Source: Flavobacterium album (lineage in GTDB: Bacteria; Bacteroidota; Bacteroidia; Flavobacteriales; Flavobacteriaceae). Taken from it: a stretch of 64,000 bases of DNA. The first letter of the stretch is position 1, and every line of letters starts with the position of its first letter. Under the pieces are notes generated by a model. That model was given only the letters and a program-made list of their open reading frames with translations, was not told the origin of the DNA and made no database searches. Positions 1 to 64,000 of this stretch are shown piece after piece. Where the stretch lies: the NCBI RefSeq assembly GCF_003096035.1, contig NZ_CP029186.1:1563001-1627000 (forward strand). Reading direction: 5' to 3'. The position numbers were made by a program, and so were the translations under genes.

Positions 1-34
1 GTGGCACGAAAGATATTTTGATAATATTTGTTAA

Positions 35-604
35 TCACTTCTTTGCACGCAGCATACTTAAAAATTCGGGTGTCATTCCCAAAAAAGATGCCAACATATA
101 CTGCGGTACGCGCTGTACAAATGCAGGATATTTTTGCAGCATCTGCTTATAACTCTCCTCGCTCGTTAAGTTAAAAATATAATGGATGCGCGTAAGCTGT
201 GCCGAATACGCCCTTTCCAGCACCTGCCTGAAATATTTTTCCAATTGCGGTATCTTTTCGAACAGCTCTTCCTGCACGTTACGGTTGATGGCTGCCACAG
301 TTGCGTTCTCGATAGCCTGCAGGTAAAACCCCGAGGGCTGGCCGCTCTTGTAACTGTTGTATTCTGTTATCCACCAGTTCTCAATGCCAAATTGTATTAC
401 CTGTTCCACACCCTTTGGCGTGATGAGGTACATCCGCACCAGGCCTTTTACCACAAAATAATTCTCATGGCACACTTCGCCTTCCCGCAGCAGGTGCTCT
501 TTCTTCTTCACCTCCTTTATAGTAAGGTATGAGGTGAGTAGTTCTTCCTCAGCTGCTGTCAGGGTGATGAACTTTTTGATATGGGTAAGGATCTCTGTAA
601 ACAT
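35..604 (-). CDS. Crp/Fnr-family transcriptional regulator
   Basis: This is a 189-residue one-component regulator of the Crp/Fnr superfamily, the usual length in Bacteroidota. The N-terminal half (about residues 20-110) reads as a cyclic-nucleotide-binding beta-roll, with a G-E-V-C-HENYFVVKG stretch. The C-terminal end (about 160-189) has the helix-turn-helix pattern ASFLGMTPEFLSMLR. No cysteine cluster typical of an oxygen-sensing FNR is present, so the ligand cannot be told. The gene is monocistronic in this window: upstream lies a repeat-containing gap, and downstream only 34 bases remain before the window edge. The target genes are unknown. Confidence 0.9.
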   Translation of the reverse strand: MFTEILTHIKKFITLTAAEEELLTSYLTIKEVKKKEHLLREGEVCHENYFVVKGLVRMYLITPKGVEQVIQFGIENWWITEYNSYKSGQPSGFYLQAIENATVAAINRNVQEELFEKIPQLEKYFRQVLERAYSAQLTRIHYIFNLTSEESYKQMLQKYPAFVQRVPQYMLASFLGMTPEFLSMLRAKK

Positions 605-643
605 CGAAAGATTGTATTAGTAAAGTCTAAATTTAAAAAGAAT

Positions 644-801
644 ATTTAACCACATAGGCACATAGCTCTAAGTTGTTTCGAAAGTTAGAAAAATCGTCCT
701 CAATTATAGTTCAACATAGGTATTGAAGCATAGCTTCAATACTATTGCGGGCTTTATGGACAACCCGATCACTATGAAATCTATGTTGCTATGTGGTTAA
801 A
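644..801. repeat. Palindromic intergenic element with terminal inverted repeats
   Basis: This gap between the Crp-like gene and the bestrophin gene is bounded by 21-nt inverted arms. The left arm begins TTTAACCACATAGG at 644 and the right arm ends CTATGTGGTTAAA at 801; they differ at two positions. Inside lies a perfect 10-bp hairpin (720-729 with 733-742, loop ATA). No open reading frame is present. The structure resembles a non-autonomous MITE or REP-type element. No target-site duplication was established. Confidence 0.6.
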
Positions 802-847
802 TTTTAGTTAGTTTTCAGTATGTGAATATATAACTTTTAAGGCCAAT

Positions 848-880
848 AAAAAAGGGGGCTGCCTTTTTGAGACAGCCCCG
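848..880 (-). terminator. Rho-independent terminator of the bestrophin operon
   Basis: GGGGCTG at 855-861 pairs with CAGCCCC at 873-879. On the minus strand the hairpin is followed by a run of T. It lies 20 bases past the bestrophin stop codon. Confidence 0.85.
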
Positions 881-899
881 GAGTTAACTAAAAACAGGC

Positions 900-1844
900 T
901 TACAAAACAAAATATGCGTTCTTCACGGGTTCGATGTGGCGTGTTACCTGCGGCAGCGCCGTTTCATCAAACTCATCGCGGTATTCATATACCATTTGCA
1001 TCAGGTTCTTTTCGATATTGCACGATATGGTTATCATTGGAGTATCCGTTGGCCTGTTGTCGAAAGGGTCCTGAAGGTGTATAGCCATTTTTTCGATAAG
1101 GAAACATGCGGCGGCTATTGTGGCTACTACCGGAATCTGCATCCAGCCAAGGAAATCGGTCAGGCTAAACGGCAGCAGCAGTATGAAAAGGCACAGCGTA
1201 AATCTTATATAAAGACTGTAAGTTGTCGGGAATATGGTATTCTTGATGCGCTCGCATTTGCCCATCGAATCGCACAGCCTGGTCAGCGTGTTGTCTATCT
1301 CCACCTGTTGGTAGGTATTCAGCTTGCCTCCGTCTTTCGCTCTCCTGAGTTCTTTGGCGTGAAGCATCAGTATGGCATTGGGTACGTGCTTGTGGTTTTT
1401 CACAAAGCGCATTTCATTTTCATTAAGCAGTTGGTTAAGTGGTTTGTAGGGGTCTTTCCCGCGAAGGGACTGCGCCAGGGCATAACACCACGCCGACTGC
1501 CTTTTGGCAAAGCGTTCCTTAAAGTCATGTGCCTCCGTCGAAAAATCGGGGTCTTTGTAAAAAGAGATCACCTGGCGCAACAGCGAGCGGGAGTCGTTCA
1601 CGATGCCGCCCCATACAATACGGGCCTCCCACCAACGGTCGTATGCCTGGTTCGACTTGAAAGCCAGCAGCAGCGATATTATGGTTCCTATTATCGTAGG
1701 TATCGCAATCGGGATATCTATCGAAAAGGCGTGGTAAAAGTGGTGTATGACCTCAAAAACCACCGTGTAGGCAATAACCAGCGCCAGTTCGACCCTGATC
1801 TTACCCAGCACATATTTCATCGGTATTCTTTTTTTTAGCAACAT
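900..1844 (-). CDS. Bestrophin-family (UPF0187) membrane channel protein
   Basis: This 314-residue protein matches the bacterial bestrophin-like family (UPF0187/YneE), pentameric inner-membrane anion channels. The family signature is seen in an N-terminal hydrophobic pair (about 17-40 and 43-63), followed by SNQAYDRWWEAR and a following W-G-I-V-N-D-SR segment. A second hydrophobic pair lies at about 208-250. An alternative start is M9 (position 1820). It ends at its own terminator and begins 17 bases after the USP-like gene, so the two are probably co-transcribed, with the USP-like gene first. The transported ion is inferred from the family only. Confidence 0.9.
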   Translation of the reverse strand: MLLKKRIPMKYVLGKIRVELALVIAYTVVFEVIHHFYHAFSIDIPIAIPTIIGTIISLLLAFKSNQAYDRWWEARIVWGGIVNDSRSLLRQVISFYKDPDFSTEAHDFKERFAKRQSAWCYALAQSLRGKDPYKPLNQLLNENEMRFVKNHKHVPNAILMLHAKELRRAKDGGKLNTYQQVEIDNTLTRLCDSMGKCERIKNTIFPTTYSLYIRFTLCLFILLLPFSLTDFLGWMQIPVVATIAAACFLIEKMAIHLQDPFDNRPTDTPMITISCNIEKNLMQMVYEYRDEFDETALPQVTRHIEPVKNAYFVL

Positions 1845-1861
1845 ATTCGTTGTGTTTTAAA

Positions 1862-2581
1862 TTAAATCCTTGCCGCCTCTTCGTGTATCGAAAGCATCGG
1901 CAGCCCGAAAGCATCATTATCAACAGCCTTTTCTGCTACTGCCTTTTTCGACTTTCGTGTCTCAATCAGCAGGTCGATGCCGTTCCTCTCTATCGCTTCG
2001 TTTACAAAAGGGGCAAAATCTTTGTAGCCGTCTTCGGCAACGCTGGCCTGGCTCACTATCTTGAAATCGAATTGCCGGTTCACAAGCTGTTGCAACTCCT
2101 TTATACCTATCCGGGCATTATTGCTCTCGAGATAAAGCGCTTTGTTGAAAGCCGGCCGGCCGCACCTGCTGCCAAGATGGAGGATAGGCTTTTTGCAGGT
2201 GCTGACCAGCTTACAGAAGTAAGTGTGTATTCTTTTCTTCTCGGCTTTATAGGAAGGTGAGAGGATCACCATATCAGTACCAAGATATTGGAGCAGGTTG
2301 CGCAACAATGCCGCCGAAAGCCCGTATTGGTGATGCACATCAAGCGAACAGTTAGCGGATAACGCTACGGCGTTGTAGCATTCATTAAGCAATTCAGACT
2401 GTGCCTGTGTAAGTGCCCTTCTTGTTTTCCTTAAAAATTCTGCCGCTGAACCGGCGTCGGGCGCCTCAGTGAGTGTTAGCAATACTATGGTGCAGCTTTT
2501 TCCCCTCGCATGCTTTATAGCAGTATCTATAGCATGAAGCGTATCACTTTCAAAAACAGTAGGTATGAGGATGCTTTTCAT
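1862..2581 (-). CDS. Universal-stress-protein-like protein
   Basis: The 239-residue protein begins MKSILIPTVF and alternates hydrophobic strands and helices like the USP/HUP fold. The segment LGTDMVILSP at about 103-112 resembles the USP beta-strand 4 region. The G-x2-G-x9-G-S/T nucleotide motif of classical ATP-binding USPs is not evident, so the second half is degenerate. It is a soluble cytoplasmic protein with no signal peptide. It is the first gene of a two-gene unit with the bestrophin-like channel, suggesting a stress or ion-homeostasis role; this is inference. Confidence 0.6.
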   Translation of the reverse strand: MKSILIPTVFESDTLHAIDTAIKHARGKSCTIVLLTLTEAPDAGSAAEFLRKTRRALTQAQSELLNECYNAVALSANCSLDVHHQYGLSAALLRNLLQYLGTDMVILSPSYKAEKKRIHTYFCKLVSTCKKPILHLGSRCGRPAFNKALYLESNNARIGIKELQQLVNRQFDFKIVSQASVAEDGYKDFAPFVNEAIERNGIDLLIETRKSKKAVAEKAVDNDAFGLPMLSIHEEAARI

Positions 2582-2658
2582 AGTATGCTCTTTTTAAGTT
2601 TATACTACAAAGCAACAACCCGTAAATTAGAATAGATTTAAAATAACATTAGAAAATC

Positions 2659-4053
2659 CTAAGATTTCATATTAGAATTTTTAATGTTGGGCCTGCCGAA
2701 TGTTATCGTCACTACGGTACCTTTGTCCGGCTCGGATTGTACAGCAAGCTCGCCGTTATGCATCCGGATGATTTTCATTGCCAATGGCAGCCCGAGCCCA
2801 TAGCCCGTATAACGTGATGCTTTTTTGCCCCGGAAGAAAGGTTCGTATAAATAAGGTACATCCTCAGGCGGTATGCCTATGCCTATATCGGTAATTACGA
2901 CTTTTATGTTGTTTTTGTCTGCCGTAAGAGCCACAAACACTTCATTGTTATCGGAATACTTTACACCGTTGGCAATAATATTCCCTACGGCCAGTTCCAG
3001 CAATGGCTTATTGCACGGCAGTATCAGGAGTGATTCGTCCTCCGGCATATTGCTTAAAATGATGCTGATGCGGTTGTTTGGGTAGAGCCTGTCGAGGTCG
3101 CCCTTTACATCCATCAGCAGCTCATCGATGCGTGCCACATCCTGCACCTGCTTTTTCCCGTCGTAACCGGTTTGGGTAAGTTTCAGCAGGCTTTCGGTCA
3201 GATTAGAAAGGCGTGTGGCCTGCCGCCCGATGCTTTCCAGGGCGCTGCTGTATTCTTCTGCCGAACGCTCCTTAAGCAGGGTAACTTCGGTTTCTGCCAT
3301 TATGGTAGCTATGGGCGTTTTCAGCTCATGCGATGCATTATTGATAAAATTGGCTTGGATCTCAAAAGAAGTTTCCAGCCTGTCCAGCATATCGTTGAAT
3401 GTATGTGTAAGCGCAGCGATCTCATCCGAATCTTCAGTACCGGTAAGAGGCAGCCGGTTGTGAAGGTTGGAAGCGCTGATGCGGTTCACCTCCTGCGTAA
3501 TCCTTGCCACCGGGTTGATGACCCTTTTGGCCAGGAAGCGCCCAAGGAAATAGGCCAGTATTACAAAGGCCAGCCCGCCAAAGATCATGATGCGCGTAAG
3601 GTACAGGCTCGTAGTATTGCCCCGGCGGTCTTTTGCAGTAACGATGACCATGTACTGGTTGCGGCCTTCATTAAATATCTGCGCATAATAATACTGGTAG
3701 CCTTCCTGCTCCGACCCCGAGCCGTTCTTCATCACGCTTTGATAAAAATCGGGAGAGAGGTGCAGGTCGGTGTTATATTCAAACGAGTTGGAGCCGTTCA
3801 CGCGCAGCACATAGTCTTTTTCATTGATCATTTCTTCCAAGCCGTTGGCTTTAAATTCCCTAAAGTATTCTGCCTTTAAAGGGTCGTGCTGGTAGTGTAT
3901 CGAAGCTACTATTTTCGCCCTGTCCTGTAACCTTTTCAGGAAATAATAGCTATTGTTCTGCTGAAAAAGGAAGAACACCACAAAGCACAACAGCAACGTA
4001 CTGACAACCGAGAGGGCTACATAGGTTATGGTAATCTTCTTTCTTATCTGCAT
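2659..4053 (-). CDS. Sensor histidine kinase, HAMP-HisKA-HATPase type
   Basis: The 464-residue inner-membrane kinase has a first membrane helix at about 10-30, a periplasmic sensor loop at 31-150 and a second helix at about 155-171. A HAMP linker follows (about 172-230). The HisKA box NNASHELKTPIAT has the phospho-acceptor His242. The C-terminal ATPase has an N-box (VGNIIANGVKYSDN), a G1 box (DIGIGIPP) and a G2 box (GYGLGLPLA). The gene starts one base after the stop of the response regulator, so they form one operon with the regulator first. The periplasmic loop matches no sensor I recognise. Confidence 0.95.
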   Translation of the reverse strand: MQIRKKITITYVALSVVSTLLLCFVVFFLFQQNNSYYFLKRLQDRAKIVASIHYQHDPLKAEYFREFKANGLEEMINEKDYVLRVNGSNSFEYNTDLHLSPDFYQSVMKNGSGSEQEGYQYYYAQIFNEGRNQYMVIVTAKDRRGNTTSLYLTRIMIFGGLAFVILAYFLGRFLAKRVINPVARITQEVNRISASNLHNRLPLTGTEDSDEIAALTHTFNDMLDRLETSFEIQANFINNASHELKTPIATIMAETEVTLLKERSAEEYSSALESIGRQATRLSNLTESLLKLTQTGYDGKKQVQDVARIDELLMDVKGDLDRLYPNNRISIILSNMPEDESLLILPCNKPLLELAVGNIIANGVKYSDNNEVFVALTADKNNIKVVITDIGIGIPPEDVPYLYEPFFRGKKASRYTGYGLGLPLAMKIIRMHNGELAVQSEPDKGTVVTITFGRPNIKNSNMKS

Positions 4054-4054
4054 A

Positions 4055-4729
4055 TTATGGCTTTATCACATATCCAAGCCCTTTTATGGTGTGGATCAGC
4101 TTGTTGTCGTAGGGTTTGTCAATCTTTTTGCGGAGGTAATTGATATATACGTCCACCACATTAGTGTTCATATCGAAGTTGATGTTCCATACATTATCCA
4201 GTATCTTTTCCCGCGAAAGTATCATACCCGAGTTTTTTGCCAGGTAGTACAGCAGCAGGAACTCCTTTGCGGTGAGCGGTATGGTATCGCCAGCCCGTGT
4301 TACCGACTTGGCATTGAGGTCTATTATAAGGTCATCTACTTCAATAATTTCAGCCGGTTTTTGCGCCTGCCCGGCCCTGCGCGCCAGTGCGTTGATGCGC
4401 GCCTCGAGCTCGGTGAACTTAAAAGGCTTGGCCATATAGTCATCTGCCCCGGAGTTGAGGCCCGACACAATATTCTCACTGCTGTCCAGTGCCGTAAGCA
4501 TGAGTATCGGCACAAAATTACCGGCAGCGCGGAGACGGCGGCATATCTCGATACCGTTGATGTCCGGCAGCATTACATCCAGCAACACCACATCGAAGCT
4601 ATTACCTTCCAACAGCTGCAATGCCGTAGTCCCATCAAGGGCAGCGCTCACATCATGGCCGCGTTCGGAAAGGCCTTTGCGGATAATGGAGAGCAGGTTG
4701 GGTTCGTCTTCTACTATAAGCAGCTTCAT
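4055..4729 (-). CDS. OmpR/PhoB-type response regulator
   Basis: The 224-residue regulator has a receiver domain (about 1-115) with acidic residues D8/E9, phospho-acceptor Asp51 in LLDVMLPD, and the conserved Lys of MAKPFKF. A winged-helix effector domain follows (about 127-222), ending in HTIKGLGYVIKP, typical of OmpR/PhoB proteins. It is the partner of the overlapping-operon histidine kinase downstream. A minus-strand -7 box (CAAAAATA on the plus strand at 4752-4759) lies about 22 bases upstream of the ATG. Confidence 0.95.
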   Translation of the reverse strand: MKLLIVEDEPNLLSIIRKGLSERGHDVSAALDGTTALQLLEGNSFDVVLLDVMLPDINGIEICRRLRAAGNFVPILMLTALDSSENIVSGLNSGADDYMAKPFKFTELEARINALARRAGQAQKPAEIIEVDDLIIDLNAKSVTRAGDTIPLTAKEFLLLYYLAKNSGMILSREKILDNVWNINFDMNTNVVDVYINYLRKKIDKPYDNKLIHTIKGLGYVIKP

Positions 4730-4904
4730 TCGGTAGGAAAAGGTTTAACCACAAAAATAGAAATTCAAATGTTAAAGGCTTCTAAATTAAAACAGGGCTG
4801 TGCCGATTTATGATATTCGTAAAAGATATATATAAATTTCAGGAATTGTTTTCCTGTGGCAGGCGTTGCACCGCAAGTCTAAGACAGGATTTTAGAACGA
4901 CAAA

Positions 4905-4925
4905 AGCAGCCCGAAAGCTGCTCTT
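4905..4925 (-). terminator. Terminator of the 4950-5522 lipoprotein gene
   Basis: GCTGCT and AGCAGC (4905-4910 and 4917-4922 on the plus strand) form a six-base-pair stem followed on the minus strand by TTTTG. It begins 25 bases after the stop codon. Confidence 0.6.
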
Positions 4926-4949
4926 GTACCCCTAAAATGTAACTGGAAA

Positions 4950-5522
4950 TTATTTTGCTACAGCAGTATTAGCAGCATCATACATCAGGTTGATATCGTC
5001 ATTAGTATAATCGGTAAACTGGTCCGGTGACTGGTCAAAGCCCATCCCTTCCTGAATGATCACGCTGCTTTCGCCTGTAGTGATGCCAACGGTGAATGAA
5101 AGTTTTCCTTTGGTGTCAGCTTTCATGAACGCTGTAGGCTTGTCATCTACAAGTTTATCGAAACTTGGATTTAGCTCTTTATCCGTAGATAGTACTTTGA
5201 TATTTCCCACAGCCTCTTCAGCGGTGCCTTCGTTTTTTGATACCGTCAACTTGAACCTTTTGCCACCGTATACAAACAGTTCGCCTTCGGTAGTACTCTT
5301 GATGATTTTAGCATCTTTTGGCGCTTTCAGGATAATTGGGATGCCTTCGCCACTTAGGTCAAGGTCTACAAATTCAGAGCCTACCAATGGCTTGTCCTCT
5401 GCAGCAGGAGCCTCTGTTGCTGCTTCCGTTTCCGTTCCTTCTTTAGCTTTGTCGCCTTTGCAGCTATATGTTGTAAAAGCCAGTGCCGCGATCGCGCTTA
5501 ATAAAAATAACTTGTTTTTCAT
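4950..5522 (-). CDS. Putative lipoprotein of unknown function
   Basis: This 190-residue lipoprotein starts MKNKLFLLSAIAALAFTTYS with the lipidated Cys21, followed by an acidic Ala/Glu/Thr-rich linker (about 25-45). The rest is a beta-rich domain with no family I recognise. The start at 5522 is preferred over an in-frame ATG at 5573, because the upstream ATG overlaps a -7 box (CAAAGATA on the plus strand, 5571-5578) and would bury the signal sequence. It is monocistronic, with a terminator just downstream. Export to the envelope is well supported; the function is not. Confidence 0.8.
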   Translation of the reverse strand: MKNKLFLLSAIAALAFTTYSCKGDKAKEGTETEAATEAPAAEDKPLVGSEFVDLDLSGEGIPIILKAPKDAKIIKSTTEGELFVYGGKRFKLTVSKNEGTAEEAVGNIKVLSTDKELNPSFDKLVDDKPTAFMKADTKGKLSFTVGITTGESSVIIQEGMGFDQSPDQFTDYTNDDINLMYDAANTAVAK

Positions 5523-5892
5523 GATGTTGTGATTTGTGATTGAATTATTGGTTAATGGTCGATTCGAAGCCAAAGATATGGTAAAGTACTTTGCGATTTT
5601 TCGTCGATGAATATTTGTATCACAACAAACAATATTCGCGCTTACTAACTGAATATTCGTTTTTACAAGGCAGGAAACCGTATTAGCCTGAATGTCAAAA
5701 TTAAGACAATGGGTTTATAATCTTAAGTTAGTCGTTGCAATGCAACGACTCTACAACGTTGTTTAATCTGTATACGTTAATAAAGTTTAATGTGGCGTAG
5801 AGGCGTTGCAATGCAACATCTCACATATGGTTATATCCAACCCACGTTATTAGGCAATAATTATTTAACTTGCGGCTCAAACTGAACAAACT
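5523..5892. other. 370-bp divergent intergenic region with palindromic repeat
   Basis: The gap holds the promoter of the lipoprotein (minus-strand -7 box at 5571-5578) and, nearer the peptidase, a pair of related palindromes (5730-5750 and 5805-5817). They form a split inverted repeat annotated separately. No coding frame is supported, and no clear -7 box was found for the S46 peptidase gene. Confidence 0.6.
5727..5822. repeat. Split palindromic repeat built on GTTGCA-N-TGCAAC
   Basis: AGTCGTTGCA (5730-5739) pairs perfectly with TGCAACGACT (5741-5750). About 55 bases on, a second copy (GTTGCA-A-TGCAAC, 5805-5817) sits in inverted orientation. CTCTAC after the first copy mirrors GTAGAG before the second. 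The same core occurs at 16275-16299, and a related GTAGAG-headed design at 31611-31683. Confidence 0.7.
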
Positions 5893-8037
5893 ATGAAACT
5901 ATTACGATTACTGGTACTGTTGCTTGCCTTTCCTGCCTTAGCGCAGCAGGGCGGCATGTGGATACCTTCCCTGCTGAAAGGGATGAATGAAAGTGAGATG
6001 AAGAGCCTGGGCATGAGAATGACGGCTGATGACATTTATTCTGTCAACCATTCGAGCCTGAAGGATGCTGTGCCGCAATTTAACGGCGGTTGCACTTCGG
6101 AGGTCATTTCGTCTAAAGGGCTGCTGCTTACCAACCACCACTGCGGTTTTGGCGAGATACAGGCGCACTCTACGCTTGAGCACGATTATATTACCAACGG
6201 CTTCTGGGCCATGAGCCTTGAGGAAGAGCTGCCGAACCCTGATGTGGTGGTAACTTTTATCGTGCGTATTGAGGATGTAACTTCAAAAGTGCTCGACGGC
6301 ACACAATCCATCACTGCCGAGAAAGACAGGCAGAAGAAGATACAGGACAACATTGCATCGCTAACTAAAACGCTTCCGAAAGAATCGTGGCAGGAAAACA
6401 GCATCCGTACGTTTTACGAAGGCAACCAGTACATGCTGTTCGTTACCGAAACATTTAAGGACATCCGCCTGGTGGGTGCGCCGCCTTCCTCTATAGGAAA
6501 GTTCGGTTCGGATACCGATAACTGGGTGTGGCCAAGGCATACAGGCGATTTTTCGCTGTTCCGCATCTATGCGAATAAGGACAACAGGCCCGCCGAGTAT
6601 TCTAAAGACAACGTACCGTATACACCAAAACATTACTTCCCAATATCATTGGGCGGCGTTAAGGAAGACGATTTCATGCTGGTGTTTGGCTATCCTGGGC
6701 GTACCACAGAGTACCTGCCTGCCGTAGCGGTAGAGCAGATCGTGAACGTGCTCAACCCTGCGAAAATAGAAGTACGCGATGCCGCACTGAAAGTAGCCGA
6801 TGGCTTTATGCGTAAAGACCAGGCCATCAAAATACAGTATGCCGCTAAGTACGCAAGCATTGCCAACTACTGGAAAAAATGGATAGGGGAGACACAGGGC
6901 CTTAAGAAAAGCAATGCTGTGGCGCTGAAAAAAGCCGAAGAGGCTGCATTTATGGCAAGGGTAGCAAAAGCGGGGAAACAGGGCGAATATGGCACCCTGT
7001 TCACCGATTTCGAGAAGAACTACAAAGAGATAGAGCCTTACACACTGGCTCGCGATTATTTCATGGAAGTTGCATTGCGCAATACCGAGCTGCTTACCAT
7101 AGGCTACAGGATGTACCAGTTGGAGCAGGCTTATACCGCACGCGGCGAGCAGGCTTTTAATGACCGCAGGAACAACACCATTGCAGCGCTTGAAGAGACT
7201 TATAAAGATTATAACAAGAATGTCGACGAAAAGGTGTTCGAGCAGCTAATAGCGCTTTACGGTACCAAATCGCCTAAGCAATTCCTGCCGCAGGAGGTTA
7301 TAGGTGCCGACTACAAGGCGCTGACCGCATCGGTTTACGGTTCTTCGAAGCTTACTTCCTATGCAGGTGCAAAAGAGCTTTTGAGCGGCGACGGCAAAAC
7401 CGTTATCGAAAAACTGAATGCTGATAAAGGCTACCAGTTGGTAAAAGCCATGGCCGATGCCTACAGCACTAAAGTCGCGCCAAAATATGACGAAATCAAC
7501 TTGAGGATCGCTTCATTGCAGCGCACCTATATGAAAGGCATACTCGAGCTAAGCCCGAAAGATGCCCGTATATTTCCTGATGCCAACAGCACGCTAAGGG
7601 TTACTTATGGCAAAGTGAACGGCTACGAGCCAAGGGATGCGACTTACTACCAACCGCTGACTTACCTGGATGGCGTTATTGAAAAATATGTTCCGGGCGA
7701 TTATGAATTTGACGTGCCATCAAAACTGATTGACCTGTATAATAAGAAAGACTACGGCCGTTATGGCGAGAAAGGCAGGATGCCGGTTTGCTTTATTGGT
7801 ACTAATCACACCACCGGCGGCAACTCGGGCAGCCCTGCTATCGATGCAAAAGGTAACCTGATCGGCCTCAATTTTGACCGTGTGTGGGAAGGCACGATGA
7901 GCGACATTCATTACGACCCTTCCATCTGCCGGAATATCATGGTAGACATCCGTTACGTACTGTTCATCATCGATAAATTTGCGGGCGCAAAGCACCTGGT
8001 GGACGAGATGAAAATCGTAAATGCGAAGAAAAAATAG
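5893..8037 (+). CDS. S46-family dipeptidyl peptidase, DPP11-like
   Basis: This 714-residue protein belongs to peptidase family S46 (DPP7/DPP11), periplasmic or surface exopeptidases that release dipeptides from the N-termini of peptides. A signal peptide covers residues 1-17 (ending ALA). The chymotrypsin-like catalytic residues are visible: His82/His83 in LLTNHHCGF, Asp219 in HTGDFSLF and Ser645 in TGGNSGSP. The residue 18 positions after the catalytic Ser is Arg663. In Porphyromonas DPP11 the equivalent Arg673 confers Asp/Glu preference at P1, whereas DPP7 has Gly, so an acidic-residue-specific enzyme is predicted. The length is normal for the family. Confidence 0.95.
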   Translation: MKLLRLLVLLLAFPALAQQGGMWIPSLLKGMNESEMKSLGMRMTADDIYSVNHSSLKDAVPQFNGGCTSEVISSKGLLLTNHHCGFGEIQAHSTLEHDYITNGFWAMSLEEELPNPDVVVTFIVRIEDVTSKVLDGTQSITAEKDRQKKIQDNIASLTKTLPKESWQENSIRTFYEGNQYMLFVTETFKDIRLVGAPPSSIGKFGSDTDNWVWPRHTGDFSLFRIYANKDNRPAEYSKDNVPYTPKHYFPISLGGVKEDDFMLVFGYPGRTTEYLPAVAVEQIVNVLNPAKIEVRDAALKVADGFMRKDQAIKIQYAAKYASIANYWKKWIGETQGLKKSNAVALKKAEEAAFMARVAKAGKQGEYGTLFTDFEKNYKEIEPYTLARDYFMEVALRNTELLTIGYRMYQLEQAYTARGEQAFNDRRNNTIAALEETYKDYNKNVDEKVFEQLIALYGTKSPKQFLPQEVIGADYKALTASVYGSSKLTSYAGAKELLSGDGKTVIEKLNADKGYQLVKAMADAYSTKVAPKYDEINLRIASLQRTYMKGILELSPKDARIFPDANSTLRVTYGKVNGYEPRDATYYQPLTYLDGVIEKYVPGDYEFDVPSKLIDLYNKKDYGRYGEKGRMPVCFIGTNHTTGGNSGSPAIDAKGNLIGLNFDRVWEGTMSDIHYDPSICRNIMVDIRYVLFIIDKFAGAKHLVDEMKIVNAKKK

Positions 8038-8203
8038 CACATGATATTTCTGCGGACTGACTAGTAGTTGGTGATAAAATAACAGCATATGTATTTACCG
8101 GGCTCCCGGGCCTTTATAATAAGGGTATGGGAGGGAAAAAGTTGTATTTAAACAGCTGTATGTCAGTATTTAAAGGCCTTAAAAAAAATTTAGCGCTAAA
8201 TAT

Positions 8204-8232
8204 TTTGTGATATTAAAAAATTTATATCTTTG
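8204..8232 (+). promoter_or_regulatory. Bacteroidota-type promoter of the small lipoprotein gene
   Basis: TTTG at 8204-8207, a 17-base spacer, and TATCTTTG at 8225-8232 match the TTTG-N17-20-TAnnTTTG consensus. The start codon is 36 bases past the -7 box. Confidence 0.85.
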
Positions 8233-8268
8233 CCTCGAATTAATAATTAACCTTTATAATTTAGTAAG

Positions 8269-8496
8269 ATGAAAAAAATCGTATTAAGCCTTGCGCTAGT
8301 AGCTATGATGAGTGTATCTGTTGTTTCTTGTAAAGATGCAGCTAAAGAAGAGCCTACAACTGAAGAAACTAATGTTGAAACTACAGTTGAAACTCCAGCT
8401 GAAACTCCGGCTGAGACTCCAGCAGATTCTACAGTTAAAACAACTGATTCAACTGCAGTTAAAACTGAAACTACTACAACTCCTGCTGCTCACTAA
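8269..8496 (+). CDS. Small Thr/Glu-rich lipoprotein
   Basis: The 75-residue product has a lipoprotein signal (MKKIVLSLALVAMMSVSVVS, Cys21) followed by a low-complexity tail of Glu, Thr, Pro and Ala. The tail contains the tripeptide-like repeats VETT/AETP. No folded domain is visible. A consensus promoter precedes it and a strong terminator follows within 30 bases, so it is expressed as an independent and probably abundant short transcript. Similar tiny lipoproteins are common in Flavobacterium, without assigned function. Confidence 0.8.
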   Translation: MKKIVLSLALVAMMSVSVVSCKDAAKEEPTTEETNVETTVETPAETPAETPADSTVKTTDSTAVKTETTTTPAAH

Positions 8497-8521
8497 GAAT
8501 CGCAAGACTATAGTAATAAAG

Positions 8522-8551
8522 AAGCCTTTCGCATTGCGAAGGGCTTTTTTT
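8522..8551 (+). terminator. Terminator of the small lipoprotein gene
   Basis: AAGCCTTTCGC (8522-8532) pairs with GCGAAGGGCTT (8536-8546) around the loop ATT, followed by a T-run. There is one G-T wobble. Confidence 0.9.
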
Positions 8552-8576
8552 ATGGACAATTAAACCAGATCAGGCT

Positions 8577-8848
8577 ATGACCAAATCAGATTTAGACACA
8601 ATTATTGAAATTACAAATAAGGCTACTAAAGCGCCATGGACTTCTTATAGTGAAGGGAGGGATTTTGAGAGCGGGAGCAGCTTTATCATGACCGGATGGG
8701 CGATGACAGGGGTTATGATATGGAATTGCCACATCTAAGAGAAGAAGACCAGGATTTTATTGCTATGGCAAGAAATGTGCTGCCGGAATTGGTGAATGAA
8801 ATCCTCAGGCTGCAGAAAATTCTGGAAGACAATTCCATTCTGTTTTAG
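8577..8848 (+). pseudogene. Small conserved gene broken by a frameshift
   Basis: ATG at 8577 opens a 53-codon frame that stops at 8736-8738. It encodes a segment ...APWTSYSEGRDFESGSSFIMTG. From about 8702 a second frame (shifted -1) continues with GYDMELPHLREEDQDF, then IAMARNVLPELVNEIL, and stops at 8846-8848. Read through, the two halves resemble one small protein of about 85-90 residues of the type (APW...GSSFI.TG....D.DFIA.AR..LP.L..EI..L) seen beside phage Ea22-like and bacterial hypothetical proteins. A single-base loss between about 8692 and 8702 explains the break. It may be a sequencing error or true decay. Confidence 0.6.
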
Positions 8849-8851
8849 CTA

Positions 8852-8880
8852 TAAAAAAAGCCCCAACAATGTTGAGGCTT
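8852..8880 (-). terminator. Terminator of the tRNA-Gly/tRNA-Leu transcript
   Basis: On the minus strand AAGCCTCAAC pairs with GTTGGGGCTT (plus-strand 8858-8867 and 8871-8880), followed by seven T. It starts 10 bases downstream of tRNA-Leu. Confidence 0.8.
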
Positions 8881-8889
8881 TGTACTGTG

Positions 8890-8975
8890 TACTCAAGGTG
8901 GGACTTGAACCCACACGGGCATTGCTGCCCACTGGATTTTAAGTCCAGCGTGTCTACCGATTCCACCACTCGAGC
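8890..8975 (-). tRNA. tRNA-Leu (anticodon TAA)
   Basis: The acceptor stem GCTCGAG pairs with CTTGAGT (wobbles included). The anticodon loop reads CTTAAAA, giving anticodon TAA, and a long class II variable arm (GGGCAGCAATGCCC) identifies a leucine tRNA. The T-arm GTTCAAGTCC is intact. CCA is not encoded. It is separated from tRNA-Gly by 12 bases and probably shares its transcript. Confidence 0.95.
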
Positions 8976-8987
8976 TTAAAAAGGTTG

Positions 8988-9060
8988 AGCGAAAAACGGG
9001 ATTCGAACCCGCGACCTCCACCTTGGCAAGGTGGCGCTCTACCAACTGAGCTATTTTCGC
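8988..9060 (-). tRNA. tRNA-Gly (anticodon GCC)
   Basis: The acceptor GCGAAAA pairs with TTTTCGC. The D-arm TAGCTCAGTTGGTAGAGC, anticodon loop CTTGCCAAG (anticodon GCC) and T-arm GGTTCGAACCC are all canonical. It is the first gene of the two-tRNA unit. Confidence 0.95.
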
Positions 9061-9262
9061 ATTATGTCAATTACCGTTGTTTTGTTTGGTATTGCGGTTG
9101 CAAATGTAACACATAAATTCAATTTTGCAAGGCTTTTTTCAAAAAAAATTCACTCAAAAATATAATGTTCTGATAGCGTTTGGCTTACTATTGAAAGTTT
9201 TTTAATCTCTTTGGGATTTCTCCACTACGCTACGCTCCGGTCGAAATGACACAGACTCCAAA

Positions 9263-9326
9263 ACTGAAAACTGCGACCTGCCTTTGCCGGCAGACAGGCT
9301 GAAAACTGCGACTGCGACTGAAAACT
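9263..9326 (-). repeat. Repeat copy abutting the mutS stop codon
   Basis: Directly after the mutS stop (on the minus strand) come tandem TCGCAGTCGCAG-like words, a CTGCC/GGCAG hairpin and a second GCAGTTTTCAG. The same order of elements follows galE at 16191-16250, in the same orientation relative to the gene. A further stretch (about 9205-9255), reading TCATTTCGACCGGAG on the minus strand, is a second, different repeat-like block. Confidence 0.7.
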
Positions 9327-11936
9327 TTACTTCACCAGCATCCGCTTGATCTCATTCAGCTTCATCAATGCCTCAACGGGCGTAAGCGTATTGATGTCGA
9401 TGTTCATGATCTCCTCTTTTATTTCTTCGAGTAGCGGGTCGTCAAGGTTAAAGAAGCTTAACTGCAGTTCGTCTTTGGCAACGGCTTTCATATTACCTAA
9501 TGCTTCGCCCGAATGGTCTTTTTCCAGTTTCTTTAGCATCTTTTGGGCTTTCTGTATCACCGTTTGCGGCATACCCGCCATTTTGGCCACGTGGATACCA
9601 AAGCTGTGTGCAGAGCCGCCTTTTACCAGCTTACGGATAAACAGCACCGTGTCTTTTAACTCTTTCACCGATACATTATAATTCTGTATCCTGCTGAAGA
9701 TGTCCTGCATTTCGTTCAGCTCGTGGTAGTGCGTTGCAAAAAGGGTCTTGGGCTGGGCAGGATGCTCGTGCAGGAATTCGGCAATGGCCCATGCGATAGA
9801 GATACCATCATAAGTACTTGTACCGCGGCCTATCTCATCTAATAGTATCAGGCTGCGGTCGGAAATATTGTTCAGGATGCTTGCCGTCTCGTTCATTTCC
9901 ACCATAAAGGTCGATTCGCCCATTGAGATGTTATCCGATGCTCCAACACGGGTAAAGATTTTATCAACCGTACCCATGCGCACACTTTCCGCAGGTACAA
10001 AGCTACCCATTTGCGCAAGCAGTACTATAAGGGCAGTCTGGCGAAGGATAGCCGACTTACCCGACATATTCGGCCCCGTGATCATGATGATCTGCTGTTG
10101 GGAGCGGTCGAGGAACACATCATTGGCAATATAAGGCGTACCGACAGGAAGCTGTTTTTCGATAACAGGGTGGCGGCCATTTTTGATGTCGAGCTCAAAG
10201 CTGTCGTCTATCTCCGGGCACACATATTTGTTTTCGATGGCAAGCTGCGTAAACGATGCCAGGCAGTCCATTTGTGCAATAAGGCTCGCATTGAGCTGCA
10301 CCGGCTTTATATAGGTCGCGATCCAAACCACAAGCTGCTCGAATAATTGGGTTTCCAGATGGTGTATCTTTTCTTCGGCACCAAGTATCTTGGTCTCGTA
10401 TTCTTTCAGCTCTTCGGTAATGTAGCGCTCGGCATTCACAAGGGTTTGCTTGCGTATCCATTCAGCAGGCACTTTGTCCTTATGCGTATTGCGTACCTCA
10501 ATATAGTACCCAAACACATTATTGAACGATATTTTAAGCGATGATATGCCCGTCAACTCCGATTCACGCCTTTCTATCCCTTCCAGGTATTCCTTGCCCG
10601 AATAAGCAATGCTGCGCAGTTCGTCCAGTTCCGGGTGGATGCCCTTGGCTATGGCATTCCCTTTACTAATGGCAACGGGAGCCTCTGGATGTAGTGTGGC
10701 TTTTATCTTTTCGCGAAGCAGGTCGCAGGCATGCAGGCTGTCGCCAATGGCTTTCAGCGCCTCGTTGTTGCTTTCGAGAGCCAATTGCTTTATCGGCACG
10801 ATGGCATCGAGCGAATCTTTCAGGTAAATGACTTCGCGCGGAGACACTTTACCGGTGGCTATTTTCGAGATTAGCCTTTCCAGGTCGGATATCTGCTTTA
10901 TCTGCTGCTGTATCTTTTGCAGCGTACTTTTATTTTCTTTCAGGTAAGCTACCACTTCATGGCGCGCCCTTATTTTGTTGGCATCCTTTAGCGGAAGCGC
11001 CAGCCAGCGTTTCAGCAACCGGCTCCCCATGGGAGAAAGTGTGCGGTCGATCACATCCAGCAATGTTACGGCATTTACGTTCGGGCTTTGGTACAGCTCC
11101 AGGTTGCGTATGGTAAAACGGTCCATCCATACATAGGCATCCTCTGCAATACGCTGGATGGCCGTGATGTGCTGCACTTTGTTGTGCTGTGTTTCCGAAA
11201 GGTAATACAGCACCGCGCCGGAGGCTATGATGCCTTCCTGCAATTCCTCAATCCCAAAACCTTTCAGCGAGTTGGTGCCAAAATGCCCCGTCAGGCTGTC
11301 AAAGGCATAATCCTCTTTATACACCCAGTCCTCCAGGAAAAAGGTATGGTAGTCGTCGCCAAACGTATCGCGGAAATTGGTTTTCTCATTCTTTGGCACC
11401 AGCACCTCGCTCGGGCTGAAATTTTGTAACAGCTTGTCGATATATTCCTCGTTGCCCTGCGCGGTAAGGAACTCGCCCGTAGACACATCCAGGAACGATA
11501 TCCCCATATTTTTGCGCCCGAAATATACCGAGGCCAAAAAGTTATTTGATTTGGAGTGCAGTACCTCATCGTTCATCGATACACCGGGAGTTACCAGTTC
11601 GGTCACGCCGCGCTTCACGATGGTCTTGGTCATTTTCGGATCTTCCAGCTGGTCGCATATCGCCACTCGGAGCCCGGCCTTTACCAGTTTCGGGAGGTAG
11701 GTATTCAGTGAATGGTGCGGAAACCCGGCCAGCGCCGTTTCGGTTTCGCTGCCTGCCCCGCGCTTGGTGAGCACGATACCCAATATCTCCGCCGCCCTTA
11801 CAGCATCTTCGCCAAAGGTCTCATAAAAATCGCCCACACGGAACAGCAGGCACGCATCGGGATATTTCACCTTAATAGCGTTGTACTGCTTCATTAACGG
11901 GGTTTCCTTCGCGGACTTTTCTTTAGTAGCTGCCAA
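9327..11936 (-). CDS. mutS: DNA mismatch repair protein MutS
   Basis: The 869-residue ATPase recognises base mismatches and starts methyl-independent mismatch repair with MutL. The mismatch-contacting Phe-x-Glu motif is present at Phe37-Tyr38-Glu39 (VGDFYETFG). Connector, lever and clamp regions follow. The ATPase shows Walker A GPNMSGKS with Lys627, Walker [13 protein letters not shown], and the downstream FATHYHEL switch. The C-terminal region is full length for bacterial MutS1. It is monocistronic, and its stop codon is directly abutted by a genomic repeat. Confidence 0.98.
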
Positions 11937-12243
11937 TGTAAAGGGTATGATTTGATTAAGAGGCGAATTTACTCAAATTCCGAAAAAGAAGCGCAAGGGT
12001 GTTTGTAAATGGTGGATAACTTCTATTCTATTTCAGATTTCAGAAGGCAGATTTCAGATTGAGCTTCACTCATGCCGAAGGGGTAAGTTTATATTAGGCG
12101 TGCCACATCCCGGCTTCACCCAGCGCAGTGGCCGGGCCATACGCTGTATCCCTCCACTGCGCTGCGGGGATGCCGCTTCTGTCCCTCAAGCGGAGCTACA
12201 CTCATGCCGGAAAATTGCGACGAATTGAATAAGCTATTAGAAA
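11937..12243. other. 307-bp intergenic region with nested repeats
   Basis: No gene is visible. Two 17-base direct copies (GAGCTTCACTCATGCCG at 12061-12077 and GAGCTACACTCATGCCG at 12193-12209) flank a segment carrying an 11-bp inverted pair (CAGCGCAGTGG 12121-12131, CCACTGCGCTG 12154-12164). A third copy of the first 14 bases occurs in reverse at 58481-58494. TTTCAGATT-like words repeat at about 12037-12060. Confidence 0.6.
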
Positions 12244-12690
12244 TCACACCACCACCTTCATCAATCCCCTGTTATGCACCGTATACCCTTTAGACAAATA
12301 CAATTTTTGGGCAACAACATTATGCCCTTCAATCTCAAGGTAAATTATTTTAATAGATAATAATTTTCCCTGTTCATATATAAAGTCTAACGTTAACCTG
12401 CCCAGTCCCAATCCGCGTGCATCGGGCGAAATGAAAAGCTCATCCAAAAACGCGATCCTCCCTTTATATTCAAACGAAAAAACGAATGTAAGGATTGCAT
12501 AGCCCACAGGTTTCCCTTCATGTAAGATCACCCAGCCACGGCCCAGGCTCTCATTCTCTGTAAATTCCAAAAACAAATCCCTCGACACCGTAGCATCAAT
12601 AGGGTAGTTGTCGATGGCATAGAATTCTTCCATCATGCCCACTACAGCGTGTGCATCGGCTTGTTCGAAAGGCTTAAACACCGGTTTCAT
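12244..12690 (-). CDS. GNAT-family N-acetyltransferase
   Basis: The 148-residue protein has the GNAT fold. The acetyl-CoA pyrophosphate-binding loop is seen as SPDARGLGLGRLTLDF at about 90-105 (the R-x-x-G-x-G/A motif). A late EGHNVVAQKLYLSKGY segment corresponds to motif B. The start at 12690 (ATG) is chosen; a TTG two codons upstream is possible. The first 17 bases overlap the 3' end of waaA, so translation is probably coupled. The substrate is unknown. Confidence 0.88.
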   Translation of the reverse strand: MKPVFKPFEQADAHAVVGMMEEFYAIDNYPIDATVSRDLFLEFTENESLGRGWVILHEGKPVGYAILTFVFSFEYKGRIAFLDELFISPDARGLGLGRLTLDFIYEQGKLLSIKIIYLEIEGHNVVAQKLYLSKGYTVHNRGLMKVVV

Positions 12691-13909
12691 TAGCAATATG
12701 GTTTATGATGATGCCTACAGCACCACGGTTCATCGATACAAAAGTGCCAGCAATATGGCCTGTTTCCCAACGCTGGTCATCGTTGTGGGTAAGCAGGGAT
12801 AAAGCATCTTCCATTTCCTGTTTGTTTTTAACGGAAATACAGCCGCCCATATTTACCAATGCTACCGCTTCCGGAAACTTTTGGTGGTTGGGCCCAATGA
12901 TGACCGGTACCTCGAAAGCCGCAGGTTCCAGTATATTGTGCAACCCTGCGGTGCCGAACCCGCCGCCTACATACGCCACATCGGCATAGCTGTATATTTT
13001 GGTCAAAAGCCCTACGGTATTGATGATCAGTACATCATAATCCGCAAGGTTTTTGCCTTCTTTTTCAGTGAATAAAACAGCTGGTTTGGTAATGCTTTGC
13101 TGCAATGCCGGCACATGCGCAAAAGTATGCGGAGCGATAATAAATTTAGTGCCCGTGGACGAATTGATATAATCCGTAAACATCGTTTCATCTTTGGGCC
13201 ACGAGCTCCCGAAAACAACCGTGATCTTTCCATCAATAAACTCTTCTATAAAAGGCAGGTTGTTGTCTCGTTCCAGTATCTCGCTTACGCGGTCATAGCG
13301 GGTATCGCCACTTATGGTCGCATTGGTAAACCCTATGGTTTGCAGCAGCTTTTTAGAGCTTTCATATTGCACGAAAAAATGAGTGAACGCCTTCAGTGCA
13401 TCCCTGTAAAAACCACCATACCATTTAAAGAACGCCTGCTTCTCCCTGAACATCCCCGAAATAAGGTAAGTAGGCGTGTTGTGTTTCCTAAGCTCATTGA
13501 GGTAATTCGGCCAAAACTCATATTTGATGAAGAAAACAAGCTCAGGGTGGGCGAGGGCAACGAATTTTTTGGCATTTGCCAGTGTATCCAGTGGCAGGTA
13601 AACCACTACATCGGCATCTTTGGTGTTCTTTCGCACCTCATAACCCGAAGGCGAAAAAAACGACACGACTATCTTGTGGCCGGGATACATGGCTTTTACT
13701 TTTTGCATCACCGGCAGGCCCTGCTCATATTCGCCCAGCGAGGCGGCATGGAACCAGATCACCTTATCCGAAGCGGCAATTTTTTGCGAAAGCGTATCGA
13801 AAACCACTTTCCTGCCTTCTACGAACAATTTGATCTTGGGTATAAAAAGCGCTATAAGTTTCAGGTGCCATCCGGCAATTACGGTGAGCAGGTTATATAT
13901 AAAAAGCAT
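12674..13909 (-). CDS. waaA: 3-deoxy-D-manno-octulosonic acid (Kdo) transferase
   Basis: The 411-residue enzyme transfers Kdo from CMP-Kdo to lipid A precursor at the inner face of the cytoplasmic membrane, an essential step of LPS core assembly. It has an N-terminal membrane anchor helix (about 5-25), the acceptor-domain motif WFHAASLGEYEQGLPV (about 52-67), and a GT-B donor domain with VIGPNHQKFPEA. The length is typical of WaaA/KdtA. It overlaps the GNAT gene downstream and diverges from the DegT aminotransferase gene across a 91-bp intergenic region. Confidence 0.95.
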   Translation of the reverse strand: MLFIYNLLTVIAGWHLKLIALFIPKIKLFVEGRKVVFDTLSQKIAASDKVIWFHAASLGEYEQGLPVMQKVKAMYPGHKIVVSFFSPSGYEVRKNTKDADVVVYLPLDTLANAKKFVALAHPELVFFIKYEFWPNYLNELRKHNTPTYLISGMFREKQAFFKWYGGFYRDALKAFTHFFVQYESSKKLLQTIGFTNATISGDTRYDRVSEILERDNNLPFIEEFIDGKITVVFGSSWPKDETMFTDYINSSTGTKFIIAPHTFAHVPALQQSITKPAVLFTEKEGKNLADYDVLIINTVGLLTKIYSYADVAYVGGGFGTAGLHNILEPAAFEVPVIIGPNHQKFPEAVALVNMGGCISVKNKQEMEDALSLLTHNDDQRWETGHIAGTFVSMNRGAVGIIINHIANETGV

Positions 13910-13945
13910 GCCTTGAATATTGATGCGCTAAATTACATATTTTCA

Positions 13946-13976
13946 TTGGCAGGCAGTCATTTAATTAGTAGTTTTG
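13946..13976 (+). promoter_or_regulatory. Promoter of the DegT aminotransferase gene
   Basis: TTG at 13946-13948, a 20-base spacer, and TAGTTTTG at 13969-13976 fit the Bacteroidota consensus. The box overlaps an upstream in-frame start at 13974, which argues for the ATG at 14001. Confidence 0.7.
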
Positions 13977-14000
13977 CGTGACTTTAATACTTCGCAGATA

Positions 14001-15134
14001 ATGAAAAAAATACAGATGGTCGACCTGAAAAGCCAGTACGACCGCATAAAAGATACCGTAAATGCTTCCATTCAGGAAGTGCTCGACAATACTGCCTATA
14101 TCAACGGCCCGCAGGTACAAAGCTTCCAGAAAAACCTGGAAGATTATCTTGGCGGCAAGCACGTAATACCTTGTGCTAATGGTACCGATGCCTTGCAGAT
14201 AGCTATGATGGGCCTTGGCCTGCAGCCGGGCGATGAGGTGATTACAGCCGATTTTACCTTTGCTGCCACGGTTGAAGTGATTGCGTTATTGCAGCTTACC
14301 CCGGTCCTGGTGGATGTGGATGCCGATACGTTCAATATTTCCATAGAAGCGATAAAAAAAGCGATCACGCCAAAAACAAAAGCAATCGTGCCGGTACATT
14401 TGTTCGGGCAGGCAGCCGATATGGAAGCTATTATGGCGCTTGCCAAAGAACATAACCTGTATGTAATTGAAGATAATGCGCAGGCTATAGGGGCGAATTA
14501 TAAATATGCAGGTGGGTCTAAAAAGAAAGTGGGAATGATTGGCCACGTGGCTTCAACATCATTCTTCCCGTCTAAAAATCTGGGCTGCTATGGCGATGGC
14601 GGCGCGATATTCACCACTGATGATGCCCTTGCCCACGCACTTCGCGGTATTGTAAACCACGGCATGTATGTGCGTTACCACCACGATGTGGTAGGCGTGA
14701 ACTCAAGGCTCGACAGCATACAGGCAGCAGTGCTTAACGCAAAGCTTCCGTTGCTTGATGGCTATAACGATGCCAGGCAAACAGCTGCCGAAAAGTACAG
14801 CGCTGCTTTTGCAGGCCATGACAATATCATTACACCTATAGTAAAAGGCGACAGGGACAGCCACGTTTTCCACCAATATACGCTTAGGATCATTGATGCC
14901 GACCGCGATGCACTAATGCAGCACCTTTTAGATAAAGGCATTCCGTGTGCAATCTATTACCCTATTCCCCTGCACAACCAAAAAGCTTATGCTGATGTAC
15001 GCTATAACGAAGCCGATTTCCCGGTAACCAACCAGTTGGTTAAAGAAGTGCTTTCCCTGCCAATGCATACCGAACTGGATGATGAGCAGATAAAGTTCAT
15101 CACGGATAGCGTGTTGGAATTTTTAAATAAGTAA
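14001..15134 (+). CDS. DegT/DnrJ/EryC1/StrS-family sugar aminotransferase
   Basis: The 377-residue PLP enzyme belongs to the sugar-aminotransferase family that installs amino groups on nucleotide-linked keto-sugars. The PLP lysine is Lys192 in STSFFPSKNLGCYGDGG, and the family motifs NGTDALQIAM, DFTFAATVE and IEDNAQAIGA are all present. The start is placed at 14001 (MKKIQMVDLK), because the longer frame begins inside the promoter -7 box. galE follows after 35 bases and waaA diverges upstream, consistent with surface polysaccharide or LPS sugar synthesis. The exact sugar cannot be told. Confidence 0.93.
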   Translation: MKKIQMVDLKSQYDRIKDTVNASIQEVLDNTAYINGPQVQSFQKNLEDYLGGKHVIPCANGTDALQIAMMGLGLQPGDEVITADFTFAATVEVIALLQLTPVLVDVDADTFNISIEAIKKAITPKTKAIVPVHLFGQAADMEAIMALAKEHNLYVIEDNAQAIGANYKYAGGSKKKVGMIGHVASTSFFPSKNLGCYGDGGAIFTTDDALAHALRGIVNHGMYVRYHHDVVGVNSRLDSIQAAVLNAKLPLLDGYNDARQTAAEKYSAAFAGHDNIITPIVKGDRDSHVFHQYTLRIIDADRDALMQHLLDKGIPCAIYYPIPLHNQKAYADVRYNEADFPVTNQLVKEVLSLPMHTELDDEQIKFITDSVLEFLNK

Positions 15135-15169
15135 CCCAGATAGTCTAACAATCTAATAATCTAATAATC

Positions 15170-16192
15170 TTGAAAAAAATACTGGTAACCGGCGGCCTTG
15201 GGTTTATAGGATCGCATACGGTAGTAGAACTGCAGAATGAAGGCTTTGACGTAGTAGTAATAGACGACCTTTCCAACGCTGAAGCTGGTGTTGTAGATGG
15301 TATTGCTGCTATTACAGGAAAAAAACCGGAGTTTGAAAAGATCGACCTTCGCGACAAAGCAGCAGTACAGCAATTTTTCAAAAAATATCCCGATGTATCG
15401 GGCGTTATACACTTTGCTGCCTCGAAGGCGGTTGGCGAAAGTGTAGAAAACCCGCTATTATACTATGAGAACAATATAGGCTCACTGGTATACCTGCTGC
15501 AGGAACTAAATAAAAAGCCCGAAGCGCAATTTATCTTCAGTTCGTCGTGCACTGTATACGGCCAGGCCGAAAAGATGCCCATCTCAGAAGATACACCGGT
15601 ACAGCCTGCAATGTCGCCGTATGGCAATACCAAGCAGGTAGGTGAGGAGATTATACAGGACGTAGCCAAAGCGACTAGTATCAATGCCATTTTATTGCGG
15701 TATTTCAACCCGGTCGGCGCGCATGAATCGGCGAACATAGGGGAGCTGCCACTTGGGGTTCCACAAAACCTGGTGCCATTCATTACACAGACCGCGATCG
15801 GGATGAGGGAGCAGCTATCCGTGTTCGGGGATGACTACAACACGCCAGACGGTACCTGCATCCGCGATTACATCCATGTGGTAGACTTAGCAAAAGCCCA
15901 CGTTACTGCCCTACAGCGCCTTATCAATAAGGCCAATGCCGAGAAGGTGGAGGTGTTTAATTTGGGTACCGGAAAAGGCAGCAGTGTGCTCGAAGTGATA
16001 CATGCCTTTGAAAAAGCCACAGGCCAAAAACTCAATTATAAGATAGTGCCCAAAAGGCCGGGCGATGTTACCGAAGCGTACGCAGACACTACTAAAGCCA
16101 ACAATGTACTAGGCTGGAAAGCAGAGCTTTCATTAGAAGATGCCCTGGCTTCTGCCTGGAAATGGGAACAGAAAGTGAGGGGGAAAGAATAG
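15170..16192 (+). CDS. galE: UDP-glucose 4-epimerase
   Basis: The 340-residue short-chain dehydrogenase interconverts UDP-glucose and UDP-galactose. The NAD-binding motif TGGLGFIG lies at 7-14, and the catalytic pair Tyr151-x3-Lys155 is in SPYGNTK with the preceding SSSCTVYG. The C-terminal region (YADTTKANNVLGWKA) is typical of GalE. The only plausible start is TTG at 15170, since the Rossmann strand begins at residue 3. It follows the DegT gene closely. A genomic repeat begins at its stop codon. Confidence 0.95.
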   Translation: MKKILVTGGLGFIGSHTVVELQNEGFDVVVIDDLSNAEAGVVDGIAAITGKKPEFEKIDLRDKAAVQQFFKKYPDVSGVIHFAASKAVGESVENPLLYYENNIGSLVYLLQELNKKPEAQFIFSSSCTVYGQAEKMPISEDTPVQPAMSPYGNTKQVGEEIIQDVAKATSINAILLRYFNPVGAHESANIGELPLGVPQNLVPFITQTAIGMREQLSVFGDDYNTPDGTCIRDYIHVVDLAKAHVTALQRLINKANAEKVEVFNLGTGKGSSVLEVIHAFEKATGQKLNYKIVPKRPGDVTEAYADTTKANNVLGWKAELSLEDALASAWKWEQKVRGKE

Positions 16193-16250
16193 TCGCAGTC
16201 GCAGTTTTCAGTCACAGCCTGCCGGCATAGGCAGGTCGCAGTTTACAGTT
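16191..16250 (+). repeat. Repeat copy abutting the galE stop codon
   Basis: The repeat begins within the galE TAG, with TCGCAGTCGCAGTTTTCAG, then a CCTGCC/GGCAGG hairpin and GTCGCAGTTTACAG. It matches the element after mutS (9263-9326) in the same orientation relative to the gene. Confidence 0.75.
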
Positions 16251-16274
16251 AAGACTGACTTCAAAATAAATAGT

Positions 16275-16303
16275 AGAGCCGTTGCATTGCAACGGCTCTT
16301 TAA
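16275..16303. terminator. Palindromic terminator between convergent galE and fabD
   Basis: AGAGCCGTTGCA (16275-16286) pairs perfectly with TGCAACGGCTCT (16288-16299), with weak T-richness on the plus side. It shares the GTTGCA/TGCAAC core with the 5727-5822 repeat, so it may be a repeat that doubles as a terminator. Confidence 0.6.
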
Positions 16304-16323
16304 CTTTTCGTAGGTAACAGTTT

Positions 16324-17199
16324 TTACGCTCCTGCGGTTTCAGCTTCCTTATCTATCTTTTTCACCAATCCCTGCAGCACATTGCCCGGGCCCACTTCGG
16401 TAAATAAAGTAGCGCCGTCAGCGATCATGTTCTGTACGCTCTGTGTCCAACGTACCGGTGCAGTAAGCTGTATGATGAGGTTGGCTTTTATGTCTTCAGG
16501 ATCGGTCACTGCGGTTGCCGTCACGTTTTGGTACACAGGGCAAACCGGTTTAGAGAATGTAGTTTTCTCAATGGCTGCAGCAAGCTCTTCGCGCGCAGGC
16601 TCCATCATCGGTGAGTGAAACGCGCCGCCTACCGGCAGGATCAATGCCCTTTTGGCACCCGCAGCCTTCATGGCCTCACATGCCTTTTCTACTGCTGAGG
16701 TCTCACCCGAGATAACAAGCTGTCCCGGACAGTTATAATTGGCAGGCACTACTACGCCGTCAATAGAGGCGCAAACGTCTTCCACAACTTTATCTTCAAG
16801 GCCTAGTACCGCTGCCATAGTAGATGGGGTGATCTCACACGCTTTCTGCATGGCAAGCGCCCTTTGCGAAACCAGCTTCAGGCCGTCTTCAAAGGTCAGC
16901 GCACCGGCAGCCACAAGTGCAGAAAATTCGCCAAGCGAGTGCCCGGCTACCATCTCCGGCTGGAAATCCGCGCCAAGCGTTTTGGCCTTTATTACCGAAT
17001 GGAGGAATACCGCAGGTTGCGTTACCTTGGTCTCTTTCAGTTGGTCGGCCGTGCCTTCAAACATAATATCCGTGATGCGGAAGCCCAGTATTTCGTTGGC
17101 TTTCTCAAAAAGTTCCTTTGCTTCTGCCGAGCTTTCATACAGGTCTTTGCCCATCCCGGTAAACTGGGCGCCCTGGCCCGGAAATACATATGCTTTCAT
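16324..17199 (-). CDS. fabD: Malonyl-CoA:ACP transacylase
   Basis: The 291-residue enzyme loads malonyl groups onto acyl carrier protein for fatty acid synthesis. The nucleophile Ser88 is in GHSLGE, and the partner His195 is in GGAFHSPMM. The N-terminal FPGQGAQ oxyanion motif and the QPAVFLHSV segment are also present. It is full length and apparently monocistronic. A minus-strand -7 box (CAAAAATA at 17226-17233 on the plus strand) lies 27 bases upstream of the start. Confidence 0.97.
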   Translation of the reverse strand: MKAYVFPGQGAQFTGMGKDLYESSAEAKELFEKANEILGFRITDIMFEGTADQLKETKVTQPAVFLHSVIKAKTLGADFQPEMVAGHSLGEFSALVAAGALTFEDGLKLVSQRALAMQKACEITPSTMAAVLGLEDKVVEDVCASIDGVVVPANYNCPGQLVISGETSAVEKACEAMKAAGAKRALILPVGGAFHSPMMEPAREELAAAIEKTTFSKPVCPVYQNVTATAVTDPEDIKANLIIQLTAPVRWTQSVQNMIADGATLFTEVGPGNVLQGLVKKIDKEAETAGA

Positions 17200-17319
17200 A
17201 TTTGTTTCGGTTAGTTTTGTTTTGACAAAAATAAGAATAAAAGCATGCTAACTGAAAACGGGAATTATTTATATTTGATTGGATAGTTATCATGTTGAAA
17301 CTAAATAAACCTAAAAAAG

Positions 17320-17826
17320 ATGGATATATCTTATGAAAGGTCTTTTGAAAAGTTAGGCGGTATCCCCGATGCAAAAATTGATGTTGATAGCTTCAAAGAC
17401 TATTTGAAACGACATTCTATTGACCTGCCGAAGGATATTTTCGATCTTTTGGCAGATCATAGTGGGGAATATTTTAAGAATGATATAGAAATTACAAATG
17501 TTGAGCTGGTTCCGACAGCATCTTCGGGCAAGATCGGTTTGGGGTCAATAGTAAATGCCAATGATATAAAAGATATCATTCAAATAATAGGATATCTGCC
17601 GGATGATGTGTTTCCGGTAATGGAGGGCAGTGCTGGCGATCACATAGTCGTTGGTATTGGTAGATCAAATTATGGGAAAATGTATTATTGGTATCATGAG
17701 GCTAATTATGGTGAAGAGATGACCCTTATTTTTAATTCTTTTAAAGATTTTGTAGATAACCTGCAACAGGTTGAAGATGATAACGATGACCCAAGGGAAG
17801 TTGTAGGCTTTTGGCTTGATCTGTGA
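17320..17826 (+). CDS. SMI1/KNR4 (SUKH) domain protein
   Basis: The 168-residue soluble protein matches the SUKH superfamily, whose bacterial members are mostly immunity proteins against polymorphic or contact-dependent toxins. The supporting pattern is an N-terminal helical LPKDIFDLLADHSG segment and the later GDHIVVGIG...GKMYYWYHE motif, in which the strand and aromatic-acidic HE pair are typical. No toxin gene is adjacent, so it is an orphan. The gene is clearly more AT-rich than its neighbours, suggesting transfer. A -7 box (TATATTTG, 17270-17277) lies 42 bases upstream. Confidence 0.75.
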   Translation: MDISYERSFEKLGGIPDAKIDVDSFKDYLKRHSIDLPKDIFDLLADHSGEYFKNDIEITNVELVPTASSGKIGLGSIVNANDIKDIIQIIGYLPDDVFPVMEGSAGDHIVVGIGRSNYGKMYYWYHEANYGEEMTLIFNSFKDFVDNLQQVEDDNDDPREVVGFWLDL

Positions 17827-17893
17827 TCTGTATGGTTTCATTTGTAACTTTATCCTCTCTTTGCATACTAATACTTCAAACACAAAAAACATC

Positions 17894-19519
17894 ATGAACA
17901 AATACATTGCGGCATTCATTATTGCATTATTCGGTTTCCTGCTATTTTATTTCGGCCTGCCGGTCATTAGCTATGGCTTCATCGGCTTTGCCGTGATCCT
18001 GCTTTTCCTTATTTCGCTTGCAATCCTTTTCACTGGTTTCGAGGTGTCGGCAAAAAAAGTGGTGCCGAAATTCTCTGCTTTCCATAAGGTGCTTTTCGCG
18101 GCAGCAGCAATATTGATCGTATACATAGTAATATTTCCTTTATTTACCACCCTGCCTATGTTTCGTAGCGAGTCGTACCGCAACCTCATTGGCAAAGTGC
18201 ATTCCGGCAAAGAGATGTCAAACCACATTGCGCCCATATCCATCAATAAGGTAAGGGTCGTAGATGAGGAGTTGGCGCACCTTCTTGGCGAAAAAATATT
18301 AGGCTCCGATCCCGCGCTGGGCAGTAAGTCGGAACTGGGTGAATTCTTTATACAGAAAGTAGGTGACGAACTGTATTGGGTAGCGCCGTTGTTGCACTCG
18401 GGCTTTTTTAAATGGCTGAATAATTCAGAAGGTACCGAAGGCTATGTAATTGTTTCGGCTACCAACGAGCGCGACGTAAAGCTGGTACAGAACCTTGGTG
18501 GCAAAGACCTTAAGATAAAATACCAGCCGGGCGCTTATTTTGGCAGTTATGTAGAAAGGCACCTTTATTTTAATGGATATGCCACAGTTGGGCTTGCCGA
18601 TTTCAATTTTGAGATCAACGACCAGGGCAAGCCGTATTGGGTGGCAACACGATATAAAAAAGAAATCGGCTTTAGCGGTAACGATGCTACCGGTATCGTA
18701 CTCGTAGATGCACAGACTGGCGCTATTGAGGAATATTCCATAGCCGATGCGCCTAAGTGGGTAGACAGGATACAGCCGATATCATTCATCATCGACCAGC
18801 TTTCCGATTGGGGCGAATACGTTCACGGCTACTGGAACTTCTCGAATGAAAATAAGCTGATGATCACCGAAGACCTCACGCTGGTTTATGGCGAAGATGG
18901 CAGGTCGTACTGGTACACTGGGGTTTCATCAGTAGGTAAGGAAGAATCGGCGGTTGGTTTTGTGCTGGTAGATACCCGAACCAAGGTGGCAACTATGTAC
19001 AACCAAAGTGGCGCTACCGAATATGCTGCACAGCGTTCTGCCGAAGGTAAAGTACAGGAAAAGGGATATAAAGCTTCATTGCCTATCCCGTATAATATCA
19101 ATGGCATTCCAACGTATGTAATGACGCTGAAAGATGGCGGCGGACTGGTAAAAATGTATGCCATGGTGGCCATCGGCGATTATACCATTGTGGGTGTTGG
19201 CAACACTATGCGCGAAACGCTGATGTCCTACAAAAATGTGTACAACATGGCTGGTAACCGCATAAACCCTGACGATAAAGACACGAGAAAAACCCTGAAA
19301 GCAGTGGTGGGCCGCATCCAGAGCGACATCAAGAACGGCAATAGCTTCTATTACTTTACGGTAAGCAATTACCCAAAAATATTCATTGGCTCGTCACAAT
19401 TGTCCAACGAGTTCCCGGTAACGGTGGTGGGCGACAGCATCAATATTTCTTTTGATGTGGATAATGAAGACGTAATCGATGTTACGACTTTTGATAATTT
19501 GATGATAGGGAAGAAGTAA
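17894..19519 (+). CDS. Membrane protein of unknown function with exoplasmic beta domains
   Basis: I do not recognise this 541-residue protein. It has three hydrophobic segments (about 4-24, 27-50 and 70-90), then a large hydrophilic region without further membrane helices. Two internal segments look duplicated: GIVLVDAQTGAIEEYS and GFVLVDTRTKVATMYN, PepSY-like strands about 110 residues apart. The last ~75 residues form a separate beta-rich unit. The start at 17894 is chosen over 17816, because the extra 26 residues precede the membrane segment and overlap the upstream gene. It ends at a good terminator. Confidence 0.75.
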   Translation: MNKYIAAFIIALFGFLLFYFGLPVISYGFIGFAVILLFLISLAILFTGFEVSAKKVVPKFSAFHKVLFAAAAILIVYIVIFPLFTTLPMFRSESYRNLIGKVHSGKEMSNHIAPISINKVRVVDEELAHLLGEKILGSDPALGSKSELGEFFIQKVGDELYWVAPLLHSGFFKWLNNSEGTEGYVIVSATNERDVKLVQNLGGKDLKIKYQPGAYFGSYVERHLYFNGYATVGLADFNFEINDQGKPYWVATRYKKEIGFSGNDATGIVLVDAQTGAIEEYSIADAPKWVDRIQPISFIIDQLSDWGEYVHGYWNFSNENKLMITEDLTLVYGEDGRSYWYTGVSSVGKEESAVGFVLVDTRTKVATMYNQSGATEYAAQRSAEGKVQEKGYKASLPIPYNINGIPTYVMTLKDGGGLVKMYAMVAIGDYTIVGVGNTMRETLMSYKNVYNMAGNRINPDDKDTRKTLKAVVGRIQSDIKNGNSFYYFTVSNYPKIFIGSSQLSNEFPVTVVGDSINISFDVDNEDVIDVTTFDNLMIGKK

Positions 19520-19572
19520 CACATGATGAAACAACGTTGCAGAGGTGGTGTATTGCAATGTCTCAATATGAT

Positions 19573-19606
19573 AAATCCTTCCGTAATTCGGGAGGATTTT
19601 TTATTT
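19573..19606 (+). terminator. Terminator of the 17894-19519 gene
   Basis: AAATCCTTCCG (19573-19583) pairs with CGGGAGGATTT (19589-19599) around TAATT, followed by a T-run that overlaps the stop of the convergent gene. Confidence 0.85.
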
Positions 19607-20293
19607 ACTTATATACTGATTTATCTTAATATCAAAATAAGCCGTATCATACATTGGCATCATCGAATAGAAAAAATCTTTGCGGACTTTAGGGTCGGAG
19701 GGTAGTGTAACGCAGTGAAGGTCTTTCTCCAGTATTTTCCATATCAGTTCGGTACAAAAAAGCTCACTGTCATCGTCAATGGTACCTTTATGGTCGAAAG
19801 GGATGTGCTTTGCAAGGTAGCCTTCCGCAAGCTGCGCTACCTTGTGGCCCATTGCCGCATCAGTGGTTTTTACATGCGTAACAATAATTTTTCCGGGCGC
19901 GGAGTAGTTTAAGAATTCTGCCAATGGCTGTATTTGCAGGCCGTCGATATTGGTAACATCAGAAGATAAGGAGTGAATGACATGCAGTGCCCCATTGCGG
20001 CGGACGATAATGCCGGCATGGGTCACATCAATAGTATTGTGGTTGATCGTGTCATTCAGGTTTTTTGAAATATAGTCGCTAAAAAACCCAAAGCCCCTCC
20101 GGAGAATGAAGTCCCCTTCTTCCAGCTGTGCCATTTCGGCTTTGCTTAGCCGTGTAACATCCTGGTTTTTGATGATCTCTTTTTGTTCCGACCGGTGGTC
20201 AAAATAAAAAAAGGCTTTATAGCTCATCAGCATAAAACAAAAAAGCACTACCAGGCTTAAAAATATTCTTTTAATGCGGTAGCGCTTTTTCAT
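19601..20293 (-). CDS. YiiX/YebB-like permuted papain-fold hydrolase, membrane anchored
   Basis: The roughly 230-residue protein has an N-terminal membrane helix and then a circularly permuted NlpC/P60 (YiiX-like) domain. It starts with LEEGDFILRRGFG, carries the His of DVTHAGIIV, and ends with the nucleophile Cys in SELFCTELIWKI after an FDHKGTIDDD acidic stretch. Such proteins are thought to be amidases or thioesterases of the envelope; the substrate is unknown. An upstream ATG at 20311 would add six residues. The gene begins 16-34 bases after the DUF4878-like gene, so the two probably form an operon. Confidence 0.8.
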   Translation of the reverse strand: MKKRYRIKRIFLSLVVLFCFMLMSYKAFFYFDHRSEQKEIIKNQDVTRLSKAEMAQLEEGDFILRRGFGFFSDYISKNLNDTINHNTIDVTHAGIIVRRNGALHVIHSLSSDVTNIDGLQIQPLAEFLNYSAPGKIIVTHVKTTDAAMGHKVAQLAEGYLAKHIPFDHKGTIDDDSELFCTELIWKILEKDLHCVTLPSDPKVRKDFFYSMMPMYDTAYFDIKINQYISK

Positions 20294-20327
20294 GATAACA
20301 GCAGCCATCATTGCGATGGCGTATTAT

Positions 20328-20711
20328 TTATTTTTTGCCTTCTTTGTTCATGGTAACTTTCCAGTCGCCATCAACTTTTTTAAGGTCCATTGTTTTTTCA
20401 GCAGAATCTTCTCCTTCAGCAATAACTTTGTACTTTACTACAGCTTTGTCTTCTTTTACGTCAGATGAAATGATTTCCACTTTTACGTCTTTTTTCTTGG
20501 CTTCTGCCTTTTGCTCAGGAGTCATCATGCCGCCTGCCATGCCAATCATCTGGCCTGTAGTCTCATCACAGTATTTCTTAGCTTCGTCAAAGTCTCCTTT
20601 TGTTGTGCTCTCAATAAAACTCTTCGCTACACCTTCAGGTCCGCTTTCTTTTCCGCATGATACAAATAGTGTGATCGACATGATCGCCAGCATTGCAAAT
20701 AATTTTCTCAT
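20328..20711 (-). CDS. DUF4878-like lipoprotein
   Basis: The 127-residue protein has a lipoprotein signal (Cys19 in LFVSCGKE) and a small alpha+beta domain starting GPEGVAKSFIESTTKGDFDEAKKY. It is of the kind found in DUF4878 and NTF2-like lipoproteins, where a helix precedes a beta-sheet ending KKVDGDWKVTM. It lies 64 bases downstream of purT and just upstream of the YiiX-like gene. No enzymatic motif is seen. Confidence 0.8.
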   Translation of the reverse strand: MRKLFAMLAIMSITLFVSCGKESGPEGVAKSFIESTTKGDFDEAKKYCDETTGQMIGMAGGMMTPEQKAEAKKKDVKVEIISSDVKEDKAVVKYKVIAEGEDSAEKTMDLKKVDGDWKVTMNKEGKK

Positions 20712-20775
20712 AATATAGGTTGTTAAATTTTTGTAAAAATATACTTTTCAGGTAAAAAAAATAACCAAAAACATA

Positions 20776-21942
20776 TTATTTATTAACATTTATTAATGCA
20801 GCCGCAATTTTCGACTTTTGTACGATTTCTTCTACAGGCGTACCGATAACATCGCTTACCAATGCCACACCCATCCGGCGGTAAGGGCGGGAGGTAGGTT
20901 TTCCGAACAGCCTGAAGTCGGTTTTAGGAAGTGCCGCTATTTTTTCTATTCCTGAAAAGGTAGGGTTGTCGCTATTTCCGGATGCCAGTATCACGGCGCT
21001 TGCACCGGCTTTTTCAAGCGTTACTTCGGCAATAGAGAGGCTGAGTATGGCACGAAGGTGCAGTTCGAACTCATTGAAATTCTGCGTCCCTGCAAGTGTC
21101 ACCATACCGGTATCGTGTGGCCGGGGCGAAAGTTCCGAGAAATACACACCCTCATCGGCCAGGAAGAATTCCACGCCGAAAAGCCCTGCACCACCCAATG
21201 CTTCGGTTACTTTTCGCGCCATATCCTGTGCTTCGGCCATAGCGGCATCTGTTACATTGGCGGGCTGCCAGCTTTCCTGGTAGTCGCCGCGTTCCTGCCT
21301 GTGCCCTATAGGAGGGCAAAAGAGGGTAGGGCCGTTATTTTGGGTCACAGTGAGCAGCGTTATCTCCGAATTGAAATTCACAAAAGCTTCCACGATCACT
21401 TCCACCACATCGCCGCGCGAGCCTTCCACGGCATACTTCCATGCTTTTTCAATGTCGGCTTCCGTTTTTATAGTGCTTTGTCCCTTGCCGGAAGATGACA
21501 TTAGCGGCTTCACCACACACGGGATGCCCACTTCGGCAACAGCTTTTTGCAACTCTTCCGCTGATGTGGCGTATCGGTAGTTGGCTGTACGCAGGCTAAG
21601 GTCTTTCGTAGCCAGGTCGCGGATGGCCTTGCGGTTCATGGTGAAGTTGGCCGCTTTAGCCGATGGTACTACCGTAATGCCCTGTTTTTCGTAATCGTAA
21701 AAGCGTTCGGTGCGTATGGCTTCGATTTCGGGGACAATAAAGTCAGGCTTATGCTTGGCAACTATCGCATCAAGGGCAGCTCCGTCTAACATATTAATGA
21801 CTTCAAAACCGTGGGCTACCTGCATGGCGGGTGCATTTTCATAGCTGTCAACCGCTATAACCTTCTGGCCGATGCGTTGTGCGGCTATAACAAATTCTTT
21901 GCCCAGTTCCCCCGAGCCTAATAGTAATATTTTCTTTTGCAT
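20776..21942 (-). CDS. purT: Formate-dependent phosphoribosylglycinamide formyltransferase
   Basis: The 388-residue ATP-grasp enzyme converts GAR and formate to formyl-GAR in purine synthesis. The N-terminal [10 protein letters not shown] binds the nucleotide substrate. The central ATP-grasp motifs include [16 protein letters not shown] and [20 protein letters not shown], and the characteristic [12 protein letters not shown] segment is present. It begins 19 bases after the yoeB stop, so it is probably read from the toxin-antitoxin promoter at least in part. Confidence 0.96.
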
Positions 21943-21961
21943 TGTGTTGTTGTGGTTAGTG

Positions 21962-22225
21962 TTAGTAATGACCTCTCAATTGTATTACATAAATAGTACT
22001 TTCTTCTACCGTATATACTATTCGGTGTTCCTGATTGATCCTGCGGCTGTAATATCCGCTAAGCTCATATCGCAAAGCTTCGGGCTGCCCGATGCCTGTA
22101 AAAGGCGTTTCCTGCATATTGGCCAGCAGCGATTTTATTTTGTTTAGAATCCTTGTATTATTGGTTTTTTTCCAAAAATTATAATCTTCCAATGCCGTAT
22201 CGGTAAACTCGATGCTAAAGCTCAT
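21962..22225 (-). CDS. yoeB: YoeB-type mRNA interferase toxin
   Basis: The 87-residue RelE-fold toxin cleaves mRNA at the ribosomal A site. Aligned by eye to E. coli YoeB, the catalytic residues are all present: Glu49 ([12 protein letters not shown]), Arg68 (EEHRLVY-like QEHRIVY), and His86-Tyr87 at the C-terminus. The characteristic GYYSRRI segment is also intact. Nothing suggests inactivation. The start overlaps the antitoxin gene by 11 bases, the standard antitoxin-first coupling. Confidence 0.94.
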
Positions 22226-22469
22226 CCAAATTGATTTTTGTTGTTTTGCCCTGCTTTAATTGTTCTTTACCTAACAGCAGGCGTGAACGGTTTTTTTCGG
22301 AAGAAAGCAGTTTTAGTGTCTCATTCAGCGAATTATAATCCGATAATGAAATAAGCACTACATCTTCATTATTTGGACGATGCACTATGATCTCCTGATT
22401 ATCATCGATAACAGTATCAAGCGTTTCTTTTAAATTCTTTCTGAGATCTGTAATACTTATTGTTTTCAT
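22215..22469 (-). CDS. yefM: YefM/Phd-type antitoxin
   Basis: The 84-residue antitoxin begins MKTISITDLRKNLKETLDTV, the N-terminal DNA-binding Phd/YefM domain. EIIVHRPNNEDVVLISLSDY follows, then a flexible C-terminal toxin-binding tail. With YoeB it represses its own promoter. A palindromic operator with a TGTACA core lies directly upstream and covers the -7 box. The gene overlaps yoeB by 11 bases. Confidence 0.94.
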   Translation of the reverse strand: MKTISITDLRKNLKETLDTVIDDNQEIIVHRPNNEDVVLISLSDYNSLNETLKLLSSEKNRSRLLLGKEQLKQGKTTKINLDEL

Positions 22470-22474
22470 AGTGA

Positions 22475-22510
22475 ATTATTTTGTACTTGCAAATGTACAA
22501 AATAATGTAC
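22475..22510 (-). promoter_or_regulatory. yefM-yoeB operator overlapping the promoter
   Basis: ATTATTTTGTAC (22475-22486) and GTACAAAATAAT (22495-22506) form perfect 12-base inverted arms eight bases apart, with a further GTAC at 22507-22510. The hexamer TGTACA (22494-22499) matches the core described for the E. coli YefM operator. A -7 box on the minus strand (TACATTTG, 22490-22497) sits between and inside the arms. Confidence 0.8.
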
Positions 22511-22530
22511 GCTATTAATAATGAATCATA

Positions 22531-22558
22531 AAAAAAGCCCCCGCGTTGGCAGGGGCAG
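22531..22558 (-). terminator. Terminator of the aminotransferase gene
   Basis: GCCCC at 22537-22541 pairs with GGGGC at 22552-22556, followed on the minus strand by seven T. It insulates the toxin-antitoxin promoter from the upstream unit. Confidence 0.8.
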
Positions 22559-22565
22559 TATGAGT

Positions 22566-23750
22566 TTAAGCAAGCGCTTCTTTTATCCTTCGTAATGCTT
22601 CTGTGAGCAGGTCTTCGCTGGTGGCGTAAGAAAAACGGATGCAGTCAGGGTTTCCAAATGCATCACCGGTCACTGTTGCTACATTGGCATGCTCCAGCAG
22701 GTACATGCTCAGGTCGTCAGCATTATTGATTTTTATACCCTTCAATGTTTTGCCAAAGAAAGAAGATATATCAGGGAAAACATAAAATGCCCCTTCCGGC
22801 ACGTTGATCTTTACGCCGGGTATCTCTTTCAGCAAGCCTACAACAAGATCCCTCCTGCTATGAAAAGCGGCTACCATGTCTTTAAGTACTGATGGGTCGG
22901 CATCAACAGCGGTAATCGTGGCACGCTGTGCAATGCTGTTGGCGCCGCTGGTTACCTGGCCCTGCATTTTAGTACAGGCTTTGGCAATAAATTCCGGTGC
23001 GCCGATGTACCCGATTCTCCATCCGGTCATGGCAAAGGCTTTCGCTACACCATTCACGGTTATGGTCCTGTCGAACAGTCCCGGTATCGATGCGATGCTG
23101 CAAAAAGTACCTGAGAAATTGATGTGCTCATAGATCTCATCGGATACGATATAGATATTTGGGTATTTGTCCAGCACTTTGCCAATCGCAGTGAGCTCCT
23201 CACGGCTGTAAACCGATCCGCTCGGGTTACATGGCGAGCTGAACCACATCATTTTTGTCTTTGGGGTGATGGCTGCTTCCAGCTGTTCCGGAGTGATTTT
23301 GAAATCAGTATCTACAGATGTAGGCACTTCTACCGGCACACCGCCCGAAAGCTTAATGATCTCATAGTAGCTTACCCAGTAGGGTGCAGGCAGTATCACC
23401 TCGTCGCCATCGTTCAGCATTACCTGCCCGATGTTGTACAGCGATTGCTTTGCCCCTGTGGATACCACGATCTGCGAAGGCTTATACTCAAGGTCGTTAT
23501 CCCTTTTGAATTTCCTGCAAATGGCTTCTTTCAGTTCCATGTAGCCATCTACAGGCGAGTAGGTGCTGTAATTATCATGGATAGCCTGTATGGCAGCTTC
23601 CTTGATAAAATCCGGCGTGTTGAAATCCGGTTCGCCAAGGCTAAGGCTTATAATGTCTTTTCCCTGTGCTTTAAGCTCCCTGGCTTTGGCTGCCATGGCA
23701 AGGGTTTGTGAGGTAGATAGGTTATTGATTCTGTCAGAAAGCGGGTTCAT
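22566..23750 (-). CDS. Class I pyridoxal-phosphate aminotransferase (aspartate aminotransferase type)
   Basis: The 394-residue enzyme belongs to the AspAT I-beta/gamma group, which transaminates aspartate or prephenate with 2-oxoglutarate. Motifs include SLGEPDFNTPDFIKEAA near the N-terminus, STGAKQSLYN, NPSGSVYSREEL, the PLP lysine in NGVAKAFAMTGWRIGY, and the C-terminal CIRFSYATS. It is full length. The desaturase gene ends 34 bases upstream of its start, so the two may be co-transcribed. Whether it is aspartate- or aromatic-specific cannot be decided. Confidence 0.93.
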   Translation of the reverse strand: MNPLSDRINNLSTSQTLAMAAKARELKAQGKDIISLSLGEPDFNTPDFIKEAAIQAIHDNYSTYSPVDGYMELKEAICRKFKRDNDLEYKPSQIVVSTGAKQSLYNIGQVMLNDGDEVILPAPYWVSYYEIIKLSGGVPVEVPTSVDTDFKITPEQLEAAITPKTKMMWFSSPCNPSGSVYSREELTAIGKVLDKYPNIYIVSDEIYEHINFSGTFCSIASIPGLFDRTITVNGVAKAFAMTGWRIGYIGAPEFIAKACTKMQGQVTSGANSIAQRATITAVDADPSVLKDMVAAFHSRRDLVVGLLKEIPGVKINVPEGAFYVFPDISSFFGKTLKGIKINNADDLSMYLLEHANVATVTGDAFGNPDCIRFSYATSEDLLTEALRRIKEALA

Positions 23751-23784
23751 GCTTAGTGTAGTTTGTGTTATAGGTTGAAATTTA

Positions 23785-24879
23785 TTAGCTTATGGCAGGT
23801 TTCATTCCCAGTTCTTTAAGATGCCTGAAGTGGGCAGCTACAGCGCCCCTCATCGTTTTGAATTCGTGGTACGGCAGGTTGTGCTCTTTAGCGGTCTGCT
23901 TTACGATCTCGGCAATCTTACCATAGTGTACATGGCTAATGTTCGGGAAGATATGATGCTCTATCTGGTGGTTCAGCCCTCCGGTAAACCAGTTGATGAT
24001 TTTGTTTTTCGGGGCAAAATTTGCCGTAGTGTATAGCTGGTGTATTGCCCAGGTATTCTCCATTTCACCGTTCTCGCCGGGTATAGGGTTGGCGGTTTCT
24101 TCAACAACGTGCGCCAGCTGGAATACGATGCTTAATATAAGCCCGGCAACATAATGCATTACAAAAAAGCCTGCCAGCACTTCCCACCACGGAATGCCTA
24201 ACAGCATCGGGAGTGCCAGCCACACGGTAACATAAATGATCTTTGTGATCACGAGTATCGTCCATTGTTTTATCGGGCTTTGGAATTTACCGTAGGAAAG
24301 CCCTCTTTTTATATAACGCCTCATTTGCTTAATATCGGTAGTGATAGCCCAGTTGAACGTAAGCAATCCGTAAAGGAAAATAGAATAATAATGCTGGAAT
24401 TTGTGGAACCAGCTCCATTCTGCGCTGTGCGTAAAACGGATTACGCGGCCGGCATCGAGGTCTTCGTCGTGTCCGTGTATGTTAGTATACGTATGGTGGA
24501 GTACATTGTGCTGTATCTGCCAGTTGTTTACATTGCCCGCAAGGATGTAAAGGCTGCTGCCCATCAATTTGTTAAGCCATGATTTGGACGAGTAAGAGCC
24601 GTGGTTGCCATCGTGCATTACGTTCATCCCGATGCCCGCCATCCCGATGCCCATTACTATAGTAAGCAGTAGATGGATCCATAGGGGAATATCCAGTGTA
24701 AGGATTACAAAATACGGGGCAAAGAAAAGCGAGAACATAATTACCGCTTTGAGGTGCAGCTTCCAGTTGCCTGTTTTCTTAAGGTTGTTTTCCTTAAAGT
24801 AGTCGTTTACGCGTTTATTGAGCGTCCTGAAAAATTTTATAGAGTCGTTTTTAGAAAAAACGGGAGGGGAAATATTCAT
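23785..24879 (-). CDS. Membrane fatty acid desaturase
   Basis: The 364-residue di-iron membrane enzyme introduces double bonds into acyl chains using oxygen. The three histidine boxes are visible: HDGNH (89-93), HNVLHH (124-129), and QIEHH near residue 315, preceded by an NWFTGG segment. The QxxHH third box is typical of front-end/linoleoyl-CoA-type desaturases. Four membrane stretches surround the boxes. A promoter (CAAA 24932-24935, CAAAGGTA 24904-24911 on the plus strand) and a Crp/Fnr-like palindrome lie upstream. Confidence 0.93.
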   Translation of the reverse strand: MNISPPVFSKNDSIKFFRTLNKRVNDYFKENNLKKTGNWKLHLKAVIMFSLFFAPYFVILTLDIPLWIHLLLTIVMGIGMAGIGMNVMHDGNHGSYSSKSWLNKLMGSSLYILAGNVNNWQIQHNVLHHTYTNIHGHDEDLDAGRVIRFTHSAEWSWFHKFQHYYSIFLYGLLTFNWAITTDIKQMRRYIKRGLSYGKFQSPIKQWTILVITKIIYVTVWLALPMLLGIPWWEVLAGFFVMHYVAGLILSIVFQLAHVVEETANPIPGENGEMENTWAIHQLYTTANFAPKNKIINWFTGGLNHQIEHHIFPNISHVHYGKIAEIVKQTAKEHNLPYHEFKTMRGAVAAHFRHLKELGMKPAIS

Positions 24880-24903
24880 GAAAAATTATTATAACTTAAG
24901 TTC

Positions 24904-24935
24904 CAAAGGTAGTCATAATCAATACTGAAACCAAA
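24904..24935 (-). promoter_or_regulatory. Promoter of the desaturase gene
   Basis: Read on the minus strand, TTTG (24932-24935), a 20-base spacer and TACCTTTG (24904-24911) fit the Bacteroidota consensus. The start codon lies 24 bases downstream of the -7 box. Confidence 0.7.
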
Positions 24936-24939
24936 CTAA

Positions 24940-24953
24940 GTGATAAATATCAC
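24940..24953. promoter_or_regulatory. Crp/Fnr-like palindrome between desaturase and rsmG
   Basis: GTGATA-AA-TATCAC is a perfect palindrome of the TGAT-N4-ATCA form used by Crp/Fnr-family regulators. It sits just upstream of the desaturase -33 box and just upstream of the rsmG -7 box. Confidence 0.5.
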
Positions 24954-24963
24954 GTCAATTCAT

Positions 24964-24971
24964 TACTTTTG
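24964..24971 (+). promoter_or_regulatory. -7 box of rsmG
   Basis: TACTTTTG matches TAnnTTTG, and the ATG follows 14 bases later. No convincing -33 element is seen, and the region where it would lie holds the palindrome. Confidence 0.6.
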
Positions 24972-24985
24972 CGAAAAGTAAAATA

Positions 24986-25615
24986 ATGGAGGAGATAATC
25001 AGGCAATTCCCGGATCTTAGCGAAATACAGGTACAGCAGTTTGAAAAATTAGCAGCATTATACGAAGACTGGAACGCAAAGATTAATGTTATTTCAAGGA
25101 AGGATATCGACTCCCTTTATACAAAGCATGTGCTGCATTCGCTCGGTATCGCAAAGGTTATGGAGTTTAAGCCCGGTGCCGATGTGCTCGATGTAGGCAC
25201 GGGTGGCGGCTTCCCCGGGATCCCGCTTGCGATCTTATTTCCAGAGGCTAATTTTTACCTGATCGATGTTATTGCAAAAAAAATAAAGGTAGTGCAGGAA
25301 GTGGCAAATGCACTCGGACTTGAAAACGTGAAGGCCGAGCAGATGCGGGCCGAAAATGTAAAACAGGATTTCGATTTTATTGTAAGCCGCGCCGTGACCA
25401 ATATGCCCGACTTCGTTACATGGGTAAAAGATAAGATAAAGAAAAAGCAGCAGCATGAACTGAAGAATGGCATACTCTATCTCAAGGGCGGCGACCTGTC
25501 CGAAGAGCTGCAGGATTTCCCTAAAGCTACCCAATACAACCTCTCCGATTACTTTAAAGATGAATTTTTTGAGACAAAAAAGGTAGTACACCTGCCGCTG
25601 AAATATAAAGCATAA
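24986..25615 (+). CDS. rsmG: 16S rRNA (guanine-N7)-methyltransferase
   Basis: The 209-residue SAM-dependent enzyme methylates G527 of 16S rRNA. The SAM-binding motif DVGTGGGFPGIPLA lies at about 69-82. The N-terminal YEDWNAKINVISRKD and the VSRAVTNMPDFVTW segment are typical of RsmG/GidB. It is monocistronic, with a short leader after its -7 box and a bidirectional terminator downstream. Confidence 0.96.
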   Translation: MEEIIRQFPDLSEIQVQQFEKLAALYEDWNAKINVISRKDIDSLYTKHVLHSLGIAKVMEFKPGADVLDVGTGGGFPGIPLAILFPEANFYLIDVIAKKIKVVQEVANALGLENVKAEQMRAENVKQDFDFIVSRAVTNMPDFVTWVKDKIKKKQQHELKNGILYLKGGDLSEELQDFPKATQYNLSDYFKDEFFETKKVVHLPLKYKA

Positions 25616-25645
25616 AAAATGCCTCCGATCATGGAGGCATTTTAT
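25614..25645. terminator. Bidirectional terminator between rsmG and the Omp28 gene
   Basis: AAAATGCCTCC (25616-25626) pairs with GGAGGCATTTT (25633-25643). A- and T-runs on both sides serve the convergent transcripts. Confidence 0.9.
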
Positions 25646-25663
25646 CTAAGGTAAAAATCAATT

Positions 25664-26707
25664 TTAAAGCTCTTCAAAATCCTGGCTTACATTGGGGAAT
25701 GCTTCCCTTACATTCACAGCATTGCCATTAGCATCGATGACAAAAGCCACAAACTCTATATTGGCAGCATTCGCTATATTTGCCGGAACTGGGACGCTAA
25801 ACGATTTGGTGTACACATTGTTCACCACCGTTTCGCTGCTGTCAATGGCTTCACCCAAAAGTGGCGTAAGCACCGCCCTCAGCACGTGGTTGTGGTGGAA
25901 ATCTTCCAGCAGGTCAACACCGTCATAATACGTGGTGTAATTGTGCTGATCATAGATAAGCCCGTTTTCCAGTACATAAACCACCAGCTTCAGGTTGCTG
26001 AAGTTGCTGCTGAACTTTACGTTCACATTCACATTCATCGTGCTGCCGCTAACCGATGTTTCCAGCGCCAGTCCCATTTTAGGATTATTGCCCTGCGTAA
26101 GCCCGATTACCTGCGCAATATTTTCCGGTTCAGGGAAAGTCCATTGCGTTTTGCGGTTCAGGAAGCCTTTAGGGTATCCCTCGGCGCCAAGTGTATTTTC
26201 AAGTTCCGAAGTATCGTAATTGTATGGGTCATATACAGAACTCGAAACATTTGAACTCGGCCTGTGTATGGATACTGCCACTACTTTGTCGCTTTGCTGC
26301 TTAGCCAACTCGATGCCGTAAGCCACGCGTGGGCAGTAGCCACACCATGTGCCGGTATAGTCCTCAATAAGCACACGTTTTACAAAATTGGTCTCGGAGC
26401 CATCATGATAGTGTACAGTTATCGTATCTGAAACCGTCCCGATCACTGCCTTAATCTTAAAATCACCTGTTTCAGACGATGTAAGGGTATTTCCCTCGAT
26501 CGGAGAGCCATTTACAGAAAAATCCGCTTCACCGGTCACATCATTGTTGTTATTATCTTTTACCGTAAAAGTAACGGTCTCCCCGGTGATCTTTATGGAA
26601 CTGTCAGCAGTCAGCACAACGCCCTCTACCGACTTTAGTACCGTATAATCCGTTGAGCAGCCACAAAAAGCGAACGCGATAAATAGCAGTATAATATTCT
26701 TTTTCAT
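25664..26707 (-). CDS. Omp28-family outer-membrane lipoprotein
   Basis: The roughly 347-residue lipoprotein has the lipobox FCGCSTDY, a beta-sandwich N-terminal domain (about 25-110), and then the Omp28 domain. That domain starts KRVLIEDYTGTWCGYCPR, a thioredoxin-like fold with a CxxC motif. Omp28 was first described as a Porphyromonas surface protein, and a redox role is inferred from the motif. An ATG two codons upstream (26713) is equally possible. It follows the 250-residue T9SS cargo gene by about 25-31 bases and probably shares its transcript. Confidence 0.9.
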   Translation of the reverse strand: MKKNIILLFIAFAFCGCSTDYTVLKSVEGVVLTADSSIKITGETVTFTVKDNNNNDVTGEADFSVNGSPIEGNTLTSSETGDFKIKAVIGTVSDTITVHYHDGSETNFVKRVLIEDYTGTWCGYCPRVAYGIELAKQQSDKVVAVSIHRPSSNVSSSVYDPYNYDTSELENTLGAEGYPKGFLNRKTQWTFPEPENIAQVIGLTQGNNPKMGLALETSVSGSTMNVNVNVKFSSNFSNLKLVVYVLENGLIYDQHNYTTYYDGVDLLEDFHHNHVLRAVLTPLLGEAIDSSETVVNNVYTKSFSVPVPANIANAANIEFVAFVIDANGNAVNVREAFPNVSQDFEEL

Positions 26708-26738
26708 TGTCATTCATTGCAGCCGGTTAGGCTGGTAT

Positions 26739-27491
26739 TTAATTTTTTACGATCCTTATCTGCGAAGACTTGTTGTCTTCGGTGGTAAACCTTGCAAAAT
26801 AAACCGCAGCGCTGAGGCCTGAAAGGTCGGCTGATTGTGAGCCTTCTTTGATGCTCTCTGTTTTTACAACCTGGCCTGCCATATTGATAAGTTCCATTTT
26901 TACATTCTGGGTTGCAGAAAGTTCCAGCTGGCCGCTCACTACTGTATTTTTAAGGGTAATACCCATGTTTTTCAAAGCAGTGAAATCGGTTGTGCCTGCT
27001 GTTGGTGCATACCTATAGGTAAAATTCAATAAATTCTCGCCTATTTGCGCACCGGTGTTGTCAACCTGTATAAAGGCAAGGTTTACTACCACATCCTGGG
27101 TTGGATCTATTATAGCCTCACCAAGATAAAAATGATCTCCATCAAAGTTTGAATCTCCCGGAGCAAGTGTCAGTCCCGTCACAGGGTTGTTTGGTACGGT
27201 GCCACCAGAGGTAAAATGGGTATAGCAAGTCCCGCCAAAACAAAACTGTGTACTCTCGGAATTACCAGTGGTGTTTTCCATTGACACAACCTTTAACTTC
27301 AGGTTAATCGTCGCATCAGATATATTGGTTACATGCAAGGGCATTTCAGTATAGTTTTGTGGTACAATTGTATGTGTTACATATATATATCCTTCATTTA
27401 CAGTCTGCTCATTCCTTTCTGTTACCTCTATTATTTGTGCCTGTGCAATCCCGCATAATAATAGCCCGGCCATTAAAATAATTTTCTTCAT
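26739..27491 (-). CDS. Secreted protein with T9SS type A sorting tail
   Basis: The 250-residue protein has a signal peptide (MKKIILMAGLLLCGIAQA) and a beta-sandwich region (about 20-165) with a single CFGGTCY cysteine pair. The last ~80 residues have the T9SS sorting pattern: QNVKMELINMAGQVVKT, then LSGLSAAVYFARF and a final basic strand ending IRIVKN. The body matches no named family I know. It is placed between the Omp28 lipoprotein and the T9SS redoxin, implying work at the cell surface with them. Confidence 0.85.
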   Translation of the reverse strand: MKKIILMAGLLLCGIAQAQIIEVTERNEQTVNEGYIYVTHTIVPQNYTEMPLHVTNISDATINLKLKVVSMENTTGNSESTQFCFGGTCYTHFTSGGTVPNNPVTGLTLAPGDSNFDGDHFYLGEAIIDPTQDVVVNLAFIQVDNTGAQIGENLLNFTYRYAPTAGTTDFTALKNMGITLKNTVVSGQLELSATQNVKMELINMAGQVVKTESIKEGSQSADLSGLSAAVYFARFTTEDNKSSQIRIVKN

Positions 27492-27530
27492 GATCTTGTT
27501 TAATTTAAAATAGTTGCAATTGTTTTTTAA

Positions 27531-27569
27531 GTAAAAAGCTATCGGGCCTAATTTCTTATTCCCGATAGC
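27531..27569 (-). terminator. Terminator of the T9SS redoxin gene
   Basis: GCTATCGGG (27538-27546) pairs with CCCGATAGC (27561-27569), followed on the minus strand by five T. It separates the redoxin transcript from the downstream T9SS/Omp28 pair. Confidence 0.75.
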
Positions 27570-27595
27570 ATAATAAATATTTCAGTAGTACAGAA

Positions 27596-29119
27596 TTACT
27601 CTATAACGATCTTTTCGATCTTTTCAGATGTAAGCCCTTTTATTTTGGCGATATACATGCCGCTCTGTAGCGATCCAAGGTTTACAGAACCACCATTCTC
27701 TATGCCTTTAGCAGTGTATACTACTTTGCCTGTAAGGTCAAGAACCGTTACGTCTACAGTTTCCTGTGTTGTAAAGTTAAGGATACCTGTTGTAGGGTTA
27801 GGGTACATAGCGAAAGTCTCATTAGTAATGGTTTCAGTGCCAAGGGTTCCCATAGCCCTGAAAGCTTTTGGAGTTGAAAGTGTCGATCCGAAATTACCTA
27901 TGTTAAGGTTTTGGTAGGCTGCTACTCCGTTAGAATAGATCTCAATACCACCGTCTCCGGCAGACCATCCGTCACCCGCAGCGTCTTTTACTACAAGTGT
28001 AAAGCACTCAGGGCTGGTGCCTGGCAACGTTACATTGTGTATTTTTACAGTGTTTGCATCAGCACCTCCTGCGCCATATTCTCCCGGGCCTTCAAGGTAA
28101 GGTCCTCCTGAAGCAACAAGAGTACCTGCACTGTTTTTAATCTGCCATGTTATTTCATGAGGGTAGTTGTCTGTATGTACCCTTACTTCGATATTATTAT
28201 TTGGTGCTACGCCTGCTACTGAGAACGCTACAGGTGCAGTGGCTGCCTCAGGGTGGGCTGGCGTGCTGCCGTTTATCGAAGTGATCTCCATAGTATAGGT
28301 AGATTCCGGGTTCAACACAACATTGTTGAAGTTGATAGATGCCGCATTGTTAAACTGAGGGAAGTTACCATTGTATGTTTGTGTTGCTACAACAGCGCCT
28401 GTATTGTCTTTTAATACAACTGTTGCTGTAGTAATATTGTTCTCGCCAAAGTTTTTAAGCTTGCCCTGAACCTGCACCGCATCGCCAACAGTACAAAGCC
28501 TTACAGCAGCAGCAGATTGCTCGATATGGCCAAAGTTTTGTGTTCCTACAAGTGTCTGGCAGCCGCTATTAATAACTTCTTTAAGCTGTGCAGCATTCAG
28601 GTGGTCTGCATACGTGGTAGTTTTTGTTTCTTTACATATAACATACACTGTCGGAAAAAAATCAATGTCATAGTGGTTCGCAGCGCCCAAATTCATGACA
28701 ACGTTATCCTCAATAATAGGGTATGGAGTTCCAAGAGTCCAGTTGCCCTGGCTTGGAGAGATTGGCCCCTGTACCCCATAAAGGTTGGCGGTGTTAGTAT
28801 TGGCAATATCACCTTCTATAAAAAATACCATTGCCTCATTTGAACCGTTAGGGCCGTAAGCCTCATAGAAATCGGCAAGTGCATGGGTCTTGTGGTAATT
28901 CCAGCATGGTGCACACCAGGTAGCTGAGAAATCGATAACAACGCTTTTGCCTGCATTAAGATATTGGGAATACAGTGAGTATTGTACACCGTTGATATCG
29001 GTAGCAGTAAAGTCAGGTGCGATAGAACCGTCGGCAAGTGGATTTCCGTCCCCCGAAATCTGTGCCGACGCTGTTAGCCCTGCGGCTAAAAGTAATCCTA
29101 AGAGTAAATTTTTTTTCAT
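27596..29119 (-). CDS. T9SS-secreted redoxin (thioredoxin-fold) protein
   Basis: The 507-residue cargo has a signal peptide (1-19) and then a redoxin domain (about 30-190) with APDFTATDINGVQYSL and the active-site motif ATWCAPCWNY (Cys69, Cys72). A beta-sandwich (about 200-300) and a jelly-roll-like module follow, with VKDAAGDGWSAGDGGIEIY (about 310-425). The C-terminal T9SS tail starts FAMYPNPTTGILNFTTQ and ends ISKIKGL-like basic residues. A surface-attached thiol oxidoreductase is the best reading. It has its own terminator and diverges from tlpA. Confidence 0.9.
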   Translation of the reverse strand: MKKNLLLGLLLAAGLTASAQISGDGNPLADGSIAPDFTATDINGVQYSLYSQYLNAGKSVVIDFSATWCAPCWNYHKTHALADFYEAYGPNGSNEAMVFFIEGDIANTNTANLYGVQGPISPSQGNWTLGTPYPIIEDNVVMNLGAANHYDIDFFPTVYVICKETKTTTYADHLNAAQLKEVINSGCQTLVGTQNFGHIEQSAAAVRLCTVGDAVQVQGKLKNFGENNITTATVVLKDNTGAVVATQTYNGNFPQFNNAASINFNNVVLNPESTYTMEITSINGSTPAHPEAATAPVAFSVAGVAPNNNIEVRVHTDNYPHEITWQIKNSAGTLVASGGPYLEGPGEYGAGGADANTVKIHNVTLPGTSPECFTLVVKDAAGDGWSAGDGGIEIYSNGVAAYQNLNIGNFGSTLSTPKAFRAMGTLGTETITNETFAMYPNPTTGILNFTTQETVDVTVLDLTGKVVYTAKGIENGGSVNLGSLQSGMYIAKIKGLTSEKIEKIVIE

Positions 29120-29277
29120 ATGTTCAAGTTTAATAGTTATAGTTATTCGCTTGGAATTGAGGCGAAAATTATGTAAAAAAATTGTTACACAGAAAAAAAT
29201 GCGGTAAAATGTTTAAAAAAACATTAAATCTTAATAATGCGATGCGAAAAATGTTATAAAAAGCATGTTTTCACCCC

Positions 29278-29285
29278 TATCTTTG
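29278..29285 (+). promoter_or_regulatory. Possible -7 box upstream of the TlpA-like gene
   Basis: TATCTTTG matches TAnnTTTG, but no -33 element is seen, and the leader would be about 115 bases. Confidence 0.4.
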
Positions 29286-29405
29286 TGATTTTTATATTTC
29301 TACCATCCCTATAGGGTTATAATTTTAGCAAAAAACGGCCTTTCGCAGATAAAATTTTTTTAATATTGCCACGCAACTATTTATGTCTATTTTAACTAAA
29401 CAACA

Positions 29406-29882
29406 ATGAAAAAATTACTGGTACTGTTTTTCTTCCTTACGGCTTCTGTTTATGCACAGAAAGAAATGCCGAATGTGAGCCTTAAATCAGAAAACAACAA
29501 AAGCTATAATGTAAAAAACGACTTTGCCGAAAAAGACAAGATCTATGTATTTACTTTTTGGGCAACATGGTGCGTTCCGTGCATCAACGAGCTTGATGCG
29601 ATCAATCAGCATTATGCCGAATGGTCTAAGGAGCTGAACATGGAGGTTATTGCTGTATCTATAGATGATACCCGTACGCAAAAACGCGTAAAGCCACTCC
29701 TTAACGGCAAGAAATGGCCTTATACGGTACTTCTCGATACCAATCAGGACCTTAAGAGGGCACTAGCTATTGCCAATGTGCCTTACACCGTTGTAGTTAA
29801 GAATAAAAAAGTGGTTTATGTGCACAACGGCTATAGCCAGGGCGCTGAGAAGGAGCTATATGCTAAACTGAAGACACTATAG
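29406..29882 (+). CDS. TlpA-like periplasmic thioredoxin-family protein
   Basis: The 158-residue protein has a signal peptide (1-18, ending YAQ) and a single thioredoxin-fold domain with the active site WATWCVPC (Cys56, Cys59). The cis-proline loop appears in IANVPYTVVV. It probably reduces or resolves disulfides in the envelope. The DUF6029-like gene starts five bases after its stop (ATG 29887), so the two are coupled. Confidence 0.92.
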   Translation: MKKLLVLFFFLTASVYAQKEMPNVSLKSENNKSYNVKNDFAEKDKIYVFTFWATWCVPCINELDAINQHYAEWSKELNMEVIAVSIDDTRTQKRVKPLLNGKKWPYTVLLDTNQDLKRALAIANVPYTVVVKNKKVVYVHNGYSQGAEKELYAKLKTL

Positions 29883-29886
29883 ATTG

Positions 29887-31584
29887 ATGAGGAAATTACT
29901 TTTACTATTGCTGCCGCTATCGGTAGGGAACCTTTGGGCACAGGAAAACGATTCCATACAAAAAAAGGACTACGGAAAAGTGTTCGGCGGATTCGAGTCG
30001 AATTCCCAGTGGTACCTCAACGATAAAGAAAGGAACCTTTCGCACCCCAAAGACCCTGTACGGTCCAATAACTACCTTTTGGTTAATTACCAGATAGGCA
30101 ATTTTAGCGCAGGGATACAGGCAGAGGCCTATGAGCCCAATGCGCTTTTAAATTACAACCCGGGCTTTAAGGGCACAGGCATCGGCACCTATTATGCCAG
30201 CTATAAGACAAGTAAATTCGAAGCAACTGCGGGCTACTTTTATGAGCAGTTCGGCAGCGGGCTTTTGCTGCGCGCGTGGGAAGACAGGGCACTGGGTATC
30301 AATACGGCCCTTCGTGGCGGAAGGATACTATACCGCCCGTCTGATAATGTCAGGCTTACGGCTTTATACGGTCGCCAGCGTTCCGGTTTTGATGTATCGC
30401 ATGGCGATGTGTATGGCTTTGATTCCGATTTTAACCTCAACAGCCTTTTTAAGTTCGAGTCGTCCGACCTCTCTGTAGGCGCAAGCTACGTAGGCCGCTA
30501 TGAAAAGATAGATATGCCCAACCCACCCGTTGATGAGCTTACCAATGCTTTTTCCGGCAGGGTGAACTTTATACATAATGCTTTTTATGTGTCGGGTGAA
30601 TTTGATTACAAACAAAAAGACATCCTTCTTAATGCCCTAAATACGCTGAACTACGATTTCATTAAGCCGGGCAACGCGTTACTGCTTAATTTCGGCTATT
30701 CTAAAGAAGGCCTTGGTATCGATGCTACCCTACGCCGCATGGAAAACATGGGCTTCCTTTCCGAAAGAACCCCTACCAGTGTGGGCGACGGTATCTCTAC
30801 CAGCCTTAACTTTAATGACAAAATACTCAGCTTTACACCGGCATTAACCAAGCAGCACCACTCTAACCTGGCAAACATATATGTGTACCAGGCGCAAGGC
30901 AGGGTGAGCTTTGTAGACCCTACCATTATGATGGCAGGTGAGACCGGCGGCCAGTTGGATGTGTTTTATGATTTTGCCAAAGAAACCATGTTCGGCGGAA
31001 AGTACGGCACCAAAGTAGCTGTCAATGTTTCGAGCTGGTACAACCTTCCGGGGCAGTACAGGTTCAACCCGGCACAGTATGATACAAAATTCTTTGGGGT
31101 AGGCACCAAGTATTTCTCAGATTATAATATCGAGATCAAAAAGCAGCTTTCCGAAACATGGCATACCGCTTTTGAATATGTGAACCAGTATTATAACAAA
31201 GAATGGCTTCAGGGCGGCGAACTGGTAAAAACCAACATCGTTACCGGCGAGGCAACCTATAATTTCACGCCTTCAAAATCGATACGGGTGGAGGCCGAGC
31301 ACATGTGGGCCGATGCCGATTTCAAGAACTGGGCAGGCGGTACTGTAGAACTTAACCTCAACGATAAGTACTCGTTCTATGTATGGGATATTATGAACTA
31401 TGGTAATGACGACCCGAACAGGCGCATCCACTACTACAATGTGGGTGGTGCCTACAGGATAGGCGCAACGCGTGTAGCTCTCAATTACGGAAGGCAGCGT
31501 GGCGGACTTGTGTGTGTGGGCGGTGTATGCCGCTTCGTACCCGAAAGTACCGGGGTGTCAATGCAGATCAGTACGGCATTCTAA
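29887..31584 (+). CDS. DUF6029-like outer-membrane protein
   Basis: The 565-residue protein has a signal peptide (about 1-20) and a long series of amphipathic beta-strands with aromatic ends, such as YNVGGAYRIGATRVALNYG, ending in Phe. This suggests an outer-membrane beta-barrel. The sequence resembles the DUF6029 family that sits beside TlpA and Omp28 genes in Flavobacteria; this is from memory, not a search. The true start is ATG 29887; TTG at 29884 precedes it. No catalytic motif is visible. Confidence 0.8.
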   Translation: MRKLLLLLLPLSVGNLWAQENDSIQKKDYGKVFGGFESNSQWYLNDKERNLSHPKDPVRSNNYLLVNYQIGNFSAGIQAEAYEPNALLNYNPGFKGTGIGTYYASYKTSKFEATAGYFYEQFGSGLLLRAWEDRALGINTALRGGRILYRPSDNVRLTALYGRQRSGFDVSHGDVYGFDSDFNLNSLFKFESSDLSVGASYVGRYEKIDMPNPPVDELTNAFSGRVNFIHNAFYVSGEFDYKQKDILLNALNTLNYDFIKPGNALLLNFGYSKEGLGIDATLRRMENMGFLSERTPTSVGDGISTSLNFNDKILSFTPALTKQHHSNLANIYVYQAQGRVSFVDPTIMMAGETGGQLDVFYDFAKETMFGGKYGTKVAVNVSSWYNLPGQYRFNPAQYDTKFFGVGTKYFSDYNIEIKKQLSETWHTAFEYVNQYYNKEWLQGGELVKTNIVTGEATYNFTPSKSIRVEAEHMWADADFKNWAGGTVELNLNDKYSFYVWDIMNYGNDDPNRRIHYYNVGGAYRIGATRVALNYGRQRGGLVCVGGVCRFVPESTGVSMQISTAF

Positions 31585-31610
31585 TAACGTAAATTCCTTA
31601 AAACCGTACT

Positions 31611-31683
31611 GGTAGAGACGCAGTGCCTGCGTCTCGCCTAATGGTCAAATGATTATGTTAGACGCAGGCACTGCGTCTCTACC
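31611..31683. repeat. Large palindromic intergenic repeat
   Basis: Perfect 24-base inverted arms (31611-31634 and 31660-31683) begin and end with GGTAGAGACGCAG and CTGCGTCTCTACC and enclose a 25-base loop. Each arm contains a smaller near-palindrome (GACGCAG-TGC-CTGCGTC). It lies between convergent genes, upstream of the shared terminator. Confidence 0.85.
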
Positions 31684-31691
31684 ATATAACA

Positions 31692-31726
31692 ACAAAAAAG
31701 TTCCCGCATTACGGGAACTTTTTTTA
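31692..31726. terminator. Bidirectional terminator between the DUF6029 and pruA genes
   Basis: GTTCCCG (31700-31706) pairs with CGGGAAC (31712-31718), with six A before and seven T after. Confidence 0.9.
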
Positions 31727-31742
31727 TTCATATCATCACGTA

Positions 31743-33368
31743 TTATCCCAAAAACGGGTACCTGTAATCACTAGGCGGTACAAATGTTTCTTTTATAGTC
31801 CTTGGCGATACCCAGCGAAGCAGGTTCAGTATCGATCCGGCTTTGTCGTTGGTTCCAGATGCCCTTGCACCCCCAAAAGGTTGTTGGCCCACTACGGCGC
31901 CTGTAGGCTTATCGTTGATGTAGAAGTTACCTGCACTGTTCTCAAGCGCTTTCGTAGCCTCTTCAATAGCATAGCGGTCCTGGCTGAAAATAGCTCCTGT
32001 AAGTGCGTATGGCGAAGTTTCGTCAACCAGCTTCAGGGTTTCTGCCCACTGGCTGTCTTCATAAATATAAATGGTCAGTACCGGCCCGAACAATTCAGTG
32101 CAAAGCGTATCATATTTTTTATTGGTCGTCACGATAACCGTAGGCTCAATGAACCAGCCTTTGGATTTATCATAACCGCCGCCTGCTATAACCTCGGCAT
32201 CCGGAGCATTCTTAGCTTCATCAATATATTTTGCAAGCTTATCAAAAGAAGCTTCGTGTATTACGGCAGAAACAAAGTTGGACGGGTCTTCCGGCGAGCC
32301 CATTTTAAAGGAAGCCATATCGTTAAGCAAATGCTCTTTAATTGCCGGCCAAAGCGACTTTGGAAGGTAAGCTCTTGATGCAGCCGAACATTTCTGTCCC
32401 TGGTATTCGAAAGCGCCCCTTGAAAGTGCTGTAGCTACTTCAGCAGGAATAGATGACGGGTGTGCCACAACGAAATCTTTTCCGCCTGTTTCGCCTACTA
32501 TCCTTGGGTAGGTCTTGTAATTGCTGATATTTTTCCCAATGCTTGTCCAGATGTCATTGAAAACACCGGTTGAACCTGTAAAATGCACTCCTGCAAAATC
32601 AGGGCTGGAGATAAGCACATCGCTTATCATCGAAGCGCTACCGTGAACCATGTTGATAACGCCGTCAGGCAACCCTGCAAGCTTGAACACTTCCATAATT
32701 ACGTTGGCGCTGTATACCTGTCCGGCGCTCGGTTTCCAAACCACTACATTACCCATCAGGGCAGGGGCAGAAGGCAGGTTCCCGGCAATAGCGGTAAAGT
32801 TGAATGGTGTAACAGCGTATACAAAGCCTTCCAGCGGGCGGTGCTCCATGCGGTTCCATATCCCTTCAGACGATACCGGCTGCTCGGCATAGATCTGTGC
32901 CATGAACTGCACGTTGAAGCGAAGGAAATCAATAAGCTCGCACGCCGAATCGATCTCAGCCTGGTGAACTGTCTTCGCCTGCGCGATCATGGTAGCCGCA
33001 TTTATTTTGGAACGGTAAGGCCCGGCAAGCAGCTCGGCAGCCTTAAGGAATATCGAAGCCCTGTGCTCCCATGCCATAGAGGCCCATTTTTTCTTTGCAG
33101 AAAGCGCGGCTGCGATAGCCTGCTCTACATGCTGCTTTTCAGCCTCATGGTATTGGCCCACGGTTTTCTTATGGTCGAACGGTGGGTTTATGGTTTTGGT
33201 TTTCCCGGTGCGGATCTCTTCGCTGCCAATGTATAGCGGCACATCCACACTGGTATTGTACATTTCTTTGAAAGTGGCAAGTACCTGTTCCCTCTCTTTG
33301 GTTCCGGGAGCGTAAGATTTAACGGGTTCGTTAATTGCTTTGGGTACATTGTATATTCCTTTTGGCAT
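31743..33368 (-). CDS. pruA: L-glutamate gamma-semialdehyde dehydrogenase
   Basis: The 541-residue aldehyde dehydrogenase oxidises glutamate semialdehyde (P5C) to glutamate with NAD in proline catabolism. The catalytic residues are the general-base Glu in VGETGGKDF and the nucleophile Cys in YQGQKCSAASR. FTGSTGVFNDIW and the C-terminal GAVVGQQPFGGARASGTNDK confirm the P5C dehydrogenase type. It is stand-alone, not fused to PutA. A minus-strand -7 box (CAAATATA on the plus strand, 33406-33413) lies 37 bases upstream, inside an inverted repeat. Confidence 0.97.
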   Translation of the reverse strand: MPKGIYNVPKAINEPVKSYAPGTKEREQVLATFKEMYNTSVDVPLYIGSEEIRTGKTKTINPPFDHKKTVGQYHEAEKQHVEQAIAAALSAKKKWASMAWEHRASIFLKAAELLAGPYRSKINAATMIAQAKTVHQAEIDSACELIDFLRFNVQFMAQIYAEQPVSSEGIWNRMEHRPLEGFVYAVTPFNFTAIAGNLPSAPALMGNVVVWKPSAGQVYSANVIMEVFKLAGLPDGVINMVHGSASMISDVLISSPDFAGVHFTGSTGVFNDIWTSIGKNISNYKTYPRIVGETGGKDFVVAHPSSIPAEVATALSRGAFEYQGQKCSAASRAYLPKSLWPAIKEHLLNDMASFKMGSPEDPSNFVSAVIHEASFDKLAKYIDEAKNAPDAEVIAGGGYDKSKGWFIEPTVIVTTNKKYDTLCTELFGPVLTIYIYEDSQWAETLKLVDETSPYALTGAIFSQDRYAIEEATKALENSAGNFYINDKPTGAVVGQQPFGGARASGTNDKAGSILNLLRWVSPRTIKETFVPPSDYRYPFLG

Positions 33369-33402
33369 AATTGTATGTAGTTTAAAGGATTAAATTTTGG
33401 TA

Positions 33403-33441
33403 TTGCAAATATACGAGAAATTATCAATCCCGTATTTGCAA
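33403..33441 (-). promoter_or_regulatory. pruA promoter region with inverted repeat
   Basis: TTGCAAATATACG (33404-33415 region) and CGTATTTGCAA (33431-33441) are inverted copies apart from one extra T. The left arm contains the -7 box TATATTTG (minus strand). It could be an operator. Confidence 0.45.
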
Positions 33442-33660
33442 ATACAGCAACAAAAAAGAGGAATTATTGAATATAAATGAACTTTGCTAATCTCTAAGGT
33501 TTTGAAATATTACGTGTTTTTACCAAACTGCTGTAAATATAGAAATGATTTCTTGCCACGTATAAGGAATAATTACCTTTACATGCAAAAAGAAAAGATG
33601 CTACTACAATTAATGTCAATAATGATTAATAAAGGTTTGTAATAAAAAGCCATAATAATT

Positions 33661-34179
33661 ATGAATGCCAAAAGATTACTGATACTTGTTTTTTTATTTA
33701 ATATATTTATTTTTTACAGCCAGGATTTAGGTAAAATAAATGGCCGGCTTATACTTAATGATTTGGACTCTAAAGAATCCGTTTCTCAAAAAACATATGT
33801 AATAGTTAAATCGAAGACTTACATTGATAGTGTAAAAGTCGATTCTAATTTGAAATTTGAATTTACAAATATTGTATCGGATACTATAAGGCTATATCTC
33901 TCTCCTCGGTCTTATCCTAATAACATATTTTACAGATTTTATTTAAATAAGGGAGAAACTAAAAATCTTAATCTTCCATATTCGCCAAATTGCCCATATG
34001 GCAAAAGTGATACCTGTCCAATTTGCTGCAAAAAAGATTATGTGATTCCGATTGTTTATGGATTGATAATGAACGAACAGGGAAAAGAAGCCGACATGAA
34101 AAATTACAAATCAGGTGGATGTGTAATTTCAGATTGTCAACCTAAATTGTTCTGCAAAAGAGATGAGACTGAATTTTGA
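33661..34179 (+). CDS. Secreted or periplasmic Cys-rich (zinc-ribbon-like) protein
   Basis: The 172-residue protein has a signal peptide (about 1-20), a beta-rich N-terminal region (about 25-105), and a C-terminal Cys-rich segment. That segment reads CPYGKSDTCPICCKKDY, VIPIVYGL, then GGCVISDCQPKLFCKRDETEF. The order CPxC ... VIPIVYG ... GGC ... C resembles a small, widespread zinc-ribbon-like domain usually found alone in the cytoplasm, from memory. The gene is markedly AT-rich compared with its neighbours. A 19-residue ORF upstream (33583-33642) may be a leader but is weakly supported. The function is unknown. Confidence 0.65.
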   Translation: MNAKRLLILVFLFNIFIFYSQDLGKINGRLILNDLDSKESVSQKTYVIVKSKTYIDSVKVDSNLKFEFTNIVSDTIRLYLSPRSYPNNIFYRFYLNKGETKNLNLPYSPNCPYGKSDTCPICCKKDYVIPIVYGLIMNEQGKEADMKNYKSGGCVISDCQPKLFCKRDETEF

Positions 34180-34208
34180 AAAATGCAAGCTAATCCCGAC
34201 TTAAATTA

Positions 34209-34595
34209 TTAATTCAACGCAAAAGGAGCGCTCAGCCTGAAAGTAGGCACTATAACCTTAAAAGTGCGGGTAGTGGTAAAGTTCACCATGCTGAAATAGC
34301 CACGCATTGCCCCAAAAGGAGAAGCCAGCAGGCAGCCGGAGCTGTAGGTATGCTTTTCGCCCGGCTTAAGCACCGGTTTTTTACCGATAACGCCCTCGCC
34401 ATCTACAATTTCGATGTCATTAAGCGAGTCGAATATCTCCCAGTGGCGGGTGTTGAGCTGTACCGAATCTTTGCCGTGATTTTCTATGGTTATCTCATAA
34501 GAAAAGGCAAATTGTATCTTGTAGTTCTTGAAGTAAGTGCCTTCAAAACTGGTAGATACTGATATTTTAATGCCTCGTGTTACTTGTGATACCAT
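34209..34595 (-). CDS. apaG: ApaG-family protein
   Basis: The 128-residue protein has the ApaG (FN3-like beta-sandwich) fold, with TRGIKISVSTSFEG at the start, NTRHWEIFD, and the diagnostic GEKHTYSSGCLLASPFGAMRGYF. ApaG is named for Co2+ resistance in Salmonella, and its molecular role is not settled. It lies downstream of the T9SS Plug gene in the same orientation, with a 106-base gap. Confidence 0.95.
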   Translation of the reverse strand: MVSQVTRGIKISVSTSFEGTYFKNYKIQFAFSYEITIENHGKDSVQLNTRHWEIFDSLNDIEIVDGEGVIGKKPVLKPGEKHTYSSGCLLASPFGAMRGYFSMVNFTTTRTFKVIVPTFRLSAPFALN

Positions 34596-34701
34596 TCCTG
34601 GGGAATTTGTGTCTTACGACGTAAAAATACAAAAAATTATTGTCAGGGTCGTTAAAATCACGGTTTAAATTAAGCTTATCTAATTTTTAAATCTTTGGCT
34701 G

Positions 34702-35967
34702 CTAATTGATAATATCCGAAGAATTTGCCGTTCCGCGCCCTATAACCCTGTCATAACGCTCATTGTTCTGCCTGTAGTATACAAAAATGTTGTAATCGTT
34801 CTCTGTCTGGTAAAAATTACCGTCGATAGCGTTTTCCCCATCCACTTTGCCATTTTTGTCGGCTACTACATACATGAAATTATTAAAGCCCTGCTTCATC
34901 ATGATTGCCTTTTCGTACAGCGAGGTTTTTTCATTATATTCCATTTTGTATTCATCGGTTTTGGCATAATTATTAAACATGCCATTCACATAAATGTCCT
35001 TTTTCTCAAAGAACTCAGGGGCGCTCAGCGAAAAGAAAACCCATGTGTAATCCGATTCAAGGAAAGGGTTTGTTGCGCTCAGGTTAATGTTCTTGGTCAC
35101 GAAGTTGCCATTGACATCCGGGAAATACGTATAAGGCTTGCTGGCTCTGGCGTTGCTTACATACAATATAGTATTATACACCTCCCCGGCACTGATGCGC
35201 AGTACGTTGTTCACGGCATTGCGAATGTCTTTATTCTCGAAGTAAAGGTATTCGTTACCTGCCCAGAACTGGGTTTCCCTGTCGTACTTATAAATAAGGT
35301 CGTTGCCAATGGTATATTGTGGCTTTACATTGTAAATGGCATTATCAAAACGGCCATTCTGGAACAGGGCCACTTTTACGTTTTGCAGCGGGCTCTGAAA
35401 CACGAAGGCATCAGTCTTAATGGCAAAATCAAGGTTTTGCTTCCCGTCCCGTTCGGCCATGCCACGGGCTCTTTTTACCTGTACAGGCACCGATACGCGG
35501 TCTTCATAAACAATGACCCTCCTCGAGAAAACCACATCGCGGTCTTCGTTCAGGATTTTTATTATATAGTTGCCGCTTAGCTTTATGCTGGTAAATTTAT
35601 TTGGAAAAGTAAGGGTATAGCGCGAATAGATCTGCAGGGTGTTGAAAGAGTTCTCGTACGTCTGTATGCGTTGCGAATCGAAGCCGTTCAGGTAGTCATT
35701 TACAGTGAGCTGGGAAGAAGGTGTCCAGTCGTAATTGCAGTGCTGTATGGAATAATAGTAGTTGGCCTCATTTCCAAAAAGGTCATCAAACACCAGTTGT
35801 ATGCTTTCACCAAGCCTGAAGTACGGATACACATTTTGGGTATTCTCTGTAAAAGATACGGTCTTGATATTGTATGGCGGCGCGACCTCCTGCTGAACCT
35901 GCCCAAATGCTGTAAAACTAAGGAGTGCTACCGTTGCTGTAAAGAGCCGTGTAAGGGCATTTGTCAT
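34702..35967 (-). CDS. T9SS Plug protein (DUF5103 family)
   Basis: The 421-residue periplasmic protein has a signal peptide (about 1-22) and the two beta-rich domains of the DUF5103/Plug family. It begins APPYNIKTVSFTEN and includes YYYSIQHCNYDWTPS, LTFPNKFTSIKLSGNY and FFEKKDIYVNGMFNNYAKTD. Plug binds SprA and closes the periplasmic end of the T9SS translocon in Flavobacterium johnsoniae. It is the only recognised T9SS machinery gene here, although several cargos are encoded nearby. It is full length. Confidence 0.88.
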   Translation of the reverse strand: MTNALTRLFTATVALLSFTAFGQVQQEVAPPYNIKTVSFTENTQNVYPYFRLGESIQLVFDDLFGNEANYYYSIQHCNYDWTPSSQLTVNDYLNGFDSQRIQTYENSFNTLQIYSRYTLTFPNKFTSIKLSGNYIIKILNEDRDVVFSRRVIVYEDRVSVPVQVKRARGMAERDGKQNLDFAIKTDAFVFQSPLQNVKVALFQNGRFDNAIYNVKPQYTIGNDLIYKYDRETQFWAGNEYLYFENKDIRNAVNNVLRISAGEVYNTILYVSNARASKPYTYFPDVNGNFVTKNINLSATNPFLESDYTWVFFSLSAPEFFEKKDIYVNGMFNNYAKTDEYKMEYNEKTSLYEKAIMMKQGFNNFMYVVADKNGKVDGENAIDGNFYQTENDYNIFVYYRQNNERYDRVIGRGTANSSDIIN

Positions 35968-36140
35968 TGTGAAATTGTCTTTTATTGGTGAACGTAAAGA
36001 TAATAAATATATTATAACACACTTAGGGGGCTGCTTTTATCGGGTAAAAAAGTCGCTATATCGGGATTTGTGTTAAAAAACGAAGCAATAAATCGGCCTT
36101 TTTGTAGTTTTAGCCATACCAATTTATAAATTACAAACCT

Positions 36141-36571
36141 ATGAAGAATTTTAAATTATGGGTGTTCCTTGCTGCCGTGCCCCTTTCGGGATTTGCACAG
36201 GACCTGCAGGCCAATGCCGTAATTCCGCTTGACCCTGCCGTAAAGACGGGAAAGCTGAAGAATGGACTTACCTATTACATCCGCAAAAATGCCAAACCCG
36301 AAAACAAGGTCGACCTCAGGCTGGTTATCACCGAAGAAAAAGACCTGAATAAGTATAAGGAAGGCGAATTGATGGACTATAAAAAGACATCAAGGAGAAC
36401 CGCATGTGGTTAGCAGTACTGACAGATGCGTATACCGATGGCGAGAATGCCGAAGATATTTTTAAATATGAAGAAAAAGTAAGTGCGCTTACCACAAAAG
36501 ACATTCAGGCTGTAGCCAAAAAATACCTTAGCGGCGATAAGATCACAGCGATCCTGATGCCGGAGAAATAA
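36141..36571 (+). pseudogene. Remnant of an M16 metallopeptidase gene
   Basis: The first ~65 codons encode a signal peptide and the M16 N-terminus (KTGKLKNGLTYYIRKNAKPENKV, shown in part). They then jump directly to a C-terminal M16 segment (TEEKDLNKYKEGELMDYK), losing most of the ~900-residue enzyme including its zinc-binding HxxEH. A one-base loss in the A-run near 36380 shifts the frame to a stop at 36413. The shifted frame continues with KENRMWLAVLTDAYTDG to ILMPEK and ends at 36571. An intact terminator follows. It cannot encode an active protease. Confidence 0.9.
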
Positions 36572-36596
36572 AATTAATTTTTGGATTTTAAATTGG

Positions 36597-36627
36597 AAAG
36601 GCCTGCGCAATATGCGTGGGCTTTTTT
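36597..36627 (+). terminator. Terminator of the M16 remnant
   Basis: Bases 36597-36609 and 36613-36625 form a 13-bp stem (three G-T wobbles) around loop ATA, followed by T-run. Confidence 0.8.
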
Positions 36628-36645
36628 GCATTTACGCAGCCTGTA

Positions 36646-37413
36646 TCAATCTTTGTAGCAAACCGGGATTATCTCTCCGTTTGCAAGGCAATAGCGTTCT
36701 ACTTCTTCAGGAGATAGTTTTTTTGTATAATCTTCTTCGATAACCCTGAAGCCTATGCTGCGTAATTTATCAAAATAATCGCGGCCATAAACTCGGACGT
36801 GGTCATATTGCCCAAATATCCTGGCGCGTTCTTTCGCATCGGTTATCGAATTGTCCTCAAAAGTAGTTTCCCTATTCAGGTCCTGCGGTATCTGGAAAAT
36901 ACCCATCCCACCGGGCTTCATCACACGATACAGTTCCTGCATGGCTTTGGTGTCATCCGGGATATGTTCGAGTACGTGGTTGCATAAGATCAGGTCGTAA
37001 CTGTTGTCTTCAAAAGGAAGGTTGCAAATATCCGCTTTCACATCTGCTAATGGCGAGTAAAGGTCGGTAGTAGTATAATCAAGGTTCTTCTGGTTACGGA
37101 AGCGTTTATAAAATGCCTGCTCTGGTGCAAAGTGCAATACCTTTTTCGGCGCTATGAAGAAATCAGTTTCATTTTTCAGGTACAGCCAAAGCAGCCTGTG
37201 CCTTTCCAGCGATAGCGTACTTGGCGATAATACATTATTCCGTTGATGCCCGTAACCGTATGGCAAAAAGTTTTTAAAACTTTTCCCGTCAATAGGGTCC
37301 GTATATGTATTTCCTTTAAGTGCAAACGCTAGCACCGGCCTGATGACGTAGCTAAGGCGTATCAGCAGCGGGCGGGGGATCGTGTTGAGTATGAATTTAA
37401 AAAGTTTCTTCAT
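36646..37413 (-). CDS. Class I SAM-dependent methyltransferase
   Basis: The 255-residue protein has a Rossmann methyltransferase domain. Motif I is atypical, seen as VLHFAPEQ in place of a VLDxGxG core; TTDLYSPLADVKADI follows, and then DNSYDLILCNHVLEHIPDDTKAMQELYRVMKPGG corresponds to motifs III-IV. The N-terminal basic and hydrophobic stretch is not a clear signal. It starts on the last base of the map stop codon (TAATG), so the two are translationally coupled. The substrate is unknown. Confidence 0.88.
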   Translation of the reverse strand: MKKLFKFILNTIPRPLLIRLSYVIRPVLAFALKGNTYTDPIDGKSFKNFLPYGYGHQRNNVLSPSTLSLERHRLLWLYLKNETDFFIAPKKVLHFAPEQAFYKRFRNQKNLDYTTTDLYSPLADVKADICNLPFEDNSYDLILCNHVLEHIPDDTKAMQELYRVMKPGGMGIFQIPQDLNRETTFEDNSITDAKERARIFGQYDHVRVYGRDYFDKLRSIGFRVIEEDYTKKLSPEEVERYCLANGEIIPVCYKD

Positions 37414-38234
37414 TACGACAGGACAAGCGGTTGTTTCCTGAACTCCTTCTCTTCATCGCTTTCTATTCCCAATGCCTTATAAATGTAAGCAAACGTAGAA
37501 AGCAATTCCGGTTTTCCATCAACTATCGCCACATTATGCTCAAAGTGCGCGCTTGGCTTGCCATCACGTGTTACGATCGTCCATCCGTCTTTTAGAGTCC
37601 TTACATTTTTGGTGCCCATATTTATCATTGGCTCCAGTGCCACGACCATGCCTTCAATAAAAAGCTTTCCACGTCCACGCTTTCCGTAGTTCGGCATTTC
37701 CGGCTCTTCGTGCATTTTCCTGCCAAGGCCATGCCCTACCAATTCACGCACTACGCCATAACCTTCAGCTTCGGTATATTTCTGTATCGCATTGCCTACA
37801 TCTTCCACACGGTTTCCTGTCCTGAATTCGCGGATGCCTACATACAGGGATTCTTTCGTTATACGCAGGAGTTTTTTTGTCTCTTCTGCAACTTCACCAA
37901 TCTCGAATGTGTAGGCGTGGTCACCATAAAACTCATTCATTATAGCGCCGCAGTCTACCGATACGATGTCGCCATCCTGTATCGGCCGGTCAGTCGGAAG
38001 GCCGTGCACTACCTGTTCATTAACGCTCGTTAATAAGGTAGACGGGCATCCGTAAAGACCTTTGAATCCTGGTATGGCACCATTATCGCGAATAAATTCT
38101 TCGGCAAGCCTGTCAAGTTGGAGCGTTGTTATCCCCGGTTTTATTTCTGTGGCGATCATGCCCAGTGTTTTAGAAACGATGAGGGCGCTTTGGCGCATCA
38201 ATTCAATTTCTTCCCTTGTTTTTTGAATAATCAT
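37413..38234 (-). CDS. map: Type I methionine aminopeptidase
   Basis: The 273-residue metalloenzyme removes N-terminal Met from new proteins. The metal ligands are visible as two Asp in VDCGAIMNEFYGDHAY, His in VGHGLGRKMHEEPEMPN, and Glu residues in VALEPM and FEHNVAIVDG. A minus-strand -7 box (CAAAAGTA on the plus strand, 38255-38262) lies 20 bases upstream. It is coupled to the downstream methyltransferase gene by a one-base stop/start overlap. Confidence 0.96.
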   Translation of the reverse strand: MIIQKTREEIELMRQSALIVSKTLGMIATEIKPGITTLQLDRLAEEFIRDNGAIPGFKGLYGCPSTLLTSVNEQVVHGLPTDRPIQDGDIVSVDCGAIMNEFYGDHAYTFEIGEVAEETKKLLRITKESLYVGIREFRTGNRVEDVGNAIQKYTEAEGYGVVRELVGHGLGRKMHEEPEMPNYGKRGRGKLFIEGMVVALEPMINMGTKNVRTLKDGWTIVTRDGKPSAHFEHNVAIVDGKPELLSTFAYIYKALGIESDEEKEFRKQPLVLS

Positions 38235-38307
38235 AGTGTATTCTTTTCAGCCGACAAAAGTACAATATTCTGCGGATTATTTATATAAGTATAAGTTCCT
38301 CCTAATC

Positions 38308-38339
38308 AAAAGGCCCGGCAGGTTTTAAACTGCCGGGCC
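38308..38339 (-). terminator. Terminator of gpmI
   Basis: GGCCCGGCAG (38312-38321) pairs perfectly with CTGCCGGGCC (38330-38339), with a short T-rich tail on the minus strand. Confidence 0.75.
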
Positions 38340-38390
38340 ATATTGATATGATCCAATTTCAGAAACTAAGAATCTCAGTCCCTAAGCGCC

Positions 38391-39911
38391 TCACGATACC
38401 AACGAATGCCTTGTCATTACTGCCGGCTGCTCCAGCCCCATAAGGTCAAGGATAGTAGGGGCGATGTCGCCAAGGATGCCGTCTTTTACATGCTTGATGT
38501 CTTTGTCCACAATAATGATCGGCACCGGATTAGTGGTATGTGCGGTGTTCGGGCTGCCGTCGGGGTTTATCATCGTTTCGCAGTTACCGTGGTCGGCGAT
38601 AACGATAGTGGTGTATCCGTTTTCGAGTGCGGTTTCTATTACTTCCTTTGCGCAGGTATCTACCGCCTCACAGGCTTTAATAGCTGCTTCCATCACACCG
38701 GTATGGCCCACCATATCGCCATTGGCAAAATTAAGGCATACAAAATCCACCTCGCCTTTTTTAAGCTCTGGTACTAAGGCATCTTTAAGGTCGAAAGCGC
38801 TCATTTCCGGCTTCAGGTCATAGGTGGCTACTTTAGGCGATGGGCACAGCAAACGCTTTTCTCCCTCAAAAGGCTCTTCGCGGCCGCCGGAGAAGAAGAA
38901 GGTAACATGCGGGTATTTCTCTGTCTCTGCAATGCGTATCTGTTTTTTGCCGTTACGTGATACTATTTCGCCAAGGGTCTCGGTAAGATTGTCTTTATCG
39001 TACACTACATGGATGTCCTTAAAGGTATCATCATAGTTGGTCATTGTTACATAATACAATTTCAGCTTGTGCATATTCTGCTCATGGATATCCATTTGCG
39101 AAAGCGCTTCGGTAAGCTGCCTGCCGCGGTCGGTACGGAAGTTAAAGAAGATAACCACATCATCCGGCTCAATTTTAGCTAACGGATTGCCTTTGTCATC
39201 CGTCATAACGATAGGCTTGATGAACTCGTCAGTAATCCCCTCATTATAGCTTTCATGAATACTGTCTACCGCATTGGCTGACGGCTCCCCAATACCATTT
39301 ACCAGGAGGTCATAGGCCAGTTTCACACGCTCCCAGCGCTTGTCGCGGTCCATAGCATAATAGCGCCCTATGATCGAAGCCAGTTTTGCTTTCGTATTTT
39401 TAAGGTGGTTCTCGAGGTCAGATATAAAGAATACGCCCGATTTCGGGTCGACATCCCTTCCGTCCGTAAAAGCATGTATAAATACATTCTCAACACCGGC
39501 CTCCTGTGTGGCATCCACCAGCCCTTTCAGGTGGTCGATATGCGAATGCACGCCGCCGTTGGACACAAGGCCAAGCAGGTGCACTTTCTTATTGTTTTGT
39601 TTTGCGTAATTGAAGGCTTCTATGAGCGGTTTTTCCTGTGCGAGGGTTTTGTTTTGCACCGCAAGGTTGATCTTTACAAGGTCCTGGTACACGATGCGGC
39701 CGGCACCGAGGTTCATGTGGCCCACCTCGCTGTTGCCCATCTGCCCTTCGGGAAGGCCTACGTTCAGGCCGTCGGTGCGCAGGGATGCATTAGGATAATT
39801 TTGGTAAAGGCTTTTGATAAAGGGAACGTTGGCATTGTCGATGGCTGATACCTTAGGGTCTGGCGCTTTACCCCAGCCGTCGAGTATCATTAAAATAACT
39901 TTTTTGTTCAT
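38391..39911 (-). CDS. gpmI: 2,3-bisphosphoglycerate-independent phosphoglycerate mutase
   Basis: The 506-residue Mn-dependent glycolytic enzyme interconverts 3- and 2-phosphoglycerate. The phosphoserine intermediate is Ser61 in GQMGNSEVGHMNLGAG, and the phosphatase-fold ligands appear in ILDGWG at the N-terminus, NFANGDMVGHTG, and IADHGNCETM. The start at 39911 (MNKKVILMIL) is chosen; a longer frame from 40004 adds 31 residues without homology. It is monocistronic with a strong terminator. Confidence 0.97.
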   Translation of the reverse strand: MNKKVILMILDGWGKAPDPKVSAIDNANVPFIKSLYQNYPNASLRTDGLNVGLPEGQMGNSEVGHMNLGAGRIVYQDLVKINLAVQNKTLAQEKPLIEAFNYAKQNNKKVHLLGLVSNGGVHSHIDHLKGLVDATQEAGVENVFIHAFTDGRDVDPKSGVFFISDLENHLKNTKAKLASIIGRYYAMDRDKRWERVKLAYDLLVNGIGEPSANAVDSIHESYNEGITDEFIKPIVMTDDKGNPLAKIEPDDVVIFFNFRTDRGRQLTEALSQMDIHEQNMHKLKLYYVTMTNYDDTFKDIHVVYDKDNLTETLGEIVSRNGKKQIRIAETEKYPHVTFFFSGGREEPFEGEKRLLCPSPKVATYDLKPEMSAFDLKDALVPELKKGEVDFVCLNFANGDMVGHTGVMEAAIKACEAVDTCAKEVIETALENGYTTIVIADHGNCETMINPDGSPNTAHTTNPVPIIIVDKDIKHVKDGILGDIAPTILDLMGLEQPAVMTRHSLVS

Positions 39912-40246
39912 TTTCAGCGAATTAGATGTTTTTGGCACGGTTTTGGAATAATAGTATCCTGTAAACGTGGGTATAAATTTACTACATATTTGGCCATGTT
40001 TCAACAGATGGGTTCAGGTTTGTATGTTGTTTTGACAAAAAATTATAAAATATTTAATAGTCAGGCAATAACATCGACCGGGACCCGTTATAGTGTAGGG
40101 TTATTAATGAAAGTGAAGGCACAGCGCAGGGAGCGCCTGTCAAATGAAAATGTTAAATAATTGATTTTAACACAGTTGCTATTTTTTGTTTAGATTTCTT
40201 TAACTTATTTTAGCGACCTGTTAAAAACACAACTACTAAAATTACA

Positions 40247-40954
40247 ATGGTTTACAACTTTTTTACGTCCGTTTTCTTTTTGTTCTTTTCTATTACAGCA
40301 ACAACACCAAAAAACGAAAATTCTTCCCGCCTGCTTGCTTCTACAGAAGTAAATTCAGCATCGGCAGCAGAATCGTTGTACAACAACATCAAATCGCATT
40401 CCGTTACAATGCCGGGCTTTGAGTGTTTCTCAAAAGCATTGAACGGTTTTAATCACCTTAAGCTTGAGGGTAAGATTAAAAAAGACCTCCTTACGGTTAT
40501 CGATTTTACCAAATCATCCAACACCAAAAGGCTTTGGATCATCGATATGGCTACACAGACAGTCCTTTATAATACCCTTGTGGCCCACGGCAGGAACAGT
40601 GGTGATGAATTTGCTACCGTATTCTCTAACGGCGCCAACTCTAACTGCAGCAGCCTTGGTTTTTATGCCACTGGTGAGCTTTACATAGGCAAGCACGGCG
40701 AATCGCTTCGCCTAGATGGCCTAGAGCAGGGCATCAACAGCAATGCACGCAGCAGGTCGGTAGTAATGCATGCCGCAGATTATGTGAGCGAAAGTTTTGC
40801 CCGCCAGCATCAAAGGATCGGCAGGAGCCTGGGGTGCCCGGCACTTCCAACCGAGCTTAACAAAGAGATCATCGAGCTGATACAGGGTAAGTCGTGCCTG
40901 TTTATCTATCACCCTTCACAAAATTACACCTCGGCATCTAAGTTACTTTCGTAA
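40247..40954 (+). CDS. Murein L,D-transpeptidase catalytic domain protein (YkuD_2 type)
   Basis: The 235-residue envelope protein has a signal peptide (about 1-20) and the YkuD_2-type L,D-transpeptidase domain, which crosslinks or trims peptidoglycan peptides. The catalytic pair is His175 (VMHAADYV) and Cys197 (RSLGCPALP), preceded by RLWIIDMATQTVLYNTLVAHG. It is complete. It converges with and overlaps by 12 bases the 3' end of a second, unrelated L,D-transpeptidase gene. Confidence 0.9.
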   Translation: MVYNFFTSVFFLFFSITATTPKNENSSRLLASTEVNSASAAESLYNNIKSHSVTMPGFECFSKALNGFNHLKLEGKIKKDLLTVIDFTKSSNTKRLWIIDMATQTVLYNTLVAHGRNSGDEFATVFSNGANSNCSSLGFYATGELYIGKHGESLRLDGLEQGINSNARSRSVVMHAADYVSESFARQHQRIGRSLGCPALPTELNKEIIELIQGKSCLFIYHPSQNYTSASKLLS

Positions 40955-42514
40955 TTTATCATACAGCGCTTTGTCAAGGTTATAAATATCATTGCGAAAC
41001 TGCAATCCATCCCTATCCATCCAGGCGGTCCAGTACAGCTGGTGGATAGGGGTGGTTTTTTTTAGGCCTACATATTGCGTGTCGCCTTGGGCCACCATTT
41101 CGTCCAGCTTTTCCCTGTTCAGGTCTTTGTCGTCGTGCAGAACATATTCGGCAAGCCTGAAAGGGTCTTCCACGCGCACACAGCCCGAACTTAGTGCCCG
41201 GTAGTTCTTTTTGAAATATTCCCTGTGGTTGGTGTCATGCAGGTACACATAGTAGCCGTTCCTGAAATTGAATTTTATCCTCCCAAGCGAATTATAGCTG
41301 CCCGGGCTTTGCACATACACATAATGATCCGGTTTCAGGGAATCCCATTCAGCTACACGGACTTCCTTTTTACCCCTGAAGATCTTTATATTGAGGTGCG
41401 AAAAATGGGCTGTATCCTTTATTGCAGCGGGTGCAAGGTCTTTTGTCAGATAGGTTGGCGGGATTGTCCATGTAGGGTTGATCACCAGCTGGTTGATGGA
41501 TGAATACAGCACGGGCGACCTCCTGTCCGGCTTGCCGACGATAACTTTATAAGTATCTAACGTGTCTTTATTGTTCTCGACTATTGTAAGCCGGTAATCC
41601 GGTATGTTTACTATAATGGCTTGCTTACCAAAATCATACGGGAACCACCGCCAACGTTCGAGGTTGACGACTATCTGCGTTTTTCTTTCGTCTCGCGTAA
41701 AATTGAGTGCTTCCGCTGTACGGCTGTCAACAATTCCGGTGGCATATATCCCGTGCCTTTGCTGGAATTTCTTCACGGCTTTGGCTGTTGCGTGGTCATA
41801 CAGGCTGTCTTTGGCCTTTTCGTCAGGCAGGTCGCCCCAGTAGTCAAGCCGCTGCTTTATTGCGGCAACCACAGCACCGGAGTCATTCAGCTTTAAAGGC
41901 TTCTTAAATTCAATTTTGTCGATAGCCGAATCGTCCGGCAGCCCGTCAAGATACTTCAGGCTTTTTCTCAGCCCTGCATAAATAGGGTGTTTGGGCCGGC
42001 AACGGCCAAGTACTTCGCCAACATCATGGCTTTCCAATCCTTCGGCAAGAAGCTTATTCGTATTCAGTGTTTTTGGTGCCAGGGCCCAATCGCGGTACAT
42101 GCCGCGCGGTTTCAGCTTTCCTTTAAACAAATGCGTCGCCAGCTTTGTGAATGATTCCGTCAGCAATATGTCATACTGAACACATTCTTCTTTGGTAATG
42201 GACGTAAGCGCTTCAAATTTTTCCAGCGAATCCTGGTTGTAGTCTTTTGGGTCCAGCCCGTCAGATTCGGCATCTTTAATAGTAGCCAACAGCGCTTTGC
42301 GGCAAGCGCTATTGGTCCAGGCGGTTTTAGAGCCATTAGCGCCATAAAATTCCTTTACCGAAGCTGTGCAATCTTCAGGCAGGCCGCTGGCAACAGGAAG
42401 TGGTGTGTCTTTTAAGTAAGCTGTATTTACAGGCTTTTTGTTCGCTTCACCAGCCTTTTTACAGGAAGGGAAGAGAAACAGAAGTGACAGTAAAATAATG
42501 ACAGCTTTGGGCAT
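40943..42514 (-). CDS. YcbB/LdtD-like L,D-transpeptidase lipoprotein
   Basis: The 523-residue protein has a lipoprotein signal (Cys18 in LFPSCKKAG), a helical scaffold domain (about 60-200), a peptidoglycan-binding domain (about 210-260, AVKKFQQRHGIYATGIVD) and a YkuD catalytic domain (about 275-460). The catalytic Cys445 is in RALSSGCVRVEDP, with the preceding His in YVYLHDTNHREYF. It forms 3-3 crosslinks in murein. The length and domain order match the LdtD/YcbB group. The tails of this gene and the YkuD_2 gene overlap by 12 bases. Confidence 0.93.
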   Translation of the reverse strand: MPKAVIILLSLLFLFPSCKKAGEANKKPVNTAYLKDTPLPVASGLPEDCTASVKEFYGANGSKTAWTNSACRKALLATIKDAESDGLDPKDYNQDSLEKFEALTSITKEECVQYDILLTESFTKLATHLFKGKLKPRGMYRDWALAPKTLNTNKLLAEGLESHDVGEVLGRCRPKHPIYAGLRKSLKYLDGLPDDSAIDKIEFKKPLKLNDSGAVVAAIKQRLDYWGDLPDEKAKDSLYDHATAKAVKKFQQRHGIYATGIVDSRTAEALNFTRDERKTQIVVNLERWRWFPYDFGKQAIIVNIPDYRLTIVENNKDTLDTYKVIVGKPDRRSPVLYSSINQLVINPTWTIPPTYLTKDLAPAAIKDTAHFSHLNIKIFRGKKEVRVAEWDSLKPDHYVYVQSPGSYNSLGRIKFNFRNGYYVYLHDTNHREYFKKNYRALSSGCVRVEDPFRLAEYVLHDDKDLNREKLDEMVAQGDTQYVGLKKTTPIHQLYWTAWMDRDGLQFRNDIYNLDKALYDKLRK

Positions 42515-42858
42515 TTTGCTTTTATTTTCACTATTAAAGGTAGCAATAAATTGCTGTACTAAAATGATTTATGGTGCGATAATTTGTTAACAAATGTATT
42601 AGCCGGTGTTAGATTTGAAACAGTTAGCCATTTTCCCGGCAATGGTTCAAAGGTAAAGCAGGAGAGAAGCAGAAGCTTTGGCAGATGAAAAGTTGTCGGA
42701 ATTAAATGAAAATTCGTTGTGCAGTGATATTTCTCATTGGCAATGCTTTAGCCAATGGCTATGGTATAAATTTAATCGGAGATGCAGTCGTGGACTAAAA
42801 TTTTTTAAAAAAAGCTTGCATCTAAGAAAAGATATTACTTATATTTGCACCCACAAAA
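42515..42858. other. 344-bp intergenic region upstream of tRNA-Gly
   Basis: The region carries the upstream side of the L,D-transpeptidase gene, a small hairpin (CATTGGC...GCCAATG, about 42735-42758) and, at its end, the tRNA promoter. No coding frame is convincing; the ORF starting at 42678 runs through the tRNA and is rejected. Confidence 0.6.
42816..42847 (+). promoter_or_regulatory. Promoter of tRNA-Gly
   Basis: TTG (42816-42818), a 21-base spacer and TATATTTG (42840-42847) match the Bacteroidota consensus, 11 bases before the tRNA. Confidence 0.75.
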
Positions 42859-42931
<73 letters not shown>

Positions 42932-42935
42932 CTGC

Positions 42936-42970
42936 AAAAAGCCCAAATAGCAATGTTTGGGCTTTTTTTT
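42936..42970 (+). terminator. Terminator of tRNA-Gly
   Basis: AAAGCCCAAA (42938-42947) pairs with TTTGGGCTTT (42956-42965), followed by more T. Confidence 0.9.
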
Positions 42971-43079
42971 AATATATCTGAAGGAAAAAATGTCATATTG
43001 AGCGCAGTCGAGATGTGGTATTTTCATAAATTTGATTATAGACTGCTCGAAGTGACAACGATATCTTATCGAATTCACA

Positions 43080-43625
43080 TCACTCCAATATCCTCCTCAA
43101 TATCTTCGCAATATTCTTTGCGTCATCAACCCCGCGGTGGTGTGTGCCTTCCAGTGGGATTTCAAGCAGTGCCATAGCCCCCGCCATTCCCTGTTCGTGT
43201 CCAAGCTTGTGCTTTAGTGCGAATAAAGTTTTTACATTAATATGCGAAGGCCCGAAGGGATAGCCGATGTTCAATGCGCTGCATTGCCTCTGGAACTGCT
43301 TTTGGTCATACGCGCCAAAGCTGGCCCAGGCGCGGCTCTGCGACAGGTACTCATTTTTCAGGATTGTGCAGGCTTCTTTAAAAGGTATTCCTTGTTCGTT
43401 CACCATTTCGGGTGTGATGGTAGTCAGCTCTGTACAGAACGCACTGACATCAGATCGCTCCGGTGTTACGATAATGCCACGGTTATCGCTTATCTCGCCG
43501 GTGTGCACATCCAGCAGGCAGACACCTATTTCTATTATATCATTTTCCATCCCGGGAGGGTTCGGCCCGTCCCAGCAGGTAGCCTCAATATCGACCACCA
43601 ATATTTTATCTAATTTTTTTGCCAT
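43080..43625 (-). CDS. DEDDh 3'-5' exonuclease (ERI1/KapD-like)
   Basis: The 181-residue protein has the DnaQ-like exonuclease fold. Exo I is VVDIEATCW with Asp12/Glu14, exo II appears around SFGAYDQKQF, and exo III is HHRGVDDAKNIAKI with the His and Asp of the DEDDh type. The sequence style (EATCWDG, TELTTITPEMV) is closest to ERI1/3'hExo and Bacillus KapD proteins. The substrate is unknown, RNA or DNA 3' ends. It lies 55 bases downstream of pepE, probably in the same operon. Confidence 0.88.
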   Translation of the reverse strand: MAKKLDKILVVDIEATCWDGPNPPGMENDIIEIGVCLLDVHTGEISDNRGIIVTPERSDVSAFCTELTTITPEMVNEQGIPFKEACTILKNEYLSQSRAWASFGAYDQKQFQRQCSALNIGYPFGPSHINVKTLFALKHKLGHEQGMAGAMALLEIPLEGTHHRGVDDAKNIAKILRRILE

Positions 43626-43680
43626 TTTTTAGAGTTACAATCAGGATTATTATTCCTTTGGGGAGGGCCGGGGAGAGGAC

Positions 43681-44388
43681 TTACCTCAACCACGACAGAT
43701 CACTTCCTGCCTCCAGTTCCTCAGGTTCCTTCCCCTGCCTGAACAATCGGGCAGACAAGTCGCCCTTCAGCAGCACAGTATTTCCTTTTACATCCAGCCA
43801 GCTCCCTTCACGAAGCCCAAGTACCGGCTGGGTGTTGAACACGTGAAATTCCTTTATCCGCGTCTCCCGTGTTTCACCCATATGGGTCGATCCCGGCTGC
43901 GGGTCCATGTAATGCGGATTCAGGTTGAACGGCACCAATCCCAGTGTCTTAAAGCTTGGCGGGTAAATTATCGGCATATCGTTTGTCGTCTGCATGGTCA
44001 GCCCACAGATGTTGCTCCCCGCACTGCTGCCAAGGTAAGGCGTGCCAGCTTTCACGGCATTTTCTATAGCGGCCATCACGCCGGTTTTATACAATTGTGA
44101 TACCAGCAGGAACGTGTTCCCGCCGCCGGTAAACAGCGCTTCGGCATCGGCTACAGCCTCCGCAGGGTCTTCAAATTCATGTACGCCTTTTACGCTTATC
44201 CCCAGGCCATCAAAAAAACCGGCAACCCTTTTAGTATAATCATCATGGCTTATTCCGCCAGGACGGGCGTATGGAATAAACAGCAGCGAGCTACAACCTT
44301 TGAAATGTTCCTTTAGCGCCGGGGCCAGGTATTCAAGGTAATTTCCGCCGTGAAGTGTAGAGGTGCTTGCAATAATTAGTTTTTTCAT
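43681..44388 (-). CDS. pepE: Peptidase E (alpha-aspartyl dipeptidase, S51)
   Basis: The 235-residue cytoplasmic enzyme hydrolyses dipeptides with N-terminal Asp. The nucleophile elbow YLGSSAGSN (Ser122) matches the GxSAGxN motif of S51, with LFTGGGNTFLL upstream and NPHYMDPQPGSTHMGETRETR downstream. The length matches E. coli PepE (229). Given the S46 peptidase with predicted acidic specificity elsewhere in the window, an Asp-X dipeptide route is plausible but inferred. Confidence 0.93.
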   Translation of the reverse strand: MKKLIIASTSTLHGGNYLEYLAPALKEHFKGCSSLLFIPYARPGGISHDDYTKRVAGFFDGLGISVKGVHEFEDPAEAVADAEALFTGGGNTFLLVSQLYKTGVMAAIENAVKAGTPYLGSSAGSNICGLTMQTTNDMPIIYPPSFKTLGLVPFNLNPHYMDPQPGSTHMGETRETRIKEFHVFNTQPVLGLREGSWLDVKGNTVLLKGDLSARLFRQGKEPEELEAGSDLSWLR

Positions 44389-44507
44389 CCGTTAAATAGT
44401 CTTAGAAGAGGTAAAGTTACAAAGATTTTAATGTGGCAGGAGGTGTAATTGTAACAGCTTTACCTTAAGCGTAACCGGCTTATCATCAATCACCTATTAC
44501 TATTATT

Positions 44508-45236
44508 TTGAAAAACTTCCTGTTTTACGTTTTCCTGCTGCTGTTTTCGCTTGCGGCCAATGCCCAGGATCGCAAACCCCTCAAGGGTAAAGTCATTGCC
44601 GAAACAGACGGACTTGAGGGCATTTATGTCATTAACAAAACCGCCGGGCTATCTGCGGCTACTACCCGGGGCGGCTATTTTACCATAAATGCACAGCCGA
44701 AAGATACCCTCTTGTTTTCTGCAATTCAATTTGAGGCAAAAGATGTTATAATTTCTGAAAAAGACTTCGGCGAAACCCTCCTTTTCGTACCTTTAGCTAT
44801 ACATACGCACAATCTTGATGAATTGGTCATTGTAGATTACAGGCACATCAATGCCGAATCGCTCGGGCTGGTGCCTAAAGGGCAGAAACAATACACGCCT
44901 GCCGAAAAAAAGCTGGCCACGGCATCAAAATGGAGGATGAACCCATTGGGCCTTGATCCGCTCATCAATATGTTCTCGGGGCGCACGGCCACGCTTCAAA
45001 AAGCTGCGGAAGCCGAAAAGAAAGAGCTGCTGATGGAAAAAATAGGCTATATTTATAGCGAAGAGGATATCGTCAGGCAGTTTAAGATACCGGAAGAATA
45101 TGTAAGGGGCTTTGTCTTTTATTGTGTGGAGAATAAATATTTTGCAAAAGCGATAAATGCAAAGGACGATAACATGGCAAAATTCCTGCTGGCGGGCCTG
45201 GCGGTTAAATACCTTAAGCTGATCGATGAGAAATAG
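44508..45236 (+). CDS. Tandem paralogue 1: secreted carboxypeptidase-regulatory-like protein
   Basis: The 242-residue protein opens a five-gene tandem cluster. A signal peptide (1-19, ending NAQ) precedes a beta-sandwich of the CarboxypepD_reg-like type (about 24-110: LKGKVIAETDGLEGIYVINK). This domain is known from TonB-dependent transporters, but no plug or barrel follows here. The box SLGLVPKGQKQYTPAEKK (about 118-135) is shared with members 2 and 4. The helical tail (about 165-242) contains IPEEYVRGFVFYCVENKYFA and ends KYLKLIDEK. The start is TTG 44508, the only codon that gives a complete signal peptide. The function is unknown. Confidence 0.75.
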   Translation: MKNFLFYVFLLLFSLAANAQDRKPLKGKVIAETDGLEGIYVINKTAGLSAATTRGGYFTINAQPKDTLLFSAIQFEAKDVIISEKDFGETLLFVPLAIHTHNLDELVIVDYRHINAESLGLVPKGQKQYTPAEKKLATASKWRMNPLGLDPLINMFSGRTATLQKAAEAEKKELLMEKIGYIYSEEDIVRQFKIPEEYVRGFVFYCVENKYFAKAINAKDDNMAKFLLAGLAVKYLKLIDEK

Positions 45237-45936
45237 CCTGTTTATACTATTGTTTTGTGTGCCGATGCTTGTGTTGTCGCAGGAACGTAAAGCGCTCAAC
45301 GGGCGTATAATGGTTGACGATGCCGGCATAGGCGATGTCTTTATAATCAACAAGGCTACCGGCATCGAAAAAAAGTCGGATGCTATGGGTAATTTTACTA
45401 TAGAAGCCAAACCGGGCGATATGATAACAGCCTATAGCCCGAAAACGGTGGTAAGGGATTTTGCGATCAGTGAGCAGTCTTTTAAGGAGAACCCTTATGT
45501 CATTAGCGTGAACATGCAGGCGTATGAGCTGGAGGAGGTGGTGGTAGACAAAAGCATAAACTCTGTGTCACTGGGCATTGTACCCAAAGGCCAGAAACAA
45601 TACACCCCTGCTGAGAAGAAGCTGTATACTGCAACCAGTGGCTTTGGGATAGATATTTTGCTGAATGCCTTGAGTGGCCGCACCCAAATGCTGAAGCGTG
45701 CCGTGGAGACTGAGAAAAAGGAAATGCTGATGGAGAAGATCGGGAATGTGAGCACGGAGGAAGAAATTATGACCGAATACAAGATACCGGAAGAATATGT
45801 CAGCGGCTTTGTGTATTACCTCGTGGAAGATAAGGAGTTCGCGAATGCCGTAAATACTAAGAACTATACCATGGCCCGTTTTTTAATGACCGGGCTGTCC
45901 ATAAAATACCTAAAGCTCATTAACAATGAAAAGTAA
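45226..45936 (+). CDS. Tandem paralogue 2: secreted carboxypeptidase-regulatory-like protein
   Basis: The 236-residue second member starts inside member 1 (11-base overlap ATGAGAAATAG). It has a signal peptide MRNSLFILLFCVPMLVLSQ, a beta-domain starting ALNGRIMVDDAGIGDVFIINK, the shared box SLGIVPKGQKQYTPAEKK, and a tail with EKKEMLMEKIGNV, then IPEEYVSGFVYYLVEDKEFA, then SIKYLKLIN. It keeps every block of member 1 in the same order. It is likely exported and translated by coupling with its upstream neighbour. Confidence 0.75.
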   Translation: MRNSLFILLFCVPMLVLSQERKALNGRIMVDDAGIGDVFIINKATGIEKKSDAMGNFTIEAKPGDMITAYSPKTVVRDFAISEQSFKENPYVISVNMQAYELEEVVVDKSINSVSLGIVPKGQKQYTPAEKKLYTATSGFGIDILLNALSGRTQMLKRAVETEKKEMLMEKIGNVSTEEEIMTEYKIPEEYVSGFVYYLVEDKEFANAVNTKNYTMARFLMTGLSIKYLKLINNEK

Positions 45937-46678
45937 GCTGATCTACCTGTTGCTCCTTGTTTGTACCGTCGCTTTCCCACAGGGGCGAAAATCATTGCGC
46001 GGAACCGTAAAGTCGGGTGGAGTGAACCTGGCCGGAGTATTTGTTATCAACAACAAGACAGGTGATGAAACCAAAACCGACAGCCAGGGAAATTTTATCA
46101 TAGCAGCCAAAGCAGGCGATAAGGTGGCAGTGTACAGCGACAAGACCGAGACAAGGGAATTTGTGATCACCGACGATAGTTTCAGGAATATGCCCTATGT
46201 GGTGAGCGTGGAATATAAGGCGACCGAGCTGAATGAGGTAGTTATTGATGAAACCAACAAAGATGACCCCTATGCACTTGGGCAAAAAGGGCGCCTCGCT
46301 GCCAATACCCCGGCGGAACGCAAAGCTGTAGCGGGTGCAAGGATAGGCCCGAAATTCAACGATGCCACGGTCCAGGGGGCAGCTATCAATGGCGATGGCA
46401 TCATCAATCTTTTTACAGGTAAGAGAAAAGCGCTCAAGCGGGCTGTCGAGATGGAGCGCAGGGAAAGGCTGATCGCGAAATTCAGAACGATCTACAGCGA
46501 TGAGACACTTATTGTTGAGTTTGGTATCCCAAAAGATAATGTGGACGGTTTTATTTACTATTGCATTGAAGACAAAAAAATGGCAACGGCCATTAACGAC
46601 AATAAAACCGACGTTGTAGAATCCCTTATGCCCGACCTTGTGCTGAAGTATGTTGAAATGACAAAGAATGGCAAATAG
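45926..46678 (+). CDS. Tandem paralogue 3: secreted carboxypeptidase-regulatory-like protein
   Basis: The 250-residue third member overlaps member 2 by 11 bases (ATGAAAAGTAA). A signal peptide (MKSKLIYLLLLVCTVAFPQ) precedes the beta-domain SLRGTVKSGGVNLAGVFVIN. The conserved box is altered here to YALGQKGRLAANTPAERK, with a different glycine-rich linker after it. The tail retains RRERLIAKFRTIYSDE and IPKDNVDGFIYYCIEDKKMA. Its first half is very similar at DNA level to member 4, including a 29-base stretch with a single mismatch. Confidence 0.75.
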   Translation: MKSKLIYLLLLVCTVAFPQGRKSLRGTVKSGGVNLAGVFVINNKTGDETKTDSQGNFIIAAKAGDKVAVYSDKTETREFVITDDSFRNMPYVVSVEYKATELNEVVIDETNKDDPYALGQKGRLAANTPAERKAVAGARIGPKFNDATVQGAAINGDGIINLFTGKRKALKRAVEMERRERLIAKFRTIYSDETLIVEFGIPKDNVDGFIYYCIEDKKMATAINDNKTDVVESLMPDLVLKYVEMTKNGK

Positions 46679-47417
46679 GCTGCTATACCTGTTTTTCCTT
46701 TTTACGGCCATTGCATTCGCACAGGACCGGCAGTTGCTGAAAGGTAAAGTCACTATCGGCGATGCGGTGGTCAGCGGTATTTTTGTCATCAATAATAAAA
46801 CCGGTGAGGAAACCAAAACCGACAGCCAGGGCAGCTTCAGCATTATGGCAAAAACAGGCGATGCCCTTGCGGTTTACAGCGATAAGACCGAGATAAGGGA
46901 ATTTGCTGTCAATGCTAATACTTTTAAGGAATCGCCCTATATCGTGAGCGTCAACTACAAAGCTTACGAGCTTAAGGAAGTCGAGATCGATAAATACAAA
47001 AATATAAATTCCGAAAAATTAGGCATTGTCCCGAAAGGGCAGAAGCAATATACCGTAGCCGAGCGAAGGCTCAAAACGGCAGGAGAATTCAGGCCGATCA
47101 TGCTTCTCGGTATTATTGCGGGCGGTATGCCAATAGATCCTATTATCAACGCCATCAGCGGCCGTACCAAAATGCTTAAAGGCGCATTAGCTACCGAAAG
47201 GAAGGAAATGCTGATGGAAAAGATCAACAACATTTATGATGAGCAAGCTATTAGGAATGAACTGCATATTCCACAGGAATATGTGGACGGATTTGTTTTT
47301 TATGCTGTAGAAGATAAAGACTTTGCTGCCGCAATTAAGGCAAATAACAATGACCAGGCTAAATTCCTCCTGGCCGGGCTGGCCCAAAAATACCTTAAAC
47401 TTATAAATGCTGAATAG
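46668..47417 (+). CDS. Tandem paralogue 4: secreted carboxypeptidase-regulatory-like protein
   Basis: The 249-residue fourth member overlaps member 3 by 11 bases (ATGGCAAATAG). It has a signal peptide MANRLLYLFFLFTAIAFAQ, a beta-domain LLKGKVTIGDAVVSGIFVIN, the shared box KLGIVPKGQKQYTVAERR, and a tail with ERKEMLMEKINNIYDE, IPQEYVDGFVFYAVEDKDFA and QKYLKLINAE. A hydrophobic linker (IMLLGIIAGGMPIDPIIN) lies between box and tail, matching PLGLDPLINMFSGR of member 1. It appears to be a mosaic: the 5' half is closest to member 3 and the 3' half to members 1-2. Confidence 0.75.
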   Translation: MANRLLYLFFLFTAIAFAQDRQLLKGKVTIGDAVVSGIFVINNKTGEETKTDSQGSFSIMAKTGDALAVYSDKTEIREFAVNANTFKESPYIVSVNYKAYELKEVEIDKYKNINSEKLGIVPKGQKQYTVAERRLKTAGEFRPIMLLGIIAGGMPIDPIINAISGRTKMLKGALATERKEMLMEKINNIYDEQAIRNELHIPQEYVDGFVFYAVEDKDFAAAIKANNNDQAKFLLAGLAQKYLKLINAE

Positions 47418-48156
47418 GCTTGCCGCAATACTGGTCATTTTGTTTCCCTTTGCTGTTGAAGCACAGGAGAAACAGCTTCGGGGCGTTATTATAGCCGATG
47501 AGATAAAGGTTGAGAATGTTACCGTAAGAAACACTACTACAAACACCAGTACGGTAGCCGATGGCAATGGAAATTTTACTATAGATGCTAAACCAGACGA
47601 TGTACTGTCTTTTGAAAGTGTAATTTTCAAGTCGTTAATAGTTGTACTCAAGCCTTCGGATTTTGGGGAAGAAGCATTGGTCATAAGGCTGGAGCCTGCC
47701 GCAACCCTTCTCAAAGAGGTTGTAATAACAGGCCTTACGGGCAACCTCGCGGCCGACAGTAAAAAGATAAAGACCATGCAGATAACCTCATTGTTTGATG
47801 CGGCAGAGATAAATAAGGATGTGCTTACGCAAACAAGCATCGGCGGCGCTAACTGGATCGCGGGTATCAGCATGCTGTTTAAAAAACCTAAGAAGCCAAA
47901 ACGCGCTATGGAATATGTGCCGGACATAAAATCGCAGCGTCGCTTTTCAGAGATTGTCAGGGAGTCGTATCCTGAAGAATTCTTTACTGATACACTGAAA
48001 ATACGCGTAAGCCTCATCGGGGCATTCCTTGTTTTTTGCGATGACAAAGCCGACTTGGCCCTGCTGCAAGGAAAGCGGGAACTTGAACTAATTGAATTCC
48101 TCAAAACTCAAAGTGAAGAGTTCCTTAAGCGAAACCCGGATGCAAGAAGGGATTGA
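47407..48156 (+). CDS. Tandem paralogue 5: divergent secreted carboxypeptidase-regulatory-like protein
   Basis: The 249-residue last member overlaps member 4 by 11 bases (ATGCTGAATAG). It has a signal peptide (about 1-20, ending VEAQ) and the beta-domain (QLRGVIIADEIKVENVTVRN). The QKQYT box is absent and a longer, partly basic linker (FKKPKKPKRAMEY) takes its place. The tail is recognisable but diverged (RRFSEIVRESYPEEFFTDTL, VSLIGAFLVFCDDKADLALL). It resembles the single-copy form often found upstream of a DUF6702-like gene in Flavobacteria, from memory. Its function is unknown. Confidence 0.72.
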   Translation: MLNRLAAILVILFPFAVEAQEKQLRGVIIADEIKVENVTVRNTTTNTSTVADGNGNFTIDAKPDDVLSFESVIFKSLIVVLKPSDFGEEALVIRLEPAATLLKEVVITGLTGNLAADSKKIKTMQITSLFDAAEINKDVLTQTSIGGANWIAGISMLFKKPKKPKRAMEYVPDIKSQRRFSEIVRESYPEEFFTDTLKIRVSLIGAFLVFCDDKADLALLQGKRELELIEFLKTQSEEFLKRNPDARRD

Positions 48157-48347
48157 AGTTTTAGCTGCTTTTTACAGGTTTAAAGTTTTGTCTGGAGGCA
48201 TAGTTTCCTAAGAGTATTGCCTGCAATACTTGGGCCTTCGCGTGAAATAATTCGTGAATCGCGAAAAAAAATTTATATAATTCACGGCTTTCATCGATAT
48301 TCCATGCCGAATATCTTAAAAAGCCGCAATAAAATCCTTAAGTTTCT

Positions 48348-48355
48348 TACTTTTG
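48348..48355 (+). promoter_or_regulatory. -7 box of the DUF6702-like gene, nearly leaderless
   Basis: TACTTTTG matches TAnnTTTG and ends only four bases before the ATG at 48360, implying a transcript with almost no leader. The 203-base gap before it also carries an AGTATTG/CAATACT hairpin (48213-48230). Confidence 0.6.
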
Positions 48356-48359
48356 GAAA

Positions 48360-48863
48360 ATGAAAGGACTTCCAAAATACCTTTTACTGGTTTTACTAGC
48401 CGTTACACTGAGCGCAGCTGCCGCACATAAATATTATGTCGCGGTATTCCTCATTGAATATTCCCCGAAAAAGAAAGAGCTGCAAATGACATCGCGCATA
48501 TTTATCGACGACCTTGAAGCCGCCTTCATAAAAAAATACAATAAGAAATTTTATATGGGCGAAAAGCGCGAGCTTTTCGAAACAGAGGAATACCTCCGTA
48601 AATATTTTGCCGAAAACATACATATAAAGGTGGATGGCAAATCGAAAGCTATAAAATACCTTGCGAAAGAAATTGAGAACGATATCCTGATTTGCTATTT
48701 TACCATCCCTGCCGATCTGAAAATAAAATCGGTTGAGGTAAGCAATACCACGCTTCTGGATATGTATCCCGAACAGCAAAATATAATAAATACTAAAATA
48801 AACAGTAACAAAAAAAGCCTGTTGCTGACTAATGACGCACCTTCAGGCCTGCTGGAGTTTTAA
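48360..48863 (+). CDS. DUF6702-like secreted protein
   Basis: The 167-residue protein has a signal peptide (about 1-21) and a single domain beginning HKYYVAVFLIEYSPKKKELQMTSRIFIDDLEAAF, a pattern I associate with DUF6702. The chain continues KVDGKSKAIKYLAKEIENDI and ends SLLLTNDAPSGLLEF. It starts from its own promoter and is followed 10 bases later by the M1 peptidase gene, so the two form an operon. Association with M1 peptidases is recurrent in Flavobacteria (recollection). The function is unknown. Confidence 0.78.
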   Translation: MKGLPKYLLLVLLAVTLSAAAAHKYYVAVFLIEYSPKKKELQMTSRIFIDDLEAAFIKKYNKKFYMGEKRELFETEEYLRKYFAENIHIKVDGKSKAIKYLAKEIENDILICYFTIPADLKIKSVEVSNTTLLDMYPEQQNIINTKINSNKKSLLLTNDAPSGLLEF

Positions 48864-48873
48864 ATTATCATTT

Positions 48874-51129
48874 ATGAAAAAAACAATCTGCTTATTATCC
48901 ATTGCCGCAACAGTTACCTTGTCTGCACAGGAAAAACCGGCGCAAAAGCGCGAAGGCGGCCACACCGATAACAATAAAATGAGCCAGATGTACGACCTGC
49001 TGGCCACGCCAAATATGTTCCGTACGGCATCGGGCGCACCGGGCCCTGCCTACTACCAGCAGCAGGCGGATTATAAGATGGACATCGAGCTAGACGATAA
49101 AAATACAAAGCTATACGGCAAGGAAACCATTACCTACCACAATAATTCACCGGAAAGCCTGGACTACCTTTGGGTACAGCTCGACCAAAACATAAACGAA
49201 AAAGATTCAAAGTCAAAGCTTACCGAAAGCCAGAAAATGGACCCGGCCTACAAGGCAGATGCTTTTTCGCGCCGTTATATGGAAGATGCCTTCGATGGCG
49301 GTTTCCGTATAGAATATGTGCAGGATGCCAATGGCAAGCCCATGAAATACACCATCAACCAGACAATGATGCGTATTGACCTGCCTGCACCGTTGAAGAA
49401 AGGCGAAACGATTTCCTTCAATATAAAATGGTGGTACAACATCAACAATTACCGACTTATAGGTGGGCGCTCTGGCTATGAGCATTTTGATAAAGACAAT
49501 AACAACCTGTATGTGATCGCGCAATTCTACCCGCGTATGGCGGTGTACAACGATGTGGAAGGCTGGCAGAACATGCAGTTTTGGGGCGCGGGCGAATTTG
49601 CCCTTACCTTCGGTAATTTCGAGGTGAACATCACTGTTCCTGCCGACCATATAATTGACGGTACCGGCGACCTGATGAACCGTGCCGAAGTGCTTACCGC
49701 TGATCAGTTGAAGCGCTATGAGCAGGCTACAAAATCGTTTGACAAGCCGGTGGTTATCGTAACCCAAGAAGAAGCAGAGAGAGCTGAAAAAGGCTTTTCA
49801 GATAAAAAGAAAACATGGAAGTTCAATGCAAAGAATGTAAGGGATTTCGGTTTCTCGTCGTCACGTAAATTTATTTATGACGGTATGGCCGTACAGCTTG
49901 GCGGCAAGACCGTTATGGCACACTCGCTTTATCCGAAGGAATCCAACCCCATGTGGGGCGAAACCTCAACAAGGGTAGTGGCGCATACGCTAAAAACCTA
50001 TTCGAAATATACATTCGACTATCCGTATCCCAAAGCGATTTCGGTATCTGCCGAAGACCAGGGGATGGAGTACCCGATGATCTGCTGGAACTATGGCCGC
50101 CCCGATGAGAAAGGCTTTGTGTCGGAAAGGATAAAGTACGGCAACATCAGCGTGATCATACACGAAGTAGGGCACAACTTTTTCCCGATGATCGTGAATT
50201 CTGACGAAAGACAGTGGACGTGGATGGACGAAGGGCTCAACACCTTTATGCAATACCTTGCCGAGCAGGAATACATGCCGAACTACCCGTCGAACCGTGG
50301 CCCGGCAGCCAATATCGTGCCTTACATGAGCGGCGACCAGAGCTTTTTGGAGCCGATAATGACGAACTCTGAAGCTATACACCAGTTTGGTTCCAATGCC
50401 TATGGCAAGCCGTGCACAGGATTGAATATGCTGCGCGAAGTGGTGATGGGCAAAGAGCTGTTCGACCATGCTTTTAAAACCTATGCCAACCGCTGGAAGT
50501 TTAAGCACCCGACACCTGAAGACTTTTTCCGTACCATGGAAGATGCATCGGCGGTAGACCTTGACTGGTTCTGGAGGGGATGGTTCTACACCACCGATTA
50601 TGTAGATATGGGCATAAAGGAAGTGAAGCAGTATTATGTTACCGAAACACAGCCTGCCACGTTGAAGGATTATAAAGTGAAGAAAGGCCGCTTCAGTGAA
50701 GAGTCGGGTCCGTTTGTTTATATGGTCGCGGAAGCCGCCCTTGGCAAGCAGGAAAAAAAGGCTATGGATGCCAAAGACGTAAAGCTGCTGAATGATTACC
50801 TTAAAGAGAAATTCACTGCGGAAGACAGGGCAAAGCTTAAAGCGCCCAAATATTTTTATGAAGTAACGTTCGACAAGCCGGGCGATATGCTGATGCCGAT
50901 ACTTGTAGAGCTGGCATTTGAGGATGGCACTACAGAAAGCTACAACTTCCCGGTACAGATATGGAGGAAAAACAACCAGACGGCATCGCGTGTTTTTGCT
51001 ACCGACAAGCGGGTTAAAAAGATCACGCTCGACCCGAAACTGCTTACCGCCGACATTGATGTGACCAATAACGTTTGGCCAAAAGAAGCCGTAAAGAGCA
51101 AATTTGACGAATTGGAAAAAGGAAAGTAA
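48874..51129 (+). CDS. M1-family zinc metallopeptidase
   Basis: The 751-residue peptidase has a signal peptide (about 1-19) and the M1 fold with an N-terminal beta-domain. The zinc site is His430-Glu431-x2-His434 with Glu453 19 residues later (HEVGHN ... WMDEGLNTF). The exopeptidase motif is QGMEYPM in place of GAMEN. A C-terminal alpha region follows, with ASAVDLDWFWRGWFYTTDYVD. The start at 48874 is preferred over 48832, because the longer frame places extra residues before the signal peptide. It is probably periplasmic or outer-membrane facing. Confidence 0.94.
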   Translation: MKKTICLLSIAATVTLSAQEKPAQKREGGHTDNNKMSQMYDLLATPNMFRTASGAPGPAYYQQQADYKMDIELDDKNTKLYGKETITYHNNSPESLDYLWVQLDQNINEKDSKSKLTESQKMDPAYKADAFSRRYMEDAFDGGFRIEYVQDANGKPMKYTINQTMMRIDLPAPLKKGETISFNIKWWYNINNYRLIGGRSGYEHFDKDNNNLYVIAQFYPRMAVYNDVEGWQNMQFWGAGEFALTFGNFEVNITVPADHIIDGTGDLMNRAEVLTADQLKRYEQATKSFDKPVVIVTQEEAERAEKGFSDKKKTWKFNAKNVRDFGFSSSRKFIYDGMAVQLGGKTVMAHSLYPKESNPMWGETSTRVVAHTLKTYSKYTFDYPYPKAISVSAEDQGMEYPMICWNYGRPDEKGFVSERIKYGNISVIIHEVGHNFFPMIVNSDERQWTWMDEGLNTFMQYLAEQEYMPNYPSNRGPAANIVPYMSGDQSFLEPIMTNSEAIHQFGSNAYGKPCTGLNMLREVVMGKELFDHAFKTYANRWKFKHPTPEDFFRTMEDASAVDLDWFWRGWFYTTDYVDMGIKEVKQYYVTETQPATLKDYKVKKGRFSEESGPFVYMVAEAALGKQEKKAMDAKDVKLLNDYLKEKFTAEDRAKLKAPKYFYEVTFDKPGDMLMPILVELAFEDGTTESYNFPVQIWRKNNQTASRVFATDKRVKKITLDPKLLTADIDVTNNVWPKEAVKSKFDELEKGK

Positions 51130-51156
51130 TTGGCATTCAGATAATTTATATATTTG
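51130..51156 (+). promoter_or_regulatory. Promoter of the T9SS cargo at 51171
   Basis: TTG (51130-51132), 16 bases, and TATATTTG (51149-51156), with the ATG 14 bases on. Confidence 0.65.
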
Positions 51157-51170
51157 GAAAAAACCAACGT

Positions 51171-52178
51171 ATGAAAAAACTATTACTATTCATTGCTTTT
51201 TTAATGTCTCTTAATGCTTTTGCACAAACACCTATCCAGGCTTTTTACACCGCATCGCTTATACCGGAAGACAGCAATATTACCAGCTATGACCTGGTAA
51301 CATCCGCTTCAGGGCCGAACCAGTCAGCGACAGGTGCTAATGTGGTATGGAACTTCAATGATCTTACCCAGGTAACGACCACTGCTACTACCGTGCTCGC
51401 GGCTTCTGCCAATGATATTGCCAATTATCCCGGGACAACAATGGCCGTTGAGACTACAACGCAGGGTGGTAACCCATCGTATTATTACCTTGGCACATCA
51501 GGAAGTGCAACGTCCCTCACAGGGGCAGACACTTCACAAATGACCATTAAATATACCAATCCGGCACTGATAGGTAACTTCCCGATGAATTATGGTGACA
51601 GTACTTCAGATACCGTGGCAGGCACCTTTACGGGCAGTGGCTTTTCCGGGACCTTCACGGGGACAACGTCAACTTCGGTAGATGCCTACGGTACCCTTAC
51701 TGTAAACGTTGGCTTTAGCGGCCCTAAGAATGTAACAAGGCTTAAGACTCTGCAAAACCTTTCGTTGGTATATATGGGCGTTCCTGTAGGTACGCTTACG
51801 CAGACTACCTACAGCTACTATAGCAGCGACTTTATGCTGGGGCCAGTATTCAGGAGTATCAACAGCCATATAGTTGTAGCTGCGCTAAGCATCGACCAGA
51901 CACAAAACACCCTTGAAGTATATGACCAGATGGCGAATGGCGTTGAAGATTTCAATAACCGCCAGAAGGTTGTAATTGCCCCGAACCCCGTTAAGGATGT
52001 ACTGCACATCGAAGGCGATGCAGCGATTGAATCAGTAAAGATAATCGATACTACCGGAAGGATAATTGCCGAGGGTAAAAGCAATGACATCCCGGTAAAC
52101 CAGTTTCCTGCTGGCATTTACCAGGTGCTTGTGAAGGGACAAAGCGGCAGTAAATCCTTAAAAATGGTTAAACAATAA
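51171..52178 (+). CDS. Secreted protein with T9SS type A sorting tail
   Basis: The 335-residue protein has a signal peptide (MKKLLLFIAFLMSLNAFAQ) and a Thr/Ser/Gly-rich beta region (about 25-250) with no recognised family. The C-terminal T9SS domain starts KVVIAPNPVKDVLHIEG, followed by SVKIIDTTGRIIAEG, VNQFPAGIYQVLVKG and a final SLKMVKQ. It is exported through the T9SS and is likely surface-attached. It is monocistronic, with tatA 80 bases downstream. Confidence 0.88.
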   Translation: MKKLLLFIAFLMSLNAFAQTPIQAFYTASLIPEDSNITSYDLVTSASGPNQSATGANVVWNFNDLTQVTTTATTVLAASANDIANYPGTTMAVETTTQGGNPSYYYLGTSGSATSLTGADTSQMTIKYTNPALIGNFPMNYGDSTSDTVAGTFTGSGFSGTFTGTTSTSVDAYGTLTVNVGFSGPKNVTRLKTLQNLSLVYMGVPVGTLTQTTYSYYSSDFMLGPVFRSINSHIVVAALSIDQTQNTLEVYDQMANGVEDFNNRQKVVIAPNPVKDVLHIEGDAAIESVKIIDTTGRIIAEGKSNDIPVNQFPAGIYQVLVKGQSGSKSLKMVKQ

Positions 52179-52230
52179 GCCTTTAGGTTAAAAAAGTTAT
52201 TCAGGGCAATCCCTTTCACTCAACTTTGCG

Positions 52231-52238
52231 TAACTTTG
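52231..52238 (+). promoter_or_regulatory. -7 box of tatA
   Basis: TAACTTTG matches TAnnTTTG, 20 bases before the ATG. No -33 element is evident. Confidence 0.55.
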
Positions 52239-52258
52239 TTTAATAAATACTCATAGTT

Positions 52259-52552
52259 ATGTTTGGAATTGGCGGAGGGGAATTTTTCCTGATCTTGGTA
52301 GTAGTGCTGATGTTGTTCGGGTCGGATAAGATACCTGAAATCGCGCGTACGCTGGGAAAAGGGATGCAGCAGCTGAAAAATGCTACCAACGACATTAAAG
52401 CCGAGATACACAATAGCGCCGGTATAGACGACATTAAAAAGACATTTACCGAAATAGGCTCCGAAGATGTATCAAGGGATATAAAGGGCGAGATCGAAAA
52501 AATGAAAGAAAGCATCGAAGATACATCCGGTCCTATAAAACGCATCCAGTAA
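52259..52552 (+). CDS. tatA: Twin-arginine translocase subunit TatA/E
   Basis: The 97-residue protein has a short N-terminal membrane helix (about 5-20, GEFFLILVVVLMLFGSDKIPE) with the characteristic FG hinge, an amphipathic helix (IARTLGKGMQQLKNA) and a charged tail. TatA forms the transport pore for folded proteins. The PAP2 gene starts one base after its stop, so they are coupled. No tatC lies in the window. Confidence 0.93.
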   Translation: MFGIGGGEFFLILVVVLMLFGSDKIPEIARTLGKGMQQLKNATNDIKAEIHNSAGIDDIKKTFTEIGSEDVSRDIKGEIEKMKESIEDTSGPIKRIQ

Positions 52553-52553
52553 T

Positions 52554-53165
52554 ATGCTTGAGTATTTGCAGCAGCTCGACAGGGATGTATTCGTTTACCT
52601 TAATTCCCTGGGTTCAGAGACTTTCGACCCTCTTTGGGAAGTCATTACAAAACAGGTAAGCTGGATTCCCATTTTTGCGATCATACTTTATCTCGCGTTC
52701 AAAAGGCTCGGCTGGCGCCACGCCCTTTTGGTAGTAGGTATGGTAGCTTTACTGCTGATACTTACCGACCAGGCCACAAACCTTATAAAGAACAGTGTGC
52801 AGCGCCTTCGCCCGGGCAATAATCCGGAACTTGAAGGGTTGATAAGGGCAATTCAGCGCAGGCATTCGTTCAGTTTTATATCCGGGCATGCGTCAAATTC
52901 TATGGCGGTAGCTTTCTTCTTATACCGGGTATTGCACCCTTATATAAAATACATGGGCTTTTTCTTCCTTTGGCCGCTCATATTCGCCTACAGCCGCATC
53001 TATCTGGGGCTGCATTATCCCGGAGATATACTGATGGGCTACCTGTTTGGATTGTTCACAGGATGGCTGGTGCTCAGGCTGTATGTCTACCTTCGCGACC
53101 GGTACTTCCCCGAGCACGAAAAATTAGATAACCCGACTAACAGTGAGCCCGTCACGAATGGGTAG
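52554..53165 (+). CDS. PAP2-family membrane phosphatase
   Basis: The 203-residue membrane protein has the three PAP2 motifs: KNSVQRLRPGN (motif 1), FISGHASNSMAVA (motif 2, catalytic His), and SRIYLGLHYPGDILMGYLFG (motif 3, His). Five to six membrane segments surround them. Bacterial members dephosphorylate undecaprenyl pyrophosphate or phosphatidylglycerophosphate, and which one applies is not decidable. Its last 42 bases overlap the convergent O-methyltransferase gene. Confidence 0.92.
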   Translation: MLEYLQQLDRDVFVYLNSLGSETFDPLWEVITKQVSWIPIFAIILYLAFKRLGWRHALLVVGMVALLLILTDQATNLIKNSVQRLRPGNNPELEGLIRAIQRRHSFSFISGHASNSMAVAFFLYRVLHPYIKYMGFFFLWPLIFAYSRIYLGLHYPGDILMGYLFGLFTGWLVLRLYVYLRDRYFPEHEKLDNPTNSEPVTNG

Positions 53166-53765
53166 TAATACGGTTTCTACGCGGGGGTCTTCTTTTAGCA
53201 GGCGGTTGTATTCTAGTAAAACATTGGTGCTTTTATCATTGGCTTTTACAGGTTCCAAAACTTTTCCGCTCCACAATACATTATCCGATAAAATGATGCC
53301 GCCTTTATTCATCATCGGCACGATCATTTTAAAGTAATTGATGTAGTTCTCTTTATCGGCATCAATAAAAACAAGGGCGAATTTTTTTTGTAAAGTCGGT
53401 ATGATTTCCAGCGCATTGCCTAAATGCTGCGTTATCTGATCCTTCCATGGCGACATCCTGAAATATTTTCCCTGAAGGTCATATAACTCTTCATTATTGT
53501 CGATGGTGTCCAGTGTGCCGTTCTCCCTAAGGCCTTCAGCAAGGCATAGGGAAGCATATCCGGTATAGGTACCGATCTCAAGGATGTGCTGCGGAGATAC
53601 CAGCTTGGAAATCATGCTTAACACCCTTCCCTGGAAATGCCCGCTGAGCATGCGGGGCTGCAATATTTTCTGGTGCGTTTCCTTGTTAAGAGCGGCAAGT
53701 AGTTCAGGTTCGTTTTCGCTGTGGAAAGCTGCGTAATCTTCCAGTTCTTCGGATATAAAATGCAT
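53124..53765 (-). CDS. O-methyltransferase (class I, caffeoyl-CoA type)
   Basis: The 213-residue SAM-dependent enzyme has motif I ILEIGTYTGYASLCLAEGL (about 67-85), then DTIDNNEELYDLQGKYF, ALVFIDADKENYINYF and GGIILSDNVLWSGKV with the metal-binding Asp residues of the family. The acceptor is unknown. It diverges from the first lysyl-endopeptidase-like gene and overlaps the PAP2 gene at its 3' end. Confidence 0.92.
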   Translation of the reverse strand: MHFISEELEDYAAFHSENEPELLAALNKETHQKILQPRMLSGHFQGRVLSMISKLVSPQHILEIGTYTGYASLCLAEGLRENGTLDTIDNNEELYDLQGKYFRMSPWKDQITQHLGNALEIIPTLQKKFALVFIDADKENYINYFKMIVPMMNKGGIILSDNVLWSGKVLEPVKANDKSTNVLLEYNRLLKEDPRVETVLLPIRDGLTVSRVI

Positions 53766-53848
53766 GGGGTAATTTTTTGCTAAGATACGAAATGACAGGT
53801 AGGGTAAACACTGTATTATTTGTTAATATCAATACAAACCCACAGCCT

Positions 53849-56098
53849 ATGAACAAGATAATTACTATTGCTGCCTGCTTTTTTTGTATTGCCGTTTTTT
53901 CGCAGGTTACCAATTCCGGGAAGCCACTCAGCTGGGTAACGGAAAACATGGAAGATCTTGAGCCGGTGACAATGCCGCAATTCGATCTTGAAGCCTTACG
54001 TGCAGAAGATGAGCGCAATAAAGACAGGGCGGACATTCCATGGCGGTTTGGCTATGAGTTTCTTGTAGACCATAATCTTGGTAATAGCGGTACGTGGCAT
54101 ACATTACCGGATGGCGGACGCATTTGGCGGATACGCTACCGGTCTGCAGGTGCAAAAACGATGAACTTTCTTTTCAGCGATTTTTACATGCCAAAGGGCG
54201 CTACGCTATATCTTTATAATAATGGGCGCACCGATTTGCTTGGGGCGTATGATGCACAACAGAATAATGAGCAGCGCGTGTTGGGTACATGGCTCGTAAA
54301 AGGAGAGGATATCTGGCTGGAATACTACGAGCCCGCCGATGTAGCCGGGCGGGGACGGCTGGAAATATTTAAGCTGGTGCACGGTTACCGGGCTGCCAGC
54401 GACGCTATGAGTGATGACCAGGGATTGAATACTACAGGCGATTGCATGCGCGATGTCGATTGCCCCATGCCGGATATCCAGGCTTATAAGGATATTAATA
54501 AAAAGGCTGTAGCGCTCATTTTGGTTGGCGGTTCCTATTTCTGCTCCGGCGCGCTTATAAATAACACCAATAACGATGGCAAACCTTATTTTCTGACCGC
54601 AAACCATTGTTATTCCGATCCTGCGCTATGGGCTTTCCGCTTCAACTGGATAAGCCCGAACCCCGTTTGCGGTGAAGTGGGCGACAGCACCTCCAATGCG
54701 CCTGGCTTTTACCAGACCTCGAGCGGCGCAAACCTGGTAGCTAAATATTTTTATTCAGATTTTTGCCTCGTAGAGATACCATCGCAGCTTCCTGCCCTGT
54801 GGGACCTCGTATGGCTGGGATGGGACCATAGCGATACCACCCCGGCATCTACTTTTAGCATCCATCATCCCGCGGGCGATATCATGAAGGTGAACCGCGA
54901 TCTCGACCAGCCTCTGCCGAGTATCGGCTTATTTTGGACCGTTGAGAATTGGGAGATGGGGGCAAATGCCGGAGGCTCTTCAGGCTCTCCGCTATTCGAT
55001 AACAATGGTCGTGTGATCGGGCAATTGAAAGGCGGAAGTTCGGGGTGCAACGGCACTTCGTCCAATAACCTCCACGATATTTACGGAAGGTTTGGCATAT
55101 CCTGGGAAGGCGGTGGCACTCCCGATTCGAGGCTGAAAGACTGGCTCGATCCTGCAGCTACGGGCGCAATGACAGCCGACTACTACATCCGGCCTGATCA
55201 TCCCGTTGATGTAGAGCTAAACCTGGAATCACTCCTCACAGCTTTCTGCACCGATACCGGTTTTGCGACTGTTAATGTGATCAACGCCGGTACCGAACCG
55301 CTCCAGAACCTTCAATTAAGCTATAGCGTCAATTCAGGCCCGCCACAAATTGTCAGTTGGACGGGCAACCTCATGCATGGTGATAATTTTCCGTTGCAAC
55401 TTCCCCCATTGAACGGTATCGCGGGCCAAAATTCAGTAGAGATCTCAGTTGTAACAGCAAATGGAGTTAACGACCCAAATACATCGAATAATACCGTATC
55501 CGGCAATTTTAATGTACTGCATTTTGGCACCGGTAATGTGCACCTGCACCTGCATACCGATTATTTCGGCAACGAAAGCAGTTGGGAGCTACAGGATGCC
55601 AACGGGGCGCTGCTTTATAGCGACGCAGGCCTTTCAGGGGATTCCGATTACGAGTATGATTTCGATCTCAGTGCAGAAGGCTGCTATAATTTCATCATGT
55701 CCGATCAGCATGGCGACGGGATGTGCTGCAGCTTTGGCCCGGGTGTGTACAGGCTTACCGCAGCAAACGGTGCTTTGATAGCGGAAGGTAGCCGGTTCGG
55801 TTTTTACGATTTTGTGAGCTTCCGGCTTTTTAATGGGCTTTCACTGGCTGAAAATGCCCTGCAGAATGTCAATATCTATCCGAATCCCTCCCAGGGATTG
55901 GTAACTGTCGAACAGCCGGGCAGCAATGCGCTTGATTATGTGGTTTATAATGTTTTGGGTCAGGAAACAATGAAGGGTACTGTTGCCGGGCAAAGATCGG
56001 TACTGGATATCACGGCCGCCCCTGATGGCGTTTACATTATAAAGCTTGAAGAAAAAAAAACAGGCAGGTTGATAAATTTCAGGCTTATAAAAGAATAG
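53849..56098 (+). CDS. T9SS-secreted lysyl-endopeptidase-like serine protease 1
   Basis: The 749-residue protein has a signal peptide (about 1-20) and an N-terminal propeptide-like domain (FGYEFLVDHNLGNSGTWHTL). A trypsin-fold protease domain follows, with His253 (LTANHCYSD), Asp in YSDFCLVEI and Ser378 (AGGSSGSPLF). A beta-module then contains YNFIMSDQHGDGMCCSFGPG (about 600-660), and a T9SS tail ends in IYPNPSQGLVTVE and FRLIKE. The sequence style matches lysyl endopeptidase (S1 Achromobacter protease I group); Lys specificity is inferred. The start at 53849 precedes the signal peptide; the longer frame from 53777 does not. Confidence 0.88.
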   Translation: MNKIITIAACFFCIAVFSQVTNSGKPLSWVTENMEDLEPVTMPQFDLEALRAEDERNKDRADIPWRFGYEFLVDHNLGNSGTWHTLPDGGRIWRIRYRSAGAKTMNFLFSDFYMPKGATLYLYNNGRTDLLGAYDAQQNNEQRVLGTWLVKGEDIWLEYYEPADVAGRGRLEIFKLVHGYRAASDAMSDDQGLNTTGDCMRDVDCPMPDIQAYKDINKKAVALILVGGSYFCSGALINNTNNDGKPYFLTANHCYSDPALWAFRFNWISPNPVCGEVGDSTSNAPGFYQTSSGANLVAKYFYSDFCLVEIPSQLPALWDLVWLGWDHSDTTPASTFSIHHPAGDIMKVNRDLDQPLPSIGLFWTVENWEMGANAGGSSGSPLFDNNGRVIGQLKGGSSGCNGTSSNNLHDIYGRFGISWEGGGTPDSRLKDWLDPAATGAMTADYYIRPDHPVDVELNLESLLTAFCTDTGFATVNVINAGTEPLQNLQLSYSVNSGPPQIVSWTGNLMHGDNFPLQLPPLNGIAGQNSVEISVVTANGVNDPNTSNNTVSGNFNVLHFGTGNVHLHLHTDYFGNESSWELQDANGALLYSDAGLSGDSDYEYDFDLSAEGCYNFIMSDQHGDGMCCSFGPGVYRLTAANGALIAEGSRFGFYDFVSFRLFNGLSLAENALQNVNIYPNPSQGLVTVEQPGSNALDYVVYNVLGQETMKGTVAGQRSVLDITAAPDGVYIIKLEEKKTGRLINFRLIKE

Positions 56099-56191
56099 GC
56101 AGGGTTAAAGCGTTAAATAGATGTAATTTTCGCAAACAGTAATAAGCATTATTACAAAATACATTATTTTTACGCCCCTAAACCTAAACGA

Positions 56192-58459
56192 ATGAAACTT
56201 AAATTTACTTTCTTGCTGATGCTTTTTGTGGGCATTGGCTATAGTCAGGTGACCAATGAAGGCAAGCCTGCAAGCTGGAAACTCCATAGCCTTGAAAATC
56301 TAGTGCCCCACACTATGCCGAAGTTCGACCTGAAAGCGCTCGAAGCCGAAGACAAGGCCAACGAGAACAGGAAAGATATACCATGGCGTTTTGGTACCGA
56401 GTTTTTGGTAGACCACAACCTGCAGAACAGTGGCAAATGGCATACGCTGCCTAATGGCGACAGGATATGGAGGATACGCTACTTGTCGAAAGGGGCAAAG
56501 ACCCTCAACTTTCTTTTTAGTGATTTTTACATGCCAAAAGGTGGCAAAGTATATCTTTATAATAATGACCATACCGATTTGCTTGGCGCCTATGACGAAG
56601 CCCAGAACAATGATGAAAGGGTATTGGGAACATGGCTGGTAAAAGGCGAGGACATCTGGATAGAATACTATGAGCCGCTTGCCGTAGCCGGGCAGGGAAA
56701 GCTTGAAATATTCAAGGTTATCCACGGTTACCGTACTTCAGATGGCATGACGAAAGCAGTGGACGACGACCTCAACGGTTCCGGTGCGTGCAACTATGAT
56801 GTTGAGTGCTACATGGGCGATATAGATGGCTTTAAAGACGTCAACAAAAAGGGTATAGCGCTGCTTATTACAAACAATAACAGTTTTTGCTCAGGTTCCC
56901 TTGTAAATAACACAAGCAATGATGGCACACCATACCTTCTTACTGCCAATCACTGCTACTCCAATCCGGCACAATGGGCCTTCCGCTTTAACTGGATAAG
57001 CCCGAACCCCGTTTGTTCAGGTAACGAGCCAAGTACAACCAATGCACCAAACTTCTACCAAACGGCCAGCGGTGCTACCCTAAAGGCAAAACGGGGCGGG
57101 AGCGATTTCTGCCTTGTGCAGATAACTGCAAACCTGCCGTCATCATGGGATTTGGTTTGGAACGGATGGGACCGCACGGACACAACACCAGCCTCGACCT
57201 TTGGTATTCACCACCCGGCGGGCGATATTATGAAAACATGCCGTGATTTCGATGCTCCTTCGCCCCAGGTCGATGGCGACGGCGTTAGCCTTTGGGTAAT
57301 CGGCAGCTGGGATATGGGCGTAACCGAAGGCGGATCATCCGGTTCGCCGCTATTCAATAATGAAGGACGCATAATAGGGCAGCTGTTCTATGGCGAAGCC
57401 GCCTGCGACGGCACCCAGAACAACGGCCAATTCGATGCCTTTGGCCGCTTTGCGGTTTCATGGGATGCTGGTAGTACCGCTGCCACAAGGCTAAAAGAAT
57501 GGCTGGACCCAAACAATACGGGCGCTACTATGGTAGATCCGTACCCTGCTCAGGAAACACTTGCACTGAATGCCAAAATGCTTATTCAGGATATTGGCCT
57601 TCAGCAATGTGGCACTACAATTTCACCGGTGCTAAGGCTCATTAACAAAGGCACAGAACCATTAGTGTCGGCACAAATAAATTATACACTAAATGATGGT
57701 ACTCCTGCTGTATACAACTGGACAGGCAGCCTTAATAGTAACCAGGCAGCGGATATCGAATTGCCTCAGCTTAACGGCGCATCGGGCGAAAATGTACTCA
57801 ATGTAACCCTCACGCTGCCAAATGGCGGAACTGACCAGGACACTTCCAACAACACAGCAACAACCACATTCATGGCAAGGGTATTCGATATAACTAATAT
57901 TAACCTCAGCCTGTTTACCGATTACTATTCCGAAGAGACTTCATGGGAGCTCAGGAACGAGGCCGGTGATGTACTGTACGAAGGCGGCGGCAATTACGAT
58001 TCGTTCCAGCAGTACAACGAAACTTTTGAACTTACAGAAGAAGGCTGCTATACCTTTACGATTTTTGATACAGAAGGCGATGGTATCTGTTGCGCCTATG
58101 GTTCCGGAAATTATACCCTTACAACGACCGGCGGTACAATAGTGGCCGAGGGCGGGTCATTTGGCGAATCGGAATCAATAAGCTTCAGGCTTCAGGATAC
58201 AACAGGCACCGGCGAAAATTCGCTTAAGGCAGCAATTAAGGTATATCCAAACCCTTCTAATGGCGTTTTCAATATTACAGGTTCTGATTCGTCGCTGAAA
58301 TATGAGCTGTTCAACGTGCTTGGCCAGCAGGTTAAGGCAGGCGAATTGGCCGCAGGCTCCGGTACGCTGGATATTTCGTCGGCTGCTAACGGGGTGTATA
58401 TCCTCAAAATGGCCGACGCTACAGGCAGGCAGGCCAGCTATAAGCTTACCAAAAAATAA
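56192..58459 (+). CDS. T9SS-secreted lysyl-endopeptidase-like serine protease 2
   Basis: The 755-residue tandem paralogue of the preceding gene has the same architecture: signal peptide (about 1-18), prodomain, protease domain, beta-module and T9SS tail. In the protease domain His254 is in TANHCYSNP, Asp is in SDFCLVQI and Ser383 is in EGGSSGSPLF. The beta-module carries YTFTIFDTEGDGICCAYGSG. The tail has VYPNPSNGVFNITG and ends YKLTKK. The prodomain and protease domains are very similar to copy 1, and the tail less so. Separated by 93 bases, the two may share a transcript. Confidence 0.88.
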   Translation: MKLKFTFLLMLFVGIGYSQVTNEGKPASWKLHSLENLVPHTMPKFDLKALEAEDKANENRKDIPWRFGTEFLVDHNLQNSGKWHTLPNGDRIWRIRYLSKGAKTLNFLFSDFYMPKGGKVYLYNNDHTDLLGAYDEAQNNDERVLGTWLVKGEDIWIEYYEPLAVAGQGKLEIFKVIHGYRTSDGMTKAVDDDLNGSGACNYDVECYMGDIDGFKDVNKKGIALLITNNNSFCSGSLVNNTSNDGTPYLLTANHCYSNPAQWAFRFNWISPNPVCSGNEPSTTNAPNFYQTASGATLKAKRGGSDFCLVQITANLPSSWDLVWNGWDRTDTTPASTFGIHHPAGDIMKTCRDFDAPSPQVDGDGVSLWVIGSWDMGVTEGGSSGSPLFNNEGRIIGQLFYGEAACDGTQNNGQFDAFGRFAVSWDAGSTAATRLKEWLDPNNTGATMVDPYPAQETLALNAKMLIQDIGLQQCGTTISPVLRLINKGTEPLVSAQINYTLNDGTPAVYNWTGSLNSNQAADIELPQLNGASGENVLNVTLTLPNGGTDQDTSNNTATTTFMARVFDITNINLSLFTDYYSEETSWELRNEAGDVLYEGGGNYDSFQQYNETFELTEEGCYTFTIFDTEGDGICCAYGSGNYTLTTTGGTIVAEGGSFGESESISFRLQDTTGTGENSLKAAIKVYPNPSNGVFNITGSDSSLKYELFNVLGQQVKAGELAAGSGTLDISSAANGVYILKMADATGRQASYKLTKK

Positions 58460-58540
58460 TATTTAACATTCCGCTACTTCCATGAGTGTAGCTCTTCCCC
58501 TCCATTGGAGGGGTGCCTGAAGGGCGGGGTGGTTTCATAA

Positions 58541-58582
58541 AAAGAGGCTGTTCGAAATGATTTTCGAATAGCCTTTTCTTTT
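58541..58582 (+). terminator. Terminator of the protease pair
   Basis: AGGCTGTTCGAAA pairs with TTTCGAATAGCCT around TGAT (about 58545-58574), followed by a T-rich tail. It is 85 bases after the stop; the interval holds a reverse copy of the GAGCTACACTCATG word (58481-58494). Confidence 0.8.
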
Positions 58583-58693
58583 TAAGATCTGCGCCAATCC
58601 GTGAAAATCTGCCCGATCCGCAGCCTGTTCCTTTAGATGCGGGATCATCGGCGTTCCAATTTCAATCCCTATTCAATATTCGCAAATAGTTAC

Positions 58694-58701
58694 TACCTTT
58701 G
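58694..58701 (+). promoter_or_regulatory. -7 box of rlmN, nearly leaderless
   Basis: TACCTTTG matches TAnnTTTG and ends four bases before the ATG at 58706. Confidence 0.6.
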
Positions 58702-58705
58702 CGCC

Positions 58706-59764
58706 ATGCAAACGGAAAAGAAAGACATAAGGGCGCTTACAAAAGAACAGCTTCGCGATTTTTTTGTGGCAAATGGGGATAAGGCATTCCGGGGCAACCA
58801 GGTATACGAATGGCTGTGGAGCAAGCGCGCGCACAGCTTTGACGACATGACCAATGTAGCTAAGCCCACACGCCAGATGCTGGAAGATAACTTTGTCATC
58901 AACCATATACATGTAGATGAGATGCAGCAAAGCAGCGACGGCACGGTAAAAAATGCCGTACGCCTGCACGATGGCCTGGTGGTAGAGTCGGTACTGATAC
59001 CCACCAAGACCCGGACCACAGCTTGTGTGTCGAGCCAGGTAGGGTGCAGCCTCGACTGCAACTTTTGCGCTACGGCTAGGCTTAAACGCATGCGTAACCT
59101 CAACCCGGACGAGATTTACGATCAGGTGGCTGCTATAGACAGTGAAAGCCGCCTGTATCACAACAGACCGTTATCCAACATCGTCTTTATGGGTATGGGC
59201 GAGCCGCTCATGAACTATAATAATGTACTGAAAGCTATAGAGAAGATCACCTCACCCGAAGGGCTGGGGATGTCGGCAAAGCGTATTACCGTTTCTACTT
59301 CGGGCTTGCCCAAAATGATAAAAAAGCTGGCGGACGATGAGGTGCGCTTCAAGCTGGCGGTATCACTGCATTCTGCAATTGATGAGGTGCGGTCCAGGAT
59401 CATGCCTTTCAGCGAGAATTTCCCGCTTAAGGACCTGCGGGAGTCACTTGAATATTGGTACAGCAAAACCAAAAGCCGCGTTACCTACGAATATGTGGTT
59501 TGGAAAGGCATCAACGACAGAAAAGAAGACATTGATGCCCTGGTGAAATTCTGCCGCTATGTACCCTGTAAGGTCAATCTTATAGAATACAACCCTATAG
59601 ATGACGGCGAATTCCAGCAGGCCGATCCGGAAACGATAGAGGCCTATATAAAAGCGCTCGAACGCGATGGCATTGTGGTAAAAGTACGCCGCAGCCGCGG
59701 AAAAGACATAGATGCTGCCTGTGGGCAGTTGGCCAATAAAAACGAATCTTCGGCGAACGTTTAA
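58706..59764 (+). CDS. rlmN: 23S rRNA (adenine-C2)-methyltransferase RlmN
   Basis: The 352-residue radical-SAM enzyme methylates C2 of A2503 in 23S rRNA and A37 of some tRNAs. The [4Fe-4S] motif is Cys114-x3-Cys118-x2-Cys121 (GCSLDCNFCAT). The methyl-accepting Cys339 is in DIDAACGQL, and the GMGEPLMNYNNV motif is present. The start at 58706 (MQTEKKDIR) is chosen, since the longer frame starts upstream of the -7 box. Confidence 0.96.
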   Translation: MQTEKKDIRALTKEQLRDFFVANGDKAFRGNQVYEWLWSKRAHSFDDMTNVAKPTRQMLEDNFVINHIHVDEMQQSSDGTVKNAVRLHDGLVVESVLIPTKTRTTACVSSQVGCSLDCNFCATARLKRMRNLNPDEIYDQVAAIDSESRLYHNRPLSNIVFMGMGEPLMNYNNVLKAIEKITSPEGLGMSAKRITVSTSGLPKMIKKLADDEVRFKLAVSLHSAIDEVRSRIMPFSENFPLKDLRESLEYWYSKTKSRVTYEYVVWKGINDRKEDIDALVKFCRYVPCKVNLIEYNPIDDGEFQQADPETIEAYIKALERDGIVVKVRRSRGKDIDAACGQLANKNESSANV

Positions 59765-59801
59765 ACTTTGATAATTCCTTCTGAAGGGTAGGGGTTTTTC
59801 T

Positions 59802-59809
59802 TATCTTTG
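59802..59809 (+). promoter_or_regulatory. -7 box of the polyprenyl synthase gene
   Basis: TATCTTTG matches TAnnTTTG and ends seven bases before the ATG at 59817. Confidence 0.6.
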
Positions 59810-59816
59810 GGGCTCC

Positions 59817-60794
59817 ATGAAAATAACCGAGCAGATCAAGCAGCCTATAGCGCAGGAAATGGAACTTTTCGAGAAAAAGTTCCGCGATTCCATGTCTTCA
59901 AAAGTAGCGCTGCTCAACAGGATCACCTATTATATCGTAAACCGAAAGGGCAAGCAGATGCGCCCCATGTTCGTATTTCTTACCGCCAAAATGATTAGCG
60001 GCGGTACGGTAAACGAACGTACCTATCGCGGGGCATCTGTTATTGAGCTGATACATACGGCAACGCTCGTTCATGACGATGTAGTAGACGACAGCAACCG
60101 CCGCAGGGGCTTTTTCTCTATCAACGCCTTATGGAAAAATAAGATCGCTGTTCTGGTTGGCGACTTCCTTCTGTCAAAAGGGTTATTACTTTCTATTGAC
60201 AATGGTGATTTCGACCTGCTCCGTATCATCTCAGTTGCCGTGCGCGAAATGAGCGAAGGCGAATTACTGCAGATCGAAAAAGCAAGGAGGCTCGATATTA
60301 CGGAAGATATTTATTACGAGATCATCCGCCAAAAAACAGCTACCCTTATCGCTGCGTGTTGTTCGCTTGGGGCGTGCTCTGTAGAGCCTAATGGCGTACA
60401 TACGGAAAAAATGCGCAAATTCGGAGAACTCATTGGTATGGCTTTCCAGATCAAGGATGACCTTTTTGATTATACCGATGATGCTATTGGCAAACCTACC
60501 GGTATCGATATTAAGGAGCAAAAAATGACATTGCCGCTTATCTATGCCCTGAACAATTGCGCAAGGGATGAAAAGAAATGGCTTATCAATTCCGTTAAGA
60601 ACCATAATAAAGATAAAAAGCGTGTTAAGGAAGTCATTGCCTTTGTGAAGCAAAAGGGTGGGCTTGCATACGCGGAACAAAGGATGGCGCAGTTTCGTGA
60701 AGAGGCGCTCCTGATTCTGGCTGATTATCCTTCATCCGTTTATAAAGATGCACTCGTCCTGATGGTGAATTATGTCATCGAAAGGAAAATCTAG
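59817..60794 (+). CDS. All-trans polyprenyl diphosphate synthase
   Basis: The 325-residue prenyltransferase builds the isoprenoid chain of quinones. The first aspartate-rich motif is LVHDDVVDDSNRRRG (Asp87, Asp88, Asp91, Asp92), and the second is FQIKDDLFDYTDD (about residue 210). GKQMRP near residue 46 binds isopentenyl diphosphate. The length fits octaprenyl/heptaprenyl synthases (IspB-like). The small residues before the first DDxxD suggest a long-chain product, by inference. It is the last gene before a 518-base gap. Confidence 0.93.
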   Translation: MKITEQIKQPIAQEMELFEKKFRDSMSSKVALLNRITYYIVNRKGKQMRPMFVFLTAKMISGGTVNERTYRGASVIELIHTATLVHDDVVDDSNRRRGFFSINALWKNKIAVLVGDFLLSKGLLLSIDNGDFDLLRIISVAVREMSEGELLQIEKARRLDITEDIYYEIIRQKTATLIAACCSLGACSVEPNGVHTEKMRKFGELIGMAFQIKDDLFDYTDDAIGKPTGIDIKEQKMTLPLIYALNNCARDEKKWLINSVKNHNKDKKRVKEVIAFVKQKGGLAYAEQRMAQFREEALLILADYPSSVYKDALVLMVNYVIERKI

Positions 60795-61312
60795 CAATAA
60801 TTAACCCAGTATTGTAGTTTTTTACCGAGAAAAATCACCTGCACTTTTCCAATGATTAGCTAATAAGAACTATACATTACCTTAACAATATCGTTTTAGG
60901 CTCTTTTTTTGAATTACTACATTTTTCCGAAACTGTTTGATTTATCAGATAATATGCGTTTTTTTATTAAAATAGATAAGGAATCGACTTCGTATAGTAT
61001 TTATAATTGCGAATTAAAATTATAGAATTAAAAATCTTATTAAGTTTATCCTAACAAATACCAGAGTAAGAATCTCAATGTTCTGTTCTTATTTGTTGAT
61101 TGAGGAAAAACATAGTCGCGCTTAATGTGGCTACTTCAAAAATATATATAGATTAAAGGAATGCAGCGGGTTTTACACATTGCCGCAATTTAAAAGAATA
61201 GTTTTTTATTTGTTTAGTTAAAAAGGCTGCCCCCCTGATTGGCAGCCTTTTTTTATTTTATGGCATACTGATAATCGGCGAAACAGCGTTGTAACTATAA
61301 CCTCGCCTTATT
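60795..61312. other. 518-bp AT-rich intergenic region, possible ncRNA
   Basis: No protein-coding frame is supported. The stretch is AT-rich and contains inverted pairs (TAAGAA/TTCTTA and CTCAAT/ATTGAG between about 61055 and 61104). It ends in an orphan terminator at 61222-61256, more than 400 bases beyond the preceding gene. An untranslated RNA or long 3' leader is possible. No known RNA family was recognised. Confidence 0.45.
61222..61256 (+). terminator. Orphan terminator
   Basis: AAAGGCTGCC (61222-61231) pairs with GGCAGCCTTT (61241-61250), followed by more T. It is far downstream of the polyprenyl synthase gene and upstream of the next same-strand gene. Confidence 0.85.
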
Positions 61313-62512
61313 ATGAATGTAACAGGATATATTATATCACTTTGCTGTGCAGTTTTCTTCACTGCTCATTCACAGACAGCTGATGATATCAGGAAAATGG
61401 TAAATGACGTTGGTGCCGACAACAGCAACTTTTACTATGAGATACCTTTTGAGTATCCGGGAGAAATTGTGATTCGCGCAGAAGTAGGCGGGGAGCTTCA
61501 TAACTTCCTTTTTGATACAGGCGGCTACACCATGATCGATGCCGCTTTGCTTCAAAAAAACAATTTTACTATTCTTGGAAAACAGCTTTTAAGCAGCACT
61601 AACGGGCTGGCGAAAGAAACCGATATTGTAAAAGCAGGGCAATTCAACATCGGTGGCCTGGTATTTAACGATGTGAAGGCCTACTGTATCGAGCTTGACA
61701 ATTCTCCAAAACTGCAATGCATGGTCGATGGCGGCATCATTGGCTCGGCGATTATTCAAAATTATATTTGGCAGATAGATTATCCCAATAAAAAAATCAT
61801 AGTTACCGATAATATAGAACGGCTTCCCGGAATGGAAGGCGCTTTAAAGATCCCGGTTTACCTGAATGGAAATCTCCAGCCCTATTTTATGTCGCGCATC
61901 AATGGCAGGTCGCAATGGCTGATGTTCGATACCGGTTGCGCCTCGCAATTATGGATAGGAGATAAGGATGCCACTAATTTTATCGATACGGCTCCTGCCA
62001 AGACTAAAATCATTGGCGGGTCGGTAGAAACACATCACGGCAGGGTTTCAGATGGTATCAATGTCTTTAAAGCCGACTGTGTAGTTAATGGTTTGGAATT
62101 TAATGCAACACCGGCCTATTACAGAGAAGGCTCGGGGCTTACACTGTTTGGTAATCCCGTAATAAAGGATTATATCGTGACTCTAAATTTCGCGCAGGGC
62201 GAAATGTATTTTAAGCCCATAAAAGAAAAACCTGCTGCAAAACAATGGGAGGGTTTTGGATTTACCCTTGAATACATGGAAGGCGATTATAAGATAGCAA
62301 CCGTTATTGCCGGCACTGCCGCTGAAAAGGCGGGCCTGGTGCCGGGTGACAGGATTACGGTCATCAATGGCAAAAAGATTACATGCCCTGATTTTTGCGG
62401 TTGCTGGCAGGAATTCTCACAATTGCTCGAAAATTCGCAGGAAGTTATCCTCACTGCCAATAAAAATGGGAAAGCCCGGCAAGTAAAAATTACTAAGGGA
62501 AAAATATTTTGA
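61313..62512 (+). CDS. Aspartyl protease family protein with PDZ domain
   Basis: The 399-residue protein has a signal peptide (about 1-20) and two retropepsin-like halves with the active-site motif FDTG at Asp68 and Asp206, so both halves of a pepsin-like fold are present in one chain. A PDZ domain follows (about 305-395), with AGTAAEKAGLVPGDRITVING. Such proteins are periplasmic or surface proteases of Bacteroidota. A CPDFCGCW cysteine group interrupts the PDZ. The substrate is unknown. Confidence 0.87.
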   Translation: MNVTGYIISLCCAVFFTAHSQTADDIRKMVNDVGADNSNFYYEIPFEYPGEIVIRAEVGGELHNFLFDTGGYTMIDAALLQKNNFTILGKQLLSSTNGLAKETDIVKAGQFNIGGLVFNDVKAYCIELDNSPKLQCMVDGGIIGSAIIQNYIWQIDYPNKKIIVTDNIERLPGMEGALKIPVYLNGNLQPYFMSRINGRSQWLMFDTGCASQLWIGDKDATNFIDTAPAKTKIIGGSVETHHGRVSDGINVFKADCVVNGLEFNATPAYYREGSGLTLFGNPVIKDYIVTLNFAQGEMYFKPIKEKPAAKQWEGFGFTLEYMEGDYKIATVIAGTAAEKAGLVPGDRITVINGKKITCPDFCGCWQEFSQLLENSQEVILTANKNGKARQVKITKGKIF

Positions 62513-62684
62513 ATTTTATTTAAATACATCTTATTGTAATTCAAATACTTGTGTATTTTTATAAAAAATAGTAAGGAGTCCATGCAACCATTTTGAAAAG
62601 CTATTCGTCTATGCTAATAGAAGTCAGTTAGTAATTGAGAAATGAGGACAGCCTTCCGAACCAACAACAAACCAAAACAGGATT

Positions 62685-63245
62685 TTGAAAGTAATTGCCT
62701 TACATCAGGACGAAAAGGAGATCATAAGCCTGGCCGCCGAAAATAACCGGCATGCCCAGCAGAAGATCTACTCAAAACACGCGCCGAAGATGCTGAGTAT
62801 CTGCCGGCAGTATATAAAGGACCTGCACCAGGCTGAAGACATAATGATAACTGCTTTTATGAAGGTCTTTACCAACCTGAAGAACTTTGAGCACAAAGGC
62901 AGTTTTGAAGGATGGATAAGGCGCATCATGGTAAACGAATGCATATCTTATCTGAGGGTGCAGAAGAAAGTAGGGTTTTTGGAAGATGAATTTTTTGTAG
63001 AGGATACGTTCAATAACATTGAGAGCCATTTTTCGGTAGAAGACATACAGTCGCTGATAGACAGCCTGCCGGACGGATACAAAATGGTGTTTAACCTTTA
63101 TGCGATCGAGGGGTTTAAGCACCAGGAAATAGCAAAAATGCTGGGGATAAGTGAAGGTACATCGAAATCGCAGCTGTCGCATGCAAGAAAAATGCTTCAG
63201 GAACAAATTAACAAGCAAAAGAATTACGTAAATGGAACCGAATAG
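62685..63245 (+). CDS. ECF-type RNA polymerase sigma factor
   Basis: The 186-residue sigma-70 factor has region 2 (about 20-92: YSKHAPKMLSICRQYIKDLHQAEDIM, then GSFEGWIRRIMVNECISYLR) and region 4 (about 125-178: LPDGYKMVFNLYAIEGFKHQEIAKMLGISEGTSKSQL). It lacks regions 1 and 3. The start is TTG 62685, since the next Met would remove the start of region 2. The putative anti-sigma gene overlaps its end by 14 bases. The target regulon is unknown. Confidence 0.94.
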   Translation: MKVIALHQDEKEIISLAAENNRHAQQKIYSKHAPKMLSICRQYIKDLHQAEDIMITAFMKVFTNLKNFEHKGSFEGWIRRIMVNECISYLRVQKKVGFLEDEFFVEDTFNNIESHFSVEDIQSLIDSLPDGYKMVFNLYAIEGFKHQEIAKMLGISEGTSKSQLSHARKMLQEQINKQKNYVNGTE

Positions 63246-63972
63246 ATTAGAGCAGGAATTCAGGGATAAGCTGGAGCAAAGGACCATCGAGCCATCAAAA
63301 ATGGCCTGGGACAGGCTGGATGCCATGCTCTCGGTAGGCGAAGAAAAAGAAGAGCAAAAAGTAATTGCCATAAAACCCGACAGGAAATGGATGTATGTAG
63401 CAGCAGTCTTTGTGGCATTTCTTTTAGCAGGCATACTACTGAACCAGGAAAAAGAGAACGGCAGCGGTACTATAAATAAAGGTTCCGGTATTGTAACCAA
63501 AGAGCAGCCGGCCAAAAAAGAAAACACAACGTCACCGGCGCAAACAGAAGAACACAATCCCACAGAAGATATCTCAGCCCCGCAAAATGCACTAAACGCA
63601 GTAGCCGCAACAGAGACAATTAAAAAGCCATCTAAAAATACTGTTCATCAAAAACAGAATAAAAGCAATGCTTCAGGCAATATAAAGGAAAAGAGTAGTG
63701 TTGTGCCATCTCATAATGGGAGTATTGCGGTTGTAAGCAATGAAGAGCCAAAAGAGGGCATAACGCCTAACGCTAATGAAGCTGATAACCTGCTGGCCGC
63801 ATCAGGTGGTGATATCCATAAGAAGAAAAGGTCTGTAAAAGTAGATGCCAATTCGCTGCTCTCATCTGTAGAAGGCGAGCTTGACGACAACTTTCGCGAT
63901 AAGGCCCTTCAGGGTGTAATAAAAAACTTTAATGCAGTAAAATCTTCTGTAGCCAACAGAAACTATCAATAA
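63232..63972 (+). CDS. Putative transmembrane anti-sigma factor
   Basis: The 246-residue protein has a short acidic and basic N-terminal region (1-50), a single membrane helix (about 54-70, MYVAAVFVAFLLAGILL), and a long low-complexity extracytoplasmic tail rich in Lys, Asn and Ser. The gene overlaps the sigma factor by 14 bases, the usual arrangement for a cognate anti-sigma factor. No zinc-binding anti-sigma motif is visible, so the role is inferred from context. The end of the gene is near the window edge but the stop is present. Confidence 0.75.
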   Translation: MEPNRLEQEFRDKLEQRTIEPSKMAWDRLDAMLSVGEEKEEQKVIAIKPDRKWMYVAAVFVAFLLAGILLNQEKENGSGTINKGSGIVTKEQPAKKENTTSPAQTEEHNPTEDISAPQNALNAVAATETIKKPSKNTVHQKQNKSNASGNIKEKSSVVPSHNGSIAVVSNEEPKEGITPNANEADNLLAASGGDIHKKKRSVKVDANSLLSSVEGELDDNFRDKALQGVIKNFNAVKSSVANRNYQ

Positions 63973-64000
63973 TCATCAATAACAAAACAGTAATAATTAA

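Follow-up and report, generated by a model that had tools for sequence, protein, structure and literature searches.

The five tandem genes at 44508..48156 on the plus strand of the window (the whole analysed stretch of 64,000 nucleotides of Flavobacterium album DNA, to which all positions refer) probably constitute the bamP locus of this Flavobacterium, with one class II BamP-type gene (gene 5) preceded by four class I paralogues (genes 1–4). The first-pass annotation had considered the genes to be of unknown function and had named no described system built of such copies, yet BamP and three homologues have been described in F. johnsoniae (passages of PMC12611786). The five genes encode a known kind of protein, with more members here than in F. 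johnsoniae. What is new is the loop of the class I proteins, with its conservation and its spread.

In F. johnsoniae, BamP belongs to the BAM complex as a periplasmic subunit (PDB 9n2d_E; PMC12611786, Nature 2025). Proteins of its type insert a peptide loop into the machinery at the centre of outer-membrane assembly. According to the consulted passages of this paper, the N-terminal domain of BamP is bound to POTRA 4/5 of BamA, and the three-helix domain is placed between POTRA 1 and BamD. The linking loop reaches L6 inside the BamA barrel and exits at the lateral seam; in this position it would be a steric obstacle to the formation of a hybrid barrel. The same passages report direct binding to BAM for BamP and BamP4 only, for BamP4 by pull-downs, and no appreciable expression of BamP2 and BamP3 in rich medium. 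All four homologues can be deleted with undiminished growth on rich medium; their combined loss renders a permeabilised strain sensitive to darobactin, which is suppressed by overexpression of BamP. According to the authors, BamP has a restricted distribution in the phylum (PMC12611786). Our literature search on BamP and its locus tags retrieved no paper on BamP besides this one.

The list of open reading frames confirms the five tandem genes, which code for 236–250 amino acids and overlap their neighbours by 11 nt at each junction (Table 1). Because of these overlaps we suggest that the genes form one operon. With pairwise identities of 22–54% the products are paralogues.

Table 1. Features of the array, its neighbours and the interdomain loops
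Feature	Position	Strand	Details
pepE (dipeptidase E), upstream neighbour	43681..44388	-	NF003642 303.5 bits
Gene 1, class I BamP homologue, TTG start	44508..45236	+	242 aa; NF053692 91.3 bits, residues 2–218; tree
Loop of gene 1, with box	44832..45011	+	residues 109–168; direct repeat D2 copy 44846–44924
Gene 2, class I BamP homologue	45226..45936	+	236 aa; NF053692 53.6 bits, residues 1–112 only; tree
Loop of gene 2, with box	45538..45708	+	residues 105–161; D2 copy 45555–45633
Gene 3, class I BamP homologue, variant loop	45926..46678	+	250 aa; NF053692 75.1 bits, residues 1–227
Loop of gene 3, degenerate box	46247..46450	+	residues 108–175
Gene 4, class I BamP homologue	46668..47417	+	249 aa; NF053692 67 bits, residues 6–227; predicted model
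Loop of gene 4, with box	46989..47192	+	residues 108–175; D2 copy 47003–47081
Gene 5, class II, positional counterpart of BamP	47407..48156	+	249 aa; NF053692 134.7 bits, residues 5–241; predicted model
Loop of gene 5, class II type	47728..47934	+	residues 108–176
DUF6702 gene, downstream neighbour, outside array count	48360..48863	+	PF20420 147.6 bits
M1 family peptidase, downstream neighbour	48874..51129	+	PF01433 59.5 bits

Each of the five proteins starts with a hydrophobic segment that, by reading of the sequence, ends before a Gln and has no lipobox Cys, in agreement with the signal peptides annotated before. The CarboxypepD_reg-like domain (PF13715) which had been recognised in the first pass is found in all five, although below the Pfam threshold (14.2–30.2 bits, cut-off 32.2), and the Pfam search revealed no plug, barrel or sorting domain. 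The predicted models of gene 4 (pLDDT 82.7, pTM 0.42) and gene 5 (pLDDT 74.7, pTM 0.39) consist of a beta domain, a loop of low confidence and a helical C-terminal domain; for genes 1–3 the same tripartite plan follows from the alignment. The interdomain loop comprises about 57–69 residues. The box LGxVPKGQKQYT is indeed present in genes 1, 2 and 4, gene 3 has a degenerate form and gene 5 lacks it. The C-terminal pattern IPxEYVxGFVFYxVEDKxFA...KYLKLI had been ascribed to every member; it occurs in genes 1, 2 and 4, loosely in gene 3, and is missing in gene 5, which belongs to the other class.

The relationship to BamP emerges from several searches. The NCBIfam model of BamP, NF053692, matches the products of genes 1, 3, 4 and 5 over their full length and that of gene 2 over its N-terminal half (E-values for genes 1–5: 6.5e-26, 2e-14, 5.7e-21, 1.6e-18 and 3.6e-39). 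None of the five reaches the equivalog cut-off of 230 bits (53.6–134.7 bits). Since the F. johnsoniae homologues of BamP miss this value too (98.5 and 92.7 bits for the array genes, 56.3 bits for the fourth homologue), the cut-off separates BamP proper from its homologues, and the five genes are not filed under this equivalog. A search of the whole genome yielded no better BamP than these five. A full-length hit to a characterised family, which the first-pass annotation had named as evidence against its reading, thus exists for genes 1, 3, 4 and 5 with NF053692, and at profile level both classes match PDB 9n2d_E from end to end: a class I profile of 36 sequences with an E-value of 2.1e-24 (1–238 of 242) and a class II profile of 29 sequences with 2.8e-87. 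The other PDB matches are confined to the N-terminal part. As single sequences, gene 5 is matched to 9n2d_E over residues 2–243 (E 3.4e-14) and gene 4 gives no significant match to it (E 0.24). With Foldseek the top PDB match of the gene 4 and gene 5 models is again 9n2d_E (E 1.1e-6 and 2.1e-8), with low TM-scores of 0.31–0.32 by query and 0.52–0.53 by target, the deposited chain having 146 modelled residues.

To identify the corresponding locus in F. johnsoniae we used the genome G161 (one contig, 6,096,872 bases), which we take as the strain of the structure because it encodes a protein identical to 9n2d_E (249/249 residues). Here bamP (Fjoh_1771) comes after two genes that carry the box of class I, and the array is flanked by pepE on one side and by the DUF6702 and M1 genes on the other, as in the window. 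These two genes are presumably BamP2 and BamP3. The remaining hits at E ≤ 1e-8 comprise a protein of 257 aa encoded 0.8 Mb away, which by elimination would be BamP4, and three within frames of 731–1100 aa. BamP (PDB 9n2d/9n2e) shares with the window's proteins the domain plan, the full-length profile match, the fold of the beta domain and the position between pepE and DUF6702-M1, at 27% identity to gene 5 and 23–27% to genes 1–4. The F. johnsoniae locus differs in having three array genes instead of five, and the window's genes in carrying a class I loop in genes 1–4 and in scoring below the naming cut-off. The two genes before bamP have the class and the box of genes 1, 2 and 4 (36–41% identity); here there are four class I copies, among them gene 3 with its variant loop and only 29% identity. 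The 257-aa homologue, a single gene elsewhere on the chromosome and no member of the array, has its counterpart, L127, outside the window (61% by BLAST). Altogether the window's genome codes for six BamP homologues at E ≤ 1e-10 compared with the four named in F. johnsoniae. By pairwise BLAST, gene 5 scores about equally with the second F. johnsoniae array gene (69.7 bits) and with BamP (67.8 bits), so its proposed pairing with BamP is based on tree, profile and position.

For the comparison of the classes we collected 391 BamP-type proteins of 180–340 aa from the window, a first set of 91 loci and a second set of 54 loci, the loci being chosen through BamP hits and shorter or longer reading frames being dropped. 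They comprise 247 class I proteins, 109 class II proteins and a group of 35 from a second locus. In a tree of 58 rows (quick IQ-TREE search) class I, including genes 1–4, is split off by a branch with an SH-aLRT of 99.8; gene 5 lies on the BamP side together with the second-locus group. This group is not BamP4 of F. johnsoniae, as the search of G161 showed. Profiles of single domains agree with the class in 352/356 cases for the N-terminal and 354/356 for the C-terminal domain; they were also used to look for shuffling of loops between the classes, and none was found.

The consensus of the class I loop is LGxxPxGQKxYTxAERxL ... DPxxNxxSGRTxxLK. A loose pattern of its first box is found in 214 of the 247 class I proteins, in 0/109 of class II and in 0/35 of the second-locus group, counts which depend on the class assignment by full-length profiles, the domain-only check being independent of it. 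A narrow pattern is present in 137 of 210 array members that are not the last of their array (346 members in all). Conservation, expressed as bits per occupied column, is highest in the loop for class I (2.67, with 1.99 and 2.12 for the two domains; 78 of 247 rows left once redundancy was removed), whereas in class II the loop has the lowest value (1.85, with 2.31 and 2.20 for the domains; 31 of 109 rows). For this reason the published remark on diverging loops (passages of PMC12611786) fits the differences between the classes and within class II, but not those within class I.

Homologues are widespread. Gene 4, used to search 397 Flavobacterium genomes, is matched in 393 of them at E ≤ 1e-10; at most six candidates were scored per genome, so that copy numbers from this survey are lower bounds. 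The class I profile finds a match in 299/299 genomes drawn from the family, representing 203/203 genera, and among the matches listed (E ≤ 2.9e-38) most of the profile is spanned; the weak best matches of some genomes of the family (down to about 1e-11) may be due to the beta domain alone. The BamP family model at E ≤ 1e-10 recognises 71 of 100 relatives, among them 60/60 in the genus and few in other families, and none of 14 control genomes. A comparison of copy number, as proposed in the first pass, gave arrays of 2–8 genes in the genus: one relative (L220) has the same five genes one to one, another (L221) seven class I genes and one of class II.

The gene order is likewise well kept. Apart from the window's array, 98 of 99 mixed arrays have pepE upstream, and DUF6702 and M1 follow downstream in 93/99 and 94/99. 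Class I genes precede class II in 46/46 mixed arrays of the first set plus the window and in 54/54 of the second, the two sets overlapping in that 20 of 172 second-set proteins are identical to first-set ones. Both classes also exist outside Flavobacterium, and there this order fails: five of eight loci from other genera have both classes beside DUF6702-M1, all five starting with class II, and the remaining three contain only class I with no DUF6702-M1 nearby.

Comparison with L220 gives identities of 66, 77, 68, 67 and 54% for genes 1–5, and of 87, 79, 82, 78 and 68% for their loops. The loop is the most conserved region in four of the five pairs, the exception being gene 2 (79% compared with 80% in the C-terminal domain); the odd loop of gene 3 is among those kept. 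The dN values are 0.16–0.38 and dS, where it could be estimated, exceeds 1.1 and is saturated, so that NG86 and YN00 support no more than the statement that dN is low and that the ratios are about 0.25 or less. The low dN, the one-to-one genes and the kept loops indicate purifying selection on all five genes and a five-gene state that would predate the split from L220. A merely local duplication without selection, which the first-pass annotation had named as the alternative, was rejected in view of the low dN and of the homologues in nearly all Flavobacterium genomes searched.

The genome of the window (3,983,546 bases, one contig) also encodes the BAM core of the Bacteroidota: BamA (1291.6 bits to 9n2d_A), BamG (459.9 bits), BamH (584.4 bits) and BamD (123.5 bits), which are over their cut-offs, and a BamM-like protein below it (259.5 bits, cut-off 315). 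A further candidate for BamG, L247, was rejected, as it has no PDB match and reaches 40.1 bits with a cut-off of 250. Two TamL proteins are over their cut-off of 400 bits (845 and 744.5 bits).

Thus, we suggest as the most likely explanation that genes 1–5 code for accessory BAM subunits whose loop would enter BamA near the lateral seam, as has been shown by others for BamP. Each product would be exported to the periplasm. By analogy to the F. johnsoniae BAM complex, the beta domain would dock on POTRA 4/5 of BamA, the helical domain would be placed between POTRA 1 and BamD, and the loop would thread into the barrel and leave it at the seam. There it could act as a plug that has to be displaced for substrate insertion and could protect the seam against inhibitors like darobactin, and the several copies might be alternative plugs of one BamA. 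For gene 5 this role is suggested by its correspondence to BamP, for genes 1–4 by fold and locus and because their conservation is strongest in just that stretch which BamP inserts into the barrel. The first-pass guess of partner proteins at the envelope holds in this general form; for the receptors mentioned along with it we found no support.

A possible, though tentative, extension is that class I represents a second ancient kind of BamA plug in Flavobacterium and other genera of the family, whose conserved loop would fit a conserved site of the barrel, unlike that of BamP, and whose tandem sets would be alternative plugs of one BamA. If so, the class I loop would fit BamA in another state or for another client, the copies would have multiplied into tandem sets, four here and seven in one relative, and the binding data on BamP and BamP4 (passages of PMC12611786) would concern members outside class I. 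In our sample, for which the loci were selected by their BamP hits, class I outnumbers the structurally solved class by 247 to 109, and its loop is the better conserved of the two. If this loop enters BamA, it would tell which BamA surface is in use and whether bacteria maintain sets of exchangeable plugs.

Compatible with our preferred explanation, and comparably tentative, is that genes 1–4 bind BAM as a distinct accessory, for example, specific for a client or a condition, in a state of BamA other than that with BamP. That class I separated anciently from the BamP class, that it has a loop of its own which is conserved where the loop of the BamP class is not, and that loops stay within their class argue for such a distinction; the common domain plan and locus argue against it. 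It is rather unlikely that the copies are redundant spares with no function of their own. The deletion phenotype in rich medium would agree with redundancy, but the selection seen between the window and L220, the one-to-one retention of the five genes and of the odd loop of gene 3, and the homologues throughout the genus speak against it. More doubtful still is that the class I loops enter another Omp85 barrel than BamA, for example, one of the two TamL proteins, which are available in this genome; the consulted passages of PMC12611786 name no class I partner. Against this, class I genes directly adjoin the BamP gene in 100/100 mixed arrays and encode a C-terminal domain homologous to that which links BamA and BamD. 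We dismiss as very improbable that the proteins serve as surface receptors or ligand-binding proteins: the N-terminal domain (residues about 20–100) does share its beta fold with the N-terminal extension of SusC/TonB receptors (e.g. PDB 9hfj, 6ytc), but there plug and barrel follow, whereas here a loop and a helical domain complete a protein of 236–250 aa devoid of plug, barrel, lipobox and sorting domain, whose best full-length match is BamP.

Scans for transcription signals gave 9 promoter-like sites (7.5 ± 2.8 by chance) and 8 terminator-like sites (4.8 ± 2.5), both near chance, and the Bacteroidota −7 consensus TAnnTTTG occurs 62 times in the window with 60.6 expected by chance. One TAnnTTTG site is located at 48348–48355, just before the DUF6702 gene and within the 203 nt gap that separates this gene from gene 5.

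The array of BamP-type genes is followed in the window by genes for a DUF6702 protein and an M1 peptidase, and the neighbour comparison showed the same pair after most other mixed arrays, i.e. those with genes of both classes. A 2025 paper (PMC12537917) ascribes metal binding and an N-terminal histidine to DUF6702 and remarks on its M1 neighbours. Inspection of the window's DUF6702 sequence by eye revealed AAAA followed by a histidine which may be the first residue of the mature protein.

At five of the eight loci fetched from other genera, the array beside DUF6702 and M1 begins with class II and continues with class I, which is the opposite of the order in Flavobacterium. The longest array gathered comprises eight genes, seven of class I and one of class II.

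BamP-type genes also form a second-locus group on the class II side, with 29 runs of one to three genes (L052, L054, L056, L061, L063, L068, L070 and others), which lack pepE, DUF6702 and M1 neighbours. No member was found at E <= 1e-8 in G161, the genome taken as F. johnsoniae.

The window's own genome encodes a sixth BamP homologue. F. johnsoniae has a fourth, stand-alone homologue, probably BamP4, and the two proteins are 61% identical. The two TamL-type Omp85 proteins of this genome are possible alternative partners for a barrel-entering loop.

Features in the window and at fetched loci
Feature	Location	Strand	Remark
DUF6702 + M1 peptidase	window 48360-51129		
Secreted protein, T9SS type A sorting domain	window 51171-52178		TIGR04183, 35.1 bits vs 23
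Sixth BamP homologue	L127:7245-8045	-	outside window, at about 2.792 Mb on C1 of own genome
Class II-first array	L262:6676-8323		other genus
Class II-first array	L263:5893-7435		other genus
Class II-first array	L264:5888-8240		other genus
Class II-first array	L265:5442-7760		other genus
Class II-first array	L269:6768-9195		other genus
Eight-gene array	L221:6235-12096	-	
TamL-type protein 1	L234:2671-5211		own genome
TamL-type protein 2	L235:3779-6406		own genome
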